Assembly: GCA_030533085.1 (NCBI GenBank) | Contig: JAUNJZ010000011.1 | Span: 1-63,102 of the forward strand | Source of the DNA: Synergistaceae bacterium | GTDB lineage: Bacteria; Synergistota; Synergistia; Synergistales; Synergistaceae | Length of the DNA: 63,102 nucleotides | Direction of reading: 5' to 3' | Shown: one piece after another, positions 1 to 63,102 of the stretch | How positions within the stretch are numbered: the first letter of the stretch is position 1 | How the letters are laid out: each line of letters begins with the position of its first letter | The notes under the pieces: model-generated | The model's input: only the letters and a program-made list of their open reading frames with translations | Told to the model about the DNA's origin: nothing | The model's database searches: none | Position numbers and translations under genes: made by a program

Positions 1-51
1 CGAGCGCGTAGTGGACTTTCACCACCTAGTTGTTGACCATGCCGGGCGCAC
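1..51 (-). mobile_element. 5' end of a group IIC intron (cut by window edge)
   Basis: Read on the minus strand from base 51, the sequence begins GTGCGCCCGGCATGG and continues with a GTGGTGAAAGTCCAC segment. This resembles the 5' end of bacterial group IIC introns, whose RNAs start GUGUGCCCGGCAUGG followed by a GAGAGUCC-type segment. It starts two bases after the 3' arm of the purB downstream hairpin, and class C introns are known to insert just behind terminator stem-loops. Only 51 bases are visible, so domain V, domain VI and the reverse transcriptase lie outside the window. The call rests on the 5' motif plus the insertion context. Confidence 0.62.
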
Positions 52-53
52 GA

Positions 54-93
54 GCTGAGCGTCCGCGGCGTATGGATGCCGCGGACGCTCAGC
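54..93 (-). terminator. 16-bp hairpin downstream of purB
   Basis: Bases 54-69 and 78-93 are perfect reverse complements (16 bp, GC-rich) around an 8-base loop. On the minus strand this follows the purB stop codon by about 75 bases. The U-tract expected of an intrinsic terminator is missing because the intron-like sequence starts two bases after the stem. I read it as the purB operon terminator used as the intron target. Confidence 0.7.
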
Positions 94-168
94 GTTTCAT
101 TATGACAACGCGGCGGCGGAGTGCGGGCAGCTGATGCTCTCGCCTCCGCCGCTGCGCGGCGCAGCCGG

Positions 169-1476
169 TTATTTCGCGGAGGAAAGTTCCGGGAAGCGGC
201 TGAATATCTCGTCTATATGTTTCATATAGTATTCCAGATCAAAGAGGGCTTCCAGCTCCGCGTGGGACATTTTAGTGATCCGCGGGTCGGCTTTCAAAAG
301 TTCGAGCAGCGGAGTTTTTTCATTCCAACAGCGCATGGCGTTGCTCTGCGCTATGGCGTAGGCTTCCTCGCGGCTGACCCCCTCTTTCTCGACGAGGGTA
401 ATCAGCACGCGGCCGGAGAATAGCAGCCCCTTTGTGATGTCTATGTCTTCCATCATTTTATCGGCGTCTACGACTAGTCCGCCAATCACTTTTATCATGA
501 TTTTTGTCATGTAATGGAGGAGGTGGAAGGCATCGGGCCACATCACCCGCTCCACTGAGGAGTGGCTGATGTCGCGCTCATGCCAGAGCGCGATGTCCTC
601 TATCGCTGGGACGGCAAAGCCGCGCAGCAGCCGCGACATTCCGCAGACTCTCTCGCATAGGATGGGATTTTTTTTGTGCGGCATCGCGGAAGAGCCTTTT
701 TGCCCCTTTTTGAAAGGTTCCAGAGCCTCCAGCACCTCAGTGCGCTGCAGGTGGCGCACTTCCAGCGCCAGCCGTTCGAGGGTGCCTCCGCATATCGCCA
801 TGTCGGTGATGACGCGCGCGTGGCGGTCACGCTGTATTACCTGCGTGGATACTGGGTCTACTCCAAGGCCGAGTAATTCGCAGACGCGCGCCTCTATCTC
901 CGGCGGGCAGTTCGCGTATGTCCCAACAGCGCCGGAGAGCTTTCCGACCATCATCTCTTTTCTGCTCTGCGTCAGCCGCTCGATGTCGCGCCCAAGCTCC
1001 GCGTAATGGTTAAGCAGTTTGAGGCCGAATGTCGTAGGCTCCGCGTGTATACCGTGGGTGCGTCCGGGGCAGGGGGTGAATTTATATTCAGCCGCCCTTT
1101 CCCCAACTGTCCGGCGAAGTTTTTCCAGCTCCGCGACTACTACGTCAAGGCTTTCACCGAGCATCAGCGAAGAGGCCGTGTCGATAACGTCGCTACTTGT
1201 CAGTCCGAGGTGAACGAAGCGCCCGGATTCGCCTATGGTCTCCGCCACGCTCGAAACGAAGGCGATAACGTCATGCTGCGTGACTTCTTCTATCTCGCGT
1301 ATGCGCTCGACGGAAAAGCCGGCCTTTTCCCTGATATTCTTGAAGTCCTCGTCGGGGACGACTCCGGCCTCGTTCCATGCCTGCGTGGCGGCAAGCTCAA
1401 CGTCAAGCCAGCGGCTGAAGCGGTTCTGGTCTGTCCATATCTTTTTTATCTCCGGTGTTTCGTAGCGCGGTATCAT
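169..1476 (-). CDS. purB: Adenylosuccinate lyase
   Basis: Cleaves SAICAR to AICAR and adenylosuccinate to AMP, releasing fumarate, in purine synthesis. The 435-aa cytosolic protein has normal family length. Visible motifs are TQHD with H68, GRTHGIHAEP with H141, and the signature loop GSSAMPHKKNP with S262/S263, as expected of the fumarase/aspartase superfamily. An upstream in-frame extension exists, but ATG 1476 is preceded by GGAGG at good spacing and gives the usual MIPRYETPE-like N-terminus. It is the last gene of the tmk-to-purB run, 31 bases behind the DUF4416 gene. Confidence 0.97.
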   Translation of the reverse strand: MIPRYETPEIKKIWTDQNRFSRWLDVELAATQAWNEAGVVPDEDFKNIREKAGFSVERIREIEEVTQHDVIAFVSSVAETIGESGRFVHLGLTSSDVIDTASSLMLGESLDVVVAELEKLRRTVGERAAEYKFTPCPGRTHGIHAEPTTFGLKLLNHYAELGRDIERLTQSRKEMMVGKLSGAVGTYANCPPEIEARVCELLGLGVDPVSTQVIQRDRHARVITDMAICGGTLERLALEVRHLQRTEVLEALEPFKKGQKGSSAMPHKKNPILCERVCGMSRLLRGFAVPAIEDIALWHERDISHSSVERVMWPDAFHLLHYMTKIMIKVIGGLVVDADKMMEDIDITKGLLFSGRVLITLVEKEGVSREEAYAIAQSNAMRCWNEKTPLLELLKADPRITKMSHAELEALFDLEYYMKHIDEIFSRFPELSSAK

Positions 1477-1507
1477 GCAATGGCCTCCCGATTTTTTTTG
1501 AAAAATT

Positions 1508-2059
1508 TTATATTGAATTCTCTTTTGCTTCTCTCTTCCAGTCCTCCCTGACAAGTTCGAGCCACTTGTCGTAAGCGCCGCTTCGGAAGTCAGGGAAGGT
1601 ATAGAAAAAGCTCTCCCAGCGCCCTTTACGGCGGCAGAGCGTCACTTCGCAGAATATGCCGCCGCGCAGATAGACGCGCTGCGCCTGTCCCTTTGTGGAG
1701 GCCAGCAGCAGTCTTGCGCCGTCTATCGCGCCGGGGTCGATGTTCACGCGGCGGCTCTCGCCTGTCAGCTTTTCTATGCGGCAGCTTTCAAGCTTCCAGT
1801 CAGCCAGCTCGGAGACGGGATGAAGGCCTGGATAGGAGAGGAATATTCTGTCCAGCTCCGGGGATATATCCTCGTAATAGTTTGTCCAGACGAACGGCAT
1901 CGGGGCGCTCTCGCGCTCCGGCTCTCCCCAGCTTTCCGTCAGCAGCTCGCGGCATTTCCTGTATATCTCGCCGCTGCCGCGCGGAACGAGCAGCGCGGCT
2001 ATTTTTTTTACAAGCGGTTCGCGCGGGTGGCGCCTTCCGCTATTCTTCGCTTCCGGCAT
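1508..2059 (-). CDS. DUF4416 family protein
   Basis: A 183-aa soluble protein resembling the DUF4416 family, whose function is unknown. It has no signal peptide or membrane segment. It contains several aromatic and acidic stretches (FVWTNYYEDISPELDR, FFYTFPDFRSGAYDKW) typical of that family. The start ATG lies inside the 3' end of ftsY (20-base overlap) without a strong ribosome binding site, which suggests translational coupling. The position between ftsY and purB gives no firm hint of function. The family call is from pattern memory. Confidence 0.75.
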   Translation of the reverse strand: MPEAKNSGRRHPREPLVKKIAALLVPRGSGEIYRKCRELLTESWGEPERESAPMPFVWTNYYEDISPELDRIFLSYPGLHPVSELADWKLESCRIEKLTGESRRVNIDPGAIDGARLLLASTKGQAQRVYLRGGIFCEVTLCRRKGRWESFFYTFPDFRSGAYDKWLELVREDWKREAKENSI

Positions 2060-2969
2060 TCAGCAGCGTCTCAACGAAGGTGCGCGGCTCAAAGGGCTGT
2101 AGGTCGTCTATCCCCTCGCCCAGCCCGACGTAGCGGATGGGCATTTTCAGCCTGTCCGCGATGGCTATCACTATGCCGCCCTTGGAGGTATTGTCGAATT
2201 TGGTCAGCACTACTCCCGTTATCGGCATAGCTTTGCTGAATGTCTCCGCCTGCATGAAGCCGTTTTGTCCCGTTACCGCGTCCAGCACTATCAGCACCTC
2301 TGACGGCCCCTCCGGTATTTCGCGCTTTATCACGCGCGTCACCTTCGACAGCTCTTCCATCAGATTCGACTTTGTATGAAGCCGCCCTGCAGTATCCACC
2401 AGTATCACGTCGTCGCCCGCGGCTTTGCCGGCCATTATCGAGTCATAGACGACGGCTGCCGGGTCGCTGCCCTGTGTCTGCGCTATAACGCGCACGCCTG
2501 CGCGTTCGCCCCATGCCTTCAGCTGTTCGATTGCCGCCGCGCGGAATGTGTCTGCCGCCGCCATGATGACCTTTTTGCCCTCCGCTTTGAGCTGTGAGGC
2601 CAGCTTGCCGGAGGTAGTCGTCTTGCCGCTGCCGTTGACTCCTATCATGATGACCACAGAGGGACGCCGCGAGAGATCCAGCGCCTTTCCCATGCCGGGG
2701 ACAGCCTCAAGCCGCGCGATGAGCATATCGGCGAATACTGATTTAAGCTCCTGTTTTTTCGTTATCCTGCGGTCGATCATCACCTTTTTAAGCTCGGAGA
2801 TGAGCGCTTCGGTCGTGTCGATACCTACGTCGCCCAATATAAGCTGTTCCTCGAGTTCCTCCCAGAAAACGTCGTCCACCGGGTCGTCAGAAAAGAGGTT
2901 TGATACGCTCTGCGTCCAGCGATTACCGGCATTTTTCAGTTTTTCTGCGAAGCTCTTGAATATTCCCAT
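2040..2969 (-). CDS. ftsY: Signal recognition particle receptor FtsY
   Basis: SRP receptor GTPase that docks ribosome-nascent-chain/SRP complexes at the membrane translocon. The 309 aa are essentially the N and G domains; the long acidic A domain of E. coli FtsY is absent. Motifs: P-loop GVNGSGKTT (about 110-118), DTFRAAA (140-146), DTAGR (192-196) and TKFDN (256-260; Phe replaces the usual Leu of TKLD), then the closing GLGEGIDDLQPF. ATG 2969 follows GGAGGTG at good distance. The gene sits 18 bases downstream of ricT. Confidence 0.97.
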   Translation of the reverse strand: MGIFKSFAEKLKNAGNRWTQSVSNLFSDDPVDDVFWEELEEQLILGDVGIDTTEALISELKKVMIDRRITKKQELKSVFADMLIARLEAVPGMGKALDLSRRPSVVIMIGVNGSGKTTTSGKLASQLKAEGKKVIMAAADTFRAAAIEQLKAWGERAGVRVIAQTQGSDPAAVVYDSIMAGKAAGDDVILVDTAGRLHTKSNLMEELSKVTRVIKREIPEGPSEVLIVLDAVTGQNGFMQAETFSKAMPITGVVLTKFDNTSKGGIVIAIADRLKMPIRYVGLGEGIDDLQPFEPRTFVETLLNAGSEE

Positions 2970-2987
2970 CGTTCACACCTCCGATTT

Positions 2988-4226
2988 TTATTGAGCGGCT
3001 CTGCTCTCCGCCTCATTTTTCGCGGGGCTCTGTTTTCTGCGGCGCGGAGAATGGCGTCTTGGCCTTTCCTGATTTTTATTTTCCATGTCGCCGCGGATGT
3101 CTGAGCTTTGCCCCAGCGACAGCTCTCTTATCTCAGCCTGCTCTTCATGCTCAGGCTGCGCCTCGCGGCGCTGGCTGTGTTTTTTTCTCTTTTTGCGGCG
3201 GCGCGGCTCGGAGGAATGTTCTTCCCCCTTCGGCTGGGCGCCGCGCTCGTCGCTCCCCCCCGACGCTCCTTTGTTGAGATTCCGGGAAATATTTGAGAAA
3301 AGCTCCGGCATTTTGAACGGCGGCTCTTCCGCTTCCGGCTCAGGCGTCACCCATTCGCCACCTGATGTGACGGTCTCTTTAAATTCCTCAAAGCGGTCGT
3401 GCGGGACTTTGACTTCGCCTTTGCCGACGATGAAGCAGCGCAGGCTTTTTGTAGGCAGATCCATGCCTGAGACGATCACGTTGCCGTTCGGCGTCTTTAT
3501 CTTTGTGCCGGGATTTGGAAAGCCTTGCCAAGCCTCGTGATAGACTTCGTATTCGTAGCACATGCAGCACATCAGCCTGCCGCATATACCGGATATTTTC
3601 GCCGGATTGAGAGCGAGATTCTGTTCCTTGACCATCTTTATACAGATGGGGGAAAACTGATTCAGCCAGTAGCTGCAGCAGCAGGGCTGTCCGCATGGGC
3701 CGACGCCGCGGATTATCTTCGCCTCGTCGCGCACGCCGACCTGACGCAGCTCTATGCGCGTCCTGAACTCGCGCGCCAGGTCGCGGACGTAGGCTCGAAA
3801 ATCCACGCGCTGCTCCGATGAAAAGTAGAAGAAGAGCTTGCGTCTGGCGCGGAGAAATTCGACGTCTATCAGCTTCATATCCAGATTGTGCGGCTTCAGA
3901 AGATTTTTCCCCTCGACGAGAATATTTTTTTCTTCCTCGCGATAGCTCTCCGCCACTTCAATATCCTCTTCCGAAGCAAGCGCTATGAAAGAAAGATCCG
4001 TCACCACAGGTTCCGAGCTTTTCGCCATACCGTCGCCGTGCTCCGACGTGTTGCGAAGCAGCCTGTATTCCGCCTCCTGTTCAGCGGTGACGGCGCCGAC
4101 CACCACAGCCAGCTCCTCGCCGCGAACGGACTCAACAATGATTCTGGTACATTTTTTTATCTCCCCGTCATACTCGACGAGTCCCAGATAACGCGGCTTA
4201 CCATAAACCGCCAGATATTTGCTCAT
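2988..4226 (-). CDS. ricT: PSP1-domain protein, RicT/YaaT-like, with charged C-terminal tail
   Basis: RicT (YaaT) in Bacillus is part of an Fe-S-containing Y-complex that influences RNase Y-dependent mRNA maturation. Here 412 aa contain the PSP1 region (about 60-240) with the cysteine cluster C178, C182-C184, C195, C215, C220, C221 and C223, as expected for cluster binding. Residues from about 300 onward form a low-complexity tail rich in Glu, Lys, Arg and Gln, absent from the shorter Bacillus protein. The start lies inside holB after GGAGGG. The tmk-holB-ricT order is the same as in many Firmicutes. Confidence 0.88.
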   Translation of the reverse strand: MSKYLAVYGKPRYLGLVEYDGEIKKCTRIIVESVRGEELAVVVGAVTAEQEAEYRLLRNTSEHGDGMAKSSEPVVTDLSFIALASEEDIEVAESYREEEKNILVEGKNLLKPHNLDMKLIDVEFLRARRKLFFYFSSEQRVDFRAYVRDLAREFRTRIELRQVGVRDEAKIIRGVGPCGQPCCCSYWLNQFSPICIKMVKEQNLALNPAKISGICGRLMCCMCYEYEVYHEAWQGFPNPGTKIKTPNGNVIVSGMDLPTKSLRCFIVGKGEVKVPHDRFEEFKETVTSGGEWVTPEPEAEEPPFKMPELFSNISRNLNKGASGGSDERGAQPKGEEHSSEPRRRKKRKKHSQRREAQPEHEEQAEIRELSLGQSSDIRGDMENKNQERPRRHSPRRRKQSPAKNEAESRAAQ

Positions 4227-4941
4227 AAGGAACGCCCTCCTTGAATACTGCGAAAACCAAATCCTCTATCATGGACGAGGACAGCCTTCTCTGTTCCATA
4301 ACGCGTATCAATGAATCCAGCTCGGAGGCTCTTTTATAATCGCGCTTTTCCGCCAGATCTCTCATCCATCCCTGCATTTCAAGAAGAAGTATCTCCGGGC
4401 TGGGCTTACGCCCCGTCTCCATCCATTTCGCCCATTCCTGCGGGCTTTCCGGCATTGGATGCGGCTTCAATATTTCTTCCGGCAAATCTATATGTATCGA
4501 CCAGATGCGGCTTTTTATCGTCGGTATCAGCTTGTCTTCCTCACAGAGAAAGAGAATGTTCCCGCGCTCCGGCGGCTCCTCCGTGATCTTCAGCAGGCTG
4601 TTTGAAGCCTCCTTCGACAGCCTGTCAGCCATCCAGACCACCGCAAGCCGTCTCTTTGCCGAGAGCGGATGCAGAGCCAGCTCACCCTGCAAGCGGCGGC
4701 ACTCGTCAATCGTGGGGGCTGAGGCCGGAGCGCCGGCGCATATCATATCTGGATGCCGCCCGTCTTTCCACAGATCGTCCTCTCCAAGGACAAGCCGCCC
4801 GTACAGCTCGGCGAAGCTCTCCTGCATCACGGCGGGGATCGTCACTCCGACAGACTGCGGCTGACGACCGGCCTCCGCCGCCGCGCACAGCTCCTTCCAG
4901 CCGGAGGAAGCCTCTATAAGCGACGCAGTTTCAGGGCTCAC
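4198..4941 (-). CDS. holB: DNA polymerase III delta-prime-like clamp loader subunit
   Basis: Clamp-loader subunit of the DNA polymerase III holoenzyme. The 247-aa protein lacks a Walker A P-loop, as delta-prime does. It keeps the sensor-like stretch KEASNSLLKITEEPP followed by ILFLCEEDKLIPTIKSR (about 113-148), corresponding to the TLLKxLEEPP...SRC region, with the SRC arginine present but Trp after SRI. It is shorter than the usual 300-330 aa, so part of the N-terminal AAA+ core and the collar domain look reduced. It overlaps tmk by 4 bases and ricT by 29. Confidence 0.85.
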   Translation of the reverse strand: MSPETASLIEASSGWKELCAAAEAGRQPQSVGVTIPAVMQESFAELYGRLVLGEDDLWKDGRHPDMICAGAPASAPTIDECRRLQGELALHPLSAKRRLAVVWMADRLSKEASNSLLKITEEPPERGNILFLCEEDKLIPTIKSRIWSIHIDLPEEILKPHPMPESPQEWAKWMETGRKPSPEILLLEMQGWMRDLAEKRDYKRASELDSLIRVMEQRRLSSSMIEDLVFAVFKEGVPYEQISGGLW

Positions 4942-5540
4942 AGCGAAAGCCCCCTCGCTGAAAGCTTCTCCTTCACCACTTCAAAAAGCTCCGCAGGAGT
5001 CCTCGTTCCGCATTCTATCACTATCCACCGCTGAGGTTCCGCCGCGGCAAGCGCGCGGTATCCCTCGTCTATCCTCCGCATGAAGGGCAGCCCCTCTTTT
5101 TCAAAAGAATCCGGCCTGCCTCGCCCGGCGACGCGCGCCAACGCCAGCTCAGGTTCTATATGAAATAAAAGCGTAACGTCAGGAACGGGAAAAGCGGCCA
5201 GCGCAGCCGCTTCGCGCAGCGGCTCCAGCGGCATTCCCCTGCCCCACACCTGATAGGCGAGAGTGGAGTCGTGATAGCGCTCGCAGACGACATGACGACC
5301 GGAGGCAAGCGCCGGAGAAATCACCCTGGCGACATGCTCCGCGCGGTCAAGAAGAAAGAGGAAAGCCTCGCTCCACGGATGGCGGAGCGAACCGTCAAGC
5401 GCCATGCCGCGCAGCGCGCCGCCGCCCTCCCAGCCGCCGGGTTCGCGCGTCGCGAGCGCGCCGCCGCCAAGAGCCTCGCAGAGCAAAGCAGCCTGCGTAG
5501 ATTTGCCGCATCCGTCTATCCCCTCGAAGGTAATAAACAT
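4938..5540 (-). CDS. tmk: Thymidylate kinase
   Basis: Phosphorylates dTMP to dTDP. The 200-aa length matches the family. The P-loop FEGIDGCGKST lies at 5-15, the DR(A)EH motif is LFLLDRAEH, and the thymidine-site segment is RYHDSTLAYQ. An upstream in-frame ATG adds ten residues, but ATG 5540 follows GGGGATGAG and gives the canonical MFITFEGIDG start. First gene of the minus-strand run ending at purB; the 4-base ATGA overlap with holB indicates coupling. Confidence 0.96.
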   Translation of the reverse strand: MFITFEGIDGCGKSTQAALLCEALGGGALATREPGGWEGGGALRGMALDGSLRHPWSEAFLFLLDRAEHVARVISPALASGRHVVCERYHDSTLAYQVWGRGMPLEPLREAAALAAFPVPDVTLLFHIEPELALARVAGRGRPDSFEKEGLPFMRRIDEGYRALAAAEPQRWIVIECGTRTPAELFEVVKEKLSARGLSL

Positions 5541-5552
5541 CTCATCCCCGCC

Positions 5553-5580
5553 TTTACAATTTATTATCATAACATATAAT
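5553..5580 (+). promoter_or_regulatory. Promoter of the MBL-fold gene
   Basis: TTTACA (5553-5558), 16-base spacer, TATAAT (5575-5580), 48 bases before the ATG at 5628. The same AT-rich 87-base gap must also hold the minus-strand tmk promoter. A candidate there is TTGGGT-17-TATGTT, but it is weaker and not annotated separately. Confidence 0.6.
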
Positions 5581-5627
5581 TCATCACAATATAACCCAAA
5601 TTTCTGGAAGAAAGGCAGTGACGGCGG

Positions 5628-6512
5628 ATGTACGAACTTATTCAGGCCGGAGAAAAGAGCTGGTATATAAAAAGCCCCACGAACGTAGGAGTTTACCGTA
5701 TCGGCGGCGAGGAGGTCTGTCTTATAGATTCCGGCAACGACAAAGAGGCGGGGCGTAAAATATTAAAGGCCGTGACTGCTATGGGCTGGAAAATATCCTC
5801 CATCGTCAACACTCACGCCAACGCCGATCACATCGGAGGCAATCAGTTCATACAGAGCCGCACCGGCTGCCGCGTCATGTCAAGCGACGTTGAAAACGCC
5901 TTCGCGCGCCATACTATGCTTGAAAGCTCCATGCTCTACGGAGGCCGCCCCTACGCGAAGCTGCGCAATAAATTCCTCATGGCGAAGGCGACAGACGAGA
6001 CCTGCGGCATTGAAGAAAATCTGCCTCAGGGGCTGGAAATAATAAAGCTCCCCGGTCATTACCTCGACATGATAGGGCTGATGGCGGACGACGGAGTATG
6101 TTTCCTCGCGGACTCGCTTTTCAGCGCCGAAATAATAAAAAAATACCACATCGTATTCCTCTACGACGCGGCGAAATTTCTTGAGACGCTCGACATGCTG
6201 GAAAGGCTTGAAGCAAAGATCTTCATACCGTCGCACAACGAGCCTTTGGAAGATATAAAAGAGCTTATAGCCGTCAACCGCGCAAAGATTCTGGAAATCG
6301 CGGCGCTGCTGGAAGATATAGCCCGCGAGCCAAAGAGCTTTGAGAGAATCCTGAAAGAGCTCTTCGACCATTACGGACTGACGATGGACGACAACCAGTA
6401 CGTCCTTGTCGGCAGCACGGTAAAATCATATCTTTCATATCTATACGACGCAGGAAAGCTGAAGGCGGAATTCTCCGACAACGAGATGCTGTGGAGCGCG
6501 GTTACGGAATAG
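5628..6512 (+). CDS. Metallo-beta-lactamase fold hydrolase with altered metal motif
   Basis: 294-aa cytosolic MBL-fold protein. The first metal motif reads THANADHIGGN (62-72), so the HxHxDH signature has Asn at its second histidine position (N65). The later ligands look present: LPGHYLDMIG, the FLADSLF aspartate and FIPSHNEP. The C-terminal 80 residues are helical and could be a LACTB2-like winged-helix tail. The substrate is unknown; thiolesterase, glyoxalase II-like and RNase-like members share this architecture. The loss of one zinc ligand suggests mononuclear metal binding or altered chemistry. It stands alone, divergent from tmk. Confidence 0.8.
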   Translation: MYELIQAGEKSWYIKSPTNVGVYRIGGEEVCLIDSGNDKEAGRKILKAVTAMGWKISSIVNTHANADHIGGNQFIQSRTGCRVMSSDVENAFARHTMLESSMLYGGRPYAKLRNKFLMAKATDETCGIEENLPQGLEIIKLPGHYLDMIGLMADDGVCFLADSLFSAEIIKKYHIVFLYDAAKFLETLDMLERLEAKIFIPSHNEPLEDIKELIAVNRAKILEIAALLEDIAREPKSFERILKELFDHYGLTMDDNQYVLVGSTVKSYLSYLYDAGKLKAEFSDNEMLWSAVTE

Positions 6513-6589
6513 CCCTGGGCAGGCCGGTATTGTCAAAATACCCGCTTTTCTGTAACGGCCATTTAGCGCAGCAGAAGGACAAGATGCCG

Positions 6590-6624
6590 TTGCGTTTCAT
6601 CTTGCATTTTGTTATACTTGTATA
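6590..6624 (+). promoter_or_regulatory. Promoter with overlapping palindromic operator of the toxin-antitoxin pair
   Basis: TTGCGT (6590-6595), exact 17-base spacer, TATACT (6613-6618). The inverted repeat TATAC-TT-GTATA (6613-6624) covers the -10 box. This is the arrangement expected for autorepression by a ribbon-helix-helix antitoxin. An AAGGAGGAG ribosome binding site precedes the antitoxin ATG. Confidence 0.65.
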
Positions 6625-6654
6625 GCAAAATTGTAAAACAAGGAGGAGATAAAA

Positions 6655-6879
6655 ATGCTTGCCATACGCCTTGACGAAAAAACAGAGACGCGCCTTGAAA
6701 ACCTTGCCGAACAAACTGGAAGGACAAAAACATGGTACGCCCGCAAGGCTATAGAGAGCTATCTTGACGATCTTGAAGACGCGGCCCTCGCCGCTTCCGC
6801 CTATGAAGAATATCTCCTTGACGGCGGGTGCTCGTCATCTCTGAAAGAGGTCAGAGAGCGCCTTGGGCTGGAGAGTTGA
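6655..6879 (+). CDS. Ribbon-helix-helix antitoxin (RelB/ParD-like)
   Basis: 74-aa protein starting LAIRLDEKTETRLENLA, a typical beta-strand plus helix of CopG/RHH DNA-binding domains. It continues with GRTKTWYARKAIESYL, the second RHH helix. The C-terminal part (acidic, leucine-rich) should be the toxin-neutralising segment. It begins after a strong AAGGAGGAG site and overlaps the toxin gene by 17 bases. Expected to bind and mask the downstream toxin and to repress its own promoter. Confidence 0.88.
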   Translation: MLAIRLDEKTETRLENLAEQTGRTKTWYARKAIESYLDDLEDAALAASAYEEYLLDGGCSSSLKEVRERLGLES

Positions 6880-7129
6880 GTTTTCGCGGCGGGCGGAAAA
6901 AGAGCTCGCCGCAATTAACAGAGTCGACGCGCTGCGCATCACCGGATATCTTGCTGAAGTGGAAAAACTGCATGACCCAAGGCTTCGCGGCAAGGCTCTC
7001 TCAGCTAACCTTTCCGGTCTCTGGCGCTACCGTGTCGGCTCCTGGCGAGTGCTATGCCGTATTGAGGACGGACTTCTGGTCGTCCTCGTGGTGCATATAG
7101 GACATCGAAGCTCCGTATATAACGGATAA
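6863..7129 (+). CDS. RelE/ParE family toxin
   Basis: 88 aa with the RelE/ParE layout: WRVEFSRRAEKELAAI at the N-terminus, a central LRGKALSANLSGLWRYRVGSWRVLCRIEDG, and a C-terminal VVLVVHIGHRSSVY that matches the conserved xxGHRxxVY ending. RelE-type members cleave mRNA in the ribosomal A site, while ParE-type members poison gyrase. The presence of Arg and His in the C-terminal motif favours RelE-like, but this is not decisive. Appears intact, in an accessory stretch next to the selC islet. Confidence 0.88.
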   Translation: MGWRVEFSRRAEKELAAINRVDALRITGYLAEVEKLHDPRLRGKALSANLSGLWRYRVGSWRVLCRIEDGLLVVLVVHIGHRSSVYNG

Positions 7130-7208
7130 AGTGTTAATTTTATAACTAAAAAATATTAGTTCTCTTTCCTGAGATGGTGCCCAACACTCACCGCTGGATT
7201 ATTCCGGA

Positions 7209-7292
7209 CAGTTGAAAATCATGTATCATTGATAACCTCGTTTTTTTGATGCTTGGGTTTAACAGGATTGCTCTGAATTAGCGTGTAGGAAC
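7209..7292. repeat. Imperfect direct repeat, left copy (att-like)
   Basis: This AT-rich segment aligns in the same orientation with 8380-8483. Shared blocks in order are TTGAAAATC, TTGATA, TTTTT, CTTGGG, ACAG, GCTCTG, ATTA and GCGTGTAGGA. In the right copy the last block is part of the T arm/acceptor of tRNA-Sec. Similarity stops right after that block. This fits a degenerate attachment-site copy at the far side of an islet carrying the ADP-ribosylglycohydrolase gene. The rest of 7130-7404 holds no recognisable gene. Confidence 0.55.
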
Positions 7293-7404
7293 CATAACTT
7301 TCAAATTACACTTGGCATCACTGACTTTTAAAGCACAAGGCAATTTCGCAGTACGGTTGGAGGCACGGTAATGGTCTTGATTGAATCGGTACCCGGTTAT
7401 AATA

Positions 7405-8361
7405 TTATGCCGCAGTGCTTAACAATAATTTTTTTGCCAATCCTACAATATCGCGCGCCCAATCCTGGTATTCTCTGCGAGGGTGGAGTCCAGCGGCTGT
7501 ATCGCACTCCTGAACAGCTTTTATCCAAGGCGTGGGAAAGCTTGCGAAGCCCCTGTATGCGCCAACAAGCGCACCTGCTATAGCGGCGTTTGTGTCTGTA
7601 TCGCCGCCCATGCGAACAGTATCTATTATTGCGCTGCTCGCGCTGTCTGCGTGCGTGAGCCTGTAAACGGCGTTTTGCAGGGCGAGAAGAACATAGCCTG
7701 AATGCTGGAGCATTGTGCTGTCGGGCGGCGATACCATGCCGTTTTTGATGGCGTCAAGCACATCTGGCTCATCACACATGCCGGCAGTATGACAGTCCAT
7801 CATGTGTCCGCATATTGCTTCCGGGGCGCCGCCTGTTTTTATGGCGTAAGCTATTCCGCGAGCCAGAGCCATATTGGCCATGCGGCATACGTTATTGGGG
7901 TGTGTAAGTTCCGCATCCATAATTGCAACATTACCGGCAGTTACATAATCGTGCGCGTAGCATACTCCAATTGGACTGACGCGCATAAGCGCGCCGTTGG
8001 CTTTACTCTGTACGTTCTTATTTAGACCACGGCTGCTCAGCGCCTTGTGAACCGTTCCGCCAATGTCAAAAGGGCGGGAGTTCAGCCAGTCAATATATCC
8101 ATTCACCGTCAGCAGCGCAGAGTATCCAAAACCTTCTATAAGGCTTTTTGCCAAGACAACAGCCATCTCACTGTCGTCTGTAATTTGTCCTGCTGCCGTG
8201 CCCCATACGCTGCTTGGCCTCATGGAACAGTCTCCGTTCATGACTTCACTGATTTGCTCCGGCGACATAAATTCGTACTGAGCGCCAAACGCATCGCCGC
8301 AGAACTGCCCTGCCAGGCAGCCAGCGGCTCTGTCTAACACAGCGTCTGATATTCTTCTCAT
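7405..8361 (-). CDS. ADP-ribosylglycohydrolase family protein
   Basis: About 318 aa of the ARH/DraG-like fold, which removes ADP-ribose from proteins or small molecules using two Mg ions. The metal motifs are visible: TDDSEMAVV near residue 65 and MGGDTDTNAAIAGALVGAYRG near 250. Start: ATG 8361 has AAGG nine bases upstream; an ATG at 8370 is also possible but has no spaced ribosome site. Flanked by imperfect direct repeats next to selC and surrounded by AT-rich DNA, so probably acquired. No partner ADP-ribosyltransferase is in the window, so the target is unknown. Confidence 0.9.
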   Translation of the reverse strand: MRRISDAVLDRAAGCLAGQFCGDAFGAQYEFMSPEQISEVMNGDCSMRPSSVWGTAAGQITDDSEMAVVLAKSLIEGFGYSALLTVNGYIDWLNSRPFDIGGTVHKALSSRGLNKNVQSKANGALMRVSPIGVCYAHDYVTAGNVAIMDAELTHPNNVCRMANMALARGIAYAIKTGGAPEAICGHMMDCHTAGMCDEPDVLDAIKNGMVSPPDSTMLQHSGYVLLALQNAVYRLTHADSASSAIIDTVRMGGDTDTNAAIAGALVGAYRGFASFPTPWIKAVQECDTAAGLHPRREYQDWARDIVGLAKKLLLSTAA

Positions 8362-8379
8362 AGCCCTCATCCTTATCGT

Positions 8380-8483
8380 CTGGGTTATTGAAAATCGTGT
8401 TTTGTTGATATCACTGGATTTTTAGATTGTCTTGGGCTCGACAGAAACGCTCTGGATTATAAATTGGCGGAGGCGTGTAGGAA
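8380..8483. repeat. Imperfect direct repeat, right copy, running into tRNA-Sec
   Basis: Right copy of the repeat described at 7209-7292. It covers the gap between the ADP-ribosylglycohydrolase gene and tRNA-Sec plus the last 19 bases of the tRNA gene. The two copies bracket about 1.1 kb. Tandem or successive integration events at the selC 3' end would leave this pattern; no integrase is visible nearby. Confidence 0.55.
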
Positions 8484-8561
8484 TCGAACCTACCTGGGCG
8501 GGCGTTACCCACCCACAACGGATTTGAAGTCCGGGTCCAGCACCAGCTGAAACGCACCTCC
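8465..8561 (-). tRNA. selC: tRNA-Sec (anticodon TCA)
   Basis: Selenocysteine tRNA on the minus strand, 97 bases including an encoded CCA. The acceptor arms GGAGGTG/CGCCTCC pair, followed by discriminator G and CCA. The anticodon stem CGGA/TCCG holds the loop CTTCAAA, giving anticodon TCA. The long variable arm GGGTGGG/CCCGCCC is typical of tRNA-Sec. The T arm GTAGGTTCGATTCCTAC is intact. It implies a selenocysteine pathway (SelA, SelB, SelD) elsewhere in the genome. I saw no gene here with an obvious in-frame TGA. Confidence 0.95.
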
Positions 8562-8578
8562 GTCTGAGGACGCGGTAA

Positions 8579-8607
8579 AGTCTAGCAGAAATACGCCTCC
8601 CCCGCAA
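8579..8607 (-). promoter_or_regulatory. Promoter of tRNA-Sec
   Basis: On the minus strand, TTGCGG (8607-8602), an exact 17-base spacer and TAGACT (8584-8579) lie 17 bases upstream of the tRNA-Sec 5' end, which fits direct transcription of the tRNA. Confidence 0.6.
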
Positions 8608-8625
8608 TCCTCTTTATGCACAAAA

Positions 8626-9933
8626 TCAGGATATTCTGCCCAGTATCAGTTTCCGGGGGCGCGCCTTTTCCGCGATCTCCCAGCAGCCGCTCAGATGTTT
8701 CATCGCGTCGGCAAGCTTGTTATCGTCGTTGTAGAAAAGCTCAACGACGGCGTCTCCGGCCCTGACTTTATCGCCTGTCTTTGCTCTGAGGCGTATGGCG
8801 GCGGCGTAGTCTATTCTGTCGTCTACTTTCATTCTGCCGCCTCCGAGCGCGCGCAGCGCCTCTCCTATTGCTCTCGCGTCAAGCTTTGAGACGACGCCCT
8901 CCCTTTCGCTTTTCAGAGCGAAGCTCTTTTGCGCGCGAGGCAGTATATCCAGCGGCCTTTCCAGTATTTCCGTAGCTCCGCCCTGAGCCTTTATCAGTTC
9001 GGCGAATTTTTTCAGCGCTCTTCCGTCGTCAAGCGCGGCTGAGGCTATCGCCGCCCCTTCATCCTCGTCTTTGGCGTGCCCGGATATCGCAAGCATCTGA
9101 GCGCACAGGGCGACGCAGAGTTCCCTTGTGTCGGCCGGGCCGCCCCCTTTCAGAACTTCTATCGCCTCGTAGACTTCTGCGGCGTTTCCCACCCATTCTC
9201 CGAGCGGCTCTTCCATGTCGGTGATTAGGGCAACGCTTTTTCTTCCGAATCTTTTTGAGAGGGAGACAAGAGCGGCGGCAAGCTCTCCGGCTGATTCACG
9301 GTCATTCATAAACGCGCCGCTGCCGCATTTTACGTCGAATACATATCCGCAGGCTCCCCCAACCAGCTTTTTGCTCACTATGCTGGCGGCTATGAGCTGC
9401 ACTTTCGGCACGGTTCCGGTCACGTCGCGCAGCCTGTAGAATTTTCCTTCGGCGGGGGCCAGCTCCTTTGAGTGGCCGGATATGGCGCAGCCTATATTCC
9501 GTATCTGAGACAAAAATTCCCCCGCTTCAAGCTGCATACGCATTCCTGGTATCGATTCAAGCTTATCCACCGTTCCGCCGGAGAAGCCCAGCCCGCGGCC
9601 GGAAAGCTTCGACACGACGGCTCCGCAGGCCGCGGCAAGCGGCAGCACGACAAGCGTCGTTTTGTCCCCCACCCCGCCGGTGCTGTGTTTATCAACGATA
9701 CGAATGTCGTCGGGAAATGAGTATCTTTCGCCAGAGGCGGCAAGAAGCTCTGTGAAGCAGCTCAGCTCTTCGTCGTCAAGCCCGTTTAGGAAGGCCGCCA
9801 TCAGCCATGCCGCCGTCTGGTAGTCCGGTACGCTGCCATCCATTACCCCGCGGATAAATTCCTGAAATTCGCTCTTGCTGTGACTGCCGCCGTCGCGTTT
9901 TTTCTCTATAAATTCGATCATATTGAACATCAT
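8626..9933 (-). CDS. pdp: Pyrimidine-nucleoside (thymidine) phosphorylase
   Basis: 435-aa enzyme that phosphorolyses thymidine/uridine to base plus (deoxy)ribose-1-phosphate. The family signature KHSTGGVGDKTTLVVLPLAAA lies near 80-100, followed by SGRGLGFSGGTVDKLESIPG, the phosphate and sugar binding region. Length fits Pdp/DeoA. The start overlaps the purine nucleoside phosphorylase stop (ATGA) after GAGG; an internal ATG at 9920 is possible. Together with the upstream pnp it forms a nucleoside-salvage pair. Substrate breadth (Pdp versus DeoA) cannot be decided by eye. Confidence 0.92.
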   Translation of the reverse strand: MMFNMIEFIEKKRDGGSHSKSEFQEFIRGVMDGSVPDYQTAAWLMAAFLNGLDDEELSCFTELLAASGERYSFPDDIRIVDKHSTGGVGDKTTLVVLPLAAACGAVVSKLSGRGLGFSGGTVDKLESIPGMRMQLEAGEFLSQIRNIGCAISGHSKELAPAEGKFYRLRDVTGTVPKVQLIAASIVSKKLVGGACGYVFDVKCGSGAFMNDRESAGELAAALVSLSKRFGRKSVALITDMEEPLGEWVGNAAEVYEAIEVLKGGGPADTRELCVALCAQMLAISGHAKDEDEGAAIASAALDDGRALKKFAELIKAQGGATEILERPLDILPRAQKSFALKSEREGVVSKLDARAIGEALRALGGGRMKVDDRIDYAAAIRLRAKTGDKVRAGDAVVELFYNDDNKLADAMKHLSGCWEIAEKARPRKLILGRIS

Positions 9934-10754
9934 AGGCGCACCTCGTCAATAAAGCGTTCTATCAGCGCGGCGACGGATTCGCCGCAGCGCGACATGACTT
10001 CCAGCACTTCACGGTGGGTAAGCTTCTCCGACGTGATTCCGGCGGCGTAGTTCGAGGCGCAGGATAGCCCCAGTACGCGAATGCCCATGTGGTTTGCCGC
10101 CGTCACTTCGGGAACGGTGGACATTCCGACCAGGTCGGCCCCCATTGCGCGCGCCATTCTTATTTCTGCCGGGGTCTCGAACGACGGGCCGCTGAATGCC
10201 ATGTAGACGCCCTTTTTCAGCTCCAGCCCCTCGGCGGCGGCCGCTTTTTCCGCCGCTCTGATGAATTCTCCGTCATAGGCGGCGCTCATGTCTGGGAAGC
10301 GCTCGCCCCATTTATCGTTGTTGACTCCGATAAGCGGATTCGTCCCCATGAAGTTGATATGGTCCACTATCGCGGCGACGGAACCGGGGCGGATATCCGG
10401 GTTGACCGCACCGGAGGCGTTTGTGGCTACAAGCGCCTTTATTCCCAGCGAGCCGAGGACGCGAATAGGAAAGGTCACCTCCGCCATCGTATAGCCCTCG
10501 TAATAGTGGACGCGCCCCTGCATGACCGCGACCCGCTTCCCTCCCATGGAGCCGAGTATCAGCTTTCCTTCATGTCCGGGGGCGGTCGAACGCGGCCAGT
10601 ATGGGATTTCCTCGTAGGGGATTATTTCAGGACGTTCCAGCACGTCGGCGACGCGGCCAAGGCCGGAGCCGAGTATTACAGCAATCTCCGGGCTGGCGCA
10701 GCCCCTTTTTCCGATATATCGCAGCGCCTCTTCTACCTTGTCCCAATGGTACAT
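9930..10754 (-). CDS. Purine-nucleoside phosphorylase (trimeric, PNP/MTAP family)
   Basis: 274 aa; phosphorolyses inosine/guanosine-type nucleosides. Motifs: VILGSGLGRVAD (phosphate loop, about 26-37), GRVHYYEGY (about 80-88), the base-site segment ATNASGAVNPDI and MGADLVGMSTVPEVTAANHMG. Length and motifs match the trimeric class rather than hexameric DeoD. ATG 10754 follows GGAGGAG. It lies between a tyrosine recombinase and pdp. A role on methylthioinosine in the methionine salvage route, whose other enzymes are at 24.7-28.3 kb, is possible but not shown. Confidence 0.92.
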   Translation of the reverse strand: MYHWDKVEEALRYIGKRGCASPEIAVILGSGLGRVADVLERPEIIPYEEIPYWPRSTAPGHEGKLILGSMGGKRVAVMQGRVHYYEGYTMAEVTFPIRVLGSLGIKALVATNASGAVNPDIRPGSVAAIVDHINFMGTNPLIGVNNDKWGERFPDMSAAYDGEFIRAAEKAAAAEGLELKKGVYMAFSGPSFETPAEIRMARAMGADLVGMSTVPEVTAANHMGIRVLGLSCASNYAAGITSEKLTHREVLEVMSRCGESVAALIERFIDEVRL

Positions 10755-10766
10755 GTTATCTCCTCC

Positions 10767-11672
10767 TCAGTTCGCGCGCGGGTGGTATTTGTCGTAGTTG
10801 TCGCGCAGCTCCGTATCAAGATGCGTGTATTTCTCCGTTGTCATGATGGAGCTGTGTCCGAGCAGCTCCTGTAAGGTTCTCTGGTCCATGCCGTTGCGCA
10901 GCAGGTGCGTCGCGAAGGTGTGGCGAAGCACATGCGGATGCAGCCGCTGCTTCGGTATGCCGGCCTGCATGCCGCGTTTGTGGAGTATTACCCACAGCGT
11001 CTCTCTATGGAGCTGGCGGCCTGTACGCGATAGGAATATCCATTCGGCCTTTTGTTTGTCGAGCTGAGGCCGGTATCCGTCGATATATTCCTCCACGACG
11101 CGGCGTACCGCTCCGATGTATGGAACGCTGCGCTCTTTTTCGCCTTTGCCGCGCGTGTAGATGAGGCCGTTTTCCGGGTCAAGATCCCGCAGTCTGGCCG
11201 CACACAGCTCTGAGGCCCGCATTCCGGCTCCGTAGGCCAGTTCTATGAACGCGCGGTCGCGCTTGCCGAGCGCGCTGCCATCCTCGCAGGCGTTTATTAT
11301 TCTCTGTATCTCGCCCTCCGTCATTATCTGCGGGAGCTTCTTCTCCCTTGAGGGCAGGGGCGCGAGGCGCGGCAGGCTGTCAGTAACGCCGTCGAATTGC
11401 AGGAATATGGCGAAGGAGCGCATTACCGCGCCAAGCCGCTGGACTGAGCTTTTTTTGCGTCCCTCCGCCGTTTCGCCGTTCAGGAAGCGCGTTATCATTT
11501 CCCGCTTCACGTCGAATGGGTCGCAATCGCAGCCGCGGCAGTAATCGAACCATTTGGAAAGGTCGGAAAGGTAGGCTCGCAGAGTGTTTTCGCTGCCGCC
11601 GCGTTCAAGCCTGATATAGTCGCCGAATCTTTCGGCCGTCTTTTTTAACTCACCGGCTTCTCTAAAGCTCAT
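10767..11672 (-). CDS. Tyrosine recombinase XerC/XerD-like
   Basis: 301-aa site-specific recombinase. N-terminal SAM-like core-binding domain (about 10-100) and catalytic domain with R152 (MRASEL), K176 (RGKGEKER), H247-x-x-R250 (HVLRHTFATHLL), H273 (LLGHSS) and nucleophile Y282 (KYTHL). This is the full catalytic set. Length and operon setting among housekeeping genes point to chromosome dimer resolution rather than a mobile element integrase. XerC versus XerD is not decided. It overlaps the nudix gene by 4 bases. Confidence 0.92.
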   Translation of the reverse strand: MSFREAGELKKTAERFGDYIRLERGGSENTLRAYLSDLSKWFDYCRGCDCDPFDVKREMITRFLNGETAEGRKKSSVQRLGAVMRSFAIFLQFDGVTDSLPRLAPLPSREKKLPQIMTEGEIQRIINACEDGSALGKRDRAFIELAYGAGMRASELCAARLRDLDPENGLIYTRGKGEKERSVPYIGAVRRVVEEYIDGYRPQLDKQKAEWIFLSRTGRQLHRETLWVILHKRGMQAGIPKQRLHPHVLRHTFATHLLRNGMDQRTLQELLGHSSIMTTEKYTHLDTELRDNYDKYHPRAN

Positions 11673-12220
11673 TTTTCCGCTTTGCGCGCCAGATACCAGT
11701 AATAGGCCATCAGCGTCTTGCCGTCGATTATTCTGTTTTCCGCTATCAGCTCTTCTATCTCGCGGCTGGAAAATTTACAGACTTTAAGATACTCGTCGTC
11801 GTCCTCCTGCAATTTTGAAGCTATCAGCTCTGTTGCATAGTAGAGCGTTATCTTCTCTGTTGTGAAGCCGGGCGATGTGTAAAATTCGGCGATTTTCTCC
11901 ATCCTGCCGGGCCTGAAGCCGATTTCCTCCCTCAGCTCGCGCACCGCCGTTTCTCTCCCGTCCTCTCCCTCTTCGACGAGTCCGGCCGGTATCTCGTAGA
12001 TCTCCTCGTCTATAGCGTGGCGGTACTGTCTGACGAGGATTATTTTTCCATCCTCGTCTACCGGAAGCATCGCGACGGCGGCCTTATGCAGCACCACCTC
12101 GCGCAGCTTTTCAGCTCCTGAAGGGAATTTCACCGTGTCCACCCTGAGCTCTACTATGCGCCCCTTGTAGGGAAAGTCGCTCTTCACTATATTTCTTAAA
12201 AGCTTTTTCTGCTCGCTCAT
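11669..12220 (-). CDS. NUDIX hydrolase, ADP-ribose pyrophosphatase type
   Basis: 183-aa cytosolic hydrolase. The Nudix box GLVEEGEDGRETAVRELREEIGF (about 81-103) fits Gx5Ex7REUXEExGU exactly. Neighbouring segments KIILVRQYRHAIDEEIYEIPAG and FYTSPGFTTEKITLYYA are typical of ADP-ribose pyrophosphatases, which hydrolyse ADP-ribose to AMP and ribose-5-phosphate. It overlaps the recombinase start by 4 bases and follows fmt by 11 bases. The exact substrate is inferred from family resemblance. Confidence 0.9.
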   Translation of the reverse strand: MSEQKKLLRNIVKSDFPYKGRIVELRVDTVKFPSGAEKLREVVLHKAAVAMLPVDEDGKIILVRQYRHAIDEEIYEIPAGLVEEGEDGRETAVRELREEIGFRPGRMEKIAEFYTSPGFTTEKITLYYATELIASKLQEDDDEYLKVCKFSSREIEELIAENRIIDGKTLMAYYWYLARKAEK

Positions 12221-12231
12221 TTTATCGCCCC

Positions 12232-13164
12232 CTATTCCAGCCTTTCGCCGCCGCAGATGCGAAGGCCGCGCGCCCAGTCCTCCGCGCGCAGCGCCCTCTT
12301 GCCCTCCGGCTGCACCTCCGTCAGCAGCAGCGCCCCTTCCCCGCAGATTATCGCAGGGCGGCCGTCAATCACGGCGCAGCAGCCGGCTTCGCCGGAGGGG
12401 ACATCGACCGCGTCGGCGGCGTGTATTCGCAGCCTTTTTCCCCTCGCCGTGCAGTAAACGCCGGGCGCTTTTCCGATGCCGCGTATCCTGTTTACGATTT
12501 CCCGGGCTGGGAGCTGCCAGTCGATACGCCCCTCTGCCTTATCTATCTTAGGCGCGAGGCTCGCCCCCTCCGACGGCTGCGGCGTAAAGCGCCAGCTTGC
12601 CGGGCCATCTTCGCAGAGCAGGCGCAGCAGCGTCTCAGAGCCGAGCAGGGCCGCTTTCTCAAGCAGCGAGGCGTAATCGTCCCGCGCGTCGATCTCAAGC
12701 TCCGGCTGCGCCAGCAGCGGACCGGAATCCATTCCCTCGTCGAGGCGGAAGAGCGTTACGGCAGTGGCGGTAAGGCCGTCCATCAGCGCGCGCTGTATCG
12801 GCGCTGAGCCGCGGTAGCGCGGCAGTCTCGACGGGTGGATGTTCAAGCAGCCGTATGGGGCGGCGGAAAGCACCGGCTCCTTTATCATCTGGCCGAAGTC
12901 TATCACCAGTATCAGGTCGGGGGCATTCTCCTTTATCCACTCCACGCGCTCGCTGTCAGCCGAGAGCTTTTCCGTCGTGCAGCATGGGAGGGAAAGTTTT
13001 TCGGCCAGCTCCCAGACGGCTGTATTTTGAAGAAAGAGGCCGCGCCCCGCCGCTCGCGGTGCGGCTGTGAGCACCCAGAGCGGGCGCACTCTCGCGGCGA
13101 TTATTTCAAGGCAGCGGGCCGCGAAGCGGCCGGAGCCGATAAAGGCTATAGTCGGCTCTTTCAT
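12232..13164 (-). CDS. fmt: Methionyl-tRNA formyltransferase
   Basis: Formylates initiator Met-tRNA using 10-formyl-THF. 310 aa, normal length. The catalytic segment GCLNIHPSRLPRYRGSAPIQ (about 106-125) contains the Asn/His/Ser triad region and the RYRG loop. The later TLFRLDEGMDSGPLL provides the catalytic Asp. The C-terminal domain (about 205-310) is the tRNA-binding part. It overlaps def by 4 bases, the classic def-fmt pair, and follows GGAGAAG. Confidence 0.96.
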   Translation of the reverse strand: MKEPTIAFIGSGRFAARCLEIIAARVRPLWVLTAAPRAAGRGLFLQNTAVWELAEKLSLPCCTTEKLSADSERVEWIKENAPDLILVIDFGQMIKEPVLSAAPYGCLNIHPSRLPRYRGSAPIQRALMDGLTATAVTLFRLDEGMDSGPLLAQPELEIDARDDYASLLEKAALLGSETLLRLLCEDGPASWRFTPQPSEGASLAPKIDKAEGRIDWQLPAREIVNRIRGIGKAPGVYCTARGKRLRIHAADAVDVPSGEAGCCAVIDGRPAIICGEGALLLTEVQPEGKRALRAEDWARGLRICGGERLE

Positions 13165-13655
13165 TTCTTCTCCGCCGCTTTTTTTGCGATCTTCTTTTTG
13201 AGGAACTGCCGTTTAAGCGGCGATACCCTGTCTATCAGCAGCCTGCCGTTGAGGTGGTCTATCTCGTGCGAAAAGACGCAGGCTATGAAGCCGTCGTGCT
13301 CGTCGCGATGTTCTTCCCCGTTCTCGTCGCGGTAGACTACAGTTATGCGCTCCGGCGAATCGACCTTTTCATAGATGCCGGGAAAGCTCAGGCAGCCCTC
13401 TTCGTTGCGGACGGAGCCTTCCGATGCGATTATGCGCGGGTTTATAAGCACGTATCTGTCGCCCTTGTAGTCAATGACGACGACCTTTTTCGCCTCGCCT
13501 ATCTGCGGAGCCGCAAGGCCGACGCCGTCGTTCGCGTACATCGTATCCCACATATCCGCCACAAGCGTTTTCAGCTCTTCGTCAAACTTCTCTATCTCGC
13601 GCGTCTCCTCCCGCAATACCGGATCGGGGTAGAGGCATATTTTTCTAAGGGCCAT
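13161..13655 (-). CDS. def: Peptide deformylase
   Basis: Removes the formyl group from nascent N-termini. 164 aa. All three motifs are intact: GVGLAAPQIG (44-53), EGCLSFPG with metal ligand C88, and FSHEIDHLNG with H130, E131 and H134. An in-frame ATG six codons upstream exists, but ATG 13655 has GGAGGT six bases before it and gives the usual MALRKI start. First gene of the def-to-pdp operon. Confidence 0.96.
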   Translation of the reverse strand: MALRKICLYPDPVLREETREIEKFDEELKTLVADMWDTMYANDGVGLAAPQIGEAKKVVVIDYKGDRYVLINPRIIASEGSVRNEEGCLSFPGIYEKVDSPERITVVYRDENGEEHRDEHDGFIACVFSHEIDHLNGRLLIDRVSPLKRQFLKKKIAKKAAEKK

Positions 13656-13736
13656 AAACTGACCTCCATTCATAGTTGGTTTATGGAAGCGGAGCGGCTT
13701 CGAGGAAGGAAGCCGTTCTATATGTTATTTTAACGT

Positions 13737-13774
13737 AAAAGCGGCCCGCGCTCAAGGCAAAGAGCGCGGGCCGC
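13737..13774 (-). terminator. Intrinsic terminator of the alaS-rpsA operon
   Basis: Stem 13741-13753 pairs perfectly with 13762-13774 (13 bp, GCGGCCCGCGCTC) around an 8-base loop. On the minus strand it is followed by TTTT and an AT-rich run. It lies about 28 bases after the rpsA stop. Confidence 0.85.
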
Positions 13775-13801
13775 CGGTTCTGCGTCGTATATCAGATAAT
13801 T

Positions 13802-15406
13802 TTATTCGGCCTCTTCCTGCTCGCGGCTCCTGAGCAGATCTCCGAAGGTAAAGTTCATCTCTTCCTGCGGAAGCTGGCTGTTCGGGTTTTCCTGCCTCCT
13901 GCGCTCTCCGCCCTCGGGGCGGCGGCGGCGCTGCTGGCGCTCTTCGCGTCTCGGCTGCTGCTGATGCTGTTCAGCCGCCGGAGCGCCGTGCTCGCGGTTT
14001 TCCTCGCGCGGCGCGCGTCTTGCCGGCTCTTCGCCCGCCGGACGCAGGCTGAGGCGGATGCGGCGCTCTGAGGGATTCACCTCGAGTATGCGGGCTGTGA
14101 CCTCCTGTCCCTCGGAAAGCACTTCCTTCGGGTTTTCAACTCTCTGTGAGGAAAGCTGGGAGATATGGATAAGCCCTTCGATGCCCTCTTCAAGCTCTAC
14201 GAATGCGCCGAAATCAGCGATCCTGACGACCTTGACGGGAACTTCGGCGTCCTTCTGATACTTCTCGGCAGCCGCCTTCCAGGGATCGTTGAGCTGCTTG
14301 TAGCCAAGGCTGATGCGCTTGCGCTCGGTGTCCACCTCGATGATGGAGACTTCCACCTTCTGTCCCTTTTTGAGCACCTCTTTCGGGTGCTTGATGCGCG
14401 TCCAGCTCAGGTCTCCGATATGGATGAGCCCTTCGACGCCCGCTTCTATCTCTACAAAAGCTCCGAATTCAGTCAGGTTGGTGACGGTTCCCTCCGTGGT
14501 CTTGCCGCGCGTCCAGCGTTCCGCGACGCTGTTCCACGGATCGTCAAGGGTCTGGCGGATCGAGAGGGAGACTCTGTTGTTCTCCTTGTCGATGCCGATG
14601 ACCTTAACCCTGATATGGTCGCCCTTAGCGACGATATCTTTGGCCTTCGCGCTGCGCTGCCATGAGAGTTCGCTGATATGGACAAGTCCTTCCATCGCAC
14701 CGAGATTGACGAAAACGCCGAATGAAGTGATGCTGCTGACGTCGCCCTCAAGCACGTCGCCCTCCTGCACCTGATCATAGAAGGCCTGGCGTGTGCTTGA
14801 AAGCTCTTCTTCGATGAGGCTGCGGCGTGAAAATACGAGACGGCGCTTCCTGCGATCCTTTTCAATGAGCTTGACGGGGAATTCCTGATCGAGCAGCTTT
14901 CCGGGATTCACCCCGTGCCCCTCCTGCGTGAGATGCGAAATGGGGATGAAGCCCTCTATTCCGCAGCAGCTCACGATGAGGCCGCCCTTGACCTTGCGGA
15001 TTCCCTTTACCGTAACCGTCTCGCTCTTCTCCGCCTCTTCCTCGAGTCTGTTCCAGCGCTCGTCGAATTCGCAGCGCCAGCGTGAAAGTCCGAGCTGGGC
15101 GTCCTCGCCCTGGCCGATATTTGTGATCTGAACTCTGACCTTCGCGCCGTTCTCAGGCTCGGGAGTCTCTTCTACGAGAACCTTGTGAGTCCATTCCTTG
15201 CGGGGAAGAAAACCTTCGCATTTGTAGCCTACGTCTACAAGCCAGCCGTCCTCCTGTGAGTCGATTATCGTTCCGTCCACGACCTTGCCGCGGTGGAAAT
15301 CGCCCATCACATCGTACTGCTGCATCATTTCTTCCATTGTTTCTTCTTTTTCCTGCGTTTCGTTCTGTGTTTCCATTTCGTCTTCTGTGCGAAGCTCGTC
15401 AACCAT
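13802..15406 (-). CDS. rpsA: Ribosomal protein bS1 (five S1 domains)
   Basis: 534-aa RNA-binding protein with five S1 repeats, each recognisable by patterns such as GVFVNLGAMEGLVHISELSW and GAFVEIEAGVEGLIHIGDLSW. The last three are the most conserved; the first two are divergent, as in proteobacterial S1. The C-terminal 55 residues are Arg/Gln/Glu-rich and unstructured-looking. An open reading frame extends further upstream, but ATG 15406 has GGAGG nine bases before it. Sits 17 bases after ispH; IspH-S1 linkage, even fusion, is known in Firmicutes. Helps mRNA docking on the 30S subunit. Confidence 0.93.
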   Translation of the reverse strand: MVDELRTEDEMETQNETQEKEETMEEMMQQYDVMGDFHRGKVVDGTIIDSQEDGWLVDVGYKCEGFLPRKEWTHKVLVEETPEPENGAKVRVQITNIGQGEDAQLGLSRWRCEFDERWNRLEEEAEKSETVTVKGIRKVKGGLIVSCCGIEGFIPISHLTQEGHGVNPGKLLDQEFPVKLIEKDRRKRRLVFSRRSLIEEELSSTRQAFYDQVQEGDVLEGDVSSITSFGVFVNLGAMEGLVHISELSWQRSAKAKDIVAKGDHIRVKVIGIDKENNRVSLSIRQTLDDPWNSVAERWTRGKTTEGTVTNLTEFGAFVEIEAGVEGLIHIGDLSWTRIKHPKEVLKKGQKVEVSIIEVDTERKRISLGYKQLNDPWKAAAEKYQKDAEVPVKVVRIADFGAFVELEEGIEGLIHISQLSSQRVENPKEVLSEGQEVTARILEVNPSERRIRLSLRPAGEEPARRAPREENREHGAPAAEQHQQQPRREERQQRRRRPEGGERRRQENPNSQLPQEEMNFTFGDLLRSREQEEAE

Positions 15407-15423
15407 ACCCAACATCCTCCTGC

Positions 15424-16257
15424 TTACATCGTCTTTAATTTTTGGATCAGTTCTTTTATCAGCCAGTCGGGGGTGCTGCCTCCCGCGGCTATTCCAATCG
15501 TTCCCTTGTTTTCCGGCCACCTCCCGTCCAGTTCTCCAGCATGTTCTATCCATAAAGCCGGTACGCCGGATGAAAAGGCGATCTCAGCCAGCTTTCTCGT
15601 ATTTGCGCTGTTCCTGCCGCCAAGGACAATTATCCCATCGGCCTCTTCGGCCAGACGGCAGACAGATTGCTGACGCTCAAGCGTAGCCCTGCATATTGTA
15701 TTATATACCTTTATTTCAGGAGAAACAGATACAAATGCGCTCACCAGAGAAGAAAATGTTTCGACCCGCTGCGTTGTCTGGCTCAGCAGACCGCATCTTT
15801 TTCCGACGAATTCGCCGGAAATATCCTCCGCCGAGGCCAGAACGTGCGCCTCTCCCGACACGTATCCCATTATGCCCTTAACCTCGGGATGCGTTGCGTC
15901 GCCAAGGATTATCACTGTATAGCCCTCCTGTGAGAGGGTCTTGGCCCGCTCCTGGGCGGTCTTTACGAAGGGGCATGTGCCGTCTACCATCCGCGAGCTT
16001 CTTTCGCTTAGGATTCTCAGCGTCTCAGGAGAAACTCCATGCGCGCGAACAAAAGAGATGGCTCCGTGGGGCACATCTCTGGGCGAATCAACAACGACAA
16101 GTCCCATTTCAGAGAGCCTTTCTATCTCCTGAGGATTATGTATCGGGCTGCCCAGCGCGTAGACGCGGGAAAACTTTTTCAGCTCCTCTTCCAGCGTGGT
16201 TATAGCCCTCCTGACGCCGAAGCACAGCCCTGTCGGCTCGGCGGTTATTACCCTCAT
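15424..16257 (-). CDS. ispH: 4-hydroxy-3-methylbut-2-enyl diphosphate reductase
   Basis: Last step of the MEP isoprenoid pathway, making IPP and DMAPP with a [4Fe-4S] cluster. 277 aa. The three cluster cysteines are C12 (GLCFGVRRA), C95 (DGTCPFVK) and C189 (NTICRAT). H40 (SPIHNPQ), H73 (VRAHGV) and H123 (DATHPEV) are also present. Normal length. It overlaps miaA by 4 bases and is followed by rpsA. Confidence 0.96.
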   Translation of the reverse strand: MRVITAEPTGLCFGVRRAITTLEEELKKFSRVYALGSPIHNPQEIERLSEMGLVVVDSPRDVPHGAISFVRAHGVSPETLRILSERSSRMVDGTCPFVKTAQERAKTLSQEGYTVIILGDATHPEVKGIMGYVSGEAHVLASAEDISGEFVGKRCGLLSQTTQRVETFSSLVSAFVSVSPEIKVYNTICRATLERQQSVCRLAEEADGIIVLGGRNSANTRKLAEIAFSSGVPALWIEHAGELDGRWPENKGTIGIAAGGSTPDWLIKELIQKLKTM

Positions 16258-17210
16258 CTTTTATTCCCTCCATTCAGATGGTCCAGGCATTTCGGAACGG
16301 CCCTTTTCAGCGCCTCTTCCTTTGATATTTCGTCGAAGTCGAACCAGCATGCCGGTTCAAAATGTTTGAACCATGTCATCTGGCGGCGCGAAAAGGCCTT
16401 CGTCGATCGTATATCCCCATCTATCGCCTCGCGAAGAGTGATGCGTCCCTGGATATAATCTACCAGCTCACGATAGCCGAAGCCCTGCATGGCCGGCAGC
16501 GATGGAGAATAACCATTATCCAGCAGCCACGCGACCTCCTCCGGGTAGCCGCTTGCGAACTGCTCCTTCACGCGGCGTTCGATATTCGCGTAGAGGTTCG
16601 CCCGCAGCCTCGTCAGTCCGATGTAAAAAATGTCGTATGGAGAGCGCAGCTTTCGCTGCTCTGCATACCACCAGCTCGCGCTTCTGCCCGTTATCCTGAA
16701 TATTTCAAGGGCGCGCATCGTGCGTACCGGGTCGTTAGGATGTATTCTCGCTGCGGCCTCCGGATCGGCGGTCTTCAGCTCGTCGTGCAGCGCGCTGAGT
16801 CCGCGTTCCTCTATCTCGCGCAGCAGCTGCGAGCGAACATTTTCGTCGCTTGGCAGAGCCTCCGACAGAGCGCCGCTCAGCGCGCGGTAATAAAAAGGCG
16901 TGCCGCCTATGAGCAGAGGGCTACGGCCGCGGGCGATGATGCGTCTCGCCGCGCCGCATGCGTCCGCCGCGAAGCTTGCTGCTGAATATATCTGGTCCGG
17001 GTCTGCAATGTCTATAAGGTGGTGGATTATCTCTCGGCGCGTTTCGCGCGAGACCTTGTCCGTGCCGACGTCGAGATAACGGTAGACCTGCCGCGAATCC
17101 ACAGATATAACCTCGGCGTTCAGCTCCCTTGCCAGAGAGAGGCTGAATTCCGTCTTGCCGACGGCGGTGGGGCCTATTATGGCGACGAGGGGGATCCTTT
17201 CCCCGGTCAT
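16254..17210 (-). CDS. miaA: tRNA dimethylallyltransferase
   Basis: Transfers dimethylallyl to A37 of tRNAs reading UNN codons. 318 aa. The P-loop GPTAVGKT lies at 13-20, followed by ISVDSRQVYRYLDVGTDK, HHLIDIADP and the DMAPP-site segment PLLIGGTPFYYRAL. The C-terminal FSRRQMTWF(K) stretch is typical of the family. It overlaps mutL upstream and ispH downstream by 4 bases each. Its product substrate DMAPP is made by the neighbouring IspH. Confidence 0.96.
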   Translation of the reverse strand: MTGERIPLVAIIGPTAVGKTEFSLSLARELNAEVISVDSRQVYRYLDVGTDKVSRETRREIIHHLIDIADPDQIYSAASFAADACGAARRIIARGRSPLLIGGTPFYYRALSGALSEALPSDENVRSQLLREIEERGLSALHDELKTADPEAAARIHPNDPVRTMRALEIFRITGRSASWWYAEQRKLRSPYDIFYIGLTRLRANLYANIERRVKEQFASGYPEEVAWLLDNGYSPSLPAMQGFGYRELVDYIQGRITLREAIDGDIRSTKAFSRRQMTWFKHFEPACWFDFDEISKEEALKRAVPKCLDHLNGGNKR

Positions 17211-18940
17211 CTCTCGAACTGCTCCATCAGCTTTTTATTCTCTATCAGAAAGACTGTCGGCCTTCCGTGCGGGCAGCTGTAGGGGCTTTCGCAGCATTCA
17301 AGACGCCGCAGCAGCTCCGCCGCCTCTTCCGGTTCAAAGCGGCGTCCCAGCTTGACGGCGTCGCGGCAGGCAAGCCGCGCCATGCGCCACCATACCTCGC
17401 GGTCGCGCTTGGCGGGGTCGTTTTCCGTTTCGATACCTCGAAGAGCGGAACGCAGCATGTCCGTCGGGGAAAGATGTCCCTTTCCCCTTATGGCTGGAAC
17501 TGCCGTCACCATGCCCTCTTTCATCAGGAAGCCGAGCGAGGCAAGCTCCTTTTCGTGAAGCGAAGCCTCCGCCGCTATCGCAGCCGGTATCTCCGTCGGC
17601 AGAGTCAGCCGCTGCGCAGCGACATTTTCCTTAAAGCTCTCGCATATCTCCTCAAAAAGTATCCGCTCGTGCGCCGCGTGCGGGTCCATTATCGCAAGCG
17701 CATCGGGGAAGTCGAATATCAGAAAGCCTCCCGCGCTCTGGCCGATATATCTTTTGTCGGCGGGCAGCGCTCTAACTTCCGTATCTTCCTGCGAGGGGGT
17801 GAAAATATTTTCTATCGGAGAGGAGGCGCGCGATGGAAATGGGCGGCTCTCCCGCTTTGAGGTATAGCTCCAGCCGTTGGGGCTGTAAGCGGGAAGGGCT
17901 TCCCCCTCCGTCATCCCGCCGCCGCTTTGCGCCTCTCCGATATCAAAAAGCGGCGGCGGCGTGGCAGAATCCGCGCTCATCGAGTGACGCCGCGCGAAGA
18001 TCGCCTTCGCGTTGTCGTGGATTATCCTGAAGACCTCCTGACTGCGGCGAAAGCGCACCTCTTCCTTTGTCGGGTGAACGTTGACGTCCACATCCTCCGG
18101 CGGCAGCTCTATAAGCGCCAGCCATTCCCCGTAAGCGGCCCCGTCGGCGGCTGATATCGCCGCTCGAACCGCCGCGTCCTGTACGCGGCGGCCGTTGACG
18201 AAGAGCGTCAGCGTCACGCGCCGCGAATCCGGCAGCGGATTCCACCAGAGGCGCGCGAAGAGGCCGCCCAAGCGCGACTGTGAATGAAATAGGCGGCTCT
18301 CACTGCCCCAGCGCCGCTCTACGCTCTCGCTGACGCAGCTGACGCCGCCATATTCCAGTATTCTTCTCCCCTCCTCGAAGAGGCGGAAGGTCACTTGCGG
18401 ATATATCAGAGAATAATCGTTTATTATCTGCACGATGCGGCGCAGCTCCGCCGAGGCGCTTTTCAGAAATTTACGCCGCGCCGGGAGATTGAAAAAAAGA
18501 TCTTCTATCTGTATACGAGTGCCTGGCTTTGCCGGCGTCCGGCTGTGCAGAGTCAGCTCCCCTGCCTCGCAGCGAAGAAGCCCTCCCTCCTCCGCTCCGG
18601 CGGCGCGGCTGCGTATCTCCATCCGCGACACGGCGGCCACGCTGGCCAGCGCCTCTCCCCTGTAGCCAAGCGTCGATATGCGCTCAAGGTCTTCTATCTC
18701 GCTGATCTTGCTTGTAGCGTAGCGTTCAACGGCGAGAGGCAGCTCTTCAAAGGCGATGCCGCAGCCGTCGTCCTCTATGACGAAGGAGCTTTTGCCCCCC
18801 TGCTCCGTCTGTATCGTTATAGTTTTCGCGCCTGCGTCAAGCGAGTTTTCTATCAGCTCCTTAGCGACAGAAGAGGGGCGTTCTATCACCTCTCCGGCCG
18901 CGATCCGCGTCGATATGTCGGGGGCGAGCCTCTTTATCAT
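17207..18940 (-). CDS. mutL: DNA mismatch repair protein MutL
   Basis: 577-aa GHKL ATPase. The N-terminal domain carries EVIERPSSVAKELIENSLDAGA (motif I), VIEDDGCGI (II), TLGYRGEAL (III) and GTRIQIEDLFFNLPARRKFLKS. A variable linker spans about 325-390. The C-terminal dimerisation domain ends with CPHGRPTVF, matching the CPHGRP motif of endonuclease-type MutL. The DQHAxxER-like motif appears as DPHAAHERILFEE, so a nicking activity is plausible. Overlaps mutS and miaA by 4 bases. Confidence 0.96.
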   Translation of the reverse strand: MIKRLAPDISTRIAAGEVIERPSSVAKELIENSLDAGAKTITIQTEQGGKSSFVIEDDGCGIAFEELPLAVERYATSKISEIEDLERISTLGYRGEALASVAAVSRMEIRSRAAGAEEGGLLRCEAGELTLHSRTPAKPGTRIQIEDLFFNLPARRKFLKSASAELRRIVQIINDYSLIYPQVTFRLFEEGRRILEYGGVSCVSESVERRWGSESRLFHSQSRLGGLFARLWWNPLPDSRRVTLTLFVNGRRVQDAAVRAAISAADGAAYGEWLALIELPPEDVDVNVHPTKEEVRFRRSQEVFRIIHDNAKAIFARRHSMSADSATPPPLFDIGEAQSGGGMTEGEALPAYSPNGWSYTSKRESRPFPSRASSPIENIFTPSQEDTEVRALPADKRYIGQSAGGFLIFDFPDALAIMDPHAAHERILFEEICESFKENVAAQRLTLPTEIPAAIAAEASLHEKELASLGFLMKEGMVTAVPAIRGKGHLSPTDMLRSALRGIETENDPAKRDREVWWRMARLACRDAVKLGRRFEPEEAAELLRRLECCESPYSCPHGRPTVFLIENKKLMEQFER

Positions 18941-21516
18941 TTGAAATCCAATACCTTTCTGCTTTCCCTGCGCAGACGGCAGACCAGCTCCAGCGCCGCC
19001 ATCGGCGTCATGTTGTCCGGGTCGCAGGCCGCCAGCTCTTCAAGGATCGCCTCCTGACGCACGTCAAAAAGCGTCAGCTGATTCTGCTGAGAATTTTTTA
19101 TATCCTCGTTCCTCTCCCGCGCGCGTTCCTCAAACTGTGCCAGCAGCTCCTGAGAACGGCGCAGCACGGCGGCGGGAACTCCCGCCAGCCTCGCCACCTC
19201 TATGCCGTAGGAGCGATCCGACGGCGCTTCGACTATCTTATGAAGAAAGACTATCCGCCCGTCGCTCTCATCAACAGCCATACTGAGGTTGACGACTCCG
19301 GGCAGCAGCTCCGCAAGCTGCGTCAGCTCATGATAGTGCGTGGCGAAAAATACGCGCGGGCGCGCATGCTCCTGCCCCTGTAAAAACTCAACGACAGACC
19401 AGGCGATGCTGAGGCCGTCATAGGTCGACGTCCCGCGTCCGACCTCGTCCAATATTATCAGGCTTCTGTCCGTCGCGTGGCGCAGAATATTCGCCGTCTC
19501 CACCATCTCGACCATAAAGGTGCTCTGCCCGCGCGCCAGCTCGTCACGCGCGCCGATGCGCGTGAATACGCGGTCTATAAGCCCTATCTTCGCGCTTTCG
19601 GCGGGGACGAAGGAGCCCATGTGCGCCATCACGGCTATCAGCGCCGCCATTCGCAGATAGGTCGATTTTCCCGCCATGTTGGGGCCTGTTATAAGCGCGA
19701 TGCGGCGGCCGTTCTCGTCGCTGAAGTTGAAATCGTTCGGGGTAAACGGATTTTTGCCGAGCGTCACCTCCACCACAGGATGACGCGCGTTCCTGACAAT
19801 GAAATCCTTGCTCATATCCATTACCGGGCGGACATATCCGCGTTCGGCGGCTGAGAGCGCCAGCGAAAGCAGCGTGTCCAGCTCCGCTATAAAGCCCGCG
19901 CTGCGCTGGATATCGGCGGAGGCCGCGACTATCTTATCCACAAGCTCCGCGTAGATACGCGACTCTATAGCCGCTATCTCCCCCTCCGCGCTGAACATCT
20001 CGCGCTCGAACTCCTTCAGCTCTTCCGTGATGAAACGCTCCGCGTTGACCAGCGTCTGTTTTCTTATATAGTTAAGCGGGGCTTTATCCGCGCTTCCTTT
20101 GGGGATTTCGATATAGTAGCCGAATACCTTGTTGACCCGCGCCTTGAGATTTTTTATGCCGCTGCGCGCGCGCTCCGCCTCCTCAAAGTCGGCGAGCCAG
20201 CCTCCGGAATCTGCCGCCTTACGCCGCCATTCGTCAAGGGCGGCGTCGAAGCCGCTCTTTATCACGCCGCCGTCGCGCAGCAGGCGGGGGGGATCGTCAG
20301 CCACCGCCGCGTCGAGCAGCGCGGCAAGCTGCGAACAGTCGCAGCGCGGCAGAAGCTGGGAAAGCGCTTCGTTCTTTTCTATCTCCGCCTCCAGCCGCGG
20401 CGTCAGCTTCAGCGTGAGCTTTACCGCAAGCATATCTGAAGGGGCTCCCATTTTCAGCGTCAGACGCGAGAGGGCCTTCCCCATATCGCGGCAGCCGGAG
20501 AGCAGCGCCGAGAGCCTTTCGCAGAGACGGCGATCCTCCGCGAGCGCCGCTATCATATCCTGACGGCGCGATATCTCTTCCAGATCCTGCAATGGCGAGC
20601 TTATCCACTCTTTAAGCAGCCGCTTCCCCATCGGAGTGCGGCAGCGGTTGAGCACCCAGAAGAGCGACGTCGCGCTCTGATCTGTAAGCTCCAGATTCGA
20701 CTGGGTGCTTTGGTCAAGTATAAGATTTTCCTTTGGCAATATCGGGGTGAGCGAGCTTATATGAGTGGCGCGCGAAAACTGCGTTTCTTCAAGATATCTC
20801 AGCGCCGCCGCCGCCGTCCCCGCGGCGTTGTCGCGGTCGTCGAGCCCCATCGCAGACAGCGACGCGACCCCCCACTTGCGGCAGAGCCACGCCGCCCCCG
20901 CTTCCGCGCCGAAGTCGCCGCGTTCGCGCTCAACGACGCTGCAATGAGCAAGCGCCGGGCAATATTTTATAAATAATTCAAGCTGACCGCGCCTAAGAAG
21001 CAGTTCGTCGGGCGAGAAGGCGGAAAGCAGCGCCGCCCCTCCCTCTATCGTGAAGCTTCCGGCACGCAGCGCGCCGCGCGCCGTCTCAAGCAGCGCGACG
21101 GAGAGACTTTTCCCGTCAAAGAGGCAGGCGGCTATCTTGCCGTCTCCCTCGGAATTTTCCGGCATCCAGGTGCCGGGAGTGACTATGCGCGTCACCTCGC
21201 GCTCTACCAGAGAGCGGCCGTCCGGCTCTGTCATCTGTTCGCATATCGCGACGCGATACCCCGCCGCGACCAGCCTGCTCAGATATGAATCGACGGAATG
21301 AAATGGAACCCCCGCCATCGGAATCTGAATCTCCGTATCCTTCGAGCGCGAGGTAAGAACTATGTCAAGGACGGCCGAGGCCGTCTTCGCGTCGTCAAAG
21401 AACATTTCGTAAAAATCGCCCATGCGGAAGAAGAGCAGGCAGTCCGGGTACTTATCCTTCCAGAGCGCGTACTGCTCAAGCATTGGGGTCATCTTTATTC
21501 CGGCGGGCAGCTCCAC
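18937..21516 (-). CDS. mutS: DNA mismatch repair protein MutS
   Basis: 859-aa mismatch recognition ATPase. The N-terminal mismatch-binding motif is FRMGDFYEMFFDDA (about 25-38) with the Phe-x-Glu wedge. The C-terminal ABC-type ATPase has ITGPNMAGKSTYLR (about 610-625), the ST-rich GARDELARGQSTFMVEM and Walker B LIILDEVGRGTSTYDG. The last 45 residues include a helix-turn-helix dimerisation region. Directly coupled to mutL. The length is normal. Confidence 0.97.
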   Translation of the reverse strand: MELPAGIKMTPMLEQYALWKDKYPDCLLFFRMGDFYEMFFDDAKTASAVLDIVLTSRSKDTEIQIPMAGVPFHSVDSYLSRLVAAGYRVAICEQMTEPDGRSLVEREVTRIVTPGTWMPENSEGDGKIAACLFDGKSLSVALLETARGALRAGSFTIEGGAALLSAFSPDELLLRRGQLELFIKYCPALAHCSVVERERGDFGAEAGAAWLCRKWGVASLSAMGLDDRDNAAGTAAAALRYLEETQFSRATHISSLTPILPKENLILDQSTQSNLELTDQSATSLFWVLNRCRTPMGKRLLKEWISSPLQDLEEISRRQDMIAALAEDRRLCERLSALLSGCRDMGKALSRLTLKMGAPSDMLAVKLTLKLTPRLEAEIEKNEALSQLLPRCDCSQLAALLDAAVADDPPRLLRDGGVIKSGFDAALDEWRRKAADSGGWLADFEEAERARSGIKNLKARVNKVFGYYIEIPKGSADKAPLNYIRKQTLVNAERFITEELKEFEREMFSAEGEIAAIESRIYAELVDKIVAASADIQRSAGFIAELDTLLSLALSAAERGYVRPVMDMSKDFIVRNARHPVVEVTLGKNPFTPNDFNFSDENGRRIALITGPNMAGKSTYLRMAALIAVMAHMGSFVPAESAKIGLIDRVFTRIGARDELARGQSTFMVEMVETANILRHATDRSLIILDEVGRGTSTYDGLSIAWSVVEFLQGQEHARPRVFFATHYHELTQLAELLPGVVNLSMAVDESDGRIVFLHKIVEAPSDRSYGIEVARLAGVPAAVLRRSQELLAQFEERARERNEDIKNSQQNQLTLFDVRQEAILEELAACDPDNMTPMAALELVCRLRRESRKVLDFK

Positions 21517-21570
21517 TGTTTTTCTGTTTCCTCTCTTTATTTCCGTTTACCGCGTTTTCTCGGAAAACGA

Positions 21571-21981
21571 CTAGCGGCCCCTGTCAAGATAGCTCTGCAA
21601 GAGCAGGGTCGCCGCTATTTTATCAACCTTTTTCTTTCTTCCCTCGCGCGACACGTCAGCCTCAATCAGGGCCTGCTGAGCTATCGTCGTGGTGAAGCGT
21701 TCGTCCCAGAATTCCGTCTCCAGCGCGGGAAAATATTCCTCTATCTTTTTCGCCGTCTCGCGCATACGCGCCGCCTCCGGCCCCTCGCTGCCGTCGGTGC
21801 GCCGCGGCATGCCTATCAGCAGCTTTGGATTTTCATATTCTGCGGCTATCTTCGCCAGCTCGGCAAGCCAGTCGCCGCGCGCGTTAAGAACGGCGACCCC
21901 CTGCGCGAAAAAGCCCAGGGGATCGCTGACAGCGACTCCGATTCTGACGGTTCCTATATCGAGAGCGATTATTCTCCGCAT
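21571..21981 (-). CDS. ruvX: RuvX/YqgF family nuclease
   Basis: 136-aa RNase H-like fold protein known as a putative pre-16S rRNA 5'-end nuclease or Holliday junction resolvase. It has IALDIGTVRIGVAVSD at the N-terminus (catalytic D8), LIGMPRRTDGSEG in the middle and DERFTTTIAQQAL near the end, the usual acidic residues. The start overlaps the alaS stop by one base (TAATG). mutS follows 54 bases downstream. Confidence 0.93.
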   Translation of the reverse strand: MRRIIALDIGTVRIGVAVSDPLGFFAQGVAVLNARGDWLAELAKIAAEYENPKLLIGMPRRTDGSEGPEAARMRETAKKIEEYFPALETEFWDERFTTTIAQQALIEADVSREGRKKKVDKIAATLLLQSYLDRGR

Positions 21982-24632
21982 TACTTCCCTTTGGAGATAA
22001 GCCCGCGGAATATCTCCGGCGCGACTGCGAAGGCTTTGTCAAGGCCGTCCGCCTTCTGCGCTCCGCCCTGAGCGAGCGTCGGGCTTCCGCCGCCCTTTCC
22101 GCCCATCTCTGCCGCAACCGCCTTCAGCAGCGCCCCGGCGTTAGCTCCGAGCTTCACGATATCGGGCGAGGCCATCGCAGTGACGACGACGCGCTTTTCC
22201 TCGCCGACGCCCGCAAGCAGCATCATCGCGTTGGGGAACTTCTGTCTGATACGGTCTCCGATCTGGCGCAGCAGATCCGGAGTGATATTGTCAAATTTTT
22301 CCACGATCAGATCTACGCCGCCGGCGTTGGCGACGGGCTTCACGCTGTTCTCTATGTCGGATATCGCCGCCTTGACCTGAAGCTCGCGGTTCTTGCGTTC
22401 GAGGACCTTCTTCTCGTCGACCATCGACTCGACCTTTGTCATCAGGCTCTCCACATCTCCGCCAACCATCGTCACCAGAGATGTTATCGCAAATCCGAAG
22501 GACTGGAAGAGCGGCAGCGACGACGCTCCGGCGACTGCCGTTATGCGGCGTATCCCGGAACCGATCCCCTCCTCGCGGATAATCTTCACAAGCCCTATCT
22601 CGCCGGTATTCTTAACGTGCGTGCCTCCGCAAAGCTCCGTTGAAAAATCCTTTATATCCAGCACGCGGACCTCGTCTCCGTACTTCTCGTCAAAGAGGGC
22701 GCGCGCCCCTGTCTTTTTCGCCTCTTCTATCGGCATCACAGTCGTCGTGACCGGCTTGTTTTTCAAGACCTCGGCGTAGACCAGGGATTCCACCTCGCGC
22801 AGCTCGTCAAGCGTCACCGGCGCGAAATGATTGAAGTCGAAGCGCAGGAATGTCGGCGTCACTATCGAACCGGCCTGACGGACATGCTTGCCCAGCACCC
22901 GCGTCAGCGCCTCATGAAGAAGGTGCGTCGCGGTGTGATGCCGCTGTATCTCAGCGCGGCGCTCCGCGTTTATCTCGGCCTTGACGCTGTCGCCGCTTCT
23001 GACGCTGCCCTCCGCGACCCTGCCTCTGTGTACGATAAGGTCAGCCGACGGGTAAAGCGTATCCTCTACCTCGAAGAGCATTCCGTCAGCCGTTATTCTT
23101 CCCTTGTCTCCGACCTGACCGCCCTTTTCGGCGTAGAAGGGCGTATCGCTGAGGACGATATCCGCCTCCGTCCCCGCCTCCGCGCTTTCCGCCAGCGCTC
23201 CGTTCACGATTATCGCCTTTACCTGAGCCTCGCAGCTCGTCTCGCTGTATCCGCAGAATGGGCTGGGGGCTATCCTGTCGGCCAGCTCCGTGTAAACGTT
23301 TTTGGATATGACGCTGCTCGTCTGCTTGCTGGAGGCGCGGGCGCGCTCACGCTGCTCCTCCATCGCCGCGTTGAAGCCATCTTTATCGACCGCGATGCCG
23401 CGCTCGCCGCACATCTCTTCCGTAAGCTCGAGCGGGAAGCCGAATGTGTCGTAGAGGACAAAGGCTACATCCCCCGGCAGAGTCTTTTTGCCGGCAGCCT
23501 CAAGCCTGTCCATCTCGGAATAGATAAGCTCGCTCCCCTGCGAGAGGGTGCGCGAGAAGCGCTCCTCCTCCGTGCTGAGAACCTGTTCTATGGCCGACGA
23601 TTGTTCGGAAAGCTCGGTATATTCGTCGCCTATAGAATCGCGCACGACCGGCAGCAGCTCGGTGAGAAAAGGACGCTCTATGCCAAGCAGCCGTCCGTAG
23701 CGGACACAGCGTCTTATAAGGCGGCGCAGCACATAGCCGCCGCCGTCGTTCGTCGGCAGTATGCCGTCGGCTATCATGAAGGCAGAGGCGCGTATGTGGT
23801 CTGATATGACCTTGACCGCCATATCCTTTTTCGGATCCTCGCCGTATTTGACATTGACAAGCTCGCAGGCCTTATCCATAATCGGGCGGAAAAGATCCGT
23901 CTCGAAATCGTTAGGCACGGACTGTACGACTGAGGCCAGACGCTCGAGCCCCATGCCCGTATCTATATTTTTGTTCGGCAGCGGCGTGAGATTGCCGGCC
24001 TCGTCGCGGTTGTACTGCATAAAGACCAGATTCCATATTTCAAGATAGCGATCGCAGTCGCAGCCGACGGTGCAGCCCGGCTTGCCGCAGGAGAACTTTT
24101 CCCCCTGGTCGTAGATTATCTCGGAGCAGGGGCCGCATGGGCCTACCGGGCCGGCAGCCCAGAAGTTGTCATCCGCGCCGAGACGGAAGATGCGCTCCTT
24201 CGGCAGGCCGACCTTTTCATGCCAGATATTGAAGGCCTCGTCGTCGTCAAGATAGACCGTAGCGTAGAGACGTTCAGGGTCAAGCCCCACGCGCTCGGTT
24301 AGAAATTCCCAGGACCACGGAATTATCTCCTCTTTGAAATAATCGCCGAAGCTGAAATTGCCCAGCATCTCAAAAAAAGTATGGTGGCGCGCCGTGCGTC
24401 CGACATTTTCTATGTCGTTCGTGCGCACGCACTTCTGCGCTGTGGTGGCGCGCGTTACCTCCGGCGTTTTCAGCCCTAGGAAGTATGGCTTGAAAGGAAC
24501 CATGCCCGCAATCGTAAAAAGAAGAGTTGGGTCGTCGGGCACCAGCGAAAAGCTGCGATACCTGCGGCATCCCTTCTCCTCAAAAAAATTCAAGAAAAGC
24601 TCGCGTAATTCTTTACCGCTCCGGCGTTTCAT
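21981..24632 (-). CDS. alaS: Alanyl-tRNA synthetase
   Basis: 883 aa, full length. The N-terminal class II core starts ELRELFLNFFEEKGCRR, with motif 2-like RTARHHTFFEMLGNFSFGDYFKEE. The editing domain zinc motif is HHTATHLLHEAL (about 570-581) with the later CGGTHVKNTGEIG. The C-Ala domain with its GGG-rich ending (GGKGGGSPTLAQGG) is complete. ATG 24632 follows CTGGAGG. First gene of the operon ending at rpsA. Confidence 0.97.
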   Translation of the reverse strand: MKRRSGKELRELFLNFFEEKGCRRYRSFSLVPDDPTLLFTIAGMVPFKPYFLGLKTPEVTRATTAQKCVRTNDIENVGRTARHHTFFEMLGNFSFGDYFKEEIIPWSWEFLTERVGLDPERLYATVYLDDDEAFNIWHEKVGLPKERIFRLGADDNFWAAGPVGPCGPCSEIIYDQGEKFSCGKPGCTVGCDCDRYLEIWNLVFMQYNRDEAGNLTPLPNKNIDTGMGLERLASVVQSVPNDFETDLFRPIMDKACELVNVKYGEDPKKDMAVKVISDHIRASAFMIADGILPTNDGGGYVLRRLIRRCVRYGRLLGIERPFLTELLPVVRDSIGDEYTELSEQSSAIEQVLSTEEERFSRTLSQGSELIYSEMDRLEAAGKKTLPGDVAFVLYDTFGFPLELTEEMCGERGIAVDKDGFNAAMEEQRERARASSKQTSSVISKNVYTELADRIAPSPFCGYSETSCEAQVKAIIVNGALAESAEAGTEADIVLSDTPFYAEKGGQVGDKGRITADGMLFEVEDTLYPSADLIVHRGRVAEGSVRSGDSVKAEINAERRAEIQRHHTATHLLHEALTRVLGKHVRQAGSIVTPTFLRFDFNHFAPVTLDELREVESLVYAEVLKNKPVTTTVMPIEEAKKTGARALFDEKYGDEVRVLDIKDFSTELCGGTHVKNTGEIGLVKIIREEGIGSGIRRITAVAGASSLPLFQSFGFAITSLVTMVGGDVESLMTKVESMVDEKKVLERKNRELQVKAAISDIENSVKPVANAGGVDLIVEKFDNITPDLLRQIGDRIRQKFPNAMMLLAGVGEEKRVVVTAMASPDIVKLGANAGALLKAVAAEMGGKGGGSPTLAQGGAQKADGLDKAFAVAPEIFRGLISKGK

Positions 24633-24666
24633 AAAATTGCCTCCAGTTATTTCAGACTAATGGAAT

Positions 24667-24695
24667 ATTATATACTTCATTATAAATTTGCACAA
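24667..24695 (-). promoter_or_regulatory. Promoter of the alaS operon
   Basis: On the minus strand, TTGTGC (24695-24690), exact 17-base spacer and TATAAT (24672-24667), 35 bases upstream of the alaS ATG. The surrounding 24633-24740 gap is AT-rich and contains nothing else recognisable. Confidence 0.65.
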
Positions 24696-24740
24696 TAATT
24701 AAAGAAGCGGGAGGAAGGGACAAAGCCCCCTCCCCCTCGC

Positions 24741-26027
24741 TCATGCAGTCAGGATCTTTCTCGCGGCTTCGGCCTTCGCCATCGCCTTTGAGCGGTCTAT
24801 CGTCAAAAATTCTCCGTTGTGATAAAGGACGCGCCCCGCCGCAACGGTCGTCTTTACATCAGAGGAAGAGCCTGCGTAGACGATATAGCCGGGCAGGTTG
24901 TCCATATCCCAGCCGACATAATGCGGCCTGTCAAGGTCTACTAACATGAAGTCCGCCGTATAGCCCTCTTTTATCAGCCCCGTATTTTCAAAGCCCAGCG
25001 CTCGCGCGCCGGCGACGGTGGCCATTCTGAAAACGTCGCGCGCGGAGAGCAGCGTTGGATTCATATTGCTCCCCTTCTGTGCCAGCGCCGCGAAGCGCAT
25101 TTCATCCCACATATCGAGGCGGTTGTTGCTCGACGCGCCGTCAGTCCCAATCGCGACGCTGACCTTCGCCTCCAGCATCGCGGCCACAGGCGCGCTTCCG
25201 CTGCCAAGCTTCCAGTTGCTTTTTGGGTTGTGCGCCGCTGTAATGTTCGGACGCGCGTAGAAGGGCAGCTTTTCTTTATCTATCCATACGCAGTGCGCCA
25301 GCAGCAGATGATTGACGTCAGTCAGGCCGCTTGCTTCAAGATATTCCTCCGGCGAGAGCCCCCCGGGAGTACCGGCAATCGACCATTCGTTTCTGGTTTC
25401 CAGCCAGTGCAGCTGTATGCCAAGTTCCCTCTCCGCCGCCGCGGCGGCTATCTCCTTCATCTGGGCGAACGGCACCGTATATGGGGCGTGCGGACCGAGC
25501 TGCACGCTTATCAGCCCCCCTGCGCCGTTATAGCTTTCCGCCAGTCTCAGCCCGTCAGATAGCTTCTTCTCCATATCCGAAGGCTTCGCCAGCACTATCC
25601 CGCGGCAAAGCCCCGCCCTCATGCCTGCCGCAAGAGCTGCCTCTGCGACCTTATCCATAAAATCATACATATCGGCAAAGCAGGTCGTCCCCGTCGAAAG
25701 CATGTCCATCATCGCAAGCTCTGTGCCGGTATATATCATTTCCCCGTCAAGGCGTCTCTCTACAGGCCAAATACGCTGCTCCAGCCACTCCATCAGAGGC
25801 AGATCCTCGCCGAGGCCGCGCAGCAGCGTCATCGCCGCGTGCCCGTGCGCGTTGACGAAGCCCGGCAGCATCGCCGTTTTGCCGCCGCCCTCATAGGCGG
25901 GGCCGTAGCGGAAGCTCCCTGCCGGCTCGACAGCCACAATACGCGCATCCTCGGTGCGCACGTCGCAGCGGCGCGCGCTCTCCGATTCCGCGTCCCACAC
26001 CACAACGTCGCGGTAAAGGCTCTGCAT
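24741..26027 (-). CDS. mtaD: S-adenosylhomocysteine/5'-methylthioadenosine deaminase
   Basis: 428-aa amidohydrolase that deaminates SAH to S-inosylhomocysteine and MTA to methylthioinosine. Metal motif GFVNAHGHAAMTLLRG (about 55-70), GTTCFADMY, HWLET (histidine ligand), LLAHCVWIDKEKL and the catalytic IGTDGASSNNRLDM match the MtaD/TrzN-like group. Start: ATG 26027 has GGAGG eight bases upstream; ATG 26033 is too close to it. Last gene of the mtnA-ahcY-mtaD segment, which makes an SAM by-product recycling block. Confidence 0.9.
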   Translation of the reverse strand: MQSLYRDVVVWDAESESARRCDVRTEDARIVAVEPAGSFRYGPAYEGGGKTAMLPGFVNAHGHAAMTLLRGLGEDLPLMEWLEQRIWPVERRLDGEMIYTGTELAMMDMLSTGTTCFADMYDFMDKVAEAALAAGMRAGLCRGIVLAKPSDMEKKLSDGLRLAESYNGAGGLISVQLGPHAPYTVPFAQMKEIAAAAAERELGIQLHWLETRNEWSIAGTPGGLSPEEYLEASGLTDVNHLLLAHCVWIDKEKLPFYARPNITAAHNPKSNWKLGSGSAPVAAMLEAKVSVAIGTDGASSNNRLDMWDEMRFAALAQKGSNMNPTLLSARDVFRMATVAGARALGFENTGLIKEGYTADFMLVDLDRPHYVGWDMDNLPGYIVYAGSSSDVKTTVAAGRVLYHNGEFLTIDRSKAMAKAEAARKILTA

Positions 26028-26029
26028 CG

Positions 26030-27277
26030 TCATTCCCTCCAGCTGGCCATATATTCTTCCTGCTCAGGGGTAAGCTTTTCTATCGTTATCCCCAGAGATT
26101 CAAGCTTCAGCTCCGCCACGCGGCGGTCGAGTTCTTCCGGCACGTTGTAAAGCCCCGGTTTAAGGCTGTGGCTCGCTATATAGAGCGCTGAGAGAAGCTG
26201 CATGGCAAAGCTGAGATCCATTATCTCCACAGGATGTCCGTCGCCCGCCGCCAAATTCACCAGCCGTCCCTCGCCAAGCAGATGAAGCCTGCGCCCATCC
26301 TCCGTCACGTAAGTGTCTATGTTGTCGCGCGAACGGCGCACTTCGACGGCAAGCTCGCGCAGATCCGGAACGTAGACCTCAACGTCAAAATGCCCGGCAT
26401 TCGCCAGCAGCACACCGTCCTTCATCCTGTCAAAATGCTCGCGGCGAATGACCTTTGTGTTGCCGGTGACGGAGATGAACACATCCCCAACTGCCGCAGC
26501 ATCGTTCATATCCATCACTTCAAAGCCGTCCATCAGCGCCTCCAGCGCGCGGTGAGGATCTACCTCCACCACGATGACGCGCGCCCCCAGCCCCGCGGCC
26601 CGCTTCGCCGTTCCCTTTCCGCACCAGCCGTAGCCGGCTATGACTACCGACTTCCCCGCCACTATAAGATTCGTCGTGCGCAGGATCGCGTCCCATACGG
26701 ACTGTCCCGTGCCGTAACGGTTGTCAAAAAGATGCTTGCTCTGAGCGTCGTTGACGGCAAGCATCGGGAATGGCAGCACACCCTCCGCCGCCATCGCCTT
26801 CAGCCTCTTTATGCCGGTCGTGGTCTCCTCGCAGCCTCCGAGAATGTTCTTTATCAGGTCGCGGCGCTCCTCAATTATCATCGAAACGACGTCGCCGCCG
26901 TCGTCTATTATCACCTGCGGATCCCATTTCAGCATCTCGCGCAGATTGTCGCTGTATTCCTCCGCCGTCATGCCGCGGCGGCTGAATACGTGAACTCCCT
27001 CCTCGACCAGCGCGGCGCATATCGGATCCTGCGTCGAGAGCGGATTGCTCCCGGCCGTCACCACCGTCGCGCCGAGGCCGCGCAGCACCTTCAGCAGACA
27101 GGCCGTCTTCGCCTCGAGATGCAGGCAGCTCCCGACGACGACTCCTGCCAGCGGCTGATTCGCCGCCTCCTTCTCCGCGATAAGCTTCAGCACCGGCATA
27201 TACTCCCACGCCCATTCCATGCGGCGGCGTCCCTCCGGCGCGAGCGATATGTCTGCTATTCTGAATTCATTTCTCAT
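26030..27277 (-). CDS. ahcY: Adenosylhomocysteinase family hydrolase (possibly S-inosylhomocysteine-specific)
   Basis: 415-aa NAD-dependent hydrolase of the SAH hydrolase family. The NAD-binding loop GYGWCGKGTAKRAAGLGARVIVVEVDP lies around 215-241; catalytic NDAQSKHLFDNRYGTGQS and the closing LAAGDGHP and MDLSFAMQ are present. It is short like archaeal/Thermotoga enzymes (E. coli has none; eukaryotic ones are about 432). In Methanocaldococcus a close relative acts on S-inosylhomocysteine made by a deaminase. The overlap with the deaminase gene mtaD raises that possibility here. Confidence 0.92.
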   Translation of the reverse strand: MRNEFRIADISLAPEGRRRMEWAWEYMPVLKLIAEKEAANQPLAGVVVGSCLHLEAKTACLLKVLRGLGATVVTAGSNPLSTQDPICAALVEEGVHVFSRRGMTAEEYSDNLREMLKWDPQVIIDDGGDVVSMIIEERRDLIKNILGGCEETTTGIKRLKAMAAEGVLPFPMLAVNDAQSKHLFDNRYGTGQSVWDAILRTTNLIVAGKSVVIAGYGWCGKGTAKRAAGLGARVIVVEVDPHRALEALMDGFEVMDMNDAAAVGDVFISVTGNTKVIRREHFDRMKDGVLLANAGHFDVEVYVPDLRELAVEVRRSRDNIDTYVTEDGRRLHLLGEGRLVNLAAGDGHPVEIMDLSFAMQLLSALYIASHSLKPGLYNVPEELDRRVAELKLESLGITIEKLTPEQEEYMASWRE

Positions 27278-28293
27278 TTATGATCTTCCTTCCCGGAAAA
27301 AATTTTTGCTGTATTCTCCGCATAGGGCGGACGGATAACGCCGCGCTCCGTTATGATGCCGGCAATCAGCTCGGCGGGGGTCACGTCAAACGACGGATTC
27401 CAGACCTTAACCCCGGCAGGCATCAGCCTCACCTTTCCTATCATGCGCAGCTCGTCGCCGTCGCGCTCCTCTATCGGGATATCCGCGCCGGAGGCGCAGC
27501 CTGTATCGAAGGTTGAAAGCGGAGCGGCGATATAAAATGGAACTCCGTGACGCGCCGCCGCGATGGCCAGACTGTAGGTGCCTATCTTATTCGCCGCGTC
27601 TCCGTTCATCGCGACGCGGTCAGCCCCCGTCACGACCGCGTCTATCTTCTCGCGCGCCATCAGGAAAGCCGCCGTGGAATCGGTTATGACGGTCACGTCA
27701 AAGCCGTCGCTCATCAGCTCGTAAGCGGTCAGCGATCCCCCCTGCATACGCGGGCGCGTCTCGTCCGCATATATTTTTATTTTCTTGCCGGCCTCGGCGG
27801 CGGCGCGGAAGACCCCCAGCGCAGTGCCGTATCCGGCGGTCGCCAGCGCGCCTGCGTTACAGTGCGTAATGACCGCGCAGCGTTCCGGCAACAGGAGCGC
27901 GCCGTTGCGCCCTATTTCCCTGTTTATCTTTATATCCTCTTCATGGATAAGCACAGCCTCTTTTTCCAGAAGGGAGATCACGTCGTCGTTATCTTTATCA
28001 GCCTGCCAGCGCCTCTTCATACGCTCTATCGCCCAGAAGAGATTTACCGCCGTCGGGCGCGTAGCCGCGAGGCGGGCCGCGGCGGACTGGAAATCTCCCG
28101 CGCGCGCGGCGAGCGCAAGGCCGTAGGCGGCGGCTGCTCCTATCGCCGGAGCGCCGCGCACCGTCATATTTTCTATCGCGAGCGCCACATCTTCAGCGCT
28201 TCGGCACTCTATATATTTTGTCTCGCACGGCAGCGCTCTCTGGTCAAGAAGCCAAAGCGCGCCGTCCTTCCATTCCATAGTAGCGGGAAGCAC
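27274..28293 (-). CDS. mtnA: S-methyl-5-thioribose-1-phosphate isomerase
   Basis: Converts methylthioribose-1-phosphate to methylthioribulose-1-phosphate in methionine salvage. 339 aa. MTVRGAPAIGAAAAYGLAL (about 43-61), the THCNAGALATAGYGTALG loop and TGADRVAMNGDAANKIGTY with the catalytic Cys/Asp set are visible. It starts with GTG 28293; an ATG five codons on is too far from a ribosome site. Overlaps ahcY by 4 bases. No mtnP or mtnK is in the window. Distinguished from eIF2B-type ribose-1,5-bisphosphate isomerases by these motifs, but that subfamily call is less certain. Confidence 0.9.
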   Translation of the reverse strand: MLPATMEWKDGALWLLDQRALPCETKYIECRSAEDVALAIENMTVRGAPAIGAAAAYGLALAARAGDFQSAAARLAATRPTAVNLFWAIERMKRRWQADKDNDDVISLLEKEAVLIHEEDIKINREIGRNGALLLPERCAVITHCNAGALATAGYGTALGVFRAAAEAGKKIKIYADETRPRMQGGSLTAYELMSDGFDVTVITDSTAAFLMAREKIDAVVTGADRVAMNGDAANKIGTYSLAIAAARHGVPFYIAAPLSTFDTGCASGADIPIEERDGDELRMIGKVRLMPAGVKVWNPSFDVTPAELIAGIITERGVIRPPYAENTAKIFSGKEDHK

Positions 28294-28315
28294 AGCTCCT
28301 CACACCTCTCCTGCT

Positions 28316-29527
28316 TCATTCATTCTTCGATATACTTTCTATCAGCGCCGCGGCGCTTCCGTCGTTCATCGTTATCGTTACGCGCTCGCCGACATGAAGC
28401 CCTCCGACGGAGCGAATGACCTTCCCTTCGCCGTTGGAGCATATACTGTAGCCTCTCGCCAGCAGCGACAGGGGGGAGAGGCTTTCAAGGCGCGATACGA
28501 TGGAGGAAAGCTTCGCCCCCTCGTCGCTCAGCCTCTTGACGGCGGCAGATTTCAAAGAAGCGGCCATCCGTCTGGCAAACTCATGCGCAGGAAGCGTCCA
28601 GCCCCTTGATATATCCGTGTCTAGCCGGCGCTTCGCCTCGCGGATATTCTGATCCATAAAGCCTATGCGCCTCTCAAGCATGGCGCGCATATTGCGCGCG
28701 GCATTTCCAAGAGCCGCCTCAAGCATCCCGCCGTCGGGAAATAGCCGCTCCGCTGCGCCGGAGGGAGTAGGCGCCGCCGCGTCCGCCGCAAGGTCGGCAA
28801 GCGTGCTGTCTATCTGATGCCCCAGCCCCGTTATAACAGGGACGGGGCAGAGCCGTACCGCGCGCACGACCGATTCTTCGTCAAAAATATCAAGGTCGTC
28901 ACGGCTTCCTCCGCCGCGCGCGAGAATCAGGGCGGAAAGTCCCGCTATTCCGCGCGCCTGCTCAAAGGCGCGCACGACCTCTTCCGCCGCTCCCAGCCCC
29001 TGCATAAGGCTAGGTATCACCACAAGCTCCGCGCAGGGAAAGCGCAGCGCGTGCAGCTTCAGCACATCCTGCAAGGCCGCGCCGGTAGGGGAAGTGATGA
29101 CGGCCACCCTCTCTGGATAGCGCGGCAGCGGCCGTTTGAGCCGCACGTCAAAAAGCCCCTCTTTTTCAAGACGCAGCCGAAGAGCCTCCTTCGCCCGCGC
29201 CTTCGCCCCCGCGCCAAGCGGAAGCAACGCGGTCGCGTACAGCTGATAAGAGCCGCGCGCGCCGTAAACGTCTATCCTGCCGCGTACAAGTACCTCGTCG
29301 CCGTCGCGCGGCCAGGCAAGCACTGAAGCGGCGTAGGAACGGAAAAGCACGCAGGAAACGCGCGAATCCCGCCCCAGCAGCGTAAAATACGCATGTCCGC
29401 TCGTATGCAGCTTGAAGCCTGAAAGCTCGCCGTGCACCGACAGATTTTGCAGCAGCGCTTCGCGGAAAAGAGCCTCCTTCACGGAGGCCGTCATCTCGTC
29501 TACGGAGACTATTCTATCCCTGTTCAT
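28316..29527 (-). CDS. xseA: Exodeoxyribonuclease VII large subunit
   Basis: 403-aa nuclease subunit. It starts with the OB-fold (VHGELSGFKLHTSGHAYFTLLGRDSRVSCVLF, about 32-63) and continues with the catalytic core RVAVITSPTGAALQDVL, LARGGGSRDDLDIFDEE and GHQIDSTLADLAADAAAPTPSGAAE. A coiled-coil segment follows, and RGYSICSNGEGKVIRS closes the protein. XseB is not found next to it. It overlaps nusB by 14 bases. Confidence 0.95.
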   Translation of the reverse strand: MNRDRIVSVDEMTASVKEALFREALLQNLSVHGELSGFKLHTSGHAYFTLLGRDSRVSCVLFRSYAASVLAWPRDGDEVLVRGRIDVYGARGSYQLYATALLPLGAGAKARAKEALRLRLEKEGLFDVRLKRPLPRYPERVAVITSPTGAALQDVLKLHALRFPCAELVVIPSLMQGLGAAEEVVRAFEQARGIAGLSALILARGGGSRDDLDIFDEESVVRAVRLCPVPVITGLGHQIDSTLADLAADAAAPTPSGAAERLFPDGGMLEAALGNAARNMRAMLERRIGFMDQNIREAKRRLDTDISRGWTLPAHEFARRMAASLKSAAVKRLSDEGAKLSSIVSRLESLSPLSLLARGYSICSNGEGKVIRSVGGLHVGERVTITMNDGSAAALIESISKNE

Positions 29528-30053
29528 CGCCGCCGCGCACTATCCGACCAAGCACTCCGTTCACAAAACGCCCAGATTCCTCCGTGCCGAAAGCCTTGGC
29601 TATCTCCACAGCCTCGGAGATAGCGACATTGATCGGGACATTCTTCGCTATCGTCCCCTCGTAAAGAGCCAGCGCGATAACGGATCTGTCTATCGCGACA
29701 AGCCTCTCGGGACGCCACTTGCTGTCAATATTTACGCGGATAATGTCTTCGAGCTCCGCTCCGTTTGCGCGCACGCCGCGAAAAAGCTCCGCCGCGTATG
29801 CAAGCACCTCGTCGCGCTCTGCCTCCGAAAGCGAAAGGTCAAAGGCGGCGACGGATGGGTATTTCCCGTCATCAGGCTTCTCCGCCCCCTCCTCCGCCAG
29901 CTCCGCGCCGAAGAGCCCCAGCGCCTCGTCGGCAGAGAAGAGCTCCAGCGCCTCAGACGGCGAAACTTCCGGCCTCATGTCTAGCATATATACAAGCTGA
30001 AGCGCTATTTCGCGCGCCCTGTGGCGCAGCCGCGTTTTACGGGACATTACCAA
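29514..30053 (-). CDS. nusB: Transcription antitermination protein NusB
   Basis: All-helical protein that, with NusE, binds boxA RNA in rRNA antitermination. RHRAREIALQLVYMLDMR at the N-terminus and VPINVAISEAVEIAKAFGTEESGRFVNGVLGRI at the C-terminus are diagnostic. At 179 aa it is longer than the usual 140 because of an acidic insert around 40-75. Start: TTG 30053 lies 8 bases after GGAGA; ATG 30047 is the alternative. Overlaps xseA. Confidence 0.93.
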   Translation of the reverse strand: MVMSRKTRLRHRAREIALQLVYMLDMRPEVSPSEALELFSADEALGLFGAELAEEGAEKPDDGKYPSVAAFDLSLSEAERDEVLAYAAELFRGVRANGAELEDIIRVNIDSKWRPERLVAIDRSVIALALYEGTIAKNVPINVAISEAVEIAKAFGTEESGRFVNGVLGRIVRGGDEQG

Positions 30054-30057
30054 AAAA

Positions 30058-30531
30058 TCATCTCCTAAAGTGTTCTTTCAATGCGGAGATCTGTTTCTGC
30101 CCATCTTCCGTAATCACTAACCATGATATGCCGTAGGCGACTACTGCCGCAAATACAGACCAGAGTACGCCTATGATGCCTATATGGAAAAGCGCCGTCA
30201 CTCCGGCGGCCGCCGCGGCCCAGAAGAGAGGCAGCGTCCACAGCGGGGTCGTCTTTTTATTGTCCTGCGGCGCGACGCTGATCCAGTTTATCTGCGCGGC
30301 GATGCCAACGCCGCTGAAGAGAAGCTTGAATCTCTCCTCAAGCTTCGCCTTCACGTCGCCGGCGACATCATCCGGCGCAGTGATGTAGATATTCAGAAGA
30401 TTCTTTTCTCCGATAAAAGAGACCTCCTGAACATAAAGCTCCGCCGGAAGCCGCTTTGCGACGATCTGCTTTATCGCGTCGCCGTCGATCCAGATTTTTC
30501 CCAGTTTAGTTGTCGTCCATAGAAAGAGCAT
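30058..30531 (-). CDS. Unrecognised small membrane protein beside asp23
   Basis: 157 aa. The N-terminal 90 residues form a soluble alpha/beta domain (IYITAPDDVAGDVKAKLEERFKLLFSG). Two hydrophobic segments follow, at about 98-116 and 118-140, then a short charged tail. I do not recognise the family. It lies directly downstream of the asp23 gene and its terminator, and 4 bases before nusB. A membrane-tethering role for Asp23, as AmaP has in Firmicutes, would fit the position but is speculation. ATG 30531 has AGGCGG upstream; GTG 30540 is an alternative. Confidence 0.75.
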   Translation of the reverse strand: MLFLWTTTKLGKIWIDGDAIKQIVAKRLPAELYVQEVSFIGEKNLLNIYITAPDDVAGDVKAKLEERFKLLFSGVGIAAQINWISVAPQDNKKTTPLWTLPLFWAAAAAGVTALFHIGIIGVLWSVFAAVVAYGISWLVITEDGQKQISALKEHFRR

Positions 30532-30548
30532 TCTCTGCACCGCCTCTC

Positions 30549-30585
30549 AAAAAAGAAGGCCGGTTCGCTTAAAAAACCGGCCTTC
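30549..30585 (-). terminator. Intrinsic terminator after asp23
   Basis: GAAGGCCGGTT (30555-30565) pairs with AACCGGCCTTC (30575-30585), followed on the minus strand by six T. It separates efp-CD1247-asp23 from the membrane protein-nusB group, whose first start codon is only about 20 bases further. Unless readthrough occurs, the next transcript must begin very near here. Confidence 0.85.
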
Positions 30586-30605
30586 CTGTAGTTTACAGCT
30601 GTGAA

Positions 30606-31064
30606 TCAGGCCTCTTCGCCGCCGGCAGGCTCGCCCTCTTCAGCCTCTTCTCCTTCGGGCGACTTGTCGGCAAAGCTTATGCCCTGTACGTAAATATTCA
30701 CGCCCTTGATAGCGTAGCCGGTGAAGCGTTCGACCTGCTCCTTGACCGCCTCCTGCACATCCCAGCATACGTCGGGGATACGGAGGCCGTACTTCACCGT
30801 GATATAGGCGTCTACGACTATCTCGGGAGCCGCTCCGTCCGATATCAGGATACGCACGCCGTTGACCGTCTTTCTTCCAAGCCTTAGATTGGCCATAAGC
30901 CCCGGGCTGGCCGGGGAGACGCCCTCCACACTGTTGAGCGCCTTCGTGGCGAGCTGGGCTATCACATCTTCGGAAATACGTATCTTTCCTTCAAGATTGG
31001 ACTGCCCTACGCCGCCCTCCTGCCTTTCCTCTGCCGCGAAATCTTCATTCATTGGTTCGACCAT
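30606..31064 (-). CDS. Asp23/Gls24 family envelope stress protein
   Basis: 152 aa. The central Asp23 domain (about 28-130) is clear: IRISEDVIAQLATKALNSVEGVSP, then VDAYITVKYGLRIPDVCWDVQEAVKEQVERFTGYAIKGVNIYVQGI. The C-terminus is acidic. Asp23 proteins are abundant membrane-associated proteins linked to alkaline/envelope stress in Firmicutes. ATG 31064 follows GGGAGG. Asp23 next to nusB is a common arrangement in Firmicutes. Confidence 0.93.
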   Translation of the reverse strand: MVEPMNEDFAAEERQEGGVGQSNLEGKIRISEDVIAQLATKALNSVEGVSPASPGLMANLRLGRKTVNGVRILISDGAAPEIVVDAYITVKYGLRIPDVCWDVQEAVKEQVERFTGYAIKGVNIYVQGISFADKSPEGEEAEEGEPAGGEEA

Positions 31065-31115
31065 GCACTGATTCCTCCCTTAACGCAAAGTATGATCACA
31101 GCGTGATCTTTTCTT

Positions 31116-31532
31116 TTAATCCTCCGGCAGCTTGAACGGCTTCCCGCAGTGCGGGCAGACAAGATCCTCGTCCTGCTCGTAAAGGGCCGGCTCATAATAG
31201 AAATCGCTGTCGCAGTTTGGACATGTTACGGACTCGTACTCTTCCTCGTCGAAATCCTCGTAGTCGTCGTCATCATCGTCGCAGCAGTCGTCGTCGTCAA
31301 ATTCCTCGTTAAGCTCGTCAATCTCATCCTCGAGGCTTGACACGTCCTCGTCAAGCTGTTCGAGATAGGAGTTCAGCTCTTCGTGAAGCTCCTCGTGCTC
31401 CTCGATAGCAACAGCCAGGGAATCCAGTGCATCGACCAATGCTGTGTAAAACTTTGCCTTGTCAGGTGAATCTGTCAGATTCTGTCCGTCGATAAGCCCC
31501 TTCAAATATGCTATTTTCTCGCGTGCGCTCAT
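31116..31532 (-). CDS. CD1247-like acidic zinc-ribbon protein
   Basis: 138 aa. The N-terminus AREKIAYLKGLIDG and the helical 25-75 region resemble the CD1247 N-terminal domain. An extremely acidic linker (about 76-100, mostly Asp/Glu) follows. The C-terminal zinc ribbon has C104/C107 (CPNC) and C126/C129 (CPHC). Function unknown; a partner-binding or nucleic-acid-associated role is only suggested by the ribbon. ATG 31532 follows GGAGGG. Located between efp and asp23, as often in anaerobic Firmicutes-like operons. Confidence 0.8.
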   Translation of the reverse strand: MSAREKIAYLKGLIDGQNLTDSPDKAKFYTALVDALDSLAVAIEEHEELHEELNSYLEQLDEDVSSLEDEIDELNEEFDDDDCCDDDDDDYEDFDEEEYESVTCPNCDSDFYYEPALYEQDEDLVCPHCGKPFKLPED

Positions 31533-31588
31533 TTGAATCCCTCCTGTTGTTTTATACGGACACCGCTGCCGGAAACCGGCAATTCCGC

Positions 31589-32164
31589 CTACTGTTTTTT
31601 CGCCCTCTCCAGATACTCTCCCGTTCTTGTGTCAACGACGATCATCTCTTCGTTTTCCACAAAGAAGGGAACAGTAACCACAAGGCCGGTCTCCGTCGTC
31701 GCGGGCTTGCCGCCTCCGGAGGCCGTGTCTCCCTTGAATCCGGGCGGCGTGTCTGTTATCTTCAGCGTCACCTGATTCGGGAGCTCTATACCCATAACGC
31801 GCCCTTCGTACATGTCAAAGCTGACCTCCAGGTCGTCCACCAAATACTTTACCGCGTCTCCGAGGACGTCGGGCGAAAGCATGACCTGGTCGTAGGACTC
31901 CATATCCATAAATACGTAGTCTTCTCCGTCTTTATACTGATATTGCGCCGGCTTCTCGTCAAAAATTATCCTTTCAAAGCGCTCGCCCGACTTGAAAGAC
32001 TGATCCACGGCGGAACCTGTCTCAAGATTGCGAAGCTTGCCGCGGACGATCGCGCCGCCGCGCCCCATCTTATGGTGCGAGCATTCGAGGATTACCCACA
32101 TGCCGCCCTCCCACTTAATCTTCAGTCCCGGACGAAAATCGCTGGTGTCAACTATCTGTGCCAT
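31589..32164 (-). CDS. efp: Elongation factor P with Arg at the tip
   Basis: Rescues ribosomes stalled at polyproline. 191 aa with three beta-barrel domains. ATG 32164 has GGGAGG upstream and gives MAQIVDTSDFRPG; the longer reading frame is not needed. The tip loop reads HHKMGRGGA, so R35 occupies the place of the lysine that is lysylated or otherwise modified in many bacteria. Arg-tip EF-Ps are rhamnosylated by EarP in some proteobacteria; no earP is in this window. First gene of efp-CD1247-asp23. Confidence 0.95.
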   Translation of the reverse strand: MAQIVDTSDFRPGLKIKWEGGMWVILECSHHKMGRGGAIVRGKLRNLETGSAVDQSFKSGERFERIIFDEKPAQYQYKDGEDYVFMDMESYDQVMLSPDVLGDAVKYLVDDLEVSFDMYEGRVMGIELPNQVTLKITDTPPGFKGDTASGGGKPATTETGLVVTVPFFVENEEMIVVDTRTGEYLERAKKQ

Positions 32165-32233
32165 AAAAATGCCTCCCTGAGCTCTTATGAGCATAACCAT
32201 GCCCACATATATCAATCCTGACTATGCTATAAA

Positions 32234-32263
32234 ATCATAACATAAAACGGCATGATTTACCAA
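32234..32263 (-). promoter_or_regulatory. Possible efp promoter
   Basis: On the minus strand, TTGGTA, an 18-base spacer, then TATGAT with an upstream TG (extended -10), about 70 bases before the efp ATG. The -35 is weak. Confidence 0.4.
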
Positions 32264-32310
32264 ATTTTACGTCAAAAATATAAAGAGGGAAAGCGTCAAC
32301 CTGCTCAATT

Positions 32311-33222
32311 TCACTCCGATCCGCCGGAAGCCAGATTCGGCAGATTACGCTCGAGCTTAAAGGCGTAGAGATTGCCGCTAAGTTCCGTCCTCTCCCACGG
32401 CTCCAGATAGCTCCGGGGCCAGTCCTCTCCGCCGTAAATCCTTCCTGCTGAGAGAGGAGGGCCGCTGCCGCGCACCAGAAGATATATGGTCAGCAATTTC
32501 CTGCCGGGATCCAGCTCGAAGCGCGCGTCGCATACGGCGCTTTCCCTCGGCTGTTCGCCCGCCGTGCGAAAATCTTTTGTATAAAACGTTCCGGAGGCCG
32601 CGTAACACTCCATCGCGCGAAAAAGCGTCAGCCTGTCGCCCTTTGGAACGGCGAAGGGAACTCTCCCCGTGCTCCTCACTTTAAGACTTCTGCCGCTGAG
32701 CTGCGTCACAAGCAGCGGCAGTCTCGGCGGCGATATATTTTCAAAAAGTATCCAGTTTTTAACAAAGTTGCCTTTATTATACGTTGCCCCCAGTTCAAGA
32801 TAATCCGGGTTGGGCGTGCTCGTAAAGGAAATAAAAAGCTCCCCGCTGTCAGAGCTGCAAGCCGCGTCCGTGCGCACCCCCTCCTGAACGCCGTAGGCCA
32901 ACCGCAGCGTTCCGTTCTCCTCTCCGGACTTTCCCTCCGCCACTGAAAGCGGCCCATGCCAGCTGAAGGGATTGAAGGTTCTTGAACCGAAGGAAGCTTT
33001 ATAATCCCCCGCGTCGAAGGGCACGCCGATTCCGCAGCAAAGCAGAGCCTCGTCCAATATGGCCGCGACAGTTTCAGCTTTTCTCTCCGCCTCGAGCCTC
33101 TCGCCGCGAAGCAAGTACAGCTCGGCGGAAGAGCGGAAGGGGGTAAGGAGCATTGGCAGAGCCGCGAGCGAGAGCGCGAAAGCAACTGCCAGCTCCGCGG
33201 TGATGAAAGCGCGGCGCGTCAT
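32311..33222 (-). CDS. Prepilin-like protein, large minor pseudopilin
   Basis: 303 aa. The N-terminus MTRRAFITAELAVAF shows a short basic leader, then A|FITAE with Glu at +5 and a 20-residue hydrophobic helix, as in class III prepilin signals. The rest is a beta-rich extracytoplasmic domain with no domain I recognise; size and layout resemble PilW/GspJ- or GspK-like minor components. Ala rather than Gly before the cleavage site is unusual but tolerated. Its start overlaps the previous gene's stop by one base. Last gene of the pilus cluster. Confidence 0.7.
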   Translation of the reverse strand: MTRRAFITAELAVAFALSLAALPMLLTPFRSSAELYLLRGERLEAERKAETVAAILDEALLCCGIGVPFDAGDYKASFGSRTFNPFSWHGPLSVAEGKSGEENGTLRLAYGVQEGVRTDAACSSDSGELFISFTSTPNPDYLELGATYNKGNFVKNWILFENISPPRLPLLVTQLSGRSLKVRSTGRVPFAVPKGDRLTLFRAMECYAASGTFYTKDFRTAGEQPRESAVCDARFELDPGRKLLTIYLLVRGSGPPLSAGRIYGGEDWPRSYLEPWERTELSGNLYAFKLERNLPNLASGGSE

Positions 33223-33533
33223 CAGCGCGAGGCCGCCGAGGGAGGGCTGTCGGGGTAGAGGACGACGGCTGACTTCCCGCCTTCAACGCCGACCGTCAGC
33301 CTCCGCAGCCTCACCCCTCCCGCCGTCAATGTTTCGTAAGGCACATCGGTCGAGAGGCCGGCGCTCATGCGCCGGCAGAGGTCGTAAGCCTTATTCTCTG
33401 CGTCAAGTGAGGAATCAGAGAGAGCGGCAAGCCTCATAGAAGTCGATAAAAGAGAAATGGCGGCTCCTGCAAGGATAGCCGCCAGAAGGAGCGTAATCAG
33501 CGTCTCTGATAGAAAGAAGCCGCGCCGCCTCAT
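33222..33533 (-). CDS. Small prepilin-like protein
   Basis: 103 aa beginning MRRRG|FFLSETLITLLLAAIL: a basic leader, Gly before the cleavage site, Glu at +5 and a hydrophobic helix, a textbook prepilin peptidase substrate. The remainder (about 70 residues) is short, similar to GspI/PilV-type minor pilins. ATG 33533 is the likely start; a TTG two codons upstream is possible. It follows pilT by 6 bases and precedes the larger pseudopilin. Confidence 0.75.
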   Translation of the reverse strand: MRRRGFFLSETLITLLLAAILAGAAISLLSTSMRLAALSDSSLDAENKAYDLCRRMSAGLSTDVPYETLTAGGVRLRRLTVGVEGGKSAVVLYPDSPPSAASR

Positions 33534-33539
33534 TACCAA

Positions 33540-34619
33540 TCACATCATCATATAGCGGTTGAAGCTTTCTACATCGTAGGCGTGCGCCATCGCCTCACGC
33601 CGGTTTATCGTCCCCGCCGCACAGAGCTGGGCGAGATTCTGATCCATCGTGTGCATACCAAGCGTCGAGCCGGTCTGAATGACATTCTTTATCTGAGAGG
33701 TCTTCCCCTCGCGTATATAATTGCGCACGGCGTTCGTCGCGACGAGATACTCCGTGGCGACGGTGCGGCCGGAAGAGGCGGCCAGCGGCACAAGCTGCTG
33801 CGACAGAACTCCGAGCAGCATCGAAGAGAGCTGTATCCTTATCTGCTGCTGCTGATAAGGGGGGAAAACGTCTATCACGCGGTCGATGCTCTGCGCGGCG
33901 TCCCTCGTGTGCAGCGTCGCGAGCACAAGATGTCCGGTCTCGGCGGCGGTGACGGCGGCGGCGATTGTCTCCAGGTCGCGCAGCTCGCCTATCATTATAA
34001 CGTCAGGGTCCTGACGCATAGCGCGGCGCAGCGCCTCCGCAAAGCTCTTCGTATCGCTGCCCAGCTCGCGCTGATGGATAAGAGAAAGCTCCGAGCGGTA
34101 AAGATACTCTATCGGATCCTCTATAGTGACGATATGTACCGAACGGCTGACATTTATCTCCTGCACCATAGCTGCAAGCGTCGTCGATTTACCGGAGCCT
34201 GTAGGACCGGTGACGAGAAAAAGGCCGCTGTTCTTCTGAGCGACCGCCTTCAGCTCGTCCGGCACGCCAAGCTGCTTTATCGTGCGTATATTCGTCGTTA
34301 TCGCGCGCAGAGCGAGCGCCGGATGTCCCTTCTCATAAGACAGGTTGGCGCGGAAACGCTGCTCCGCGAGCGCGCCGATATCCACTCCGAAGCTGAAATC
34401 ATATTCGCGTTCATTTTTAAAGCGGGTAAGCTGAGCGTCGTTCAGAAGCCCTTGCAGCGCGACGCGCATATCGTCGTCGGAGAGAGGGTCGATATTCGGC
34501 ATCTTGACAAGAGCTCCGTCTATCCGAAGCATCGGCGCCTCGCCTACGCTGATATGGATATCGCTCGCCGCGTTGTTCACGGCGCTGACCATTACATCCT
34601 GAAGCAGAAAATTCCCCAT
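33540..34619 (-). CDS. pilT: Twitching motility ATPase PilT
   Basis: 359-aa hexameric retraction ATPase. Walker A TGPTGSGKSTTL (137-148), the Asp box VTIEDPIEYLY, Walker B DPDVIMIGELRD with the AIRAGL-related ETGHLVLATLHTRDAAQSIDR box, and QLVPLAASSGR. No N-terminal MshEN domain, which separates it from PilB. ATG 34619 follows GGGGAG. A retraction ATPase argues that this is a type IV pilus system and not only type II secretion. Confidence 0.95.
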   Translation of the reverse strand: MGNFLLQDVMVSAVNNAASDIHISVGEAPMLRIDGALVKMPNIDPLSDDDMRVALQGLLNDAQLTRFKNEREYDFSFGVDIGALAEQRFRANLSYEKGHPALALRAITTNIRTIKQLGVPDELKAVAQKNSGLFLVTGPTGSGKSTTLAAMVQEINVSRSVHIVTIEDPIEYLYRSELSLIHQRELGSDTKSFAEALRRAMRQDPDVIMIGELRDLETIAAAVTAAETGHLVLATLHTRDAAQSIDRVIDVFPPYQQQQIRIQLSSMLLGVLSQQLVPLAASSGRTVATEYLVATNAVRNYIREGKTSQIKNVIQTGSTLGMHTMDQNLAQLCAAGTINRREAMAHAYDVESFNRYMMM

Positions 34620-34649
34620 CTAGCAAGGCTCCCCTTAATCTACCATTGT

Positions 34650-36362
34650 CTAATCTATTAAAGTCGTGAACAACATCTCTTCGACGCTCGTCACGCCCTC
34701 CTCGACCTTCTTCCGCGCATCCTCGCGCAGCGTCAGCATTCCGGAACGGCGAGCCTCTTCGCGAAGCTGCTGCTCCGAAGCTCCGTCATTTATCATCGTC
34801 TTGATAGCGTGGTTTATCGGCATTATCTCCGATATAACGGTGCGCCCCTTATAGCCGGTAAAGCGGCATTCAGGGCAGCCCTTCGGCGCGTAAACTGTCG
34901 TCCCGCGCGGGATTCCCGTCTCCTCCTCCATAGCTTCGCTGATGATCTGCTTCTCTTTACAGTGAGGGCAGAGCGTCCTCACAAGACGCTGAGCCACAAT
35001 GGCGCGCAGCGAGGAGGCGAGCAGGAAGCGCGGAACCCCCATATCGACGAGCCTGTTTATCGAGGTCGGCGCGTCGTTTGTGTGCAGCGTGCTGAGAACA
35101 AGATGTCCGGTCAGCGCGACTCGCACCGCAAGGTGAGCCGTCTCCGTGTCGCGGATTTCTCCAACCATTATTATATCCGGATCCTGACGCAGAATGGAGC
35201 GCAGCGCGCTGCCGAAGGTCAGCCCTATCTTTTCATTTATCTGAATCTGCGTGATGCCGCCTATTGTATATTCGACGGGATCCTCCAGCGTGATGATATT
35301 CTTCGTCGGTTCGTTCAGTATCTCAAGCAGGGAATAGAGTGTGGTCGACTTACCGGAGCCTGTAGGCCCGGTAACAAGCACGATGCCGTTAGAGGCGGTG
35401 ATGGACTCTTTCAGAAGCTTCTGCTGATGCTCGTCAAAGCCCAGCTTTTCTATGCCGATTCTGTCGCTGTTCTGGTCAAGCAGACGGAGGACGACCTTTT
35501 CTCCAAAAATGGAGGGAAGCGTCGACACGCGGAGGTCTATCCGCGAGCCGGCCACCTTTATCAGAATGCGTCCGTCCTGCGGCCGCCTCTTCTCCGCGAT
35601 ATCCATCCCGGAAAGAATCTTGATTCGCGCCACCAGCGGCAGATGCAGATTTCCAGGTATCTCGATGTTGCTGAAAAGAGTGCCGTCGATACGCAGACGA
35701 ACTCGCGTAACTCCCTCCGATGGCTCGATATGTATATCGGAGGCCTTCTCGCGCACGGCCTGCTCGAGAATGCTGTTGACAAGGCGCACGACAGGAGCGG
35801 CGTCGGCGGCGATATTTGTCACATCCTGCGCCGTCGTCTGCGAGACGGTGATGATGTCGGAGCCTCCTGCCTGTTCCTGACGCATAACATCAGCCATCGC
35901 GTCGTTGACGCTGGTCTGAACGCGGTAATAGGAGACGAGCGCCTTGCGTATATCTGTCATTGTCGCGACCCTGATTTCTATCTCCCTGTTGGTAAGCAGA
36001 TAGAGCTCGTCCACCGCGTAAGTGTCCATCGGGTCCGCCATCGCGACCACGATCGTATTGTGCCCTTTCAGCTCAATCGGCATTACATTGAGGCGCGTCG
36101 CGACATTTTCCGGCACCATCGACAGCGCCTCCTGCTGCGGACGGATATTCCTAAGAGAGACCTGCGGCAGCTCAAGCTGCTGGCTGAGCGCCTCGGCTAG
36201 ATGATTTTCCGTCAGATAGCCGTCCTTGATAAGAATCTCGCCCAAACGCAGATGCGATACCTTCTGCTCCGCAAGGGCCGCGTCCAGATTTGACTGAGAG
36301 ATGGCCCCCGCCTTCATTAGAAGCTCTCCGAGCCTGACCACCTTTATCGGTTTATGCGCCAT
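34650..36362 (-). CDS. pilB: Pilus extension ATPase PilB (GspE/PulE family)
   Basis: 570 aa. The N-terminal MshEN domain (about 1-150; LGEILIKDGYLTENHLAEAL, LRNIRPQQEALSMVPE) may bind c-di-GMP. The ATPase part has GPTGSGKSTTLYSLL, ITLEDPVEYTIGGITQIQ and DPDIIMVGEIRD. The zinc motif is CPHCKEKQ...CPECRFTGYKG. Drives pilin polymerisation. It is 30 bases upstream of pilT and follows the secretin gene by 17 bases. Confidence 0.94.
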   Translation of the reverse strand: MAHKPIKVVRLGELLMKAGAISQSNLDAALAEQKVSHLRLGEILIKDGYLTENHLAEALSQQLELPQVSLRNIRPQQEALSMVPENVATRLNVMPIELKGHNTIVVAMADPMDTYAVDELYLLTNREIEIRVATMTDIRKALVSYYRVQTSVNDAMADVMRQEQAGGSDIITVSQTTAQDVTNIAADAAPVVRLVNSILEQAVREKASDIHIEPSEGVTRVRLRIDGTLFSNIEIPGNLHLPLVARIKILSGMDIAEKRRPQDGRILIKVAGSRIDLRVSTLPSIFGEKVVLRLLDQNSDRIGIEKLGFDEHQQKLLKESITASNGIVLVTGPTGSGKSTTLYSLLEILNEPTKNIITLEDPVEYTIGGITQIQINEKIGLTFGSALRSILRQDPDIIMVGEIRDTETAHLAVRVALTGHLVLSTLHTNDAPTSINRLVDMGVPRFLLASSLRAIVAQRLVRTLCPHCKEKQIISEAMEEETGIPRGTTVYAPKGCPECRFTGYKGRTVISEIMPINHAIKTMINDGASEQQLREEARRSGMLTLREDARKKVEEGVTSVEEMLFTTLID

Positions 36363-36379
36363 ATTCCTTACACCCTCTT

Positions 36380-38218
36380 CTACTGATAGAGACTCTTTTC
36401 CGGCATTTCCAGAACCTCGGCCGCGCCGGTCGGTATATCGAGGATATAGGGTATGGCGATAAATGCCACCTGTGATTTTGAGTGCTGCGTGCTACGCGAT
36501 TTGAACAGTTCGCCCAACAGCGGTATATAGCTCAGTATCGGCACTCGCGTTATCGTGTTCGTTTTATTCTCCTGGTAGAGTCCGCCGACGACGAAGAGCT
36601 CGCTGTTGCGCACGCGCACCCGCGTCTCCACCTCGCGCTTGGTCGTTTCCGGCGTTTCGGATTCTCCTGACTGACGGAAAGCGATTATCTCGCCGGTCGA
36701 TATCTTCATGTTGATGGTAATGAAGCCGTCTCGCCCCAGCGTCGGGGTAAACTCAAGCGTCGGCCCCGTCTCCTGCTCCGTAAACTCCGGGTTGCCGTTG
36801 TCGTCCACGCCGGACTGATAGAGATAATTATGCGTCAGCTTAACAGTCGCCTTCTGCCCGTCGAGCGCGACCACGGAGGGAGAGGCGAGAACCTTTCCCT
36901 TATTGTCAGACTCCATCGCCCGGAAGGCGGCGTCCAGCATTTTCATCGCCGGATCCACGAGATATCCCGGCATCGTCGAGTCCGACGTCCCTCCGACAAG
37001 AGGAATATTGCCCGCTGTCGTCGTGCCAAGCGGGTTGACGTTCGGCGTCAGGCCGCTGCCCCCGTAAGTATAGCGGCTTCCAAGTCCGGTCGAGCCGTAT
37101 GTGAATATCCAGCCTCTGTAAATGGAGGCGATCGTCGTCTCTATCTCCTGCTCCGCTCCGTCGCTTATCTCCACAAGGCGCGCCTCTATCATTATCTGCT
37201 TGCCCGGGTGGTCGATGCGGTTCATAAGAGCCTCTATCTGCCGGTGCTGCTCAGGCGTGGCGGTGATATAGAGGCAGCGAAGCCTGTCGTCAACGACAGG
37301 GGGCTTTGGCAGGGGAACCACGCCCATTATAATCGCGGGGAGTTTGGAAACCTCCGCATAGGCGACATTATACTGGCGCGTCTGGCTCTGCCCCAGCGTC
37401 TTGCCGATGCTGTCCGCGGTGCCGACGACGAGCGTTTTGTCTATCATCGAGTAGGAAAGGTCGTTCATCCGCAGCATATAGGCGAAGACCTCGCTGAAGG
37501 GGGTGTTCGTGAATGAGAAGGTCATCGGCGTATCCGGCACTGTGGAATCCAGCACCAGATTCAGATTCTTCAGCTGCGCCAGCATACGGAATACCTCGCG
37601 CAGCGAAACGTCGCGCAGCTCCAGAGTGACCGGCGATTTTATCGCAAGAGGGCCGTTCGACGGAGCGGGGCGCGCCTTCGGAAGAACGGGCGGGACAATA
37701 TCGGACTTAGCCTCAAGCATAATGCGCAGTCTGTCGGAGCCTGCCATGCCGCCTATCTCCTTTATGACCAGCGGCTTGGGGCCGATTATACTCATTGTCA
37801 CTCCGTTTTTGTCGTTAGATGTGACGGTTATCTGCTCTATAAGCGGAAAGTCGTATTTCTGAGTCCATTCCTCGCTCTTCTTCTTATTCAGCTTGATGAT
37901 GTCCCATTCAAACTCATCCCACCAGTTTTTACGGTCAGTATCCCTGGGGAATCTGATATCGCTCCATACCAGCTTCGCGGCGTTTTCCGCGCTTTCCGCA
38001 GTCGGGAGGCTCAGCTTCGTGCCGCGCAGCTCCATCATGATCAGATTCGAGCCGGCTTGATGCAGCTTCAGCCCCTCTATTATCGACTCCTGCTCCGTCA
38101 CCTTACGCGCCTCGCTAACCACGGCGCGCGCCTCCCCCGCCGCGAAAACGGCGGCAGAGACCAAAAAGATAAAGGCAAATATCTTTACAAGCTTGTGCGA
38201 TATTTTTTGTTTGCCCAT
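36380..38218 (-). CDS. pilQ: Type IV pilus secretin PilQ-like
   Basis: 612 aa with a signal peptide (about 1-32, ending AGEARA). Contains an AMIN-like N-region, an STN/secretin N-domain (VTLELRDVSLREVFRMLAQLKNLNLVLD, about 205-232) and the C-terminal secretin barrel with VPILSYIPLLGELFKSRST. Outer membrane channel for the pilus, which implies a diderm cell. No peptidoglycan-binding repeats seen. Overlaps the preceding PilP-like gene by 34 bases. Confidence 0.92.
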   Translation of the reverse strand: MGKQKISHKLVKIFAFIFLVSAAVFAAGEARAVVSEARKVTEQESIIEGLKLHQAGSNLIMMELRGTKLSLPTAESAENAAKLVWSDIRFPRDTDRKNWWDEFEWDIIKLNKKKSEEWTQKYDFPLIEQITVTSNDKNGVTMSIIGPKPLVIKEIGGMAGSDRLRIMLEAKSDIVPPVLPKARPAPSNGPLAIKSPVTLELRDVSLREVFRMLAQLKNLNLVLDSTVPDTPMTFSFTNTPFSEVFAYMLRMNDLSYSMIDKTLVVGTADSIGKTLGQSQTRQYNVAYAEVSKLPAIIMGVVPLPKPPVVDDRLRCLYITATPEQHRQIEALMNRIDHPGKQIMIEARLVEISDGAEQEIETTIASIYRGWIFTYGSTGLGSRYTYGGSGLTPNVNPLGTTTAGNIPLVGGTSDSTMPGYLVDPAMKMLDAAFRAMESDNKGKVLASPSVVALDGQKATVKLTHNYLYQSGVDDNGNPEFTEQETGPTLEFTPTLGRDGFITINMKISTGEIIAFRQSGESETPETTKREVETRVRVRNSELFVVGGLYQENKTNTITRVPILSYIPLLGELFKSRSTQHSKSQVAFIAIPYILDIPTGAAEVLEMPEKSLYQ

Positions 38219-38766
38219 GTCCAGTCAACTCCTTTTGCGTCTATAGAAAGAATCTTCCCTTTACCGCCGCCGAATGTGGCGCCCGGCTTGAATATTTTTC
38301 CTGATTCCTCGCCGTCTATATCCAGCGTACATATTTTATCAGACCCCAGAACTACGAGAGCCTTTATAGTCACCGTAGGCACAAACTCAGGCACGCTGGT
38401 ATCCGAGGCCAGAGAGGGGGGCGGAACAACAGCTGCCACCGGGGAACGCCCCACCGCTTCGGCCAGCGCCGCGAGCTGCGGGCTTTCCTCCCTCAGCTTC
38501 AGATACGCCTCATACTTCGCGTTCAGCTCCCGAGCCGAGTCAATAGTTTTGTTATCAGCGGCCGAAGGCTCACCGGGAAGCGGCGCGCCGCTGTTCAGCG
38601 AGTTGACCTCAACAAAATTGCGCATCGTGTACAGAACCAGCAGCAGCAGCAAAATAAGAATGAGGATATATACATAATTCTTCTTCCTCTCCTCCGGCGA
38701 CTGCAACGCTTCATTCTCGCGCAGCTTACGGAAGCGCTCTCCGAAATTCAGATTCAAAGACTTCAT
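38185..38766 (-). CDS. pilP: PilP-like pilus assembly protein
   Basis: 193 aa. One membrane segment near 29-47 (NYVYILILILLLLLVLY), no lipobox, then a linker and a C-terminal beta domain (about 125-185; VTIKALVVLGSDKICTLDIDGEESGKIF) that fits the PilP/GspC homology region. Assigned mainly by order between PilO and PilQ. In classic systems PilP is a lipoprotein; here it is a bitopic protein, like GspC. Overlaps pilQ by 34 bases and pilO by 4. Confidence 0.7.
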   Translation of the reverse strand: MKSLNLNFGERFRKLRENEALQSPEERKKNYVYILILILLLLLVLYTMRNFVEVNSLNSGAPLPGEPSAADNKTIDSARELNAKYEAYLKLREESPQLAALAEAVGRSPVAAVVPPPSLASDTSVPEFVPTVTIKALVVLGSDKICTLDIDGEESGKIFKPGATFGGGKGKILSIDAKGVDWTWANKKYRTSL

Positions 38767-39299
38767 TGCGCCGCCGCCTCCTCTGCCGCCGCGGCCGACA
38801 CCCTTGCCTCGACGGTAAATGAATATCTGACGTTATTGTCGCGCAGCCCTTCAACCGACAGCTCTGACAGGCGCATAAGATAGGAGCTCTGACGGAAAGA
38901 GGCCAGCAGCCGGAGCAGCATAAGGTAATTCGCCTCTCCCTGAACCCTGAAGGAGATCATTCCACCGCTCTCGCTTGCCTTCGAGACATCCGCGTCGTTG
39001 AAGCCGGAATTTGAGAGCACATTGAGCAGCACGGCGTAGAATCTGCTCTGAGATTCTATTGTAACGGGGACATTCGCGCCGTCCAGCCGAACGATGGACT
39101 TATAACGCGCCAGAGTCGACGTGCGCGCTTCGACGGTGCGCTCCAGAATCCGAGATTCCTGAATCGCGCCCTCCAAGGCTCCGTAGCCGTCGCGCAGCGT
39201 CCTCATGCCGAACATCTGCAAAGCGGCGACCGCTAAAGCGACAGCTCCGGCTATTATCAGCTGAGTACGGTTCAACCCCTTGAATTCAAACTCTTTCAT
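38763..39299 (-). CDS. pilO: PilO-like pilus assembly protein
   Basis: 178 aa. Single N-terminal membrane helix (about 13-31), a coiled-coil segment (35-65) and a ferredoxin-like periplasmic domain (FYAVLLNVLSNSGFNDADVSK ... MLLRLLASFRQSSYLMRLSELSVEG). Together with PilN it aligns the inner-membrane ring with the secretin. Sequence similarity to PilO is weak by eye; position and topology carry the call. Confidence 0.75.
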   Translation of the reverse strand: MKEFEFKGLNRTQLIIAGAVALAVAALQMFGMRTLRDGYGALEGAIQESRILERTVEARTSTLARYKSIVRLDGANVPVTIESQSRFYAVLLNVLSNSGFNDADVSKASESGGMISFRVQGEANYLMLLRLLASFRQSSYLMRLSELSVEGLRDNNVRYSFTVEARVSAAAAEEAAAQ

Positions 39300-40015
39300 T
39301 GAGCTCCGCCCCCTTTGCCTTCCGACTCCAATATCCTGAGCGCGTCGCTGCCGCCCAGCACCTTTTGCAGAGCGCCCTTCTTTTCGCCGCCGGAATCGTT
39401 AGCCGGAGCGGGGTCGTCACGCTCGCTGGCGGACGCGCTTCCGGACGACGCTGAAAGAGCTATATCACGCAGCGGATTAAGCGCCAACTCTATTGAAAAG
39501 GCCCTCAGATTCGCGCCGTTGCGCTTCGCTGCGCTTATCACCGGAAGAGAAACGCTGCGGACGGAAGAGGCCTTCAGCAATTCCTCGCCGAATTCCAGCA
39601 CCTCTTCGTCGGCAAAGGCGACGCCTTTCAGCGAGGCCGTCGTCTGCGTCATCGTCAGAGACTCCACGACTATTCCGTCAATCAGCCTCTCGTTCAGTTC
39701 GTAAAGGAATTCCACGGAGGGGATATCGCCAAGAACAAAGTCCAGCCGCGCCTCCAGCGCGGAATTTTCATTAGTCAGCCGATCCAGCTCGGCGTTGGCG
39801 CGCTCAAGCTGTTCGTCGTCAGCCTGCCTCTCAGCGGCCACATTATCGGCCATACGGCCAAGCGAATAGAATCGATAAGAACCAAGCGCGAATAGAGCCA
39901 GCGCCGCGAGAACGAAAAGCGCCGCCAGAGAGAAGAGGATATAATGGCGCGGACTCTTATCTTCCTCTGTGTGCAGCTCCTGTTTTGCGGAACGAAGATC
40001 AAGCTTTACAACCAT
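39296..40015 (-). CDS. pilN: PilN-like pilus assembly protein
   Basis: 239 aa. A short cytoplasmic N-terminus (VVKLDLRSAKQEL; PilN normally contacts PilM here), a membrane helix at about 28-48, a coiled coil (58-92) and a periplasmic ferredoxin-like domain including LYELNERLIDGIVVESLTMTQ. The last 50 residues are a low-complexity Ser/Ala/Asp tail. Coupled to pilO by a 4-base overlap. Confidence 0.78.
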   Translation of the reverse strand: MVVKLDLRSAKQELHTEEDKSPRHYILFSLAALFVLAALALFALGSYRFYSLGRMADNVAAERQADDEQLERANAELDRLTNENSALEARLDFVLGDIPSVEFLYELNERLIDGIVVESLTMTQTTASLKGVAFADEEVLEFGEELLKASSVRSVSLPVISAAKRNGANLRAFSIELALNPLRDIALSASSGSASASERDDPAPANDSGGEKKGALQKVLGGSDALRILESEGKGGGAQ

Positions 40016-40019
40016 GACG

Positions 40020-40970
40020 TTACCTCAACGCCAGTCCGAGTGCGATATCCCACTCGCCGCCGCCGGAAAAATCAATGCCGTGAACCTTCATCGGGTCGAC
40101 CAGCATAACGGAATCGAAGGAGACCGACTCTTTTAATGTATCGCAAAGAAAGGCAGATGCTCCGGGGCCGAAGATATATACAGACCTAGCGGAAAAGCCT
40201 CTGTTCTGAGAGAGGGCGAATTGCAGAGAGGAGCGCACGTCGCGCACGAAGGCAACCGCCTGCTCTCTGTACTCGTCGCTCTCCGTCCCCTTCGCCACGA
40301 TTTCGTCGTCCACTCCGAAAGAGATATTGCGGTAGAAAATGCCGTTGCCGCGCCACGAAAGGACCAGAACGGAACGGTGGTAGCCCGCGTATACATACAC
40401 GCAGCCCTCCTCGACGGGGGAATCAGGGGTCGCCGCGCGCTCCAAAGCTATCTGCGCCGGCTCCATGGAGGCGGTTTTGAGGCCGTTCGAGGCCGCGGCG
40501 CGGGCGATATTGTCTATGAGCGAGCTGCGCGCGGCCGCCGCGATAAAGCGTTTTTCCGTAAGGTCATCCCTTACCGGATAATCTATCTCAGAGATGTCAT
40601 AGACCGCGTCGCCCACCGAAAAGGGGAAATAATTTTCAAAATCATAACGAATAGCCATCTTTGCTTCGGCCGCGGTCATCCCCGGCATGTTGACGGTGCG
40701 CAGCAGCGAATCAGTGATCGGGATACCAATATTCACCGGTACGTTGAAAGAGGCCGTCTTCGCCGCCGCGAACTCAAAAAAACGGCTGAGATGCGCTCCA
40801 GAATCGGCAAAGGGGCTGTCTTCTCCGCCCATCCCAGGCGGAAATTTCTCAGTAACTGCCTCTGCGACCCTATAAAACTCCCCTGATTTTTCCAGGGAAA
40901 TATAGTGAAAGGCGTCGTTATCCAGAGTCAGCCCAGCTGTCAGAACCTTCCTTCTCCCAAATATTCCCAT
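40020..40970 (-). CDS. pilM: PilM-like actin-fold pilus assembly ATPase
   Basis: 316 aa when started at ATG 40970, preceded by GGAGAG. The open frame extends 41 codons upstream across the promoter region, which I reject. The protein has the actin/FtsA-like layout: IGIPITDSLLRTVNMPGMTAAEAKMAIRYDFENYFPF near 100-136, then EPAQIALERA and a C-terminal RSVYIFGPGASA. It binds the PilN N-terminus on the cytoplasmic side. First gene of the pil operon. Confidence 0.85.
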   Translation of the reverse strand: MGIFGRRKVLTAGLTLDNDAFHYISLEKSGEFYRVAEAVTEKFPPGMGGEDSPFADSGAHLSRFFEFAAAKTASFNVPVNIGIPITDSLLRTVNMPGMTAAEAKMAIRYDFENYFPFSVGDAVYDISEIDYPVRDDLTEKRFIAAAARSSLIDNIARAAASNGLKTASMEPAQIALERAATPDSPVEEGCVYVYAGYHRSVLVLSWRGNGIFYRNISFGVDDEIVAKGTESDEYREQAVAFVRDVRSSLQFALSQNRGFSARSVYIFGPGASAFLCDTLKESVSFDSVMLVDPMKVHGIDFSGGGEWDIALGLALR

Positions 40971-41051
40971 GCCATCTCTCCTCGTAGGGCCTAAGCCATA
41001 ATAAACAAATCGACCCACAACAAACAGAATCGGCTCCTGCCGATTTATGCG

Positions 41052-41080
41052 ATTATACAATAAATTTAAAAGATACAACA
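41052..41080 (-). promoter_or_regulatory. Promoter of the pil operon
   Basis: On the minus strand, TGTTGT (41080-41075), 17-base spacer, perfect TATAAT (41057-41052), about 82 bases before the pilM ATG. The leader contains a small hairpin, AATCGG/CCGATT (41028-41045). Confidence 0.5.
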
Positions 41081-41172
41081 GCTCTTTTGACAAATCGGAC
41101 GTAAAAATGTTAATTACAAAAAATAATTATTAATTGAATAAAAGTTTGATTTTATTAACTGCGCGGCAAAAT

Positions 41173-41206
41173 AAAAAAGAGAGACGCCTTTTACAGCCGC
41201 CTCTCC
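41173..41206 (-). terminator. Intrinsic terminator after the pseudopilin-like pair
   Basis: GAGAGGCG (41206-41199, minus) pairs with CGTCTCTC (41186-41179) including one G-U pair, followed by TTTTTTATTTT. It insulates the upstream pair from the pil operon promoter. Confidence 0.75.
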
Positions 41207-41227
41207 TTACGAACTCCGAACGCGGCG

Positions 41228-41734
41228 TCAAAAGCGATGCGCGTTCAGCTTGGGCTCTGATTTTTTTATCAGCATGTATACATGCGTCCCGCCGGAATAA
41301 TTCGGCGCGGCGTCAGGATTCGGCGTCGGCTGCGAGTAAAGCATATCGCGATCCCGCAGCTTCTCAAGCGCCTGCGCCACCTTATTCCCCGCAACAGGGA
41401 TAGTCGCCGTCTCGCTCCCGTTGTACCTGACGAAAAGAACTCCTCCGAGATTCACGATTGAAAGACCGGCGGTATCGATATTTATCGGCGAATCCGCCTG
41501 ATGCTCTATATCCGCCAGCGACAGAGGCCAGGAATCCGTATCCTGGTAATAGGCGTAGGCGCTGGCGCGGAGATTATTCATATCGGCGACAATCCTGCGC
41601 GCCTGCGCATCGGCCGTGACGGTGCCGTGCGTATTCCATGCCAGACCGGAAATCAGCACGAGCGCCACCGCCATTATCGCGAAGCCAACGCCTACTCGCT
41701 CGCCCCCGCCGCCCTTTTCTTCTCTTCCGCTCAC
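41228..41734 (-). CDS. Pseudopilin-like protein without prepilin site (copy 1)
   Basis: 168 aa. GTG 41734 has GGAGGG eight bases upstream, better than ATG 41755. After a Gly/Glu-rich start comes one hydrophobic helix (about 16-34; GVGFAIMAVALVLISGLAW), then an amphipathic helix RRIVADMNNLRASAYAYYQDTDSWP like the alpha1-C of pseudopilins, then a beta-rich part. Glu at +5 after G|F is absent. It shares blocks with the next gene upstream (DMN-L-A; GLFV-Y; EKAGLY-P; V-M-I). Function unknown; likely tied to the pilus. Confidence 0.7.
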   Translation of the reverse strand: MSGREEKGGGGERVGVGFAIMAVALVLISGLAWNTHGTVTADAQARRIVADMNNLRASAYAYYQDTDSWPLSLADIEHQADSPINIDTAGLSIVNLGGVLFVRYNGSETATIPVAGNKVAQALEKLRDRDMLYSQPTPNPDAAPNYSGGTHVYMLIKKSEPKLNAHRF

Positions 41735-41808
41735 TTGAATATCCCTCCAATCCATTCAGCTCATCCGCGAAGAGCGGACGAAATATGGTGCGCGTATATC
41801 CTGAGCGG

Positions 41809-42417
41809 CTATTCTTCTCTGCTCTTCTCCGCCGTATCCTTATCGTTATCCTTTACGCTCTGGATAATCATAAAAACCGGAACGACAGCCTCGTCTGTGT
41901 AATAGCCTTCCTCAACCGATGGGGCGCGGTAAAGCCCGGCCTTTTCGGCTATCTCGGTAAGCTCGCGCATCACGCCGCGCTCGGTGGGACGCGGCTGATA
42001 AAGAACGAAAAGCCCGTCAGGCGTCCTGATCATCGCGTAATTTATCGCGTCGGAGGAAAGTCCCTCGCCAATCCCGCTCTCCTCTATGAAATCTCTCGTG
42101 AAGAACATCTTCTTGCCTATGGGGAAGAATCGCTCCGGAGACAGCTTCTTCTCAAGACGCAGAGCCTCGGCCTTCACCAGATTCATGTCGCGCAGAATGT
42201 CGTGCGCCGCCGCTTGACGCCTCTGCTGGTTTGAGGATATCCACCAGACGGCGATGAAGGCGATTATCACGCCGAAGACAATGACCCTCGCGGCGGTATG
42301 ACGCTGCGGCTTATTTACGTCGCCTTCGCGGTGAAGCTCCTCCACATGCTCGCGCATCTCCTCGCTCTTCTTTTCGTCCCGTTTCTCCTCTTCTTTTTTC
42401 TTCTCTTCTTCAGACAT
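41809..42417 (-). CDS. Pseudopilin-like protein without prepilin site (copy 2)
   Basis: 202 aa from ATG 42417, with GGAG upstream. The N-terminal 40 residues are almost all Lys/Glu/Arg (cytoplasmic). One membrane helix follows at about 44-61, then HDILRDMNLVKAEALRLEKKL and a globular part with GLFVLYQPRPTERGVMRELTEIA and VPVFMIIQSV. The order of motifs parallels the neighbouring gene, suggesting distant paralogy. No cleavage motif. Not recognised as any named family. Confidence 0.7.
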   Translation of the reverse strand: MSEEEKKKEEEKRDEKKSEEMREHVEELHREGDVNKPQRHTAARVIVFGVIIAFIAVWWISSNQQRRQAAAHDILRDMNLVKAEALRLEKKLSPERFFPIGKKMFFTRDFIEESGIGEGLSSDAINYAMIRTPDGLFVLYQPRPTERGVMRELTEIAEKAGLYRAPSVEEGYYTDEAVVPVFMIIQSVKDNDKDTAEKSREE

Positions 42418-42572
42418 GTTCATCCGCTCCCTTTTTATATTTAATACGGCCTTCTTTTAACGCTCTTCAGCGCCGCGGCTAATATAAAAATTCTAGCGGA
42501 TATACTTTTTATTTTCGTTTGTAGGAATACCTTTATTGTAATAAGTGTAAAGACGGAAAAGTCCCAGTCTTG

Positions 42573-42638
42573 CGCCGCCCTACAGGCGGCGGGGGCGAGC
42601 TTCTTCAGCGCGCCCCCGTTCTTCGGGGAAAATCCCCG
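42573..42638. other. Cluster of three GC-rich hairpins
   Basis: Three adjacent perfect hairpins: CGCCGCC/GGCGGCG (42573-42579 with 42585-42591), GGGGGCG/CGCCCCC (42591-42597 with 42611-42617) and CGGGG/CCCCG (42624-42628 with 42634-42638). They lie behind the flavin reductase gene. No U-tract follows on either strand. The neighbouring 42424-42570 stretch is sharply AT-rich and shows no convincing gene. Confidence 0.5.
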
Positions 42639-42674
42639 CCCTATCGTCACAGATTATTTTTTTACTTCGCCCTT

Positions 42675-44042
42675 TTACTTCACCGCGCTGAAGAGGTCAT
42701 TCAGCGCCTCGCTCATTACCGGATGTGTGAATATCATGTCGCGCAGCGCGCTGTAGGGCAGCTTAGCGTTCATGGCCAGCGTAACGATGTTTATCATTTC
42801 ATGGGATTCCTCGCAGTAGAGCGCCGCCCCAAGTATCAGCCCGGTTTTAGCGTCTACGACGGCCTTGAGCATTCCTGTGTAGCTGCCGAGCACATGCGAC
42901 CGTGGAAGCCCCGTTACCGGCATCACGGCGCTTTTTATCTCATATCCCTTTGCGAGCGCCTCCTTTTCCGTCAGACCGACGCGCGAGAGCGGAGGGAAGA
43001 GAAATACGCTGTAGGGGATATTGCGCCCTGTGCTCTTTCTATCGCCGCCGTTGAAATCATCCAGCACTATGCGGGCGTCGTCCTGCGAGATGTAGGTGAA
43101 CTGCGGGCTGCCCGCCGCGTCTCCGATAGCCCATATTCCTGGCGCGGTCGTGCGCATCCTTTCATCGACGACTATCGCTCCGCGCGGCGTAGTTTCAACT
43201 CCCGCGGCTTGGAGATTCAGCTCCCCCGTGTTGGGAACGCGCCCTGTGGATACCAGCAGCGCGTCGCATTTCACGGAGGCTTCCTTGCCGCCGGCGGCGT
43301 ATTTCACAACCGCGCCGCCGCTCTCATTTTCAACGGAGAGAATTTTTACTCCGAATACAAAGTTGATCCCCTGCTCCTCCAGCGTCTTCGTCACCGCCGC
43401 CGCGACGTCCTCATCCTCATTCGGGAAAAGCCCCGGCAAATCCTGAAGCACTGTAACCTCGGAGCCGAAACGGCGGTATATGGAGGCGAATTCAAGGCCG
43501 ATATTGCCGCCTCCTATGACGACGAGCCGGCGCGGCAGCTTCTCAAGCTCAAGCATTCCCTCGCTGCTGTAGGCGACGGGACATTCCGCAAGTCCCTCTA
43601 TAGGCGGAATGAAGGGAAGCGCGCCTGTGTCGATCACTATCTTTTCCGCCGTGAGCGAGGCGCTGTAATCCCGCCCTGTAACCTCTATCTCGGAGGGAGA
43701 GGTAAATTTTGCCGTTCCGGTGTAGAGCGTTATCTGAGGATCGCTGTCGAAGATATTGAACATTTTGTCGAGTATCTTTTCGCGCAGCCTCTTCTTGTCG
43801 CGGACAGCCCCGGCGTAAAAGGCGGCCTTCCGCTCAAAATCAGGCAGCTCCTTTATGCGCGAGAGTTCGGCTCTGTTGACGAGAAACTTCGTCGGCACGC
43901 AGCCCACGTTCGGGCAGCTCCCGCCGTACATCTTATCCGACTTCTCGACCAGCGCGACCTTGCTTCCCTGAGCCGCAAGCGCGGCCGCGAGCGTTTTGCC
44001 CCCTTTTCCGAAACCTATCACTATCGCGTCAAATTTTTCCAT
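42675..44042 (-). CDS. FAD-dependent pyridine nucleotide-disulfide oxidoreductase (RclA/MerA-like)
   Basis: 455-aa flavoenzyme. FAD motif AIVIGFGKGGKTLAAALA (6-23), redox-active cysteines in GGSCPNVGCVPTKFL (about 40-54), NAD motif VVIGGGNIGLEFASIYRRFG, the second FAD motif GIWAIGDAAGSPQFTYI and a C-terminal dimer domain with the TLAMNAKLPYSALRDMIFTHPVMSEAL segment. The IGFGKGGKTLA start resembles RclA/hypothiocyanite reductases more than lipoamide dehydrogenase. The substrate is unproven; oxidative/halogen stress defence is possible. Single gene. Confidence 0.88.
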   Translation of the reverse strand: MEKFDAIVIGFGKGGKTLAAALAAQGSKVALVEKSDKMYGGSCPNVGCVPTKFLVNRAELSRIKELPDFERKAAFYAGAVRDKKRLREKILDKMFNIFDSDPQITLYTGTAKFTSPSEIEVTGRDYSASLTAEKIVIDTGALPFIPPIEGLAECPVAYSSEGMLELEKLPRRLVVIGGGNIGLEFASIYRRFGSEVTVLQDLPGLFPNEDEDVAAAVTKTLEEQGINFVFGVKILSVENESGGAVVKYAAGGKEASVKCDALLVSTGRVPNTGELNLQAAGVETTPRGAIVVDERMRTTAPGIWAIGDAAGSPQFTYISQDDARIVLDDFNGGDRKSTGRNIPYSVFLFPPLSRVGLTEKEALAKGYEIKSAVMPVTGLPRSHVLGSYTGMLKAVVDAKTGLILGAALYCEESHEMINIVTLAMNAKLPYSALRDMIFTHPVMSEALNDLFSAVK

Positions 44043-44177
44043 TCGATATACCTCCGAAATGTTATTTGTATTTTTTTTAATTACATTATTGACAGCATAA
44101 CCGCTTTACGAGGGATGTCAAGCGCAAAAAACGTTTTTTGAAATTATTTCACTCTGTCCGTCTTGCCGCGGAGATAT

Positions 44178-44205
44178 AAAAAAGCGCCCCTTCAAGTCAG
44201 GGCGC
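44178..44205 (-). terminator. Intrinsic terminator after ggt
   Basis: GCGCCC (44184-44189) pairs with GGGCGC (44200-44205), and six T follow on the minus strand (44183-44178). It lies about 44 bases downstream of the gamma-glutamyltransferase stop. Confidence 0.8.
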
Positions 44206-44248
44206 CCTTTTGTTATTGCTTTCGTTCAGCGGTTCTCAAATCGAGTTT

Positions 44249-45859
44249 TTAATATACGGCGACGTAACCGTCCGCACGCGGCTCCGATGCGCCCAGCAGC
44301 GTGTCGCCGTCGCGCAGGATTATCTGCCCTCTGCCGTAGGAGCCGCTGTCGTAGTCCACATGCAGCTCATGTCCCATATCCGCCAGATCTCTGATTATGT
44401 GGTTCGCCGCTCCCTGTTCCAGACCGACGCGCCTGCCCTCAAGCCACTGCCAGCGCGGGGCGTCCAGCGCCTCCTGCGGGTTCATCGCGAAATCGACCAT
44501 ATTGACTATCATCTGCAAATGACCCTGCGGCTGCATGAAAGCCCCCATCACGCCAAAGGGGCCGAGCGCGCCGCCGTCCTTTGTGATGAAGCCCGGGATT
44601 ATCGTATGATATGGCCGCTTGCCCGGCTCAAGAAAGTTTGGCGAGGCCGCGTCGAGCGAGAAATTATTCCCGCGATTGTGCAGCGTAACGCCGCACCCTG
44701 GAACGCATAGGCCGGAGCCGAAACCGCGGTAGTTGCTCTGTATCATCGAAACCATATTGCCCTCTCCGTCTGCTGCCGCGAGGTAGACCGTGCCGCCTGA
44801 GCTCTGCCGCTCTGAGGTCGGCATTCCCGCGCGGCGCGGGTCGATGAGCGCGGCGCGGCGGACGGCAAACTCTTCGGAGAGCAGCTCTTCTACGCTCCGG
44901 CGCATGGATCGCGGCTCTCCCACCTCGGCCAGCGCCTCGGCAAAGGCGAGCTTTACCGCCTCCAGCTGCAAATGATAGCTGCGCGCGCTTTCACGCTCCG
45001 TCAGCTCGAATCTCTTCAGGATGTTGAGCGCCATCAGCGCGACTATTCCCTGGCCGTTCGGCGGTATCTCCCAGATGTCGAAGCCTTTGTAGTTCACGCC
45101 GATCGGCTCCACCCATTCCGGCGCGAAGGCGGCGAGGTCTGCCGCGCGCAGCCAGCCGCCGTATTCTTTTGAATAGGCGTCAATCGCGGCCGCAATGCTT
45201 CCCTCGTAGAAGTCGCGCGCGCCGCTTGCCGCGATTCTGCGAAGCGACTCCGCCTGAGCCGCGCTGCGCCATATTTCGCCGGCTTCGGGGGCGCGTCCTT
45301 CCGTCGTGAAGCTCTCAAAGAGCGGCGCGAATTCCCTGCCGCTCAGATTTTTTTTAAAAAGGGCGAATGCCTTCTTCCAGAGCGCGCTGACTGTGGGAGA
45401 TACAGGAAAGCCGTTCTGCGCGTAATATATCGCCGGTTCAAGCAGCGTTTCAAGCGGCAGCCTGCCAAAGCGCGCGTTCAGCTCCGCCCAGGCAGCAGGC
45501 GCTCCGGGAACGGTGACAGTCTCCCAACCGTAGAGCGGCATACATTTGAGGCCGCGCGCCGACAGCTCCGCCGCGGCGGCCTTCGCGGCGGCGGGGCCGC
45601 TCGAATTGAGGCCGTGAAGCCGCCCCTCCGTCCAGACGAGGGCGAAAGCGTCTCCGCCTATGCCGTTGCTTGTCGGCTCTACGACCGTCAGGCAGGCGGC
45701 GGCCGCAACGGCCGCGTCAACGGCGTTACCGCCCTTCCTTATCATTTCAAGCCCCGCCTGCGCGGCGAGAGGCTGAGTCGTCGCCGTCATGCCGCGAGAA
45801 CCGCAGACAAGCGTGCGACGAGAGGGATATCTGTATTTTTCCGCGTTGAATTTCATCAT
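44249..45859 (-). CDS. ggt: Gamma-glutamyltransferase
   Basis: 536-aa Ntn-hydrolase that should self-cleave before the nucleophile Thr in SSGGTVYLAAADGEGNMVSMIQSNY (about 350-375). The N-terminal half has the typical AAQAGLEMIRKGGNAVDAAVAAAACLTVVEP and GIGGDAFALVW. A signal peptide is not visible, so a cytosolic enzyme acting on gamma-glutamyl compounds or glutathione-like substrates is likely. The usual PLSSMxP motif is not obvious, as in YwrD-like members. TTG 45862 or ATG 45859; no strong ribosome site. Confidence 0.88.
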   Translation of the reverse strand: MMKFNAEKYRYPSRRTLVCGSRGMTATTQPLAAQAGLEMIRKGGNAVDAAVAAAACLTVVEPTSNGIGGDAFALVWTEGRLHGLNSSGPAAAKAAAAELSARGLKCMPLYGWETVTVPGAPAAWAELNARFGRLPLETLLEPAIYYAQNGFPVSPTVSALWKKAFALFKKNLSGREFAPLFESFTTEGRAPEAGEIWRSAAQAESLRRIAASGARDFYEGSIAAAIDAYSKEYGGWLRAADLAAFAPEWVEPIGVNYKGFDIWEIPPNGQGIVALMALNILKRFELTERESARSYHLQLEAVKLAFAEALAEVGEPRSMRRSVEELLSEEFAVRRAALIDPRRAGMPTSERQSSGGTVYLAAADGEGNMVSMIQSNYRGFGSGLCVPGCGVTLHNRGNNFSLDAASPNFLEPGKRPYHTIIPGFITKDGGALGPFGVMGAFMQPQGHLQMIVNMVDFAMNPQEALDAPRWQWLEGRRVGLEQGAANHIIRDLADMGHELHVDYDSGSYGRGQIILRDGDTLLGASEPRADGYVAVY

Positions 45860-45998
45860 CAAACACCACGCCAGTAAGATTTTTTGTATTTATACATCAA
45901 AAATAAATAAATTACCATAGCCCCCTTTTTTAGAAAGCGGGCGCTGTCTTTTGTTCCCCGCTCCTGTTAAAATAAGCTCGTATGCGTATTGACGGGAG

Positions 45999-46571
45999 GT
46001 GTCAGCTCTGCTATCAGCTTCGGACGGATCACGATGGGAATGGAGAATCTTTTCCAACAGCCCGCTCGATCAGCTGCGGCCGCTTTTCGGCAAGCTCAGG
46101 CGCGCGAATCACAAAAAGGACCGCGATATTTATATTATTTCCAGATTCACCGGAGCAAATCTTAAAGTCAGAGGCGCTGCGATGGATATAAAAATAAAGC
46201 TTGAGGACTCCACGCTCGGAGCAGAGCGCTGGAAGCCGGTTTTTAAGACCCCCTTTCCCCCCGCGCTTTCGGCCTTCTCCGCAATTACCGGCTACATGGG
46301 CGCGCCAATGCACGTTTCGCTGGCGGACGGAGTCCTCCCGCGCGGAGCGCATATAGCGACGGTGGAAGCGGAAAAGGAGCGGGACATTTATATGGTAAAG
46401 GACGCGATTATAGAGTACGGCAGTGTCTCCTTCGGAAAGCGACGAATGTGGAGCCTTTGCGCGGAGAGCGCGGAGCTATCGCAGGTAGAATATTTCATCA
46501 GCGGCTGCCGCATAAAAAATGTAATGACCGCCAGTTATGTAACAATGCTGAAGCATTTTTTAAACTGGTAA
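45999..46571 (+). CDS. WEWR-motif protein, CYTH-like fold (copy 1)
   Basis: 190 aa. WEWR at 13-16, then RDIYIISR (42-49), NLKVRG (54-59), MDIKIKLED (62-70) and later EKERDIYMVKDAI (125-137) with a closing VMTASYVTMLKHFL. The order of charged beta strands resembles CYTH/triphosphate tunnel enzymes, but the ExExK signature is only WEWR-like. Its paralog lies at 46751-47338. The only in-frame near-standard start is GTG 45999, which overlaps the GGGAGG ribosome site; CTG 46008 would be ideally spaced. Function unknown; near ppx. Confidence 0.75.
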   Translation: MSALLSASDGSRWEWRIFSNSPLDQLRPLFGKLRRANHKKDRDIYIISRFTGANLKVRGAAMDIKIKLEDSTLGAERWKPVFKTPFPPALSAFSAITGYMGAPMHVSLADGVLPRGAHIATVEAEKERDIYMVKDAIIEYGSVSFGKRRMWSLCAESAELSQVEYFISGCRIKNVMTASYVTMLKHFLNW

Positions 46572-46600
46572 TTGACATATCGCCGCCGGAGTTATATGCT
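46572..46600 (+). promoter_or_regulatory. Consensus promoter between the two WEWR genes
   Basis: Perfect TTGACA (46572-46577), exact 17-base spacer, TATGCT (46595-46600). It starts at the stop codon of the first WEWR gene. Expected start of transcription is near 46608. Confidence 0.72.
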
Positions 46601-46607
46601 ATCAGCG

Positions 46608-46717
46608 TAAGATGGGCACAATACAGAATAGCTCTTTGCAGTAGGAGGCTAGCTCTGTATTTTTATATAAATGATGCGGGACGGCCTCTTCTGTGAAGAG
46701 AACGTCCCGCATTTTTT
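46608..46717 (+). ncRNA. Candidate small RNA or attenuator leader
   Basis: From the expected start of the consensus promoter to the terminator runs about 110 nt without a convincing gene. It folds into a first hairpin, ATACAGA/TCTGTAT (46621-46627 with 46654-46660) extended by TAGCT/GGCTA. An AGGAGG stretch sits in its loop, and the terminator hairpin follows. Either a free-standing sRNA or a regulated leader of the second WEWR-ppx operon. I do not recognise a known riboswitch class. Confidence 0.45.
46674..46717 (+). terminator. Intrinsic terminator/attenuator before the second WEWR gene
   Basis: ATGCGGGACG (46674-46683) pairs with CGTCCCGCAT (46703-46712), with an inner CTCTT/AAGAG stem, and six T follow. 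It lies 34 bases before the next ATG. Confidence 0.85.
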
Positions 46718-46750
46718 ACGCCCCGGTACGGGGGAAAGGAGTTTTTTGTT

Positions 46751-47338
46751 ATGGGAATCGTTGCTCGCTGGGAATGGAGAACTTTTGGAGAGGGGTCGTT
46801 CGGAAGCTGCGAGGATACTATACGCGCGCTTGGAATGGAGGGCAATAAAAAGACGGAAGAGCTTTATATACTTTCAAAGAAGAGCGACGAGAATATAAAG
46901 ATTCGCTTTGACGTGGTAGACGTCAAGTCGCTTCAGAATGTCAACGGCGACAGGCTCGAACAGTGGCTGCCCATACTCAAGACAGGCTTCCCTATTTCCG
47001 TCGTGACGCTGGAAGAGCTGTTCAAAATATTCAAAACCGAAGCGCCGGAGTTCAAGCGCGGCGAGTACGGTTACGAAGAATTTCTTGACGAAGTTATCCG
47101 CCCCTGCCCCGACCTCGAACTGGTGGAGGTCAAAAAGAGCCGCGACATCTACAAAATCGACGGCGCCACCGCAGAGATAGCGGAATGCTCCTTCAACGGA
47201 AAAGGCTGGCGCACGATATGCGTCGAGCACGAGGACCCGGCGCTCGTCATATCCGTCGTTAAGAAGCTCGGCCTGAGCGGCGCGCCCAACGTCAACTACA
47301 TTCAGGCCATGAAGAAATCCGTGGGGATGAGCAGATAA
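46751..47338 (+). CDS. WEWR-motif protein, CYTH-like fold (copy 2)
   Basis: 195 aa starting MGIVARWEWRTF after AAAGGAG. Same motif order as copy 1: WEWR (7-10), ELYILSKK, NIKIRFDVVDVKSL, then VEVKKSRDIYKIDGATAEIAECSF and a closing LGLSGAPNVNYIQAMKK. The last part looks like the end of CYTH domains (K-R-Y, then LGL-NV-Y). CYTH proteins bind triphosphate or polyphosphate. Its stop overlaps the ppx ATG by one base (TAATG), strong evidence of joint expression. The fold is inferred by eye and needs a profile search. Confidence 0.78.
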   Translation: MGIVARWEWRTFGEGSFGSCEDTIRALGMEGNKKTEELYILSKKSDENIKIRFDVVDVKSLQNVNGDRLEQWLPILKTGFPISVVTLEELFKIFKTEAPEFKRGEYGYEEFLDEVIRPCPDLELVEVKKSRDIYKIDGATAEIAECSFNGKGWRTICVEHEDPALVISVVKKLGLSGAPNVNYIQAMKKSVGMSR

Positions 47339-48255
47339 TGATAAAGGCTGTCATTGACGTCGGAACAAATTCCATAAAGTTCTGCCTCGCGGAGAGCGAA
47401 AGGCGCGACGGCTCCTTCACCGTTCTGAAGGACGCGAACAATATCGCGAAACTGGGCGAAGGGCTGCGGGAGAGCGGCCTTATATCCCCCGACGCGCTGG
47501 AAAGAAACGCGCTGGCAGCGGCCGGATTCGTAAAAGAGGCGCGAGAGGCCGGCGCTGACGACATCCATATCGTCGGCACAATGGCTTTGCGCACGGCGAA
47601 AAATACGGACGCCTTCAAAAGGCGCGTGAATGAGCTGACCGGTCTCGATATCCGCGTCATTCCCGGCGAGGAGGAGGCGCAGCTTTCCTACATCGCGGTC
47701 ATGTCAGGCATTCACGGCGCGGCGGAGGCCAACCTTGTATCATTCGACACGGGCGGCGGAAGCACGGAGTTCGTATTCGGCGAAGCGGGGGTGATGAAGC
47801 GCAAATTCAGCCTCAACATCGGAGGCATACGCATAACCGAGGATTATCTTTCCGAGACGCCAGTTCCGGCGGAAAGGCTGGCCGAGGCGCGCGCGTGTGT
47901 ACGCAAAGAGCTGAGCGACGGAGGCGTCACGCCAGGCGCGGAATTTCTTGTGGGGATGGGAGGAAATGTCACCAGCATCGCCTCAGTAAAGCATCGGATG
48001 AAAATATATGACCCTGATGTGATACAGGGCTCAAAGCTAACCCTTTCCGATATAAGGGGGCAGATCGCGGACTATGCGTCAAAGACGCTGGACGAACGCA
48101 GGAATATCGTCGGCCTCCAGCCGAAGCGCGCGGACGTGATACTCGCCGGCGCCTGTATCGTCGAGGCGGCGATGGAGCTTTGCGGCGTGGAGGAGCTGAC
48201 GGTCAGCGACAGGGGGCTGCGTCACGGATTGCTTTATAAGCTCTTTAAGGCGTAA
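47338..48255 (+). CDS. Ppx/GppA family phosphatase
   Basis: 305 aa, the short two-domain form. VIDVGTNSIKFCLAE (5-19) and LVSFDTGGGSTEFVFGE (about 137-153) are the phosphate-1/2 ATPase-fold motifs. PGEEEAQLSYIAVM, GMGGNVTSIASVK and RADVILAGACIVEAAM follow. Family members hydrolyse polyphosphate or pppGpp. The C-terminal HD-like domain of long Ppx is absent. Translation is coupled to the second WEWR protein. Confidence 0.92.
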   Translation: MIKAVIDVGTNSIKFCLAESERRDGSFTVLKDANNIAKLGEGLRESGLISPDALERNALAAAGFVKEAREAGADDIHIVGTMALRTAKNTDAFKRRVNELTGLDIRVIPGEEEAQLSYIAVMSGIHGAAEANLVSFDTGGGSTEFVFGEAGVMKRKFSLNIGGIRITEDYLSETPVPAERLAEARACVRKELSDGGVTPGAEFLVGMGGNVTSIASVKHRMKIYDPDVIQGSKLTLSDIRGQIADYASKTLDERRNIVGLQPKRADVILAGACIVEAAMELCGVEELTVSDRGLRHGLLYKLFKA

Positions 48256-48293
48256 CACGGAACAAAATAAAATATACCTAAGGAGGAACTATT

Positions 48294-49235
48294 ATGCGTA
48301 AGTTTTTAGTATTGGCTCTGGCGGCGGCGGTATTGGCTCTCTCTCTGACTCCGGCTATGGCGGCATATCCGGAAAAGCCAGTTAAAATAGTGAATTACGT
48401 CGCTCCAGGAGGGCTCATGGATGTGACGAGCCGCAAATTTATCTCCATAGCCCAAAAGTATACGGACGCCACCTTTGTGGTTGAGAACACGACAGGCGCT
48501 GGCGGACTCGTCGCTATCGGGGCCGTTCTGGAACAGCCGGCCGACGGCTACACGGTATTCGCCGCGACGACCTCTGTGGTTGACAAGGTGGTATCCGCAA
48601 AAAAGAATATCGACGAGATGGTTTGGGGTTTTGAGTGGGTAGCAATGCTGATGAAGGACCCTGAATGCGTCATCACCGCGGAGAAAGGGGAATACGATAC
48701 CTTTGAAAAGCTTGTCGCCGCGGCTAAAAAGGAGGACGGCCGGCAGATATGGGGCGGCCCTGCGACCGGCGGCAACGACCATATCTTCGCGCAGAATGTA
48801 TGGGCCGCGGCCGGTATAAAGGCGAAGTGGCTTCCCTACAAGAGCGGCCCAGAGGCAATGATGGGAACTCTCGCCGGTCAGAACGCCGCCTATGTGGGAA
48901 ATCCGGCCGACACGCAAGGACGTCAGGGCTACAAAATCGTGGCAATATCCTCTCCTAAACGTCTCCCCCAACTGCCTGACGTGCCGACATTCAAGGAGCT
49001 TGGTTACAAGGGACTGGACAATGAATTCATGTGGCGCGGCTTCGCGATAAAGAAGGGCGCGCCTGAAGAGGCGTATAAGTGGTGGGAAGAGCTGAATCAG
49101 AAGGTCGCCAAAGACCCTGAGTGGCGCTCTTTCCTCGTCCGTGACGGAATCGAGGTCAGCGACTGGGGACGTGATAAGTTCTCGAAGCAGGTGGAGATCG
49201 ATATCGCGGCGGCTCAGCGCTTCCTGAAAAAGTAA
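48294..49235 (+). CDS. Tripartite tricarboxylate transporter substrate-binding protein (TctC)
   Basis: 313-aa periplasmic protein with a signal peptide (1-23, ending PAMA^A). The Bug/TctC fold shows in YPEKPVKIVNYVAPGGLMDVTSRK, TTGAGGLVAIGAV and QLPDVPTFKELGYKGLD. Ligand unknown; family members bind citrate and other organic acids. AAGGAGG precedes the ATG. The hairpin downstream should raise its share relative to the membrane subunits. Confidence 0.93.
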   Translation: MRKFLVLALAAAVLALSLTPAMAAYPEKPVKIVNYVAPGGLMDVTSRKFISIAQKYTDATFVVENTTGAGGLVAIGAVLEQPADGYTVFAATTSVVDKVVSAKKNIDEMVWGFEWVAMLMKDPECVITAEKGEYDTFEKLVAAAKKEDGRQIWGGPATGGNDHIFAQNVWAAAGIKAKWLPYKSGPEAMMGTLAGQNAAYVGNPADTQGRQGYKIVAISSPKRLPQLPDVPTFKELGYKGLDNEFMWRGFAIKKGAPEEAYKWWEELNQKVAKDPEWRSFLVRDGIEVSDWGRDKFSKQVEIDIAAAQRFLKK

Positions 49236-49250
49236 TCGTAATATACAGAG

Positions 49251-49280
49251 CTCTCTCCGCCGCGTCGCCGGCGGAGAGAG
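49251..49280 (+). other. Intercistronic stem-loop between tctC and tctB
   Basis: CTCTCTCCGCCG (49251-49262) pairs perfectly with CGGCGGAGAGAG (49269-49280) around a 6-base loop. No U-run follows, so it is more likely an mRNA 3'-end stabiliser for the binding-protein message than a terminator. Confidence 0.6.
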
Positions 49281-49298
49281 GCGAAAGAGAGTGATTTT

Positions 49299-49859
49299 AT
49301 GATCAATGAACTTGCCTTCTTTTTAGGGACTCCGGCCGGCGGGCTCATCCTCTGCACAACGGGGACGCTGTTGCTGGCTCTGGCGGCGAGGTTTTCAGCA
49401 GCCTCCGGCAAGGGGGACAGGCTGGACTCGCTTATGGCCGCCTTCTTTTTTATTGAACTTTCATCCGCCTTTATCCTGCTTTCATTCGGCTTTGACGGCG
49501 CGGAGGAGGCGGAGAGCGACCCTGCGCTGGTTCCGCTGCTGTGGGGCGTATCGCTGCTGATCTGTTCTGTAACGCAGTTTATAAGGATATGGAACAAAAA
49601 GGACTATAAACCAATAAGGTATGGACATTTTGGGCGGGTCGCGGCGGTCATCGCGGTTGTCGCCGTCACTATAGCCCTCTTCAATACACTTGGCTTTTTT
49701 CTCAGCACAGGCGCGATGATAGCGGCGCTCATGTTCCTGATGGGCGAGCGGCGAATCGTGCTGGTGTGCGCCGCGGTATCCCTATGGATATTCGTAACGT
49801 GGGCCGTATTCAATAAGCTCCTGCTTCTCGGGCTGCCGACAGGCAGTCTCTTCCAATAA
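49299..49859 (+). CDS. Tripartite tricarboxylate transporter small membrane subunit (TctB)
   Basis: 186 aa with about four hydrophobic segments (roughly 14-30, 47-66, 76-92 and 112-155 as two helices). Size, topology and position between TctC and TctA identify it as the TctB-type subunit; sequence conservation in this family is low. ATG 49299 lies after AAAGAGAG. A 12-base gap separates it from tctA. Confidence 0.87.
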   Translation: MINELAFFLGTPAGGLILCTTGTLLLALAARFSAASGKGDRLDSLMAAFFFIELSSAFILLSFGFDGAEEAESDPALVPLLWGVSLLICSVTQFIRIWNKKDYKPIRYGHFGRVAAVIAVVAVTIALFNTLGFFLSTGAMIAALMFLMGERRIVLVCAAVSLWIFVTWAVFNKLLLLGLPTGSLFQ

Positions 49860-49871
49860 GGAGGCGTTGTC

Positions 49872-51377
49872 ATGGAAATGCTGAACTCTCTCGCGGCGGG
49901 GCTGCGTAATCTGGCCGGTATAGAGCCGCTCGCCGTAATCACGGCCGGCGTGATTGTCGGGATACTCGGAGGGGCTATGCCCGGCGTCTCGCCTTCAATG
50001 GCCGTGGCCATCCTTCTTCCCTTCACCTTCGGCATGAGTCCCACTATGGGGCTGGTGATGCTATGCGCGATATATCTCGCTTCAAATTACGGCGGCTCGA
50101 TAACCGCCGTGACGATAAACACCCCCGGCACACCCTCAGCCGTCGTCACAGCTTTCGACGGATACCCGCTCGCGAAAAGCGGACGCGCGGGAGAGGCGCT
50201 GGGCGTGTCGCTCGTCGCCTCCGTGGCGGGAGGATTCGTCGGAATCGTGATACTTATATGTTTCTCCGCGCCGCTGGCGAAATTCGCGCTAAAATTCTGG
50301 CCGGCGGAATACTTCGCCCTCGCCATTCTCGGCCTCACGACAGTAGCCTCCCTTGGCGGAGGCAAATGGCTCGAAGCTCTCATCGCGGTGCTGCTAGGGC
50401 TGATGCTTAACACAATAGGGCTCGACCATGTGAGCGGCGTCTCAAGATATACCTTCGACATTATCCGACTCTACGACGGATTTTCATTTATACCGGCGCT
50501 GATCGGCCTTTTCGCGCTTAGCGAGGTCTTCGCGAATGTCGAGGAGGGAAATTTCAAGGCCTTCGACAAAGTATCCGATGACAAAAGCATATCCTCATGG
50601 CCGTCTCTTTCGACATATCTGAGCCTCAAATGGGGGATGCTGCGCGCCGGCATCCTTGGCACCATCATCGGCGTCTTCCCCGGCGCGGGCGGGACGATTG
50701 CATCTTTCATAGCCTACGACGTTGAGAAGCGTCTCAGCCGGCATCCTGAGAAATTCGGCCGCGGCAGTCTTGAGGGGGTAGTTGCAGCGGAGGCGTCAAA
50801 CAGCTCTTCCGTAGGCGGCGCGCTGGTGCCGCTGCTGACGCTGGGAATCCCCGGAAGCGCCTCGACGGCCGTCCTGATAGGCGCTCTGATGATACACGAA
50901 CTGCGCCCGGGGCCTGAGCTTTTCAGCAAGAATCCGGAAATAGTCTATACTCTCTTTTCAAGTCTCTTTGTGGCGAACTTTGTTCTGCTTGTCGTCGGCG
51001 CCCTCGGTTCCCGGATATGGCTGAAGGTTACGATGGTTCCCAAAAGCATTCTCTATCCGATGATATTCGCCTTTTCCATCGTCGGCAGCTTCGCCGTTCG
51101 CTCATCCCTCTTCGATGTAGGAGTCTGCGTCGCCTTCGGCGTGGCGGGCTGGTTGCTGAACAAATTCCATTATCCTTCGTCGCCGATAGTCCTCGGGCTG
51201 GTGCTAGGGACGCTTATCGAGATGAATTTGCAGATGACGCTGCTGATGGACGGCCCGGCAATGCTCTTCACCAGGCCGCTGAGCGCCGTCCTGCTCGCGC
51301 TGTCGGCCCTATCTCTCTGCGCACCGGCGCTTAGGGGGCTTCGCGCAAGGAGAAATAAAAAAGCGGATAAAGCCTGA
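49872..51377 (+). CDS. Tripartite tricarboxylate transporter large membrane subunit (TctA)
   Basis: 501 aa, about 11-12 membrane helices. The family signature GAMPGVSPSMAVAILLPFTFGMSPTMGLVML (about 33-62) and the repeat GVFPGAGGTIASFIAYDVEKRLS with EAsNSSSVGGALVPLLTLGIPGS are clear. Uses an ion gradient to import the TctC-delivered acid. GGAGGCG precedes ATG 49872. Complete three-gene set; no TctDE two-component regulator seen next to it. Confidence 0.94.
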   Translation: MEMLNSLAAGLRNLAGIEPLAVITAGVIVGILGGAMPGVSPSMAVAILLPFTFGMSPTMGLVMLCAIYLASNYGGSITAVTINTPGTPSAVVTAFDGYPLAKSGRAGEALGVSLVASVAGGFVGIVILICFSAPLAKFALKFWPAEYFALAILGLTTVASLGGGKWLEALIAVLLGLMLNTIGLDHVSGVSRYTFDIIRLYDGFSFIPALIGLFALSEVFANVEEGNFKAFDKVSDDKSISSWPSLSTYLSLKWGMLRAGILGTIIGVFPGAGGTIASFIAYDVEKRLSRHPEKFGRGSLEGVVAAEASNSSSVGGALVPLLTLGIPGSASTAVLIGALMIHELRPGPELFSKNPEIVYTLFSSLFVANFVLLVVGALGSRIWLKVTMVPKSILYPMIFAFSIVGSFAVRSSLFDVGVCVAFGVAGWLLNKFHYPSSPIVLGLVLGTLIEMNLQMTLLMDGPAMLFTRPLSAVLLALSALSLCAPALRGLRARRNKKADKA

Positions 51378-51424
51378 TAAAGCTTTCAGCTTAAACTCAG
51401 CAAAAAAAGAGGAGGGGTTGAACG

Positions 51425-53047
51425 ATGGCCTGGCTCTATAATTTAATATACGTGGCGGGAGGGCTCGCGCTCTTCCTCTTTGGAGTTCAGGAGAGCTCCG
51501 CTTTCTTCAAAAGCAATTTCGGCGGAGAGTTCCGCGATAAAATAGGACGATTCACATCGGGGAAATACAGGTCGTTCCTCTTCGGCGTGCTGCTTTCTGC
51601 GATAACCCAGAGCAGCACGATAGCCACATCTTTCGCGGTGGGATTCATAGATGCCGGTATGCTCTCATTCGCCGGCTCCATATATGTGATGATGGGGGCG
51701 AGCCTGGGAGGCACTTTTGTATCCTTCCTGCTGAGCCTCAGGCTTTTCGACTACGCGCCGCTGCTTTTCGCCCTCGGCTTTTTTCTCTCCAAAGTCAGAG
51801 TTCGCTGTATCTGGCTCGCCGCCGGCCTGACACGCTGCCTCGCGCTGATCTTTCTAGGAATGCTCGTCATCGGCATGGGAACGGGACCGATGTTTGAAAA
51901 TGAAGAATTCCGCCGCGCTGTAACGGAATTTGCGTCAAATCCGCTGGCGACCGGGCTGGCCTCGTTCATCGGCGCTGGCGTCCTGCAAAGCAGCTCAGCG
52001 ATTATGGCGCTGGGGATCACGCTTGCCGCGTCTGGCGTACTGCCGGCCTCGTCGGCTCTGCCGCTCGCGCTGGGAGCGCATATCGGCTCGACTACGATGG
52101 TTCTGCTCGCCGGACTCGGAGGCAGGCTCAGCGCGAAGAGGCTCGGCATTGCCACCTTCTTTTACAAGCTGCTCGGCGGCCTGCTCTTCATCCCCTTTGT
52201 GCCGTGGGTCAACGGCCTGATGTCGTCAGTCGGCCTCCCCATCGCAGGCCGGCTGGTTTACGGACAGCTGATGATCGCCCTTTTCAATATGGCTGTATTC
52301 CTGCCCTTCACCGCCGCGCTGAGCACCTTTTCCATACGGCTGATAAGCGGAGAGGGAGAGCTAAGCCAGCCGAAATATCTCGACGACGGCATGATCAGCG
52401 TCCCTTTCATAGCAGTCATGCTCCTGTCTCGCGAAATGGCACGCCTCTCAAATTACATCGAGGCCTACCTGCAAATGCTGCTGGAGCCACAGCAGCGTGA
52501 CAGGAGGCTCTTTGAAAGGCTGCCGGAAGATATAGACGAGCTGAGCGAAGCCTGCCAGGAATATTGCTATAAGCTGCACATACCGGCGGACAACCCCGAG
52601 CTGAAACGTAGATTTTCGTCCATCAGCCATACCATGTCGGTGATGCGGATGATGTCGCGCTCTATATGCGGGGGGCTGAGAGAGCTCCTCAGCAGCGAGG
52701 AGGTCCGCTGCGTGCTTGAAAAAGAGCTGGGAGAAGAGAGATGGAGGCGCTGGGCCAAGCTGGCCAGAAGGATGATGCGGACAAGCCTGCGTGCCTTCGT
52801 CATAGGCGAAAAGGCGCTCGTCAGCCGCGCCGTCAGCCTTGAGGCCGAAATGAACCAGATGTCGGGACAGATACGACACGACCTGAACGAAGTCGCGTAT
52901 GACAGACAGGTCTCCCGCGCCATTAGAATGATCTCGCTCATGCAGAGTTTTTTGGGAATGTCAAAGATACTTGCCGAGGACGAGGAGACAGAGCCGCCGA
53001 AAATGACCGTGCTGAACAGCTGCGGAGAGCTTCGCGAAATGGAGTGA
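51425..53047 (+). CDS. Na/Pi cotransporter family protein with PhoU-like tail
   Basis: 540 aa. Membrane part (about 1-310) with the two inverted QSS motifs: AITQSSTIATSFAVGFIDAG (Q62) and AGVLQSSSAIMALGITLAASG (around 180-200), hallmark of NptA/YjbB phosphate transporters. Residues 330-530 form a helical PhoU-like cytosolic domain. Followed after 6 bases by phoU. GGAGGGG precedes ATG 51425. Confidence 0.93.
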   Translation: MAWLYNLIYVAGGLALFLFGVQESSAFFKSNFGGEFRDKIGRFTSGKYRSFLFGVLLSAITQSSTIATSFAVGFIDAGMLSFAGSIYVMMGASLGGTFVSFLLSLRLFDYAPLLFALGFFLSKVRVRCIWLAAGLTRCLALIFLGMLVIGMGTGPMFENEEFRRAVTEFASNPLATGLASFIGAGVLQSSSAIMALGITLAASGVLPASSALPLALGAHIGSTTMVLLAGLGGRLSAKRLGIATFFYKLLGGLLFIPFVPWVNGLMSSVGLPIAGRLVYGQLMIALFNMAVFLPFTAALSTFSIRLISGEGELSQPKYLDDGMISVPFIAVMLLSREMARLSNYIEAYLQMLLEPQQRDRRLFERLPEDIDELSEACQEYCYKLHIPADNPELKRRFSSISHTMSVMRMMSRSICGGLRELLSSEEVRCVLEKELGEERWRRWAKLARRMMRTSLRAFVIGEKALVSRAVSLEAEMNQMSGQIRHDLNEVAYDRQVSRAIRMISLMQSFLGMSKILAEDEETEPPKMTVLNSCGELREME

Positions 53048-53053
53048 CAGATA

Positions 53054-53821
53054 ATGACATTGCTGAACAAAGAGAAAAAAAGCAAAGAGCAAGAGCTTGA
53101 GGCTTACCTTTACGCCTCCGACAAGGCGAGACTTGTAGAGATGGTGACGGAAATGGGAGAGAGAGCCTCCTCCGCGCTTAAAGAGGCGCTCTCTGCGCTG
53201 AAAAAACAAGACGTCACCCTCGCTCAGCGTGTGATAGAGGGAGACGACGTCATAGACGAGCTGGAAGAACAGATAGATCAGGAATGCCTTTACTCTATCG
53301 CGATGCGACAGCCGATGCGTGAAGACCTTCGCTTCGTCTATGCTGTTATGAAGATAATAACAGACATTGAACGTATCGGCGACCAGGCTGTCAACATATC
53401 ACTTCGGCTTGTAAAGCTGACGCCTGCCGACAGACGTGATTTTCCCATGCTCGACGATATAGACGAAATGGCGGAACATAACATGACGATGCTGAAAGAG
53501 GCGCTCGATGCCTTCATCCGCGAAGACGCCTCCATCATCGCCTCCACCCGGGCACACCGCAAAAAGGTACACCAGATAAGAGACGGCGCTGTGGAGAAGC
53601 TGATGAAAAACTCCTCACCGACGACGCCGCAGGATATAACCACAGGCAAGCTCTTCGCCTCGATGTGGATATTGCGCCACCTGTCGCGGATATCCGACCA
53701 TGTGCTTAATCTTGCGGAGAAGGTCGCCTTCATTGCCACCGGCGTTTCACCGCTGACAATGAAAAAGATGGGACAAAAGGAAGCTGCGGAAAGCAGGGCT
53801 AAGCAGCTGGGAGATATCTGA
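53054..53821 (+). CDS. PhoU-domain protein
   Basis: 255 aa with two helical PhoU repeats: LVEMVTEMGERASSALKEAL...DVIDELEEQIDQECLYSIAMRQPMREDLRFVYAVMKIITDIERIGDQAVNIS in the first and LRHLSRISDHVLNLAEKVAFIATG in the second, each with the (D/E)-ERxxD metal-type motif. Modulates phosphate uptake; here likely paired with the adjacent Na/Pi transporter rather than PstSCAB, which is absent from the window. Followed by a 100-base gap with small hairpins only. Confidence 0.9.
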   Translation: MTLLNKEKKSKEQELEAYLYASDKARLVEMVTEMGERASSALKEALSALKKQDVTLAQRVIEGDDVIDELEEQIDQECLYSIAMRQPMREDLRFVYAVMKIITDIERIGDQAVNISLRLVKLTPADRRDFPMLDDIDEMAEHNMTMLKEALDAFIREDASIIASTRAHRKKVHQIRDGAVEKLMKNSSPTTPQDITTGKLFASMWILRHLSRISDHVLNLAEKVAFIATGVSPLTMKKMGQKEAAESRAKQLGDI

Positions 53822-53922
53822 ACTGTGAATTGCGTCCCTTGAACAACGCGTTAACTCGCGCCGGCTCCTGACGGAGAGGCGGCTCTTTGAATATTTCATC
53901 TAAGCAAAGAGAGGAAGCCCCC

Positions 53923-54828
53923 TCACCGACTTTCGGTTTTTGCCGAATCTCCGTCGGGATGGGCGTACTCTTCGGTTTTGATGGCTTCGCGCTTCCATCG
54001 AGCGCGCGAGGCGTTGAGCATATCAAACAACCGGCGTTCGTATTCCAGGGCACCATCGTCGTCAGTTATCTCCGCCGCCCGTTCACCGGCGCGTTTCAGC
54101 GTCTTTAACAGCGAGACTGCGGTTTTCTTCTTCGCGCCGCCATCGCGGGGCAGAGCCGGAGGCGCGTCGTCCGCCCGATCGCCGTAACGCTTTGAAAGCC
54201 GCGCGGCTATATCCGGGAAGAGCTCTGTCATATATCTCCACACCGAGTCTTTACCGAAAAATGTCAGCTCTTCGGCCATCTCGCGGTAGCTCTTAAGCAG
54301 GCCGTTTGGGTAGCGGTAACGTCCTGTCTCGACATATATGACGAAAGCCTTTTCCCTGTCGCCTCTGCTCCGTAGAGGCAGGCCATTTTTCATATTTCGG
54401 CAGACGGAGAAGAAGCGCGCCTCCGCCTCGGTCATGTTCCGGTGCGAAACGGCGTCGATAAAGGCCAGCTCCGCGCCCAGCCGTCGCCTTGCGCAAAAAC
54501 GGTGGAAGCCGTCTATCAGATAGAGCCTGCCGTCTTCAAGGGACGCTATATCGACGGGCGGCATATCAGCCCCGTTAAGATAAGCCTGAGCGTACGACTC
54601 CACCGCCGCTGCGCTGATATCGCGGCGAGACTGGAAACGCCCCTCGTCCACGACGATGTCGCTCAGGCGGAAAAGACGCCTCTCATCGCGCATACCTTCC
54701 AGATCATGGTTCACATCTTCAATTAGTTTTCCAAGCAGCGCGTCAAGCCGCTCGCCGCCGATTCCGCCCGTCGGAGGAAAAAGCAGTTCGCGCGGATAAT
54801 ATCTTTTTATAATCTCGCTTATTTTCAT
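53923..54828 (-). CDS. ParB/Srx-fold domain protein
   Basis: 301 aa. Residues about 45-120 fit the ParB-like N-terminal domain: FRLSDIVVDEGRFQSRRDI, then PPVDIASLEDGRLYLIDGFHRFCARRRLG (GFHR box). The centre MKNGLPLRSRGDREKAF and KSYREMAEELTFFGKDSVWRYM may form a helix-turn-helix as in KorB/ParB. The Lys/Asp-rich C-terminus is unrecognised. No ParA or parS is nearby, so a partition role is unlikely; it could be a transcription regulator or an enzyme of the ParB CTPase fold. Same strand as the permeases upstream. Confidence 0.75.
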   Translation of the reverse strand: MKISEIIKRYYPRELLFPPTGGIGGERLDALLGKLIEDVNHDLEGMRDERRLFRLSDIVVDEGRFQSRRDISAAAVESYAQAYLNGADMPPVDIASLEDGRLYLIDGFHRFCARRRLGAELAFIDAVSHRNMTEAEARFFSVCRNMKNGLPLRSRGDREKAFVIYVETGRYRYPNGLLKSYREMAEELTFFGKDSVWRYMTELFPDIAARLSKRYGDRADDAPPALPRDGGAKKKTAVSLLKTLKRAGERAAEITDDDGALEYERRLFDMLNASRARWKREAIKTEEYAHPDGDSAKTESR

Positions 54829-54862
54829 GGCATCGCCACCACTATTTTATTTTCAGCACCCG

Positions 54863-55792
54863 TCATTCCCTATCCTCACGCCGGAAGGGGCTTCCCAGCG
54901 CGGCGGGAGCGCCAAGCAGACGCCCCTTGCCGGCCTTTATCGACACCGCTGTAAGCACGACTATTGTCATAATATAGGGCAGGGTCAGCAGCAGAGAGGT
55001 CGAAATAGTGGAGCCCATCGCCTGTAATCTTAGCTGCAAAGCCTCCACTCCGCCGAAAAGATAGGCCCCCAGCGCGGCTCGCGCCGGATTCCACAGGCCG
55101 AAAATGACCAGCGCCACGGCTATCCATCCTCGCCCCGCCGTCATTCCCTCGATCCACATCTGAGCGTAGACGACGGAGAGATAGCCACCGCCGACTCCCG
55201 CAAGTCCGCCGCCCGCGACGCAGTACAGATAGCGGATAGCGGAGACGGGCAGCCCCATCGCGTCAGCGGCGCGCGGATTCTCGCCGACGGCGCGCAGATT
55301 CAGCCCCGGCCTCGTGCGGAAAAGGAACCAGCATAAAAATATTATCAGAAGATACGAAAGATACACCATCGCGTTGTGCTGGAAGAATACCGGCCCGATG
55401 AAAGGTATCTTCGATAAGAGCGGAAAATCCATCGAGGCCATTCCTTTGATAGTCGCCCCAATGACGGTGCGCCCCATCAGCGCGCTGAGGCCGTAGCCCG
55501 CCAGCACCATCGCCAGCCCGCTCACGACCTGGTTGCACATCAGCGTGATGCACAAAAAGGCGTGAATAAGAGTTATCGCGCAGCCGGAGGCGAAAGAGGC
55601 GGCTATTCCCAGCCACGGGTCGCCGGTCGCCTGAGTGACGGCAAAACCAGCGTAAGCGCCGACGAGCATGATGCCCTCAAGTCCGAGATTCATCACGCCG
55701 GCGCGCTCGGACATGACCTCCCCAAGCGTCGCGTAAAGAACCGGAGTGCCGCTCCTGACGGCGGCGGCCAGAATAACAGTCAGAAATTCCAT
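54863..55792 (-). CDS. ABC transporter permease, BMP/Nup (nucleoside) type, subunit 2
   Basis: 309 aa, about 8-9 membrane helices. SGTPVLYATLGEVMSERAGVMNLGLEGIMLVGAYAG (about 14-49) is diagnostic for NupQ/YufQ-like permeases of nucleoside importers. The EAA-like loop LRAVGENPRAADAMGLPVSAIRYL is present. It follows the other permease after a stop/start junction without gap. The ATPase and the BMP lipoprotein are not in the window. Confidence 0.9.
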   Translation of the reverse strand: MEFLTVILAAAVRSGTPVLYATLGEVMSERAGVMNLGLEGIMLVGAYAGFAVTQATGDPWLGIAASFASGCAITLIHAFLCITLMCNQVVSGLAMVLAGYGLSALMGRTVIGATIKGMASMDFPLLSKIPFIGPVFFQHNAMVYLSYLLIIFLCWFLFRTRPGLNLRAVGENPRAADAMGLPVSAIRYLYCVAGGGLAGVGGGYLSVVYAQMWIEGMTAGRGWIAVALVIFGLWNPARAALGAYLFGGVEALQLRLQAMGSTISTSLLLTLPYIMTIVVLTAVSIKAGKGRLLGAPAALGSPFRREDRE

Positions 55793-56896
55793 CTACGCTT
55801 CCTCCTCGGCGCTCTTTCCGCCGGAGACAAGAGGCTCCGTGCGAACGAAAGATATCTTAAAGCGCGAAAATGTCTCCGCCGCGAGGACGGAAAAAAGTAT
55901 AAGCCCCTGCAAAATCTGCAAGCTCGCCAGAGGCAGCCCCATCACCACCTGCAAGGTATCGCCGCCGACAAGCAGCACCCCCATAAGAAAGGAGACCAGC
56001 GGCACATAAATCGGAGAAAGGCGCGCGAGCCAGGCCACGAGAATCCCGGTATAGCCGTAGCCCATGGAGAAGCCCCTGCTCATTCTGCCGTGCAGCCCCG
56101 CTATCTCGCCGAAGCCCGCCAGTCCTGCGATAGCGCCGCCGATGAATGTCACCAGCAGGATATTCGCGGCGATATTTATCCCCGCGTAGCGCGCGGCGCG
56201 CGGATTCTCCCCCGTTACCGTTATCTCGTAGCCCCACTTGCTCCTTTTCAGCGCTATCTGCAAAACGACAGCGACGGCCAGCGCGATGAAAAGACCAGCG
56301 TGAATCCTCGTGCCTTCGAATACCCACAGACGCGCCGCGTCGGGAAAATTCGGCGTGAAAGGAAAGCCCATGCTCATCGGATCTTTCCAAGGTCCGTAAA
56401 TAAAATATTCGCTCAGATTGATGCCGATATAATTCAGCATCAGCGTCGTGATAGTCTCGCTGACATTCCAGCGGGCGCGGAGAAAGCCGGCCAGCATTCC
56501 CCACAGGCCGCCGGCTATGGCCGCCGCCGCGAACATCAGCAGGAACATCACAAAGGCGTTGTCCACAAAGAAATAGCGCACCGCCGCAACCGTGGCGACC
56601 GCGCCGAGACAGAGCTGCCCCTCTGCGCCGATATTCCATATCAGCATCTTGTAGCAAATGAGACCGCCGAGAGCCGTAAGAGTCAGCGGAATAGCCTTCG
56701 TAACGATTTCGCCGAGGCCGTACGAACTGCCCAACGCCCCGCGAAGCACCTCGCCGTAGGCTTCCAGCGGATTCACGCCGAGAAAGGCAAAGAGCAGGCC
56801 GCCGATAAAAAGTCCGAATACTACGGAGGCGACGGGGATCAGAACATTTATCCAGGGAGGATTGTACAGGCGCGGTTCAAATTTCAGTCTTATCAT
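55793..56896 (-). CDS. ABC transporter permease, BMP/Nup (nucleoside) type, subunit 1
   Basis: 367 aa from ATG 56896; the open frame runs 13 codons further, but that region overlaps the likely promoter. About 9-10 helices. FLGVNPLEAYGEVLRGALGSSYGLGEIVTKAIPLTLTALGGLICYKMLIWNIGAEGQLCLGAV is the typical NupP/YufP core, and TVTGENPRAARYAGINIAANIL the cytoplasmic coupling loop. Heterodimer partner of the following gene. Confidence 0.9.
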   Translation of the reverse strand: MIRLKFEPRLYNPPWINVLIPVASVVFGLFIGGLLFAFLGVNPLEAYGEVLRGALGSSYGLGEIVTKAIPLTLTALGGLICYKMLIWNIGAEGQLCLGAVATVAAVRYFFVDNAFVMFLLMFAAAAIAGGLWGMLAGFLRARWNVSETITTLMLNYIGINLSEYFIYGPWKDPMSMGFPFTPNFPDAARLWVFEGTRIHAGLFIALAVAVVLQIALKRSKWGYEITVTGENPRAARYAGINIAANILLVTFIGGAIAGLAGFGEIAGLHGRMSRGFSMGYGYTGILVAWLARLSPIYVPLVSFLMGVLLVGGDTLQVVMGLPLASLQILQGLILFSVLAAETFSRFKISFVRTEPLVSGGKSAEEEA

Positions 56897-56920
56897 TGCG
56901 GCTGCCCCCAAATCACGGAA

Positions 56921-56948
56921 AATATACAACTGCAAATTATAACATCAA
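56921..56948 (-). promoter_or_regulatory. Possible promoter of the permease operon
   Basis: On the minus strand, TTGATG (56948-56943), 16-base spacer, TATATT (56926-56921), 24 bases before ATG 56896. The 56936-57170 divergent gap also has TATAAT at 57102-57107 on the plus strand, without a good -35, as a candidate for the cardiolipin synthase gene; nothing else is recognisable there. Confidence 0.45.
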
Positions 56949-57170
56949 TCGCCGCCGCGCGGGAAAAAAGCGCGGAACGGCCGATGGGAACAAAAATTTT
57001 TTCGCCGCCAGCCATGGGCGTCCGCTTTTACTCATGCCGGAAAAATCCATTCGACGCCACGCCCCTTTTAACATTTTCTGCCGATACGGTAAATCATCGC
57101 ATATAATATTCTAAAGAAAGTCCGGCCGCCGCGCTTTGCGCTGATATGTTGGAAGGGATGTGGCTTTGTT

Positions 57171-58754
57171 TTGAACAGGATAGGGAGATGGGTATTATGG
57201 GCGCTTCTGGCGGCCTTTCTGCTCGGGCTTCTTCCGACGATAGTCAACGTCGGCTCGGAGTTTTTCATATACACAGAGGGCGGACTCGGCGTTACGCAGC
57301 ATTTCACCAGAACGCTTGACGGCGTTTTCAAGACGCTTGAGAACTATATATGGCATATCACGATTGTCTACGCTGTGGCAGTCGCCTTCATCATCTTTAT
57401 GGAAGGGCAGAACCCCGACAGGACGATTCTGTGGCTGCTGGCGCTTATATTCGTTCCGGTACTGGGCGTGATACTCTACATGATTCTCGGCCCGGATTTT
57501 CAAAGTATGCGCAACAGGAGGCGTTTCCGCCCATCTAAAAAATACGGCTTCGACAATTCGCCATTTCCCCGCGAGACGGAGGACCAGTTTTTAATAGGCC
57601 GTATGCTGCACGCTTGCAGCGGCGCGGATCTTCTGACGCGCAACCGCGTGAAGCTGCTGATAAACGGCGGCGAAACCTTCCCTGCGGTAGAGGAGGCATT
57701 GCGCGCGGCGAAGAAATTCATACACATGGAATTTTTCATCATACGAAGCGACCCTCTCGGCTATAAAATCAGCGGCATATTGCAGGAGGCAGCGCGGCGC
57801 GGCGTACAGATACGTATCATTTATGACGCCGTCGGAAGTTGGGGGATAAAGCCCGGCTTCATCAGGGAACTCGAGGAGGCCGGCGTCGATTGCCGCGCCT
57901 TTATGCCTGTGGCGCTGCCATTTTTCCGCCGCAAGATGAACTTTCGCAACCACCGCAAGATAATCGTCGTTGACGACAGCGTCGCATTCACCGGCGGCAT
58001 AAATATCGGCGAGGAATATGAGGGAAAGGGGCATCTCGGCTTCTGGCGGGACACCTTTGTGCGGCTCGAGGGCGAAGCCGTCCAGGCGCTGCACGATATT
58101 TTCTTAAACGACTGGGCCGTGTGCACCGGCGGCGACGCGGCGGCGCTCCGCGCGGAACATGACATTTTCTCCGGCGGCGCTCCGCGCGGCTATTCGCATC
58201 TGCCCGTCATACCGCTGCAAGTTGTCGCGAGCGGCATCGATAACGTATGGCATTCCATAGCGAAGGGCTATTACGGCATGATATCCCGCGCGCAGCAGCG
58301 CGTCTGGATAACGACCCCCTACCTCGTCCCGGGGCCGGAGCTTATGAACGCGATGATTGCCGCGTCGCTCTCCGGCGTGGATGTGCGCGTGATGATGCCC
58401 TCAAGAAAAGATCACTTCCTCGTATTCTGGGGCAGCCGCAGCAATATAGAGCCTCTGCTGCGCTCCGGGGTTCGCGTCTTCCAGTATCTCGACGGCTTCA
58501 TCCACACAAAGTCCCTGCTCTCCGACTGCTGCATAGCCTCCGTCGGCACCTGCAACATGGACGTGCGCAGCCTCGATATAAATTTTGAAGACCAACTCTT
58601 CATCTACGACAGAAAAATAACGGAAGAATTCGCGGCGCAGTTCGAGCGCGATATGGAAAAATGCCGCGAGCTGACAATCGCGGAGTGGGACAAACGCCCG
58701 ATCTGGCAGAAGATATTGGAGTCCTTCGGACGTCTCTATTCGGCGCAGATTTAA
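57171..58754 (+). CDS. cls: Cardiolipin synthase (PLD family)
   Basis: 527-aa membrane enzyme that condenses phosphatidylglycerol. Two or three N-terminal membrane helices (about 7-25, 62-77, 87-107) precede two PLD domains with HxKx4D motifs: H261-R-K263 in NHRKIIVVDDS and HTKSLLSDCCIASVGTCNMDVRSL near the C-terminus. Usual length is about 480-510. Starts with TTG 57171, with GGAAGGG upstream at a rather long distance; no better in-frame start. Confidence 0.93.
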   Translation: MNRIGRWVLWALLAAFLLGLLPTIVNVGSEFFIYTEGGLGVTQHFTRTLDGVFKTLENYIWHITIVYAVAVAFIIFMEGQNPDRTILWLLALIFVPVLGVILYMILGPDFQSMRNRRRFRPSKKYGFDNSPFPRETEDQFLIGRMLHACSGADLLTRNRVKLLINGGETFPAVEEALRAAKKFIHMEFFIIRSDPLGYKISGILQEAARRGVQIRIIYDAVGSWGIKPGFIRELEEAGVDCRAFMPVALPFFRRKMNFRNHRKIIVVDDSVAFTGGINIGEEYEGKGHLGFWRDTFVRLEGEAVQALHDIFLNDWAVCTGGDAAALRAEHDIFSGGAPRGYSHLPVIPLQVVASGIDNVWHSIAKGYYGMISRAQQRVWITTPYLVPGPELMNAMIAASLSGVDVRVMMPSRKDHFLVFWGSRSNIEPLLRSGVRVFQYLDGFIHTKSLLSDCCIASVGTCNMDVRSLDINFEDQLFIYDRKITEEFAAQFERDMEKCRELTIAEWDKRPIWQKILESFGRLYSAQI

Positions 58755-58755
58755 G

Positions 58756-59898
58756 ATGAACGACAAGGTATTTGAAAGGCGCTTCTCCGAACATCCCCTC
58801 TTCTGGGCCGTAAGCGCCGCCATAATACTTTACGTTTACATTTATATATTCATGCGCCTTAGAGCCGAATGGAGCGACGGCAGGGTGCCTGTGATATGGC
58901 TTCTGCTCTGTTTCGCCATGACCGGCCTCTCCTACCTGTCGCGGCGCAGCGGACGCCTCCGCAGCGCGCCGCTGCGCCGCTGGACTGACGTCGCAGGCGG
59001 CCTCTGGCTGCTCTTCGTCCTCTTTTCCTTTTTCGCGATGATTTTATCCGGCGCGCTGGGGAGACTGGCAGGGGCGCAGACGCCGCAAAGGGCGGAGATA
59101 CTTTTCTCTTTCGCCGCCGGCGCGGCCGTCGTAGCGCTCGGCGTCAGACAGGCCAACACCATACGAACCACCCATATTACGGTAAAGACGGCCAAACTGC
59201 CGGAAGGGAGGGAGCGGCTGCGCGTCGTACAGCTGACGGATCTCCATCTCGGCCCTTACACAGGGGTAAAACTGCTGGCTCAGATACTGCGCCGCGTGCG
59301 GGAGGCCGAGCCGGATATGGTGGTAGTGACCGGAGATGTGGCCGACGGCCCGCTCGACGGCCGCCGCCGCGAGACGGCGATGCTTCGCCGCATCAGGCCG
59401 CCTCTGGGCGTCTATGCCGTCACAGGGAATCACGACTACTATGACGACATAGGCAAGGCCGTTGAATTTATGGAAAAATCAGGAATGCGCGTACTCCGCA
59501 CGGAGGCGGATGAGGCGGGCGGCATCGTCGTGGAAGGTGTTGACGACAAAGACCATCTGCGCGAAGACAAGTGGGGGCTGACGCGCTCCGAAACGCTGAT
59601 AGTCAACACGCGCAGCCGTTACCGCGATAAATTCATCCTGCTGCTGCGGCACCGTCCGGTGATTGAGATCGGCACAGAGGGCTTTTTCGACCTGCAGCTC
59701 TCCGGCCATACGCACGGCGGACAGATATTCCCGCTCTTTTCATCCCGCCTGCTGATAGCCGGACATTCCAGGGGCTTCAAAAAACTTAAAAATGGCAGTA
59801 TGCTTTACACAAGCAACGGCGCGGGCTACGTAGGGCCGCCGGTGCGGCTTCTGGCGCCGCCGGAGGTCGTGGTCATCGACCTTGTACGCAGCCAATAA
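58756..59898 (+). CDS. Membrane metallophosphoesterase
   Basis: 380 aa. Three to four membrane helices in the first 130 residues, then a calcineurin-like phosphoesterase: VVQLTDLHLGPYTGV, VVTGDVADGPLD, VTGNHDYYDD, LLLRHRP and LSGHTHGGQIFPL, the full metal set. Resembles YkuE-like and LpxH-unrelated lipid-linked phosphoesterases. Begins one base after the cls stop, so a phospholipid-related role is plausible but unproven. Confidence 0.9.
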   Translation: MNDKVFERRFSEHPLFWAVSAAIILYVYIYIFMRLRAEWSDGRVPVIWLLLCFAMTGLSYLSRRSGRLRSAPLRRWTDVAGGLWLLFVLFSFFAMILSGALGRLAGAQTPQRAEILFSFAAGAAVVALGVRQANTIRTTHITVKTAKLPEGRERLRVVQLTDLHLGPYTGVKLLAQILRRVREAEPDMVVVTGDVADGPLDGRRRETAMLRRIRPPLGVYAVTGNHDYYDDIGKAVEFMEKSGMRVLRTEADEAGGIVVEGVDDKDHLREDKWGLTRSETLIVNTRSRYRDKFILLLRHRPVIEIGTEGFFDLQLSGHTHGGQIFPLFSSRLLIAGHSRGFKKLKNGSMLYTSNGAGYVGPPVRLLAPPEVVVIDLVRSQ

Positions 59899-59927
59899 AA
59901 ATCATCGCCGCTGAAAGGAAGTAAAAA

Positions 59928-61178
59928 TTGCCCCGACCGCGAAATCAGTACGACCCTGAAAGATTCGGACGGCTCGACGGCCTCCTGCCGCAGCCTGAGG
60001 GAAGAATAACGAGACGGCAAAGCGAGCTTCCCAAAGAGCTGGAGATATCCGGGCTGCCTGAGGGAAAGTGGGTGGCGCGCGGCGTCTACCGCATGGAACG
60101 CCGCTTCATGTACGGGCGTGCCTACGGGCTGAGCGCGCTCGAAGCCCCTGCGGAAAGCGGCCGTCTGCTTGCCCGCTGGGGCGGCAGCGGCTCGCCGCTG
60201 TTTCTCGACACGGAGACGACCGGCCTATCAGGCGGCACAGGAACCTACGCCTTCCTCATCGGACTGGGGATATGCGGCGGCGACGCGCTGCGCGTGATAC
60301 AGCTCTTCCTTGCCGGCCCCACCTGGGAACGGGATTGGCTGGCGGCGATAGAAGAGGAACTGCCGGAAGAATTCAGCCTCGTCACATACAACGGACGCGC
60401 CTTCGACCTGCCGCTGCTGCGGACGCGCTATACTCTGGCGCGCGCCGTTCCGCTGTGGGAAAAGTCCGCTCATCTTGACCTGCTGACGCTCGCGCGGCAT
60501 TTTTACAAGGGGCGGCTCTCCTCCTGCTCGCTATCCTCGATAGAGAGAAACATTCTGGGGCTTCACCGCAGCGCTGAGGATGTGCCGGGCAGCGAAATAC
60601 CGTGGATGTACACGCAGTTCCTGCGCAGCTCCGACGCGGCTCCGCTCGCGGGCATCTTTTACCACAACGTCCTTGACATAGTCTCGCTCGCGGCTTTCCA
60701 GCGCCACATCGCGAAAGTCACGCTCGGAGGCGGCTCCTGCGCCTCTGATATGCTGCGCGCGGGCGACCTGTGGGCCGGCGCCGGAGACTACGAACGCGCG
60801 GAAAGACTGTGGCGCATGGCGCTCGACTTTCCGCGCGACCGTCATCTCGCGCTGCTCCGGCTGGCGGAGAAAGAACGAAGCGCGGGAAACTTCGAGGCCG
60901 CATACGCCTGCTACAAAGAATCTCTTGAGACAGAACGCCGCCCAGTGCGCACGCTTGAGACAATGGCAAAGATAGAAGAGCATCGCTTCCGCCGCTGCGA
61001 AGAGGCTCTGGCCCTCGCGACAGAGGCGCTGCGCTGGCTCGAACGCCACAGGATATTCAAAGACCGCCGCTGGGAAGAAGACAGAAAAAATCTGCTGCAC
61101 AGAATAGAGAGGCTGAAAAGAAAAATCGCCGCGAAAGAATGCGGCGGAGATATATTCGCTGAGGAAGAAGAATTGTAA
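59928..61178 (+). CDS. YprB-type RNase H-like exonuclease domain protein with TPR tail
   Basis: 416 aa. Residues about 88-260 form an RNase H-like exonuclease fold with FLDTETTGLSGGTGTYAFLIG (D94, E96), SLVTYNGRAFDLPLLRTR and HLDLLTLARHFYKGRL and a later Asp in YHNVLDIVSL, a plausible DEDD set. The C-terminal 130 residues look like TPR helices. Homologous to B. subtilis YprB, of unknown function. TTG 59928 after AAGGAAG. Between a phosphoesterase and argH. Confidence 0.85.
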   Translation: MPRPRNQYDPERFGRLDGLLPQPEGRITRRQSELPKELEISGLPEGKWVARGVYRMERRFMYGRAYGLSALEAPAESGRLLARWGGSGSPLFLDTETTGLSGGTGTYAFLIGLGICGGDALRVIQLFLAGPTWERDWLAAIEEELPEEFSLVTYNGRAFDLPLLRTRYTLARAVPLWEKSAHLDLLTLARHFYKGRLSSCSLSSIERNILGLHRSAEDVPGSEIPWMYTQFLRSSDAAPLAGIFYHNVLDIVSLAAFQRHIAKVTLGGGSCASDMLRAGDLWAGAGDYERAERLWRMALDFPRDRHLALLRLAEKERSAGNFEAAYACYKESLETERRPVRTLETMAKIEEHRFRRCEEALALATEALRWLERHRIFKDRRWEEDRKNLLHRIERLKRKIAAKECGGDIFAEEEEL

Positions 61179-61282
61179 AAAGCCTCCGGCGTTCGGGAAG
61201 CGGCGGATATGTCATTTACCGGCGCTCATCATTCATCCTTCCCTTATCACAGCGTAAAGCTCGCCGCGCGCTCTTCCTTTCT

Positions 61283-61312
61283 TTCCATAAATCGCGAGGA
61301 ATGATGTATAAT
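61283..61312 (+). promoter_or_regulatory. Possible argH promoter
   Basis: TTCCAT, 18-base spacer and a perfect TATAAT (61307-61312) directly preceded by TG, 60 bases before the argH ATG. The -35 is poor. The rest of the 61179-61371 gap shows nothing else. Confidence 0.45.
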
Positions 61313-61371
61313 TTTCGCCAAAATAAGATGCGCTTGGGACGTACCGTGAAATCTGAAAGGGGAACTCATCA

Positions 61372-62787
61372 ATGTGGAAAGGCCGTTTTGCACAGGATAC
61401 AGACGAAGCAGTTATAAACTTTACACAATCTCTTGACCTTGACTGGCGCATGGCGCGCGCGGACATACGCGGGAGCATCGCGCACGTGCGGATGCTGGCG
61501 CACGCCGGGCTGATAAAAGCGGTGGAAGCCGTCGCCATAGAAGACAACCTGCGCGAGATAGCGCGTGAGATAGAGAGCGGCAGCTTCACGCCTAAAGCCT
61601 CGCTCGAAGACGTACACATGAACATAGAATCGCGTCTGATAGAAAAATGCGGCGCTGTCGGCGCGCGCCTCCACATGGGGCGCAGCCGCAACGACCAGGT
61701 CAACACGACAGTCCGTCTCTACCTCCGCAAAGAGCTGCTGGAGCTGTGGAACGGTCTTGAGGCGCTGATATCCGTAATACTTAAAAAAGCCGAGGAACAT
61801 GCCGACGTCGTCGTCCCCGGCTACACTCACCTACAGCAGGCGCAGCCCATATCCATGGGGCAATTCTGGATGGCGCACGCTCAGGCATTTCTGCGCGACG
61901 CAAAGCGGCTCAGCGACGCATACGAGGCTGTTGACGAATCTCCGCTCGGCTGCGGCGCGCTCGCCGGCTCCACACTGCCGCTCGACCGCGAATTTACCCG
62001 CGCCGACATGGGCTTCTCCCGCATCACAGAAAACAGCATGGACACAGTAGCCCACCGCGACCACTTCACAGACATACTCTACTTCGCCGCCGTATTCGGC
62101 GGCCACGTCAGCCGCCTATCGGAAGACCTCATCATCTACTTCTCCACAGAATTCGGCTGGGTCAAGCTCCCTGACTCCTTCTGCACCGGCTCCAGCATAA
62201 TGCCGCAGAAGAAAAACCCCGACGTGCTGGAGCTGCTGCGCGGAAAGGCCGGACAGCTCAACGGCGCTCTCGTCGACCTGCTGACAATGACGAAAGGCAT
62301 ACCCCTCACCTACAACCGCGACTTGCAGGATGACAAACGCAGTCTCTTCCGCACAATAGACTGCCTGCACATGATATTCTCCGTACTGCCGCCGCTGCTC
62401 GCGCGGGTAGATGTGGACGAGGAAAGGGCCGGACGCGGCTTCTCCGACGGCCTCATACTCGCGACAGACGTCGCGGAATATCTGGTACTGCGCGGCATTC
62501 CCTTCCGCACGGCGCATGAAAAGGTAGGCCATGCCGTGCGCTGGTGCATAGAAAACGACAGACCGATGGACAAACTGACGCTTGCAGAATGGCAGGCGCT
62601 CATACCGGAAGTTGACGCCGACCTGCCGCCGCTTCTCTCGCCGCGCCGCTCAATGGAACGCCGCGACACGGATGGAGGCACGTCGCCGCGCCAGGTGCGC
62701 GCGCAGATAGAGCGCGCCTGGAAAAAGCTCTCCGTCCATGAAGAAGAAATGTCGGAATACCGGAAAAAGCTCCCGGATCTGCTGTAA
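61372..62787 (+). CDS. argH: Argininosuccinate lyase
   Basis: 471 aa. Cleaves argininosuccinate to arginine and fumarate. Motifs: LHMGRSRNDQVNTTVRLYLR (about 100-119), VPGYTHLQQAQPISMG (about 148-163), NSMDTVAHRDH and the signature TGSSIMPQKKNPD (about 276-288). The same superfamily as purB at the other end of the window. ATG 61372 follows GGGGAAC. The argG partner is not adjacent. Confidence 0.96.
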   Translation: MWKGRFAQDTDEAVINFTQSLDLDWRMARADIRGSIAHVRMLAHAGLIKAVEAVAIEDNLREIAREIESGSFTPKASLEDVHMNIESRLIEKCGAVGARLHMGRSRNDQVNTTVRLYLRKELLELWNGLEALISVILKKAEEHADVVVPGYTHLQQAQPISMGQFWMAHAQAFLRDAKRLSDAYEAVDESPLGCGALAGSTLPLDREFTRADMGFSRITENSMDTVAHRDHFTDILYFAAVFGGHVSRLSEDLIIYFSTEFGWVKLPDSFCTGSSIMPQKKNPDVLELLRGKAGQLNGALVDLLTMTKGIPLTYNRDLQDDKRSLFRTIDCLHMIFSVLPPLLARVDVDEERAGRGFSDGLILATDVAEYLVLRGIPFRTAHEKVGHAVRWCIENDRPMDKLTLAEWQALIPEVDADLPPLLSPRRSMERRDTDGGTSPRQVRAQIERAWKKLSVHEEEMSEYRKKLPDLL

Positions 62788-62832
62788 ATTATAAGGCGTT
62801 CTATAAAAACGCCCCGCTGCGAAAAGCGTAAG

Positions 62833-62874
62833 AAAGGCCGCCCCGGAGAATTTCTGTTCCGAGGGGCGGCCTTT
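62833..62874 (+). terminator. Strong hairpin downstream of argH
   Basis: AAAGGCCGCCCC (62833-62844) pairs perfectly with GGGGCGGCCTTT (62863-62874). A smaller hairpin GGCGTT/AACGCC precedes it near 62800-62815. The U-run is short (TTT within the stem), so termination strength is uncertain. 62875-63008 contains nothing recognisable. Confidence 0.6.
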
Positions 62875-63008
62875 GGCTGTCCTCGCTTCTATTGCCGCGC
62901 GGAGTCAGTCGGGGCAACTTCTTTTTTCTGCAAAGCGCGAGAACTATCGCCGCCGCGGACCGCAATTATTTTTGCAATTAACAACCGCCCTGGAGCGGTC
63001 GGCCAGCC

Positions 63009-63037
63009 TTGACACGGCGGGCCGCTCTTGCTATACT
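63009..63037 (+). promoter_or_regulatory. Promoter of tRNA-Cys
   Basis: Perfect TTGACA (63009-63014), exact 17-base spacer, TATACT (63032-63037), 12 bases before the tRNA 5' end. Confidence 0.8.
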
Positions 63038-63049
63038 TTCCCTCGTGAC

Positions 63050-63102
63050 GGCGGCATAGCCAAGTGGTAAGGCAGAGGACTGCAAATCCTTTATCCCCAG
63101 TT
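63050..63102 (+). tRNA. tRNA-Cys (anticodon GCA), cut by window end
   Basis: Starts GGCGGCATAGCCAAGTGG, with D arm and anticodon arm AGGAC-TGCAAAT-CCT giving anticodon GCA. The sequence ends within the T arm (ATCCCCAGTT), so the 3' half of the T arm and the acceptor lie outside. The visible part matches bacterial tRNA-Cys closely. Confidence 0.93.

Follow-up and report, generated by a model that had tools for sequence, protein, structure and literature searches.

Accessory inserts at the 3' ends of tRNA genes have been described in several forms, and those closest to the locus studied here are the tDNA islands of Islander, the cis-mobilizable elements (CIMEs) and the selC islands of Escherichia coli. 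As defined by Islander (PMC4383910), a tDNA island comprises an intact tDNA, a downstream 3' tDNA fragment in the same orientation and the cargo between them; the crossover may fall in the T-stem region, the displaced fragment may carry small deletions, and candidates that are <2 kb or integrase-free are rejected. CIMEs (PMC5704250) have no integration or transfer genes, lie beside a tRNA 3' end and can accrete in tandem at that same end. The selC islands of E. coli (e.g., the LEE) are multi-gene, with about 17 kb and more among those given under selC in the part of the source used here (PMC7545054).

Turning to a 63,102-nucleotide stretch of DNA from a Synergistaceae bacterium (hereafter the window), we evaluated a candidate islet in which an ADP-ribosylglycohydrolase (ARH) gene lies beside the tRNA-Sec gene selC. 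Judging by the flanking genes of a named Synergistetes record, the host groups with Synergistota and not with enterobacteria, and relative to the E. coli selC islands (PMC7545054), the target tRNA gene is the same while the phylum is another and the cargo is one gene. As in Islander tDNA islands, an intact tRNA gene stands at one end, and set against the 3' fragment of such islands the window has an 11-nt exact match in register with an 85-bp repeated flank, a match that taken alone falls below shuffles; unlike those islands, the window's fragment stops short of the tRNA 3' end (13 nt gone), and the islet has no integrase and measures 1173 bp against a required 2 kb (PMC4383910). Like a CIME, it lacks integration and transfer genes and sits at a tRNA 3' end; where a CIME has attL and attR, it has a direct repeat with a damaged left site, such that working sites are only putative, and no parental ICE or IME was identified for it (PMC5704250). 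Because the islet departs from Islander in three respects (it has no integrase, is too short and has a fragment that does not extend to the tRNA end), and because its left site is damaged where a CIME would retain attL and attR, we describe it as working like a decayed tRNA islet, file it under neither class and place it in the broad kind of tRNA-associated accessory inserts.

The proposed islet, its cargo and the flanking repeat

The proposed islet spans 7292..8464 (1173 bp), bounded on one side by the displaced tRNA fragment and on the other by selC, with a G+C of 0.504 compared with 0.570 for the window. Its cargo is a single ARH gene, as originally predicted (7405..8370, minus strand; 321 aa as called, with an internal ATG a few codons on that by eye fits the ribosome-binding site better), which is the only substantial ORF of the interval and whose product matches PF03747 at full length (187.5 bits against a gathering score of 26.2; profile positions 1-286 of 287). 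Its nearest solved structures are DraG-type (E 1e-24), with the TDD and GGD-D motifs aligning, and it scores below the cut-offs of both the DraG equivalog TIGR02662 (120.5 vs 337.05 bits) and the Tri1 equivalog NF041672 (78 vs 490 bits). The islet yielded no integrase domain, again as predicted, and PF00589 finds its only match on the window's contig in the conserved xerD gene, which lies 2.3 kb beyond selC.

Evaluating the distribution of ARH, we found it to be patchy, with 12 of 120 genomes carrying it (host included; E 1e-20 or better), none of the loci L041-L059 doing so, and a single relative (41%) in IMG/VR. Distant relatives occur in 38 phage and 111 plasmid records, all of them <60% identical and uninformative about the origin of the islet. 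A defence-system library gave no match for ARH nor for the neighbouring toxin-antitoxin pair. Across a wider stretch around the homologues of 11 relatives, three distant ARH homologues lie about 0.4-1.1 kb downstream of tRNA clusters (L159 of G007, L160 of G061, L165 of G080) and a fourth (G116) lies about 2 kb from a tRNA-Pro; a general ARH-tRNA link was dropped, as no tRNA-end repeat brackets ARH in any of the 11.

The tRNA gene itself (8465..8561, minus strand, anticodon TCA; ARAGORN, and Rfam RF01852 at 75.8 bits) is intact and would be the target, or the regenerated tRNA, of an insertion, and SelB is present in the same genome above its cut-off (382 bits). Local alignment across the two sides of the ARH gene showed 7187-7291 and 8371-8483 to be colinear, which we take as a true repeat with a left arm at 7187..7280 and a right arm at 8371..8464, the latter filling the intergenic space from the ARH start to the selC 3' end. 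The colinear blocks originally predicted at 7209-7292 and 8380-8483 were thus borne out, and their score lies above the shuffled background: aligning 7130-7404 with 8371-8561 gave 48, where 2000 dinucleotide shuffles had a mean of 17.2 and a maximum of 33, and excluding the tRNA portion (7130-7280 vs 8371-8464) again gave 48, with a shuffle maximum of 30. Against a harder background of 1566 real 150-bp segments (G+C <=45%, from the window and 16 related loci), the top scores were 32 for the right copy and 29 for the left; the best match of the right copy was the segment just downstream of selC in the related genome G015 (32), and this same segment ranked fourth for the left copy (28). Among random between-locus pairs, 11 of 17138 reached 48 (maximum 151), in a pool that still contained orthologous segments of related genomes, which probably explain these 11.

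The bulk of the repeat lies outside the tRNA, covering ~85 bp downstream of its 3' end, and both copies have 35-37% G+C. When blocks were picked by hand (7212-7280 against 8388-8461), 53 of the 69 alignment columns agreed, and the 16 that differ indicate that the arms were not identical in the recent past. Neither segment has a significant copy elsewhere in the host genome (next-best matches E 1.8 and 1.6), and with each arm thus single-copy and other matches at E 1.6 or worse, a dispersed repeat is ruled out. Searching the left flank in 180 genomes of the order returned nothing better than E 0.005, all of it short (about 18-34 bp), and a 21-bp arm match in G004 (L057), which is coding-like by eye and near a contig end, was taken as chance. 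The word CTGGRTT has three occurrences in the right arm, one in the left and two in G015; since it was chosen post hoc and a 9-mer test on the arms found rarity in the right arm only (4/300), a role as an arm-type binding word is a hint only. A promoter and terminator scan of 7100-8700 gave nothing above shuffles.

Both copies terminate in the exact 11-mer GCGTGTAGGAA (7281-7291 and 8473-8483), which at the right belongs to the T-arm of tRNA-Sec and at the left is proposed to be a displaced, damaged 3' fragment of that tRNA, i.e., an att remnant. The left copy lacks 13 nt that at the right hold the tRNA 3' end and the acceptor 3' strand, and it is on this account damaged as a tRNA fragment. 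Consequently, where the original prediction had the blocks ending in GCGTGTAGGA as T-arm/acceptor sequence, the T-arm part stands and the acceptor part does not, whereas its statement that similarity stops at the 11-mer agrees with our data: an extension into the tRNA body was rejected, as 7292-7404 against the rest of the tRNA was matched by 108 of 1000 shuffles. On its own the 11-mer falls short of significance: when the final 50 nt of selC were scanned over the 8464 bp that lie downstream, the score was 22 and shuffles went up to 26. The case rests on the 11-mer being in register after the arms. No exact match to the tRNA-end pattern was present in IMG/VR.

Gene order around selC in related genomes

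Related genomes share the core order rpsA-def-fmt-nudix-xerD-punA-pdp-selC-tmk, and in seven of them (G007, G024, G032, G004, G022, G002, G005) tmk follows selC directly bar a short spacer, which argues that genes between selC and tmk are accessory. The sole named record retrieved with the window's flanking genes is a Synergistetes MAG (L058), where these are close to the window's and in identical order. Nearest tmk in the window is a resident accessory gene for a metallo-beta-lactamase-fold (MBL) hydrolase (5628..6512, plus strand; PF00753), which is also found between tmk and selC in G015, G028 and G020. Beyond it lies a ribbon-helix-helix/RelB-like antitoxin with a ParE/RelE-family toxin (6655..7129, plus strand; NF048017 at 81.4 bits, over cut-off, and PF05016 at 54.3 bits), a pair found at this place only in the window and G015, and then ARH, found at this place only in the window.

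G015 (L041), which belongs to a different genus from the host such that the comparison is not a same-species one, reads tmk-MBL-antitoxin-toxin-[one arm]-selC, with an arm of ~85 bp in single copy beside selC and with no ARH match in the genome. Having the same neighbourhood with one arm and no ARH, it suggests that the ARH segment is likely the insert, and the toxin-antitoxin pair, being common to both, is an older resident lying outside it, consistent with its predicted position just outside the islet. Compared with the post-selC segment of G015, the right copy was equalled by 0 of 1000 shuffles and the left by 2 of 1000, and their identities to the G015 arm (left 45/68 columns, right 46/74) cannot tell which copy is the older. 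The left-copy match seems to continue towards the toxin gene, a stretch which alone was reached by 113 of 2000 shuffles; we propose that the left arm is either the pre-insertion selC-downstream flank or the arm of an older islet. The G015 locus also holds two apparent insertion sequences, IS3-like and IS66-like by eye (4447-5815 and 6358-8574), and the metallo-hydrolase gene is interrupted by one of them.

Repeats and inserts at the selC 3' end across the order

A selC-like match was found in 91 of the 180 genomes of the order, and downstream DNA was taken for 90 of these (all but G128, whose selC sits at the edge of a contig), with the named record L058 added. Scanning the 91 loci with an ARAGORN selC (L085, with a selC fragment only, dropped; 6 of the 91 with <1.3 kb downstream), we found a selC-end repeat above all 100 shuffles in three: G010 (77 vs 25), G125 (42 vs 30) and, by a narrow margin, G041 (30 vs 29). 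The other 88 did not pass, the window's 11-mer included. The original prediction had pointed to selC as a hotspot known in enterobacteria; islands at the same tRNA end do occur elsewhere in the order, although with two clear and one marginal clean repeat among 91 loci the hotspot is modest.

The clearest of these is in G010 (L046, 8175-9094), an integrase-free islet of ~0.9 kb with one gene, where 49 bp of the selC 3' half are repeated 0.87 kb downstream. Its cargo is a 191-aa ORF that weakly resembles the exonuclease subunit of a phage DNA polymerase (PHROG 192, E 9e-7) and has no match in Pfam or the PDB. The DNA after the displaced fragment matches the DNA directly after selC in G007, G024 and G032 (0 of 1000 shuffles each), whereas the DNA directly after G010's own selC matches none of the three (731 to 904 of 1000 shuffles), and in the more distant G004 and G022 neither stretch finds a match. 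With this empty-site match in relatives, G010 is, as read from its sequence, a cleaner case than the window's islet: both have one gene, no integrase and the same tRNA end, and where G010 has a clean 49-bp repeat with an exonuclease-like cargo over ~0.9 kb, the window has a damaged 11-mer with ARH.

Larger and more fragmentary cases were also found. G125 (L088, about 4850-14980) has a 10.1-kb selC island with a perfect 21-bp tRNA-end repeat, ORFs that by eye look like TRAP transporter, amidase and dehydrogenase genes, and a short ORF beside selC that is weakly DUF6538-like (22.1 bits, below the cut-off of 27) and may be a truncated integrase. G039 has a tyrosine recombinase ORF adjoining selC (PF00589, 93.5 bits) with no repeat above shuffles, and in G027 (L085, 2974-3002) an orphan copy of the selC 3' end, 29 nt long, sits on a different contig from selC itself and may mark the far boundary of an island. 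In G020 (L043, 8668-9552) a BRO-family gene stands alone between selC and the metallo-hydrolase gene, and a candidate repeat around it was rejected (763 of 1000 shuffles). Titles and abstract openings in the literature searched gave nothing on selC islands in Synergistota or on one-gene selC islets, which is no proof of absence.

Proposed origin of the islet and competing explanations

We consider it reasonably probable that the window holds a decayed tRNA-targeted islet at the selC 3' end that works like a cis-mobilizable element. On this explanation, a small DNA circle bearing ARH together with its own selC 3' end and the roughly 85 bp that follow it would have recombined with the resident selC 3' end, most likely through the action of a tyrosine recombinase within the T-arm. 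The new copy would have restored selC and displaced the former 3' end, along with its flank, to 1.2 kb downstream, and the displaced tRNA fragment would then have lost 13 nt to leave 7281-7291. The islet now has no integrase and is probably unable to excise; it would be either a shrunken island or an element that was never larger and depended on an integrase in trans, and the host's other tyrosine recombinases (9 PF00589 matches including xerD, none of them linked to the site) make such movement possible. In support are a repeat that exceeds shuffles as well as the background of real low-GC segments and that is in register with selC, the single arm without ARH in G015, the match of both arms to G015's post-selC segment, tmk directly after selC in seven genomes, the patchiness of ARH, and the independent insertions at the same tRNA end in G010, G125, G039 and G027. 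Against it are a tRNA fragment of 11 nt that has no acceptor strand and is not significant alone, a larger part of the repeat lying outside the tRNA (unlike in G010 and G125), the absence of an integrase and the 16 of 69 differing columns between the arms, as well as G015 being of another genus with insertion sequences in the region and the G020 BRO insert having no repeat. The integration geometry of the original prediction therefore stands as far as ARH lies between two selC-tail copies and G015 has one arm without ARH, and is weakened where the att-like fragment is 11 nt, damaged and not significant alone.

The main rival, which would leave much the same trace and which we regard as possible if rather doubtful, is that homologous recombination brought in a selC tail with ARH from another Synergistota strain, or that the tail was duplicated locally, in either case with no site-specific recombinase. 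A repeat lying mostly downstream of the tRNA, arms that look like diverged orthologous selC tails (53/69, 45/68 and 46/74) and a tRNA part that is short and damaged would all fit such homology-driven gain; the repeat nonetheless ends within the tRNA T-arm, and G010 and G125 have clean tRNA-end repeats in the same slot. Much further from consideration is chance similarity of AT-rich intergenic DNA, which the 35-37% G+C of both segments might invite and to which we give almost no credence, as 0 of 2000 dinucleotide shuffles and 0 of 1566 real low-GC segments (for either copy) reached the observed score; at the level of these two backgrounds a chance or compositional origin of the repeat is refuted. 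An improbable refinement of the favoured islet reading is serial accretion, where the toxin-antitoxin pair would have arrived in an older islet that had its own arm, and an ARH islet bearing a related arm would have entered the same site afterwards, making 7187-7291 the junction of the two elements. It draws on the arm and the pair both occurring in the window and G015 and both going undetected in the MBL-bearing G028 and G020, on layers that go from shared (MBL) to private (ARH) towards selC, and on the published model of tandem CIME accretion (PMC5704250); no second arm was found between MBL and antitoxin (541 and 582 of 1000 shuffles), however, and the argument concerns two genomes, with loss in the G028 and G020 lineages equally likely.

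Returning to the tRNA-targeted islet, these observations suggest that selC, best known as an enterobacterial island site, receives inserts in a distant phylum too, and that such inserts may consist of no more than a single gene, without an integrase, a kind that searches on the Islander model rule out by design. The Synergistota host seems to have gained a gene for an ADP-ribose-removing enzyme beside selC, an ordinary acquisition that is unusually small. We think it unlikely, as a generalization, that Synergistota carry a class of minimal integrase-free one-gene islets (about 0.9-1.2 kb, with ARH as cargo here and an exonuclease-like protein in G010) that use the selC 3' end to dock and rely on the integrases of other elements for movement in trans; if true, their length of <2 kb and lack of an integrase would hide them from island finders that need an integrase and a minimum length.

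Two minor features were observed apart from the islet. A partial tRNA (Rfam RF00005) at 63050-63102 of the window is cut by the contig end, and G010 has three neighbouring tyrosine recombinase ORFs on one strand (C91:1237-3698), an arrangement which we take to resemble a recombinase-in-trio element.

Follow-up and report, generated by a model that had tools for sequence, protein, structure and literature searches.

The window, by which we mean the whole 63,102-nucleotide stretch of Synergistaceae contig JAUNJZ010000011.1 (GenBank assembly GCA_030533085.1) that was analysed, carries on its forward strand two tandem genes for small proteins with a WEWR motif near the N-terminus, here called w1 and w2, followed in this order by ppx, tctC, tctB, tctA and a Na/Pi-cotransporter gene. 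The features of the region are:

45999..46571, + strand: w1, divergent WEWR/RxExR protein with a predicted tunnel fold, 190 aa, GTG start as annotated
46572..46600, + strand: promoter-like TTGACA-17-TATGCT (10/12 consensus match), candidate own promoter of the w2-ppx-tct operon
46624..46630, + strand: leader motif CAGAATA, recurring at similar distance before Synergistota and Clostridia WEWR genes
46674..46717, + strand: intrinsic-terminator-like hairpin and T-run, 34 nt before the w2 start, read from the sequence
46751..47338, + strand: w2, WEWR/RxExR protein with a predicted tunnel fold, 195 aa
47338..48255, + strand: ppx, short Ppx/GppA-family exopolyphosphatase (PF02541, E=2e-55; closest PDB sequence 2j4r)
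48294..49235, + strand: TctC-type substrate-binding protein (PF03401, E=2e-25)
49299..49859, + strand: TctB (PF07331, E=9e-13)
49872..51377, + strand: TctA permease (PF01970, E=2e-156), of a subfamily limited, within Synergistota, to WEWR-bearing genomes
51425..53047, + strand: Na/Pi cotransporter (PF02690, E=4e-35) with a C-terminal PhoU-like stretch (PF01895, E=8e-5, just under cut-off)

The two WEWR proteins are 23% identical (BLASTP E=6e-19 over 185 residues); the resemblance is beyond chance, and w1 and w2 are genuine genes and distant paralogs. The sequence-only reading had described two paralogous frames of 190 and 195 aa sharing WEWR and the strands R/E-D/E-I/L-Y-I, K-V/I-R and E/S-RDIY, with the second copy coupled to ppx by TAATG, and all of this is borne out: the frames are present as described, the motifs occur in both copies in identical order, and the ATG of ppx overlaps the stop codon of w2. 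The exact start of w1 is uncertain because its GTG overlaps its own Shine-Dalgarno sequence, and no w1 ortholog was found among 188 Synergistota genomes; despite this orphan status in the phylum, w1 keeps every invariant family residue. Searches of Pfam and NCBIfam gave no name for w1 or w2, and sequence searches of PDB, Pfam and NCBIfam with w1, w2 and the family retrieved no significant family; a match of WEWR proteins to YraN (E 0.005-0.01) lies far under the cut-off of that model and was dismissed.

With the promoter-like site and the hairpin with its T-run placed between them, w1 and w2 are probably transcribed separately. The promoter-like site is weak alone, with 3 sites in the region against 1.8 expected; a consensus scan of the region did not pick up the hairpin at 46674-46717, and the interval 46600-46752 folds with z=-4.5. 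CAGAATA stands 120-230 nt before the WEWR start in most Synergistota and in all Clostridia examined, usually followed by a terminator-like hairpin; of the 15 leaders chosen, 11 contain it, where shuffles predict 0.45, a comparison in which relatedness was not removed. The leader has no Rfam match, and a known Rfam element was dropped as a candidate. A longer form of the motif, scanned across the phylum, was found before WEWR genes in several genomes; its matches away from WEWR leaders fall in other contexts, for the most part inside coding regions, and have the look of chance matches, and a regulon-wide element was rejected. A single fixed RNA helix could not be established for the leader; operon-specific attenuation by it is likely.

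The family alignment comprises 35 members from loci of many phyla, and with the Citrobacter plasmid member added (36 sequences) twelve residues are invariant, R6, E8, R10, F12, Y39, R52, K59, P81, K129, R131, E142 and E159. The tryptophans of WEWR are not among them, as the Citrobacter plasmid member reads RAEFR, and the second 'RDIY' motif shrinks to K-x-R across the wider family. The canonical ExExK had been reported missing, and it is: RxExR, invariant in all 36 sequences, is the true motif of the family and, judged by its position in the first strand, would be in register with the CYTH ExExK. Each of the 14 charged positions with at least 90% conservation falls inside the eight predicted strands, which make up 80 of the 195 residues of w2, and within the strands conservation follows an alternating pattern (shuffle p=0.014), as one strand face lining a tunnel would produce. 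The tunnel is thereby predicted, from this alternation, to be lined by conserved Arg and Lys with a few Glu.

The AlphaFold2 model of w2 (pLDDT 95.1, pTM 0.88) has eight long strands at residues 7-13, 31-42, 48-52, 55-64, 70-79, 122-136, 139-148 and 151-160, and that of w1 (pLDDT 91.3) has eight strands in the same layout. In a Foldseek search of PDB, w2 matches best to 27 structures that all belong to the CYTH/TTM superfamily (2.8e-7 to 4.6e-4), including thiamine triphosphatase, BH2851, AtTTM3, YgiF, SaTTM and PH1819, and the best 24 of w1 are all triphosphate-tunnel proteins, after which rank the Mediator Med18/20 subunits, which have the fold in common. The CYTH-like motif order noticed from the letters alone thus agrees with the structure prediction proposed as its check, which yields eight-stranded folds for both proteins with tunnel proteins ranked first. 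TM-scores to known TTMs are about 0.5 and point to a distant relation. At the sequence level, Pfam CYTH (PF01928) is touched weakly by 2 of the 35 members, with a best E of 0.05 that does not reach the cut-off, and CYTH is among the families most often weakly matched in Pfam; no Pfam CYTH match above cut-off was found in 22 genomes, and the best weak PDB profile match is the TTM-fold protein PH1819 (E 0.11). Homology to CYTH/TTM proteins is claimed from the predicted structures only, since comparison of the WEWR profile with that of the CYTH family found at the same loci (see below) finds nothing. Because ExExK was looked for and is absent, we do not call the WEWR protein a CYTH member; as modelled it is a tunnel-fold protein that would be like the TTMs in function at most.

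The linkage of the WEWR gene to a hydrolase was followed through 37 loci in one-genome-per-species data, of which one (L057) is cut by a contig end, leaving 36 informative. A ppx gene lies beside or near the WEWR gene at 23 of these (partial at a contig end in L021), WEWR is fused to Ppx at four (L051-L054), and a canonical CYTH gene of 154-159 aa follows WEWR at nine, so that a hydrolase in one of these forms is adjacent or close by at 36 of 36 loci, in many phyla. Pfam confirms the fusion in L051, L053 (Nocardioides terrigena), L054 and a Cupriavidus megaplasmid. A porin gene (L033) or a small DUF498 gene (L042) may intervene between WEWR and CYTH, and a Citrobacter freundii plasmid carries genes for LysR, CYTH, WEWR (annotated 'hypothetical protein') and an SLC13 permease, in that order. 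Conservation of WEWR-ppx linkage had been suggested as a check, and the linkage proves general, in many phyla and with fusions included; its limitation to the window genome is rejected. That the hydrolase slot is sometimes taken by a canonical CYTH protein had escaped the sequence-only reading.

The partner CYTH proteins match PF01928 (E=1e-16), their EIERK is invariant, i.e. ExExK is present, and their nearest PDB sequences are 3typ and 2fbl (NE1496), with E of about 2e-15 to 5e-15. NE1496 is NeuTTM, which hydrolyses inorganic triphosphate with high specificity (PMC3440374). On the WEWR tree the CYTH label needs about five changes, which indicates repeated mutual replacement of Ppx and CYTH. 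The 35 WEWR-linked Ppx sequences fall on one side of a single branch (1 change, 0/500 shuffles; moderate support, 74/96) against 19 other Ppx sequences, an outgroup that is drawn from Synergistota only and includes the two other Ppx copies of the window genome. The window Ppx aligns with 2j4r through both phosphate-binding loops; its best NCBIfam score is to an exopolyphosphatase-only model (234 bits, under the 307 cut-off), and the match to the GppA model (E=9e-33) is weaker. A PPK-linked polyphosphate operon was considered and rejected: the ppk1 of the genome lies on another contig beside its own ppx, and the ppx of the window is a different one.

Downstream of ppx, the TctC, TctB and TctA domains stand together in one operon, as in a complete TTT system. 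Homologs of the window TctA at 67-78% identity occur in exactly the 18 other WEWR genomes, the next best among the 188 Synergistota being 49%, so that this subfamily coincides exactly with the 19 WEWR genomes of the 188. At most loci of the family, likewise, genes for an anion transporter, either TctCBA or SLC13/DASS, and for a phosphate transporter come next; this membership of the WEWR-hydrolase pair in a transporter cassette had also escaped the sequence-only reading. TctC-TctB-TctA lies downstream in Synergistota, Clostridia, Neomarinimicrobiota, KSB1, Calditrichota and Cloacimonadota, and an SLC13/DASS carrier in Acidobacteria, Bacteroidota and the Citrobacter plasmid; a Na/Pi cotransporter, DUF47 plus PiT, or MgtC usually comes after the carrier. 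The fused forms (Actinobacteria, Thiodictyon, Cupriavidus) have no Tct/DASS transporter; at two Actinobacterial loci a SulP permease takes its place. Neomarinimicrobiota and Bacteroidota loci carry as regulators a PhnD-like periplasmic protein, whose nearest solved structures are ArrX and PtxB, a histidine kinase and a sigma-54 activator, while an ArsR-type HTH adjoins WEWR in Cloacimonadota. Porin O/P genes (PF07396) stand beside WEWR in two Acidobacteria (L033 and L040); this porin family includes Pseudomonas OprP and OprO, phosphate and pyrophosphate channels. TTT systems are known for carboxylates, and we know of none that carries polyphosphate. PHO91-type symporters are related to the DASS/SLC13 group. 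Those of vacuoles give currents with PPi and polyP3 (PMC6449605).

The family extends over Synergistota, Bacillota, Acidobacteriota, Bacteroidota, Fidelibacterota (Neomarinimicrobiota), KSB1, Calditrichota, Cloacimonadota, Actinomycetota and Pseudomonadota; a DNA-level search of the E. coli genome found no match. No other genome of the window's own family, among more than 50, has WEWR, and for w2, Ppx and TctA alike the nearest sequences are those of the Pyramidobacter family (f7) or of a nearby contig; the cassette was probably acquired horizontally. Both PPK1 and PPK2 are absent in 10 of the 13 WEWR-bearing Synergistota tested, which suggests that in these the chain may come from outside and fits the transporter.

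Ppx, with its ASKHA fold, and the NeuTTM-like CYTH proteins have unrelated folds and no common ancestry, and the known substrates common to both are inorganic short phosphate chains. As WEWR stays while the hydrolase swaps, the simplest reading is that WEWR is the subunit that handles the shared substrate, and since a basic tunnel poor in acidic residues is better suited to holding a linear polyanion than to hydrolysing it, binding of the chain together with feeding or gating is proposed. The predicted fold, the conserved residues, the linkage, the exchange of partners, the fusions and the TctA co-occurrence stand as results; from them we infer the ligand, the catalysis, the feeding mechanism and the transport substrate as follows. 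The tunnel would bind a linear inorganic phosphate chain and present it to, or gate, a dedicated phosphoanhydride hydrolase, which would be the short Ppx in the window and, at other loci, a NeuTTM-like CYTH triphosphatase; in complete cassettes, the anion carrier (TctCBA or SLC13/DASS) would import short-chain polyphosphate or tripolyphosphate, the WEWR-hydrolase pair would release Pi, and the Na/Pi or PiT-type protein would handle it. To this explanation as a whole, an RxExR tunnel protein that binds and feeds a phosphate chain to its hydrolase, with import where the cassette is complete, we give a probability of about 0.45. Uptake cannot be its universal role, because the fused forms have no Tct/DASS transporter, and the poor use of PPPi by E. 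coli Ppx (PMC3440374) and the carboxylate substrates known for TTT systems count against the proposal. A more specific version, possible but doubtful, is a dedicated, horizontally spread import-hydrolysis system for inorganic tripolyphosphate or short polyphosphate, in which a porin O/P, a carrier of the TctCBA or SLC13 type, an RxExR tunnel protein that binds and feeds the chain without catalysis of its own, an interchangeable Ppx/CYTH hydrolase and a Pi carrier would act together under the control of oxyanion sensors or an mRNA leader.

The fusions without a Tct/DASS transporter also suit a rather unlikely alternative, in which WEWR-Ppx or WEWR-CYTH would act inside the cell as a sensor or regulator: its tunnel would sense polyphosphate or (p)ppGpp-type ligands and adjust the adjacent anion and phosphate transporters to phosphate status, the transporter carrying an ordinary organic acid. 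Ppx/GppA enzymes act on pppGpp too, as the GppA match of the window Ppx recalls, and phosphate transporters and PhoU-like genes recur nearby. However, exchange of Ppx for a NeuTTM-like triphosphatase fits inorganic-chain hydrolysis better than pppGpp, and the strict TctA co-occurrence suggests a common substrate pathway. WEWR might instead be catalytic itself, as a triphosphatase whose metal site is altered or as a VTC4-like polyphosphate polymerase opposed by Ppx, for which the invariant E8, E142 and E159 and candidate basic tunnel residues remain; with PPK1 and PPK2 lacking from most WEWR-bearing Synergistota, another synthase could be needed. This is unlikely, as a single Glu of the ExExK triplet is left, neither VTC4 structures nor other VTC entries are among the 50 best Foldseek PDB matches of w2, a kinase-like partner is absent, and a synthase next to an obligate hydrolase is an odd pairing.

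The ArrX-like binding protein of the XSR sensors and the ArsR-type HTH next to WEWR in Cloacimonadota raise the question of arsenate or another oxyanion as the object of the cassette in place of polyphosphate, which we consider very unlikely: the annotated neighbours include no recognisable ars, arr or aio gene, the ArsR-type sequence in L049 is devoid of cysteines, no part in arsenic metabolism is obvious for a polyphosphatase or triphosphatase, and ArrX, which binds arsenate, also binds phosphate, more weakly (PMC5908839). It is hardly credible that the fold match is fortuitous, reflecting a generic eight-strand barrel, and the linkage an unrelated housekeeping role. The TM-scores near 0.5 and the absence of sequence-level detection would allow it, but two separately modelled paralogs put tunnel proteins first, 27 and 24 in a row, the weak matches to Pfam CYTH and the PH1819 profile point the same way, and the partners are phosphoanhydride hydrolases.

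WEWR proteins resemble the CYTH/TTM enzymes (NeuTTM, CthTTM, ThTPase, YgiF, AtTTM3, SaTTM) in the eight-stranded fold, in strand-borne conserved Arg, Lys and Glu, in a first conserved strand near the N-terminus and in association with polyphosphate enzymes, and differ in having RxExR in place of ExExK, in not being recognised by Pfam CYTH, in lacking profile similarity and in their obligate second hydrolase. The pairing of such a module with its hydrolase had been thought new; this appears to stand for the RxExR family, and not for the joining of a tunnel-fold domain to a Ppx domain as such, for CYTH-exopolyphosphatase fusions are already in the literature (cited in PMC8233210), described as canonical CYTH, whereas here an ExExK-less WEWR goes with a short, WEWR-associated Ppx group. 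The TTM domains of plant TTM1 and TTM2 also have the tunnel fold without ExExK (PMC8233210), but are eukaryotic, fused to a kinase-like domain and without Ppx. CHAD domains are likewise polyphosphate-binding partners associated with CYTH enzymes (PMC6537752), binding being proposed for WEWR, and differ in an alpha-helical, unrelated fold. The TctCBA and SLC13/DASS carriers of the cassette are ordinary Pfam members, set apart by the TctA subfamily that always accompanies WEWR-Ppx in Synergistota. A literature search found no paper linking CYTH, tricarboxylate transporters and polyphosphate, and the RxExR family, its obligate exchangeable hydrolase partner and the transporter cassette appear to be undescribed in the literature and databases searched.

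In conclusion, a family found in many phyla is nameless in Pfam and NCBIfam; it would extend the tunnel fold beyond ExExK, and its exchangeable partners offer a test of cooperation between tunnel proteins and polyphosphatases. Microbial polyphosphate metabolism is generally taken as intracellular cycling (PMC13318637), and a cassette importing short polyphosphate, should this prove to be one, would provide a bacterial transport route for inorganic phosphate chains. The family may belong to an undescribed system for the uptake and digestion of short phosphate chains.

The 5′ leader at 46572-46750, preceding the WEWR gene w2, holds a conserved motif, CAGAATA, which lies after a promoter-like site and ahead of a hairpin resembling a terminator. 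This motif, which reads TTGAAAAAGCAGAATA in several Synergistota, precedes WEWR operons in both Synergistota and Clostridia (leaders covered besides that of the window: loci L023, L024, L026-L032, L034, L035, L038, L039, L081, L082, L084, L088 and L089), and it had no match in Rfam. The leader is a candidate operon-specific attenuator. At 45990-46010, the Shine-Dalgarno-like GGGAGG and the annotated GTG start of the paralog w1 overlap, while the CTG at 46008 is ideally spaced from GGGAGG; therefore, translation of w1 may start at this CTG.

Elsewhere in the same genome, contig C17 (L092) carries ppk1 and, just downstream of it, a distant ppx; this pair is distinct from the WEWR-linked ppx of the window. 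On an Acidobacteriota contig, a second, divergent WEWR gene (L040:2-616) adjoins no recognised hydrolase and is an orphan paralog, as is w1. In a Cloacimonadota bacterium, the WEWR gene is internally deleted (L056:5001-5291, 96 aa ORF), and the adjoining Ppx gene is full length.

Near fused WEWR-Ppx genes of Actinomycetota, proteins of ~260 aa with an SVELKLxVP strand are encoded at:
L052:4180-4959
L053:2391-3194
L054:1837-2616
Their Pfam CYTH match is sub-threshold at most (E 0.0055), and they possibly form another unnamed CYTH-like family. SulP permeases occur near WEWR in L053 and L055.

A contig labelled Spirochaetaceae (L021) bears a WEWR gene whose product is 68% identical to w2, and is probably either a misbinned Synergistota contig or a recent transfer. 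The Citrobacter freundii FDAARGOS_73 plasmid contains:
L094:8205-13721, genes in the order LysR-CYTH-WEWR-SLC13
This region also encodes a 486 aa protein with no Pfam match. The cassette therefore occurs on mobile DNA.
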